Assembly: GCA_021780415.1 (NCBI GenBank)
Contig: JAJXYW010000183.1
Coordinates: 1-7,036, forward strand
Source: Acidobacteriota bacterium
GTDB taxonomy: Bacteria > Acidobacteriota > Terriglobia > Terriglobales > Acidobacteriaceae
DNA length: 7,036 bases
Direction: 5' to 3'
In this document: positions 1-7,036 of the stretch, one piece after another
Numbering within the stretch: the first letter of the stretch is position 1
Layout: every line of letters starts with the position of its first letter
Notes under the pieces: generated by a model
Database searches by the model: none
The model's input: only the letters and a program-made list of their open reading frames with translations
Told to the model about the DNA's origin: nothing
Position numbers and translations under genes: made by a program

Positions 1-67
1 TGCCATGCCCCTTTGCATGCGCCTCGAATATCTTCCGACGCAGATCATCCTCGTAGGCTCTCGCCAT
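1..67 (-). CDS. IS630-type transposase, N-terminal fragment (cut by window edge)
   Basis: Reading the minus strand from an ATG at 67 gives MARAYEDDLRRKIFEAHAKG and then HG, open to the window edge. This opening (MARAY-x-x-DLRRK followed by an E-A-x-x-x-G helix) is what I know as the N-terminus of many IS630-family transposases, where it begins the helix-turn-helix DNA-binding region. The catalytic DDE part would lie outside the window, so integrity of the element cannot be judged. No strong Shine-Dalgarno is visible before the ATG. The IS end should lie between 68 and about 230, but no inverted repeat can be assigned without the other end. The identification rests on only 22 residues; another helix-turn-helix protein with a similar start is possible. 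Confidence 0.6.
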   Translation of the reverse strand, partial: MARAYEDDLRRKIFEAHAKGHG

Positions 68-289
68 CTTGTTTTCGTCGCAGAGTCTCGCCTCTTCTAC
101 CTTACACCATCACTACTCTTGCTCTAACAGCAGGAAACAGGAAATCGCGATCCGGAAGTAAGGCTTAGCCAAAGCCACCCTGCTGGCGCGCAGGAGCAAC
201 GGGCGGTTGCTGGTTTCCCACCGTCATTCAGTGCGATTGCTTCCCACTTGCCAAGCAATCGCCCGCTCGCCCCACCGATCAGCGCCCGG
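68..289. other. Intergenic region between transposase start and SGNH hydrolase stop
   Basis: No convincing gene is seen in these 222 bases. The stretch should contain the outer end of the insertion sequence and the 3' end of the peptidase/hydrolase operon. The only clear structure is a perfect 10-bp inverted repeat at 233-262, listed separately. A short GGCTT/AAGCC pairing occurs around 163-176. Confidence 0.5.
233..262 (-). terminator. Perfect 10-bp hairpin downstream of the hydrolase, possible terminator
   Basis: GCGATTGCTT (233-242) and AAGCAATCGC (253-262) are exact reverse complements around a 10-base spacer. The hairpin starts 27 bases past the stop codon of the minus-strand hydrolase, where a transcript end is expected. 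No U-tract follows on the minus strand, so it is not a canonical intrinsic terminator. It could be an RNA-stabilising 3' hairpin or an interspersed repeat. Confidence 0.35.
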
Positions 290-1084
290 CTACTTCTCCG
301 CCAGCGCCGACTCCGCCAGCGGCTCCATGATCGCGTACCCTGCGGCATTCGGATGCACGCCATCCAGGCTAATCCCGGGCTTCATCCCGCCATCTTTATC
401 CGCCATGGACGTCCAGTAATCCAGATACGTCAGCTTCTCCTGCGCGCAATACCCCTTGATCCACGCATTCAACTCCTCGATCTTCCCCGCAGGATCAGCC
501 ACCGAAGGCCGCCACGGATACGTCTTCACCGGCAACACCGACGCCAGCACCACGCGAATCCCATTCGCCTTCGCAATCTCCGTCATCGACCGAAAATTAT
601 CCTCAATCATCCCCAGCGTCGACGGCCCGGTATTCCCCGCAATATCATTCGTCCCTGCCAGCATCACCACCGCCTCAGGATGCAACGCCACCACATCCTG
701 CCGAAACCGCACCAGCATCTGCGGCGTCGTCTGCCCGCTGATCCCGCGATTCACATAGGGCTTACCCGGAAAAAACTTCCCCCCATTTTTCACCCAGCCA
801 TCCGTAATCGAGTCGCCATAGAACACCACGCGTCCCGGCTCGCTTTCAGGCAGCGCCAAATCCGCCGCGCGATATCTCTCCAACTGCGCCCAATCCTCCA
901 ACTCCAACTCCATCCGCGCCACCTTCATCTCCAGCTTCTGCTGGCTCTCCGCCGCCGCAACCGGCGCAGCCTTATCCGGGGCCACCGGAGCACTCTGCTG
1001 CGCAAAACCCCGCGCCCCCATCGCCATCAACCCCACCGCCACCACACAAACCATCCTTCGCATCGCACTCTCCCATGGGTTCAT
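290..1084 (-). CDS. Exported SGNH/GDSL-family hydrolase (esterase/lipase-like)
   Basis: A 264-residue SGNH/GDSL hydrolase, expected to cleave an ester, acyl or acetyl bond; the substrate cannot be read from the sequence. All four family blocks are present: GDS with nucleophile Ser92 (block I), NRGISG with oxyanion Gly117 (block II), AGTND with Asn146 (block III) and DGVHP with Asp241 and His244 (block V). The N-terminus is a signal peptide (VCVVAVGLMAMGARGFA, cleavage likely near residue 28), so the enzyme should act in the periplasm or outside. Residues 45-75 look like a charged helix before the catalytic fold. The chosen ATG at 1084 overlaps the upstream peptidase stop (ATGA) and has a GGAGGAGGG Shine-Dalgarno 9 bases away. 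An alternative ATG at 1063, preceded by GGGAG, would give a shorter, equally good signal peptide (257 residues). The gene is last in a two-gene operon. Confidence 0.9.
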   Translation of the reverse strand: MNPWESAMRRMVCVVAVGLMAMGARGFAQQSAPVAPDKAAPVAAAESQQKLEMKVARMELELEDWAQLERYRAADLALPESEPGRVVFYGDSITDGWVKNGGKFFPGKPYVNRGISGQTTPQMLVRFRQDVVALHPEAVVMLAGTNDIAGNTGPSTLGMIEDNFRSMTEIAKANGIRVVLASVLPVKTYPWRPSVADPAGKIEELNAWIKGYCAQEKLTYLDYWTSMADKDGGMKPGISLDGVHPNAAGYAIMEPLAESALAEK

Positions 1085-3282
1085 TTGCCCGATCCCTCCT
1101 CCACCAGCCCGCGGTCCTTCAGCATCGGCCCGGTCGTCGGCTCCTTCCCCAGCCACGTCGAGTACATCTTGTCCAAATCCTCCGTATTCCCCCGCGAAAG
1201 CACCATCTTCCGGAACCGGTCGCCATTAGCGCGCGTCAGCCCGCCATGCTCCTCGAACCACTGGTACGCATCATCATCCAGCATCTCCGTCCACGAGTAC
1301 GCATAGTATCCCGCCGCATATCCATTCGCCCAGATATGCAGAAAGTAGCTCGACCGATACCGCGGCGGCACCGCCACCAGGTCCAGCTTCGTCTTCCGTA
1401 GCGCCGCCTTCTCAAACACGTCGACATCCTGCAGCGGCGCACTCGCCGGCAGCGTATGCCACTGCATATCCAACTCCGCAGCAGCCAGCGCCTCGGTCAC
1501 CAGATATCCCTGGTTGAACTTCGCCGCCTTCTTGATCTTCGCCACCAGTTCTTCCGGCATCGGCGCGCCCGTCTTGTAGTTCACCGCGTAGTGCTTGAAC
1601 ACCTCCGGATAGCTCGCCCAGTGCTCATTGAACTGCGACGGAAACTCCACAAAGTCCCGCGGCACATTCGTTCCTGAAAGGCTCGGATACTCCGTGTCCG
1701 CGAACGTCCCATGCAGCCCGTGCCCAAACTCATGGAACATCGTCGTCACATCCGAGAAGCTGATCAGCGCCGGCTGCCCCGGCGCCGGCTTCTGGAAGTT
1801 CGCCACGTTGTAGATCACCGGCAGCGTGCCCAGCAGCTTCGACTGCCCCACAAAATTACTCATCCACGCGCCGCCGTCCTTGTTATCGCGCTTGAAGTAG
1901 TCGAAATAAAACAGTGCCAGCGGCTTCCCATTTGTGTCGAACACCTCGAACACCCGCACATCCGGCTGATACACCGGAATATCCTTGCGCTCCTTGAACG
2001 TAATCCCATACAGCTCGTGCGCGGCATAGAACACCCCGTCCACCAGCACACGATTCAGCTCGAAGTACGGCTTCACCTGCGCCTCATCCAGGTCATACTT
2101 CGCCTTGCGCACCTGCTCGGAATAAAAATTCCAATCCCACGGCCGCACCTGAAACCCCGCACCCTCCATGCCGCTACCCATGCCCGCGGTCTGCTTATCA
2201 ATCAGCGCCTGAATCTCATGCTGCTCGTTCTTCGCCTTCGCCGTTGCAGGCCCCACCAACGCATCCATAAATTGCAGCGCCGCCTCCGGAGTCTTCGCCA
2301 TCTGATCCTGCAGCGCCCACGCCGCATAGTTCGGGAAGCCCAGCAGCGCCGCCTTCTCCGCCCTCACCTGCGCCAGCCGTGCAATCGTCGCGCGCGTATC
2401 GTTCGCATCGTCGCGTTCGGTCCTCGTCCACGAGTCCTCAAACAGCGCCTTTCGCGCCTCTCTCTCGTTCATGAACGTCAGGTCCGGCTGCTGCGTCGTA
2501 TTCTGCAGCGGGATCACATAACCCTCCTGCCCGCGGCCCTTCGCCGCCAGCGCCGCCGCCTCCATCTGCGCCTCACTCAACCCCGCCAGCGCCGCCTTGT
2601 CCGTCGTCGCATACGCCGCCATCTTGGTCCCCGCCAGCAGCTTGTTCGTAAACGTATTCGACAGCACCGCCTCTTCCTCATTCAGCTTCTTCAGCTTCGC
2701 CTTGTCCGCATCGCTCAGTTGCGCTCCCGCCTTCACAAACGCCTTGTAGTCCACCTCCAGCAACCGCGCCGACTCCGCATCCAGCCCCAGCTTCTCGCGC
2801 TCGTCATACACCGTCTTCACGCGCGCAAACAACTTGCTGTTCAGATAAATCGCATCCTGCAGCGCTGCCAGTTTCGGTGTCACCTCGTCCTGAACCTTCT
2901 GCAGCGCGTCATTGCTGTTGGCCTGCACCACGCCCTGGAACACCAGGTTCACGCGATTGAGCAACTGCCCCGCCTTCTCCATCGCCACCACGGTGTTCTC
3001 AAATGTAGGCGCCGCAGGATTCTCCGCAATCGCCTCGGTCTCCTTCAACTGCTGCGCAATCCCGGCCTCGATCGCCGGCTGATAATCCGAGTCCTTGATC
3101 CGATCAAACGGCGGAGCCTGAAACGGCAGCGTACTCGCCGCATAAAACGGATTCGCCGGCCCAAACGCTCCACTCCCATCCGACGTCCCACTGCTCGCCC
3201 CACTCTGCGCCGCCGCCGTTCCCGCCACCATCGCTCCCGCCATCACCAAACCGCACATCCTCTCCAACCGCATCTTCTTCAC
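1081..3282 (-). CDS. dcp: M3-family zinc metallopeptidase, peptidyl-dipeptidase Dcp type, exported
   Basis: A 733-residue M3-family metallopeptidase resembling peptidyl-dipeptidase Dcp, which removes dipeptides from the C-termini of short peptides. The zinc site is complete: HEFGH at 517-521 (His517, catalytic Glu518, His521) and the third ligand Glu546 in VEFPSQ, 29 residues after the first His as in thimet oligopeptidase. The substrate-binding tyrosine region GYAAGYYAY (654-662) is also present. Residues 1-26 form a signal peptide ending AAAQ, followed by a Ser/Gly-rich linker to about 40, which explains why it is longer than E. coli Dcp (about 680). The protein is therefore probably periplasmic. 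The start is GTG at 3282, supported by AGGAG 7 bases upstream; the in-frame ATG at 3273 would be too far from that site. The stop codon overlaps the start of the hydrolase gene, so the two are probably co-translated. Confidence 0.93.
1094..1102 (-). promoter_or_regulatory. Ribosome binding site of the SGNH hydrolase, inside the peptidase 3' end
   Basis: Minus-strand GGAGGAGGG lies 9 bases before the ATG at 1084, within the last codons of the peptidase gene. Together with the 4-base ATGA overlap it supports translational coupling and the 1084 start. A second, weaker site (GGGAG at 1070-1074) sits 6 bases before the alternative ATG at 1063. Confidence 0.5.
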
Positions 3283-3358
3283 GTCGTTACTCCTATCCCC
3301 CCGAAGCTACGCCAAGCCCCCACCCCAGCACAACCCCACCCGCGTAAACTGGAAGTCC
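3283..3358. promoter_or_regulatory. Divergent intergenic region between dcp and asnS
   Basis: These 76 bases separate two divergently transcribed genes and must carry the start signals of both. The plus strand is very C-rich. A TAAACT at 3345-3350 could be a -10 element for asnS, which would give a very short leader; no good -35 precedes it. On the minus strand no box resembles a sigma-70 consensus well. The asnS ATG has only a weak GGAAG at 3351-3355 close in front of it. Confidence 0.3.
3290..3294 (-). promoter_or_regulatory. Ribosome binding site that decides the GTG start of the M3 peptidase
   Basis: Minus-strand AGGAG is 7 bases from the GTG at 3282 but 16 bases from the ATG at 3273, so it favours the GTG start. 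Confidence 0.6.
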
Positions 3359-4966
3359 ATGCAAACCACGACCGCTCCACTCACCACCATCGCCGAAATC
3401 GGCCAGCACGAAGGCCAATCCATCACGCTCCGCTGCTGGCTCTACAACCTCCGCTCCTCCGGCAAGCTCCTCTTCCCCACCTTCCGCGACGGCACCGGCA
3501 CCATCCAGGGCATCGTCCCCAAAGCCGCCGTCCCCGAGCACGTCTTCGACACCCTCAAGTCCCTCACCCTCGAGTCCTCCCTCACCGTCCGCGGCCGTGT
3601 CCGCGCCGACACCCGCGCACCCTCCGGCTTCGAGCTCGACGTCGACGACCTCGCCATCACCCAGCGCATCCCCGACGACACCCCCTACCCCATCCAGCTC
3701 AAAGAAGCCGGTGTCGACTTCCTCATGGAGCACCGCCACCTCTGGCTCCGCACCCCTCGCCAATCCGCCATCCTCCGCGTCCGCGCCACCATCCAGCGCG
3801 CCGCCGCCGAGTACTTCGACACCCACGGCTACTTCCGCACCGACCCGCCCATCCTCACCCCCAACGCCTGCGAAGGCACCTCCGAGCTCTTCGAGATGGA
3901 CTACTTCGGCGACGACAAAGCCTACCTCACCCAATCCGGCCAGCTCTACATCGAAGCCACCGCCATGGCCCTCGGCAAGGTCTACAGCTTCGGCCCCACC
4001 TTCCGCGCCGAAAAATCCAAAACCCGCCGCCACCTCACCGAGTTCTGGATGATCGAACCCGAGGTCACCTACCTCGACCTCGACGGCCTCATGGACCTCG
4101 CCGAGAGCTTCCTCACCCACATCGTCACCCGCGTCCTCGAGTCCCACCGCCCCGACCTCAAGCTCATCGGCAAAGACATCACCAAACTCGAAGCCGTCAT
4201 CGCCCCCGCCGCCACACCCCTGTCATCTCCATCGGACCCTCCCACAGATGTGTCATCTCGACCGGAGCCTCCCACACCCATGTCATCTCGACCGGAGCGC
4301 AGCGAAGTGGAGAGACCTGCATCTGCCCCCGCCCAACCCTCAGGAAGCAGCCCTGAAGGGGACGGGCTTCAGCCCGTCCATCACACCCCCACCACCACCG
4401 CGGCTTTAGCCGCTGAGGGAACGCCCACCACCTCCCCAGCGGGCCACGCCGAAGGCAGTAAATCCCCACGTAGTGGGTTCCCACGTTTAACCTACGACGA
4501 AGCCCACGCCATGCTCCTCGACGCCCACGCCCGCGGCCTCCTACCCTCCGCCCACGTCTACGGCGACGACTTCGGCTCCCCCGACGAGACCTACATCAGC
4601 TCCCAATTCTCGAAGCCCGTCATGGTCCACCGCTACCCCGCGGCCGTCAAAGCCTTCTACATGCAGCCCGACCCCCTCGACCCCACCAAGGCTCTCTGCG
4701 TCGACGTCCTCGCCCCCGAAGGCTACGGCGAAATCATCGGCGGCTCCCAGCGCGTCGACGACTACGACCTCCTCAAATCCCGCATCGAAGCCCACAACCT
4801 CCCGCTCGCCGCCTTCCAGTGGTACCTCGACCTCCGCCGCTACGGTAGCGTCCCCCACAGCGGTTTCGGCATGGGCATCGAGCGCTGCGTCGCCTGGATC
4901 TGCGGCCTCGAGCACGTCCGCGAAACCATCCCCTTCCCAAGAACCCTAAACCGCATCTACCCATAG
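3359..4966 (+). CDS. asnS: Asparaginyl-tRNA synthetase with a 90-residue repeat-derived insertion
   Basis: Class IIb aminoacyl-tRNA synthetase that charges tRNA-Asn with asparagine in the cytoplasm. Residues 1 to about 105 form the OB-fold anticodon-binding domain. The catalytic domain carries motif 1 (helix 135-160, ending in DPPILTP), the CEGTSELF segment (171-178), motif 2 (FRAE 215-218 to RHLTEF 224-229) and motif 3 (GFGMGIER, 502-509). The ending [11 protein letters not shown] is typical of AsnRS rather than AspRS. The protein has 535 residues; bacterial AsnRS usually has about 430-470. The excess is one block, residues 284-373, rich in Pro, Ser, Thr and Glu, between IAP and FPRLTYDEA. 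Removing it leaves 445 residues with normal continuity. The block is built from interspersed DNA repeats, described separately. No stop or frameshift occurs, and both sides retain the catalytic residues, so the gene is probably functional. Start ATG 3359 gives the expected N-terminus. Confidence 0.95.
4221..4326 (+). repeat. TGTCAT repeat: three tandem 30-base units, the last a full element
   Basis: Units begin at 4221, 4251 and 4281, exactly 30 bases apart. Units 1 and 2 match at 23 of 30 positions. Units 2 and 3 share their first 18 bases (TGTCATCTCGACCGGAGC). The third then continues as GCAGCGAAGTGGAGAGACCTGC, which matches 17 of 22 bases of the intergenic element at 6755-6776. Because 30 is a multiple of three, the units encode ten-residue repeats ([20 protein letters not shown]). 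Confidence 0.8.
4351..4379 (+). repeat. Palindromic repeat (GGGCTTCAGCCC family), copy inside asnS
   Basis: The core 4360-4379 is a perfect palindrome with 9-base arms, GGACGGGCT and AGCCCGTCC, around TC. With the flanking CCCTGAAGG it matches the intergenic copy at 6543-6571 in 26 of 29 positions. Here it is translated as EGDGLQPV. Confidence 0.85.
4400..4413 (+). repeat. Short palindrome GCGGCT-TT-AGCCGC inside asnS
   Basis: A 6-base perfect stem with a TT centre, 20 bases after the previous palindrome and built on the same plan (GGCT, two bases, AGCC). It probably belongs to a related interspersed family; no second copy lies in the window. Confidence 0.55.
4465..4484 (+). repeat. Overlapping inverted repeats at the right edge of the asnS insertion
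   Basis: CCCAC-GTA-GTGGG (4465-4477) overlaps GTGGG-TT-CCCAC (4473-4484), so the middle arm GTGGG can pair with either side. The second repeat crosses the junction into the conserved FPR codons. Confidence 0.5.
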
Positions 4967-4976
4967 CTAAATGGGT
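4959..4976 (+). terminator. Weak hairpin over the asnS stop codon
   Basis: ACCCAT (4959-4964) pairs with ATGGGT (4971-4976) across a 6-base loop, overlapping the TAG stop. No T-run follows, so termination here is doubtful and some read-through into the ATPase gene is possible. Confidence 0.2.
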
Positions 4977-5013
4977 GTAGAAATGAAGCATCTCTAGCGA
5001 ATTGCGAGGAGCC

Positions 5014-6363
5014 ATGGGCCTTAAAGCTGTCGATGTATTTACTCCGGGTTCATTTCCCGAGTACACCTATGTGGTCCGTGCTGAACAGGGCCTCGAGCAG
5101 AGCTTGCGTGATTCGCTTGAAACCACAGGGCAAATCGTTTCTATCTCAGGCCCATCGAAGTCTGGAAAGACCGTACTTGTCGAAAAGGTGGTAGGACAGA
5201 ATTCCCTCATTACCGTTACTGGAGCTTCCATTCGGACGCCAGACGATCTCTGGCAGCAGGTCTTGGACTGGATGGACGTTCCGACGAGCACATCTGTCGG
5301 CGAGAATTCCGACTCCACAAAAGGGGTCGAAGCCAGCGTAAAGGGCGGATTCTCAGTGCCCTTTTTGGGGAAGGCAGAAATCGGAACTACTGGAACACTG
5401 AGCACGGCTAGTGGACACACAACTGGTGCCGTAAGAAACAGGCGCGGCTTACAACAGGTAGTCGCAGAAATCGCAGATAGTAGCTTTGTGATTCTGATAG
5501 ATGACTTTCACTACATGCCGCGCGACGTCCAAACAGAAGTGGCAAAATCGCTTAAGGAAGCCGTAAGGCTCAAGCTCAAAATCGTAACTGCATCTGTCAG
5601 CCACAGGGGCGACGACGTAGTCAGAGCAAACCCTGAATTAAGGGGACGAGTCAGGGCGATTGATCTGGGATACTGGAGTAGCAAAGAGCTTTGTGAAATT
5701 GCTACGACCGGATTCTCCAAGCTTAATGCCTCATTCGATCCGGCAGTCAGCGCAACTTTCGCGAGCGAGAGTGCGGGATCACCGCAATTGATGCAGCTTC
5801 TCTGCTTAGAAGCCTGTTTCGTAACTAACCTTCGGGAAGAACATCAAGGAATTATCCCCGCTGCACCCAATCTGGACAGTAGCTTGCTAAAGATGGTCTT
5901 AGAGCAAACTAGCTCCCGTACAGATTTTAGATCTTTGGTTGATGTCCTCGACTCAGGCCCTCCTACTAGAGGAACAAAGCGAACGATGTTCACTTTTCAC
6001 GACGGAACCACCGGTGATGTTTACCGAGTCGTACTTAAGGCCGTTGCAAGCAACCCTCCGCAGCTATCCTTCACGTACGACGAGTTGCTAATTCGTACAG
6101 CAAAAGAGTGCGTAGTCGATTCTCCCGTCGGCTCCAGCGTCACAAGCACCTGCGTTCATATGGCAAAGCTAGCAACGGAGAAATTCCCAAATGATCAGGT
6201 GATCGACTGGGATGATAGCAAGCCGGTATTAGACCTCCCCAACCCATACTTCATGTTCTATCTTCGCTGGTCTGGACGACTCCACACACCACAGCGCGCT
6301 GCACTGTCCCAACAACTGCAAGACACTTCCGCAGAGGCTTCCAACTTGGAGTTCGAAAAATAG
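5014..6363 (+). CDS. P-loop ATPase of STAND/AAA type, function unknown
   Basis: A 449-residue soluble ATPase with no signal peptide or membrane segment. Visible parts: an N-terminal lead-in (residues 1-40); Walker A GPSKSGKT (46-53); a Gly/Ser/Thr-rich stretch (about 92-140) inserted before the next conserved helix; Walker B FVILIDDFH (158-166) with Asp163 and Asp164; a probable sensor strand KIVTASVSHR (189-198); NPELRGRV (206-213); a GSP motif (255-257) like the GxP of STAND ATPases; and a C-terminal region (335-420) that looks like a winged helix ending in PYFMFYLRWS. I do not recognise a named gene. Such ATPases often act as switches in conflict or regulatory systems, but no effector domain or partner is seen. 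The ATG at 5014 is preceded by GAGGAG at 5006-5011, unusually close; an upstream in-frame TTG at 5002 has no ribosome site. Codon use is much less C-rich than in asnS, suggesting transfer. Confidence 0.85.
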   Translation: MGLKAVDVFTPGSFPEYTYVVRAEQGLEQSLRDSLETTGQIVSISGPSKSGKTVLVEKVVGQNSLITVTGASIRTPDDLWQQVLDWMDVPTSTSVGENSDSTKGVEASVKGGFSVPFLGKAEIGTTGTLSTASGHTTGAVRNRRGLQQVVAEIADSSFVILIDDFHYMPRDVQTEVAKSLKEAVRLKLKIVTASVSHRGDDVVRANPELRGRVRAIDLGYWSSKELCEIATTGFSKLNASFDPAVSATFASESAGSPQLMQLLCLEACFVTNLREEHQGIIPAAPNLDSSLLKMVLEQTSSRTDFRSLVDVLDSGPPTRGTKRTMFTFHDGTTGDVYRVVLKAVASNPPQLSFTYDELLIRTAKECVVDSPVGSSVTSTCVHMAKLATEKFPNDQVIDWDDSKPVLDLPNPYFMFYLRWSGRLHTPQRAALSQQLQDTSAEASNLEFEK

Positions 6364-6371
6364 CCGGGTGC

Positions 6372-6402
6372 CCCATTCATCGCGCCCTTTGCGATGAATG
6401 GG
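6372..6402 (+). terminator. Perfect 12-bp hairpin just after the ATPase stop
   Basis: CCCATTCATCGC (6372-6383) and GCGATGAATGGG (6391-6402) pair perfectly around the loop GCCCTTT, starting 8 bases after the stop codon. This is the strongest stem in the window. No T-run follows, so it may be a factor-assisted terminator, an mRNA 3' protector, or a copy of an interspersed repeat; its form resembles repeats I associate with acidobacterial genomes. Confidence 0.6.
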
Positions 6403-6404
6403 TA

Positions 6405-6421
6405 TCGCGCGGCAAGCGCGA
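6405..6421 (+). repeat. Short GC hairpin TCGCGC-GGCAA-GCGCGA
   Basis: A 6-base perfect stem with a 5-base loop, two bases after the 12-bp hairpin. The pair may be one composite element. Confidence 0.4.
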
Positions 6422-6455
6422 CCACCCCGCCCATCTCCACGCCACCCAAACCACC

Positions 6456-6495
6456 TGTCATCCTGACCCTGAGCTTGCCGAAGGGCAAGGACCCC
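6456..6495 (+). repeat. TGTCATCCTGA-type interspersed repeat with inner hairpin
   Basis: Starts TGTCATCCTGA and ends AAGGACCCC. The inner part CTTGCC-GAAG-GGCAAG (6474-6489) is a 6-base stem with a four-base loop. The CCCTGAGCTTGCCGAAGGG core resembles a repeat with a CCCTGAG...CGAAGGG pattern that I recall from intergenic DNA of many bacteria. It shares the TGTCAT opening with the asnS tandem units and the element at 6746. Confidence 0.6.
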
Positions 6496-6542
6496 GAGTC
6501 CCTCAACCCCACCCACACTCTCAACCCTTCCTCACCACCAAG

Positions 6543-6571
6543 CCTTGAAGGGTACGGGCTTCAGCCCGTAC
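6543..6571 (+). repeat. Palindromic repeat (GGGCTTCAGCCC family), intergenic copy
   Basis: Perfect palindrome 6552-6571 with arms GTACGGGCT and AGCCCGTAC around TC, preceded by CCTTGAAGG. It matches the copy inside asnS at 26 of 29 positions. Two of the three differences lie opposite each other in the stem (G-C there, T-A here), so pairing is kept. Confidence 0.85.
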
Positions 6572-6745
6572 AAAAACCCAGCCCGCGCAAAGCGCGCACC
6601 TTGCTGCCGCAGGCCGGAGTGAAGCCGCAGGCGCAACGACTGAATTGCCTTCCCCCTGCCGCCCACATCCCACCACCACAGCCAGGCCCTGTGCCTTTAG
6701 CTGGAGCCGCTCGCTTTCAGGTGGAGCCGCAAACATTCTGATGGT

Positions 6746-6776
6746 TGTCATTCCGTAGCGAAGCGGAGGAATCTGC
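6746..6776 (+). repeat. TGTCATTCC-type interspersed repeat, intergenic copy
   Basis: Starts TGTCATTCC and continues GTAGCGAAGCGGAGGAATCTGC. The second part aligns without gaps to the third tandem unit inside asnS (GCAGCGAAGTGGAGAGACCTGC) at 17 of 22 positions, so both belong to one family. Confidence 0.65.
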
Positions 6777-6781
6777 TGCTT

Positions 6782-6814
6782 GAACCGGCGACTACACCTG
6801 ATTGCAATCGGTTC
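6782..6814. repeat. Nested inverted repeat upstream of the DUF1810 gene
   Basis: GAACCG (6782-6787) pairs with CGGTTC (6809-6814), and a 10-base palindrome GATTGCAATC (6800-6809) lies at its right side. It could be an operator or a repeat remnant; nothing else supports a role. Confidence 0.25.
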
Positions 6815-6884
6815 TGGAAGCTAGAAGCCTCCGATGCTCCGCGCCACCCAAAGCCCACCCCCCGCATCTACAAACCAAGAGCCC

Positions 6885-7036
6885 ATGCCCATGCCCGACC
6901 CCTACAACCTCCAGCGCTTCCTCACCGCCCAGGCCCCCATCTACGAAGAAGTCCTCGCCGAACTCCGCCACCACCGCAAGACCACCCACTGGATCTGGTT
7001 CATCTTCCCTCAACTCCACGGCCTCGGCTCCAGCCC
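6885..7036 (+). CDS. DUF1810-family protein, N-terminal part (cut by window edge)
   Basis: The frame from ATG 6885 reads MPMPDPYNLQRFLTAQAP, then a helix containing YEEVLAELRHH, then HWIWFIFPQLHGLGSS at the window edge. The D-P-x-N-L-x-R-F start and the H-W-x-W-F-I-F-P-Q-x-x-G-L-G-S-S motif are hallmarks I know from DUF1810, a family of small cytoplasmic proteins (usually about 140-160 residues) of unknown function. Fifty codons are visible and the rest lies outside. A second ATG at 6891 could be the start instead. There is no clear ribosome site. Codon use returns to the C-rich style of asnS, so the gene appears native, in contrast to the ATPase before it. Confidence 0.85.
   Translation, partial: MPMPDPYNLQRFLTAQAPIYEEVLAELRHHRKTTHWIWFIFPQLHGLGSS

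What the first reader, a model, noticed from the sequence alone, without database searches (positions are those of the whole stretch)
4208..4477. An essential tRNA synthetase carries an in-frame 90-codon insertion made of intergenic repeats
The AsnRS sequence is normal up to IAP (residues 281-283) and resumes at FPRLTYDEA (374 on), a join that is continuous in ordinary bacterial AsnRS. The block between has three tandem TGTCAT units and several GC-rich palindromes, two families of which recur in non-coding DNA of the same window. It contains no stop, keeps frame, and is predicted to be a disordered Pro/Ser/Thr/Glu-rich loop between motifs 2 and 3. The known parallel is the Rickettsia palindromic elements found within proteins; bacterial AspRS also tolerates a domain between motifs 2 and 3. 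A repeat-built extension in AsnRS is, to my knowledge, not described.
Basis: partly seen in the sequence, partly recalled or inferred. Interest (0 to 1): 0.8.

Follow-up and report, generated by a model that had tools for sequence, protein, structure and literature searches.

The report
Mobile-repeat landing site in AsnRS
A soil acidobacterium's asparagine-tRNA enzyme carries an extra flexible loop spelled by short mobile DNA repeats that normally sit between genes, and its relatives keep gaining and losing different repeats at the same spot, which suggests that non-coding selfish DNA is repeatedly turned into protein at fixed places.

Summary
asnS (3359-4966, +) is an ordinary AsnRS interrupted after residue 283 by 88 extra in-frame codons. 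The block is a chain of dispersed repeats: a TGTCAT palindrome family (V; copies up to 98% identical elsewhere in relatives' genomes), then a doublet palindrome (F2; about 80-86%), then a piece (Z) seen only in asnS. The site is a recurrent landing place. Of 177 AsnRS rows (window included), 64 carry 30-146-residue linkers (57 different) and 94 carry 2-13 residues. The tree needs at least 31 changes, and enzymes 94-96% identical in DNA differ by presence. V is read in all three frames. F2 and F3 also flank Y1/HUH transposase (RAYT/TIRYT) genes in relatives as inverted copies. It is wider than asnS: in a single-contig Granulicella chromosome an ABC exporter and a protoporphyrinogen oxidase carry such repeats in frame, at positions that vary in homologs too. 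The kind is known (Rickettsia palindromic elements, intragenic REPs). New here are the host phylum and repeated use of one site by unrelated families, with matched with/without pairs. Expression, fitness effect and transposition are inferred; essentiality of asnS is not shown.

The parts
3359..4966 (+). asnS, asparagine--tRNA ligase, 535 aa
4208..4477 (+). in-frame repeat-built block, residues 284-373 (net 88 more than P0012)
4212..4301 (+). three degenerate 30-nt units, each with TGTCAT (family V)
4281..4335 (+). most complete V element; 96% over its 55 nt and up to 98% over shorter parts elsewhere in relatives' genomes (G176, G312)
   Evidence: query 77-131
4354..4426 (+). F2 element, a doublet of GC-rich palindromes; matches both inverted flanks of the Y1_Tnp gene in L184 (E 7e-9, 4e-7) and, weakly, those in L172 (E 1e-3, 3e-3)
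   Evidence: (query 150-222)
4425..4482 (+). module Z (..[12 protein letters not shown]); DNA matched only the asnS insert of relative G280, so a repeat origin is not shown
   Evidence: query 221-278, listed rows; 2.9 Mb of fetched loci
6432..6572 (+). non-coding repeats of the same families as 4254-4380 (V-like and F2)
6745..6780 (+). further V-like palindrome in non-coding DNA (TTGTCATTCCGTAGCGAAGCGGAGGAATCT..)
   Evidence: read by eye

Best explanation
[not shown]
For: Repeat identity. Recurrence at one site: 64 of 177 rows with linkers of 30-146 aa (57 distinct), 94 with 2-13, at least 31 changes on the tree, 15 of them forced by branches of support >=95. Near-identical pairs differing by the insert: L103/L120 at 94.4% and 95.7% nt in the two flanks; P0028 (91 aa) next to P0066 (7 aa) on short branches. 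V is used in three frames (frames 0, 1, 2), giving VILSE, HPERS and SSRPE-type peptides. Both halves lie in one open frame in 24 of 24 insert-bearing relatives. Transposase link: 8 of 20 Y1_Tnp loci have inverted flanking pairs (3 of the 20 have short flanks); L184 matches the window's F2 on both sides, L172 weakly; L174 matches the asnS insert of its own genome (F3) on both sides; L179 is F4. Orientation: V sits on the locally C-rich strand in 96 of 96 sites with |skew| > 0.1; in the 16 of 28 linkers where an element was recognised, each has the same orientation. Other proteins. Disorder.
Against: No peptide or RNA evidence exists here. Transposition is not observed, and no target-site signature was established. 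V, the commonest family in asnS, has no transposase found beside it, and PMC3733652 reports none beside CGTC repeats. The link of family A to a Y1 gene (L181) is by eye only; a search did not confirm it. Module Z has no copy outside asnS. 3 of the 64 long linkers show no recognised module, and the module patterns were written after reading the linkers. dN/dS within homologous linkers is below 1 (0.19-0.89 in 8 pairs), which may mean constraint, though the protein alignment leans that way; dS is raised above the flanks in 4 of 8 pairs, which drift of a fixed insert does not predict.
Confidence: 0.85

Rival explanations
1. The linker is an adaptive, functional extension (binding, regulation, or an mRNA structure in asnS), selected for what it does.
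For: It is retained in-frame in many lineages. dN/dS within homologous linkers is 0.19-0.35 in the three pairs among L120, L123 and L126. The insert RNA folds more stably than shuffles (z -2.1, 4 of 200 as good).
Against: Content differs almost completely between many close relatives; near-identical enzymes lack it; dN in linkers is 6 to 19 times that of the flanks in 6 of 8 pairs and 1.4 and 2.4 times in two; the same module types sit in unrelated proteins.
Confidence: 0.09
2. Modules spread by recombination or template switching between repeats already present (and by exchange of asnS alleles), not by transposase action.
For: Repeats are numerous enough to recombine; P0019 and P0026 have identical cores but linkers of 110 and 86 aa, a change of one tandem unit; dS is raised in linkers in 4 of 8 pairs.
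Against: First entry into an allele with a 7-aa linker needs a de novo insertion; strand-locked orientation and inverted flanks of Y1 transposases fit ssDNA transposition better. The two may act together.
Confidence: 0.25
3. One old AsnRS insertion domain that has simply diverged in Acidobacteriaceae.
For: A short shared module Z, or its trimmed form, recurs in many linkers, so part of the site may be old; L120, L123 and L126 share a homologous linker.
Against: Rows with 2-13 aa linkers are nested among long ones; linkers match different repeat families of their own or related genomes.
Confidence: 0.04
4. Assembly artefact or decaying pseudogene.
For: The window's own genome and reads are not held.
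Against: P0001, 99% identical with the same block, from another contig; a single-contig chromosome with its own insert and one AsnRS match; frame intact in 24 of 24; flank dN/dS of 0.06-0.18.
Confidence: 0.02

Closest known systems
Rickettsia palindromic elements (RPE) in protein-coding genes (Ogata et al. 2000, not read; seen through passages of PMC2229807, PMC10969869, PMC3767692)
   Same: Dispersed palindromic repeats, intergenic and also in-frame inside conserved genes; gene kept open.
   Different: Free-living Acidobacteriota; several unrelated repeat families chained at one site; several with/without pairs of close relatives. PMC3767692 left open whether RPE sites are hot spots for insertions of different origins; here one site does take different families.
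Intragenic REPs of the GTAG and CGTC superfamilies (PMC3733652; abstract, passages, sections 6, 15, 16 read; its list of target ORFs, Additional file 3, not seen)
   Same: REPs inside ORFs of known proteins, tRNA synthetases of X. oryzae, E. lithoralis and S. alaskensis among them; inserts of 20-82 aa; recB of two Xanthomonas species hit at about the same site. V resembles the CGTC type (TGTC tag, stem opening with AT), by eye.
   Different: For other genes of one category that paper reports different sites, and the parts read name no Acidobacteriota case; here three proteins show one position each that varies across many species.
RAYT / TIRYT (TnpA-REP, Y1 HUH) elements with flanking inverted REPs or TIRs (PMC3733652 section 16, PMC6006769 passages)
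   Same: F2, F3 and F4 flank Y1_Tnp genes in inverted pairs; acidobacterial TIRYTs were already listed there.
   Different: The parts read do not link acidobacterial TIR repeats to coding inserts.
AsnRS, class IIb synthetase (T. thermophilus 5zg8, 9sh8)
   Same: Sequence of both halves; first structural match, though with rmsd 16.9 and TM 0.55 for this model.
   Different: The solved enzyme has no block between query residues 279 and 372 (alignment).

Membership tests
Asparaginyl-tRNA synthetase | score above curated AsnRS cut-offs | tested here: met
   NF003037 516.5 bits (cut-off 414), TIGR00457 455.2 (342.6)
Protein-coding palindromic repeats (RPE-like) | palindromic element dispersed in non-coding DNA | tested here: met
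   for V and F2; not for piece Z
Protein-coding palindromic repeats (RPE-like) | in-frame inside a conserved gene, absent from orthologs | tested here: met
Protein-coding palindromic repeats (RPE-like) | translated in the cell | not testable with these tools
   needs proteomics
RPE sensu stricto | Rickettsia genome | tested here: not met
   acidobacterial host by AsnRS relatives
RPE sensu stricto | RPE-1 to RPE-10 sequence | not tested
   RPE sequences were not compared
RAYT/TIRYT-associated repeats (F2, F3) | inverted copies flanking a Y1_Tnp gene | tested here: met
   L184 (F2, both flanks), L172 (F2, weak), L174 (F3, both flanks); 8 of 20 loci have inverted flanks
RAYT/TIRYT-associated repeats (A) | inverted copies flanking a Y1_Tnp gene | tested here: inconclusive
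   L181 resembles A by eye; the search with three inserts holding A found no match there
RAYT-associated REP, GTAG type | terminal GTAG tetranucleotide | tested here: inconclusive
   no GTAG tag seen by eye at the ends of F2/F3/A; element boundaries not mapped
CGTC-tagged repeats (for V) | CGTC/TGTC tag, 8-9 bp stem beginning AT, tail CCA, no transposase | tested here: inconclusive
   V starts TGTCAT, stem read by eye; no V match in 20 Y1_Tnp loci except one looser pattern match in L165; no alignment to the published consensus made

The most novel reading that the evidence does not exclude
Acidobacteriaceae run a continuing, strand-polarised conversion of non-coding mobile palindromes into protein: single-stranded REP/TIR elements enter fixed permissive loops of conserved enzymes again and again, in any open frame, making fast-turnover disordered linkers across the proteome, with the local strand asymmetry of the chromosome deciding orientation and perhaps which genes can receive them.
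Probability: 0.35. Interest if true: 0.85.

Novelty: new variant of a known kind. Interest (0 to 1): 0.72.

Why it matters
Coding palindromes are best known from Rickettsia, and it stayed open whether they enter hot spots repeatedly (PMC3767692 passages). Here one loop of a conserved housekeeping enzyme shows many gains and losses of unrelated repeat families, with natural pairs of closely related enzymes with and without the insert, in a free-living family with a single-contig genome of a named strain (Granulicella sp. 5B5). That makes the fitness cost, enzymology and insertion mechanism of protein-coding selfish DNA directly testable, and suggests a route by which non-coding DNA becomes disordered protein segments.

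Tried and rejected
Pfam found no family in the block alone and Rfam none in the window at gathering scores. A first split of the alignment by MAFFT columns misplaced the linker and was replaced by flank motifs. I asked whether insert-bearing asnS lie on strongly C-rich coding strands: 22 of 24 long against 26 of 93 others at skew <= -0.18 (Fisher p 1.2e-8; Mann-Whitney p 1.4e-8). The threshold was chosen after seeing the data, and the phylogenetically independent pairs do not support it (median p 0.5), so it stays a lead. A replication-linked reading of the orientation lock is attractive, but skew changes sign too often for one origin and terminus, so I do not claim it. Substitution rates rest on 18-47 linker codons per pair and on protein alignments; the pair window/L086 compares linkers that may not be homologous. 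The claim of an essential gene was dropped after GatB was found in 24 of 24. Rows dropped before counts: 12 of 69 genome sequences tried (6 without a full frame, 6 without anchors), 4 of 121, 48 of 120 without anchors, 42 of 120; one search read 10 of the 18 repeat segments called inside genes.

Full report
What is there. The window is from an Acidobacteriaceae-like genome, judged by its AsnRS relatives. asnS runs 3359-4966 on the + strand, 535 codons, and scores as a true AsnRS. Residues 284-373 (4208-4477) interrupt a join that is IAP-SP-FPRL in relatives such as P0012, 447 aa. The block makes the protein 88 residues longer than that and keeps the frame. A fold prediction from a 47-row alignment has mean pLDDT 75.3 and pTM 0.70; 286-306 and 308-369 are below 50 with no secondary structure, and so are shorter stretches of the catalytic half (167-183, 186-191, most of 216-227). 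Its first structural matches are AsnRS (TM 0.55 by query, rmsd 16.9), so it is a moderate model.

It is made of repeats. Three 30-nt units with TGTCAT stand at 4212-4301, then an F2 doublet of palindromes at 4354-4426, then module Z. Within the window, 4254-4380 aligns to non-coding 6432-6572 at 46.8 bits against at most 32.6 in 200 shuffles. The block's DNA was searched in seven relatives: 14, 18, 43, 49, 48, 55 and 47 matches at E <= 1 (candidates capped at 40 in five of them; one listed match in G280 is its own asnS). V-part matches reach 95-98%, F2-part matches of 65-75 nt reach 86% identity. A 17-base V pattern occurs in 50 of 55 genomes, up to 376 times, with the reversed-pattern control at 0 or 1 per strand. 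Module Z matched nothing outside the asnS of G280, in the listed rows and in 2.9 Mb of fetched loci.

The site is recurrently filled. Among the 120 listed nearest AsnRS homologs, 65 have linkers of at most 13 residues, 13 have 18-25 and 42 have 30 or more. With 56 genome loci and the window there were 177 rows (170 different); 64 are long, with 57 different linkers, and 61 of 64 hold at least one recognised module (patterns written after reading the linkers). On a FastTree tree of the enzyme without the linker, 'long' needs at least 31 changes, 15 of them forced by branches with support of 95 or more; the label is still clustered (shuffled mean 52.4). L103 (7 residues) and L120 (46) are 94.4% and 95.7% identical in DNA on the two sides. 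P0019 and P0026 have identical cores but linkers of 110 and 86 residues. V is read in three frames, as HPERS, VILSE and SSRPE-type peptides. In the family-wide search 354 of 398 genomes had asnS at E <= 1e-80. I re-searched 48 that were split or weak and found 24 with linkers of 29 or more, each with both halves in one open frame; the DNA of most other genomes was not inspected, so 24 is a minimum.

Rate of change. In 8 linker pairs dN was 1.4-19 times that of the flanks (6 to 19 times in six of them); dS was above the flanks in 4 and below in 4; dN/dS inside linkers was 0.19-0.89. Fast change fits weak constraint, but ratios below 1 do not exclude some selection.

Two repeat families are transposase-linked. 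All 8 genomes tested have Y1_Tnp genes. Of 20 such loci, 8 carry inverted pairs in their flanks. The window's F2 matches both flanks in L184 (E 7e-9 and 4e-7) and, weakly, those in L172 (E 1e-3, 3e-3), and one side of L182, L173 and L175 (E 1e-6 to 4e-4). The asnS insert of G176 matches both flanks of G176's own Y1_Tnp gene in L174 (family F3; E 2e-12, 8e-8). L179 in G176 has F4. Family A near L181 is a resemblance by eye that one search did not confirm, and V matched none of the 20 loci. This is the RAYT/TIRYT arrangement described in PMC3733652 (sections 15 and 16 read), which lists acidobacterial TIRYTs. V resembles its CGTC/TGTC class, which that paper finds without transposases.

It is not only asnS. 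In 400 kb of the single-contig chromosome of G176, 73 repeat segments were found and 18 fell in genes called by my own simple caller. Of the 10 read, three are internal and in frame: asnS, an ABC exporter and a protoporphyrinogen oxidase, so at least 3 of 307 called genes; the other seven lie at or near gene ends. The exporter record P0121 names the strain Granulicella sp. 5B5; its contig length, 3,928,701, equals that of G176 C1. The same positions vary in homologs: 25-116 residues in 72 of 120 exporters with anchors; 8-16 residues in 63 and 18-69 in 15 of the 78 of 120 oxidases with anchors. V-type peptides recur in both, F2-type in the exporters, F3-type in an oxidase (read from the printed linkers).

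Orientation. In 60 stretches of G176, G344 and G100, V lies on the locally C-rich strand in 96 of 96 cases with |skew| > 0.1 (7 of 10 where skew is weaker); F3 9 of 9, F2 7 of 7, F4 4 of 4 (40 of the 60 stretches were chosen because they hold V sites; only three genomes). In asnS linkers an element was recognised in 16 of 28, always in the same orientation, and the coding strand there is usually C-rich. The 12 asnS with a G-rich coding strand (skew >= 0.1) have linkers of 5-7 residues. Phylogenetically independent pairs do not establish this last link.

How it most likely works. Shown: repeat origin of the V and F2 parts, recurrence, frame keeping, transposase association of F2 and F3. Predicted: disorder. 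Inferred: single-stranded insertion by Y1 enzymes, near-neutral retention, translation. Lagging-strand targeting is documented for IS200/IS605 transposases (PMC6006769 passages), which would fit a strand lock, but skew flips here are too many to call the C-rich strand simply 'lagging'.

Novelty. Searches for palindromic elements with Rickettsia and in-frame, REP with Acidobacteria, RAYT with coding or in-frame, RPE with protein-coding, Granulicella with palindromic repeats, AsnRS with insertion and Acidobacteria, TIRYT with Acidobacteria, Acidobacteriaceae with intragenic repeats, Opitutus with intragenic REP, and REPIN with GC skew showed no title or abstract start on repeat-coded inserts in Acidobacteriota. 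The library is open-access only, the lists are cut, and most listed papers were not opened; of PMC3733652 the supplementary list of target genes was not seen. PMC12306157 lists REP counts for Granulicella aggregans (passage). The phenomenon belongs to a known kind, and the repeated multi-family use of one site is the part I found no report of.

Noticed in passing
L271/L272 (G344:C1 1115-1136 kb), L145-L164 (G176), window 1-5000: Extreme local GC skew (0.2 to 0.4 in size) in many domains with sharp sign flips (-0.34 in 1115-1125 kb, +0.32 in 1126-1136 kb of G344), not following gene direction in the window; V orientation follows it in 96 of 96 sites with |skew| > 0.1. Cause unexplained.
   Followed up: partly
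P0019, P0021, P0026: AsnRS linkers built of tandem 24-residue units that include a copy of the EAIIAP flank; the identical cores of P0019 and P0026 differ by one unit, suggesting very recent expansion or contraction.
   Followed up: no
L156 16104-16673: An RsmI-like frame (identity by eye) of 189 residues ends inside a repeat of family F4, so repeats may also make new C-termini.
   Followed up: no
G235:C8:1167-2597: gatB match split in two within one open frame, in a genome with 239 V pattern matches; possibly another repeat-coded insert, or just divergence.
   Followed up: no
L165, L173: Two further Y1_Tnp genes flanked by inverted pairs of another family (CCAGCCTGGGGCGTAGCCCCAGG-like / CAGCCCAGGCCGAAGGCCTGGG-like).
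   Followed up: no
window 5002-6363: AAA ATPase-like gene with skew near zero in its first kilobase (+0.08, -0.01) beside strongly C-rich neighbours; perhaps recently acquired.
   Followed up: no
G344:C1 1.07-1.20 Mb: V elements are crowded here: 32 of the 72 positions listed for this genome (110 in all) lie in this stretch.
   Followed up: no
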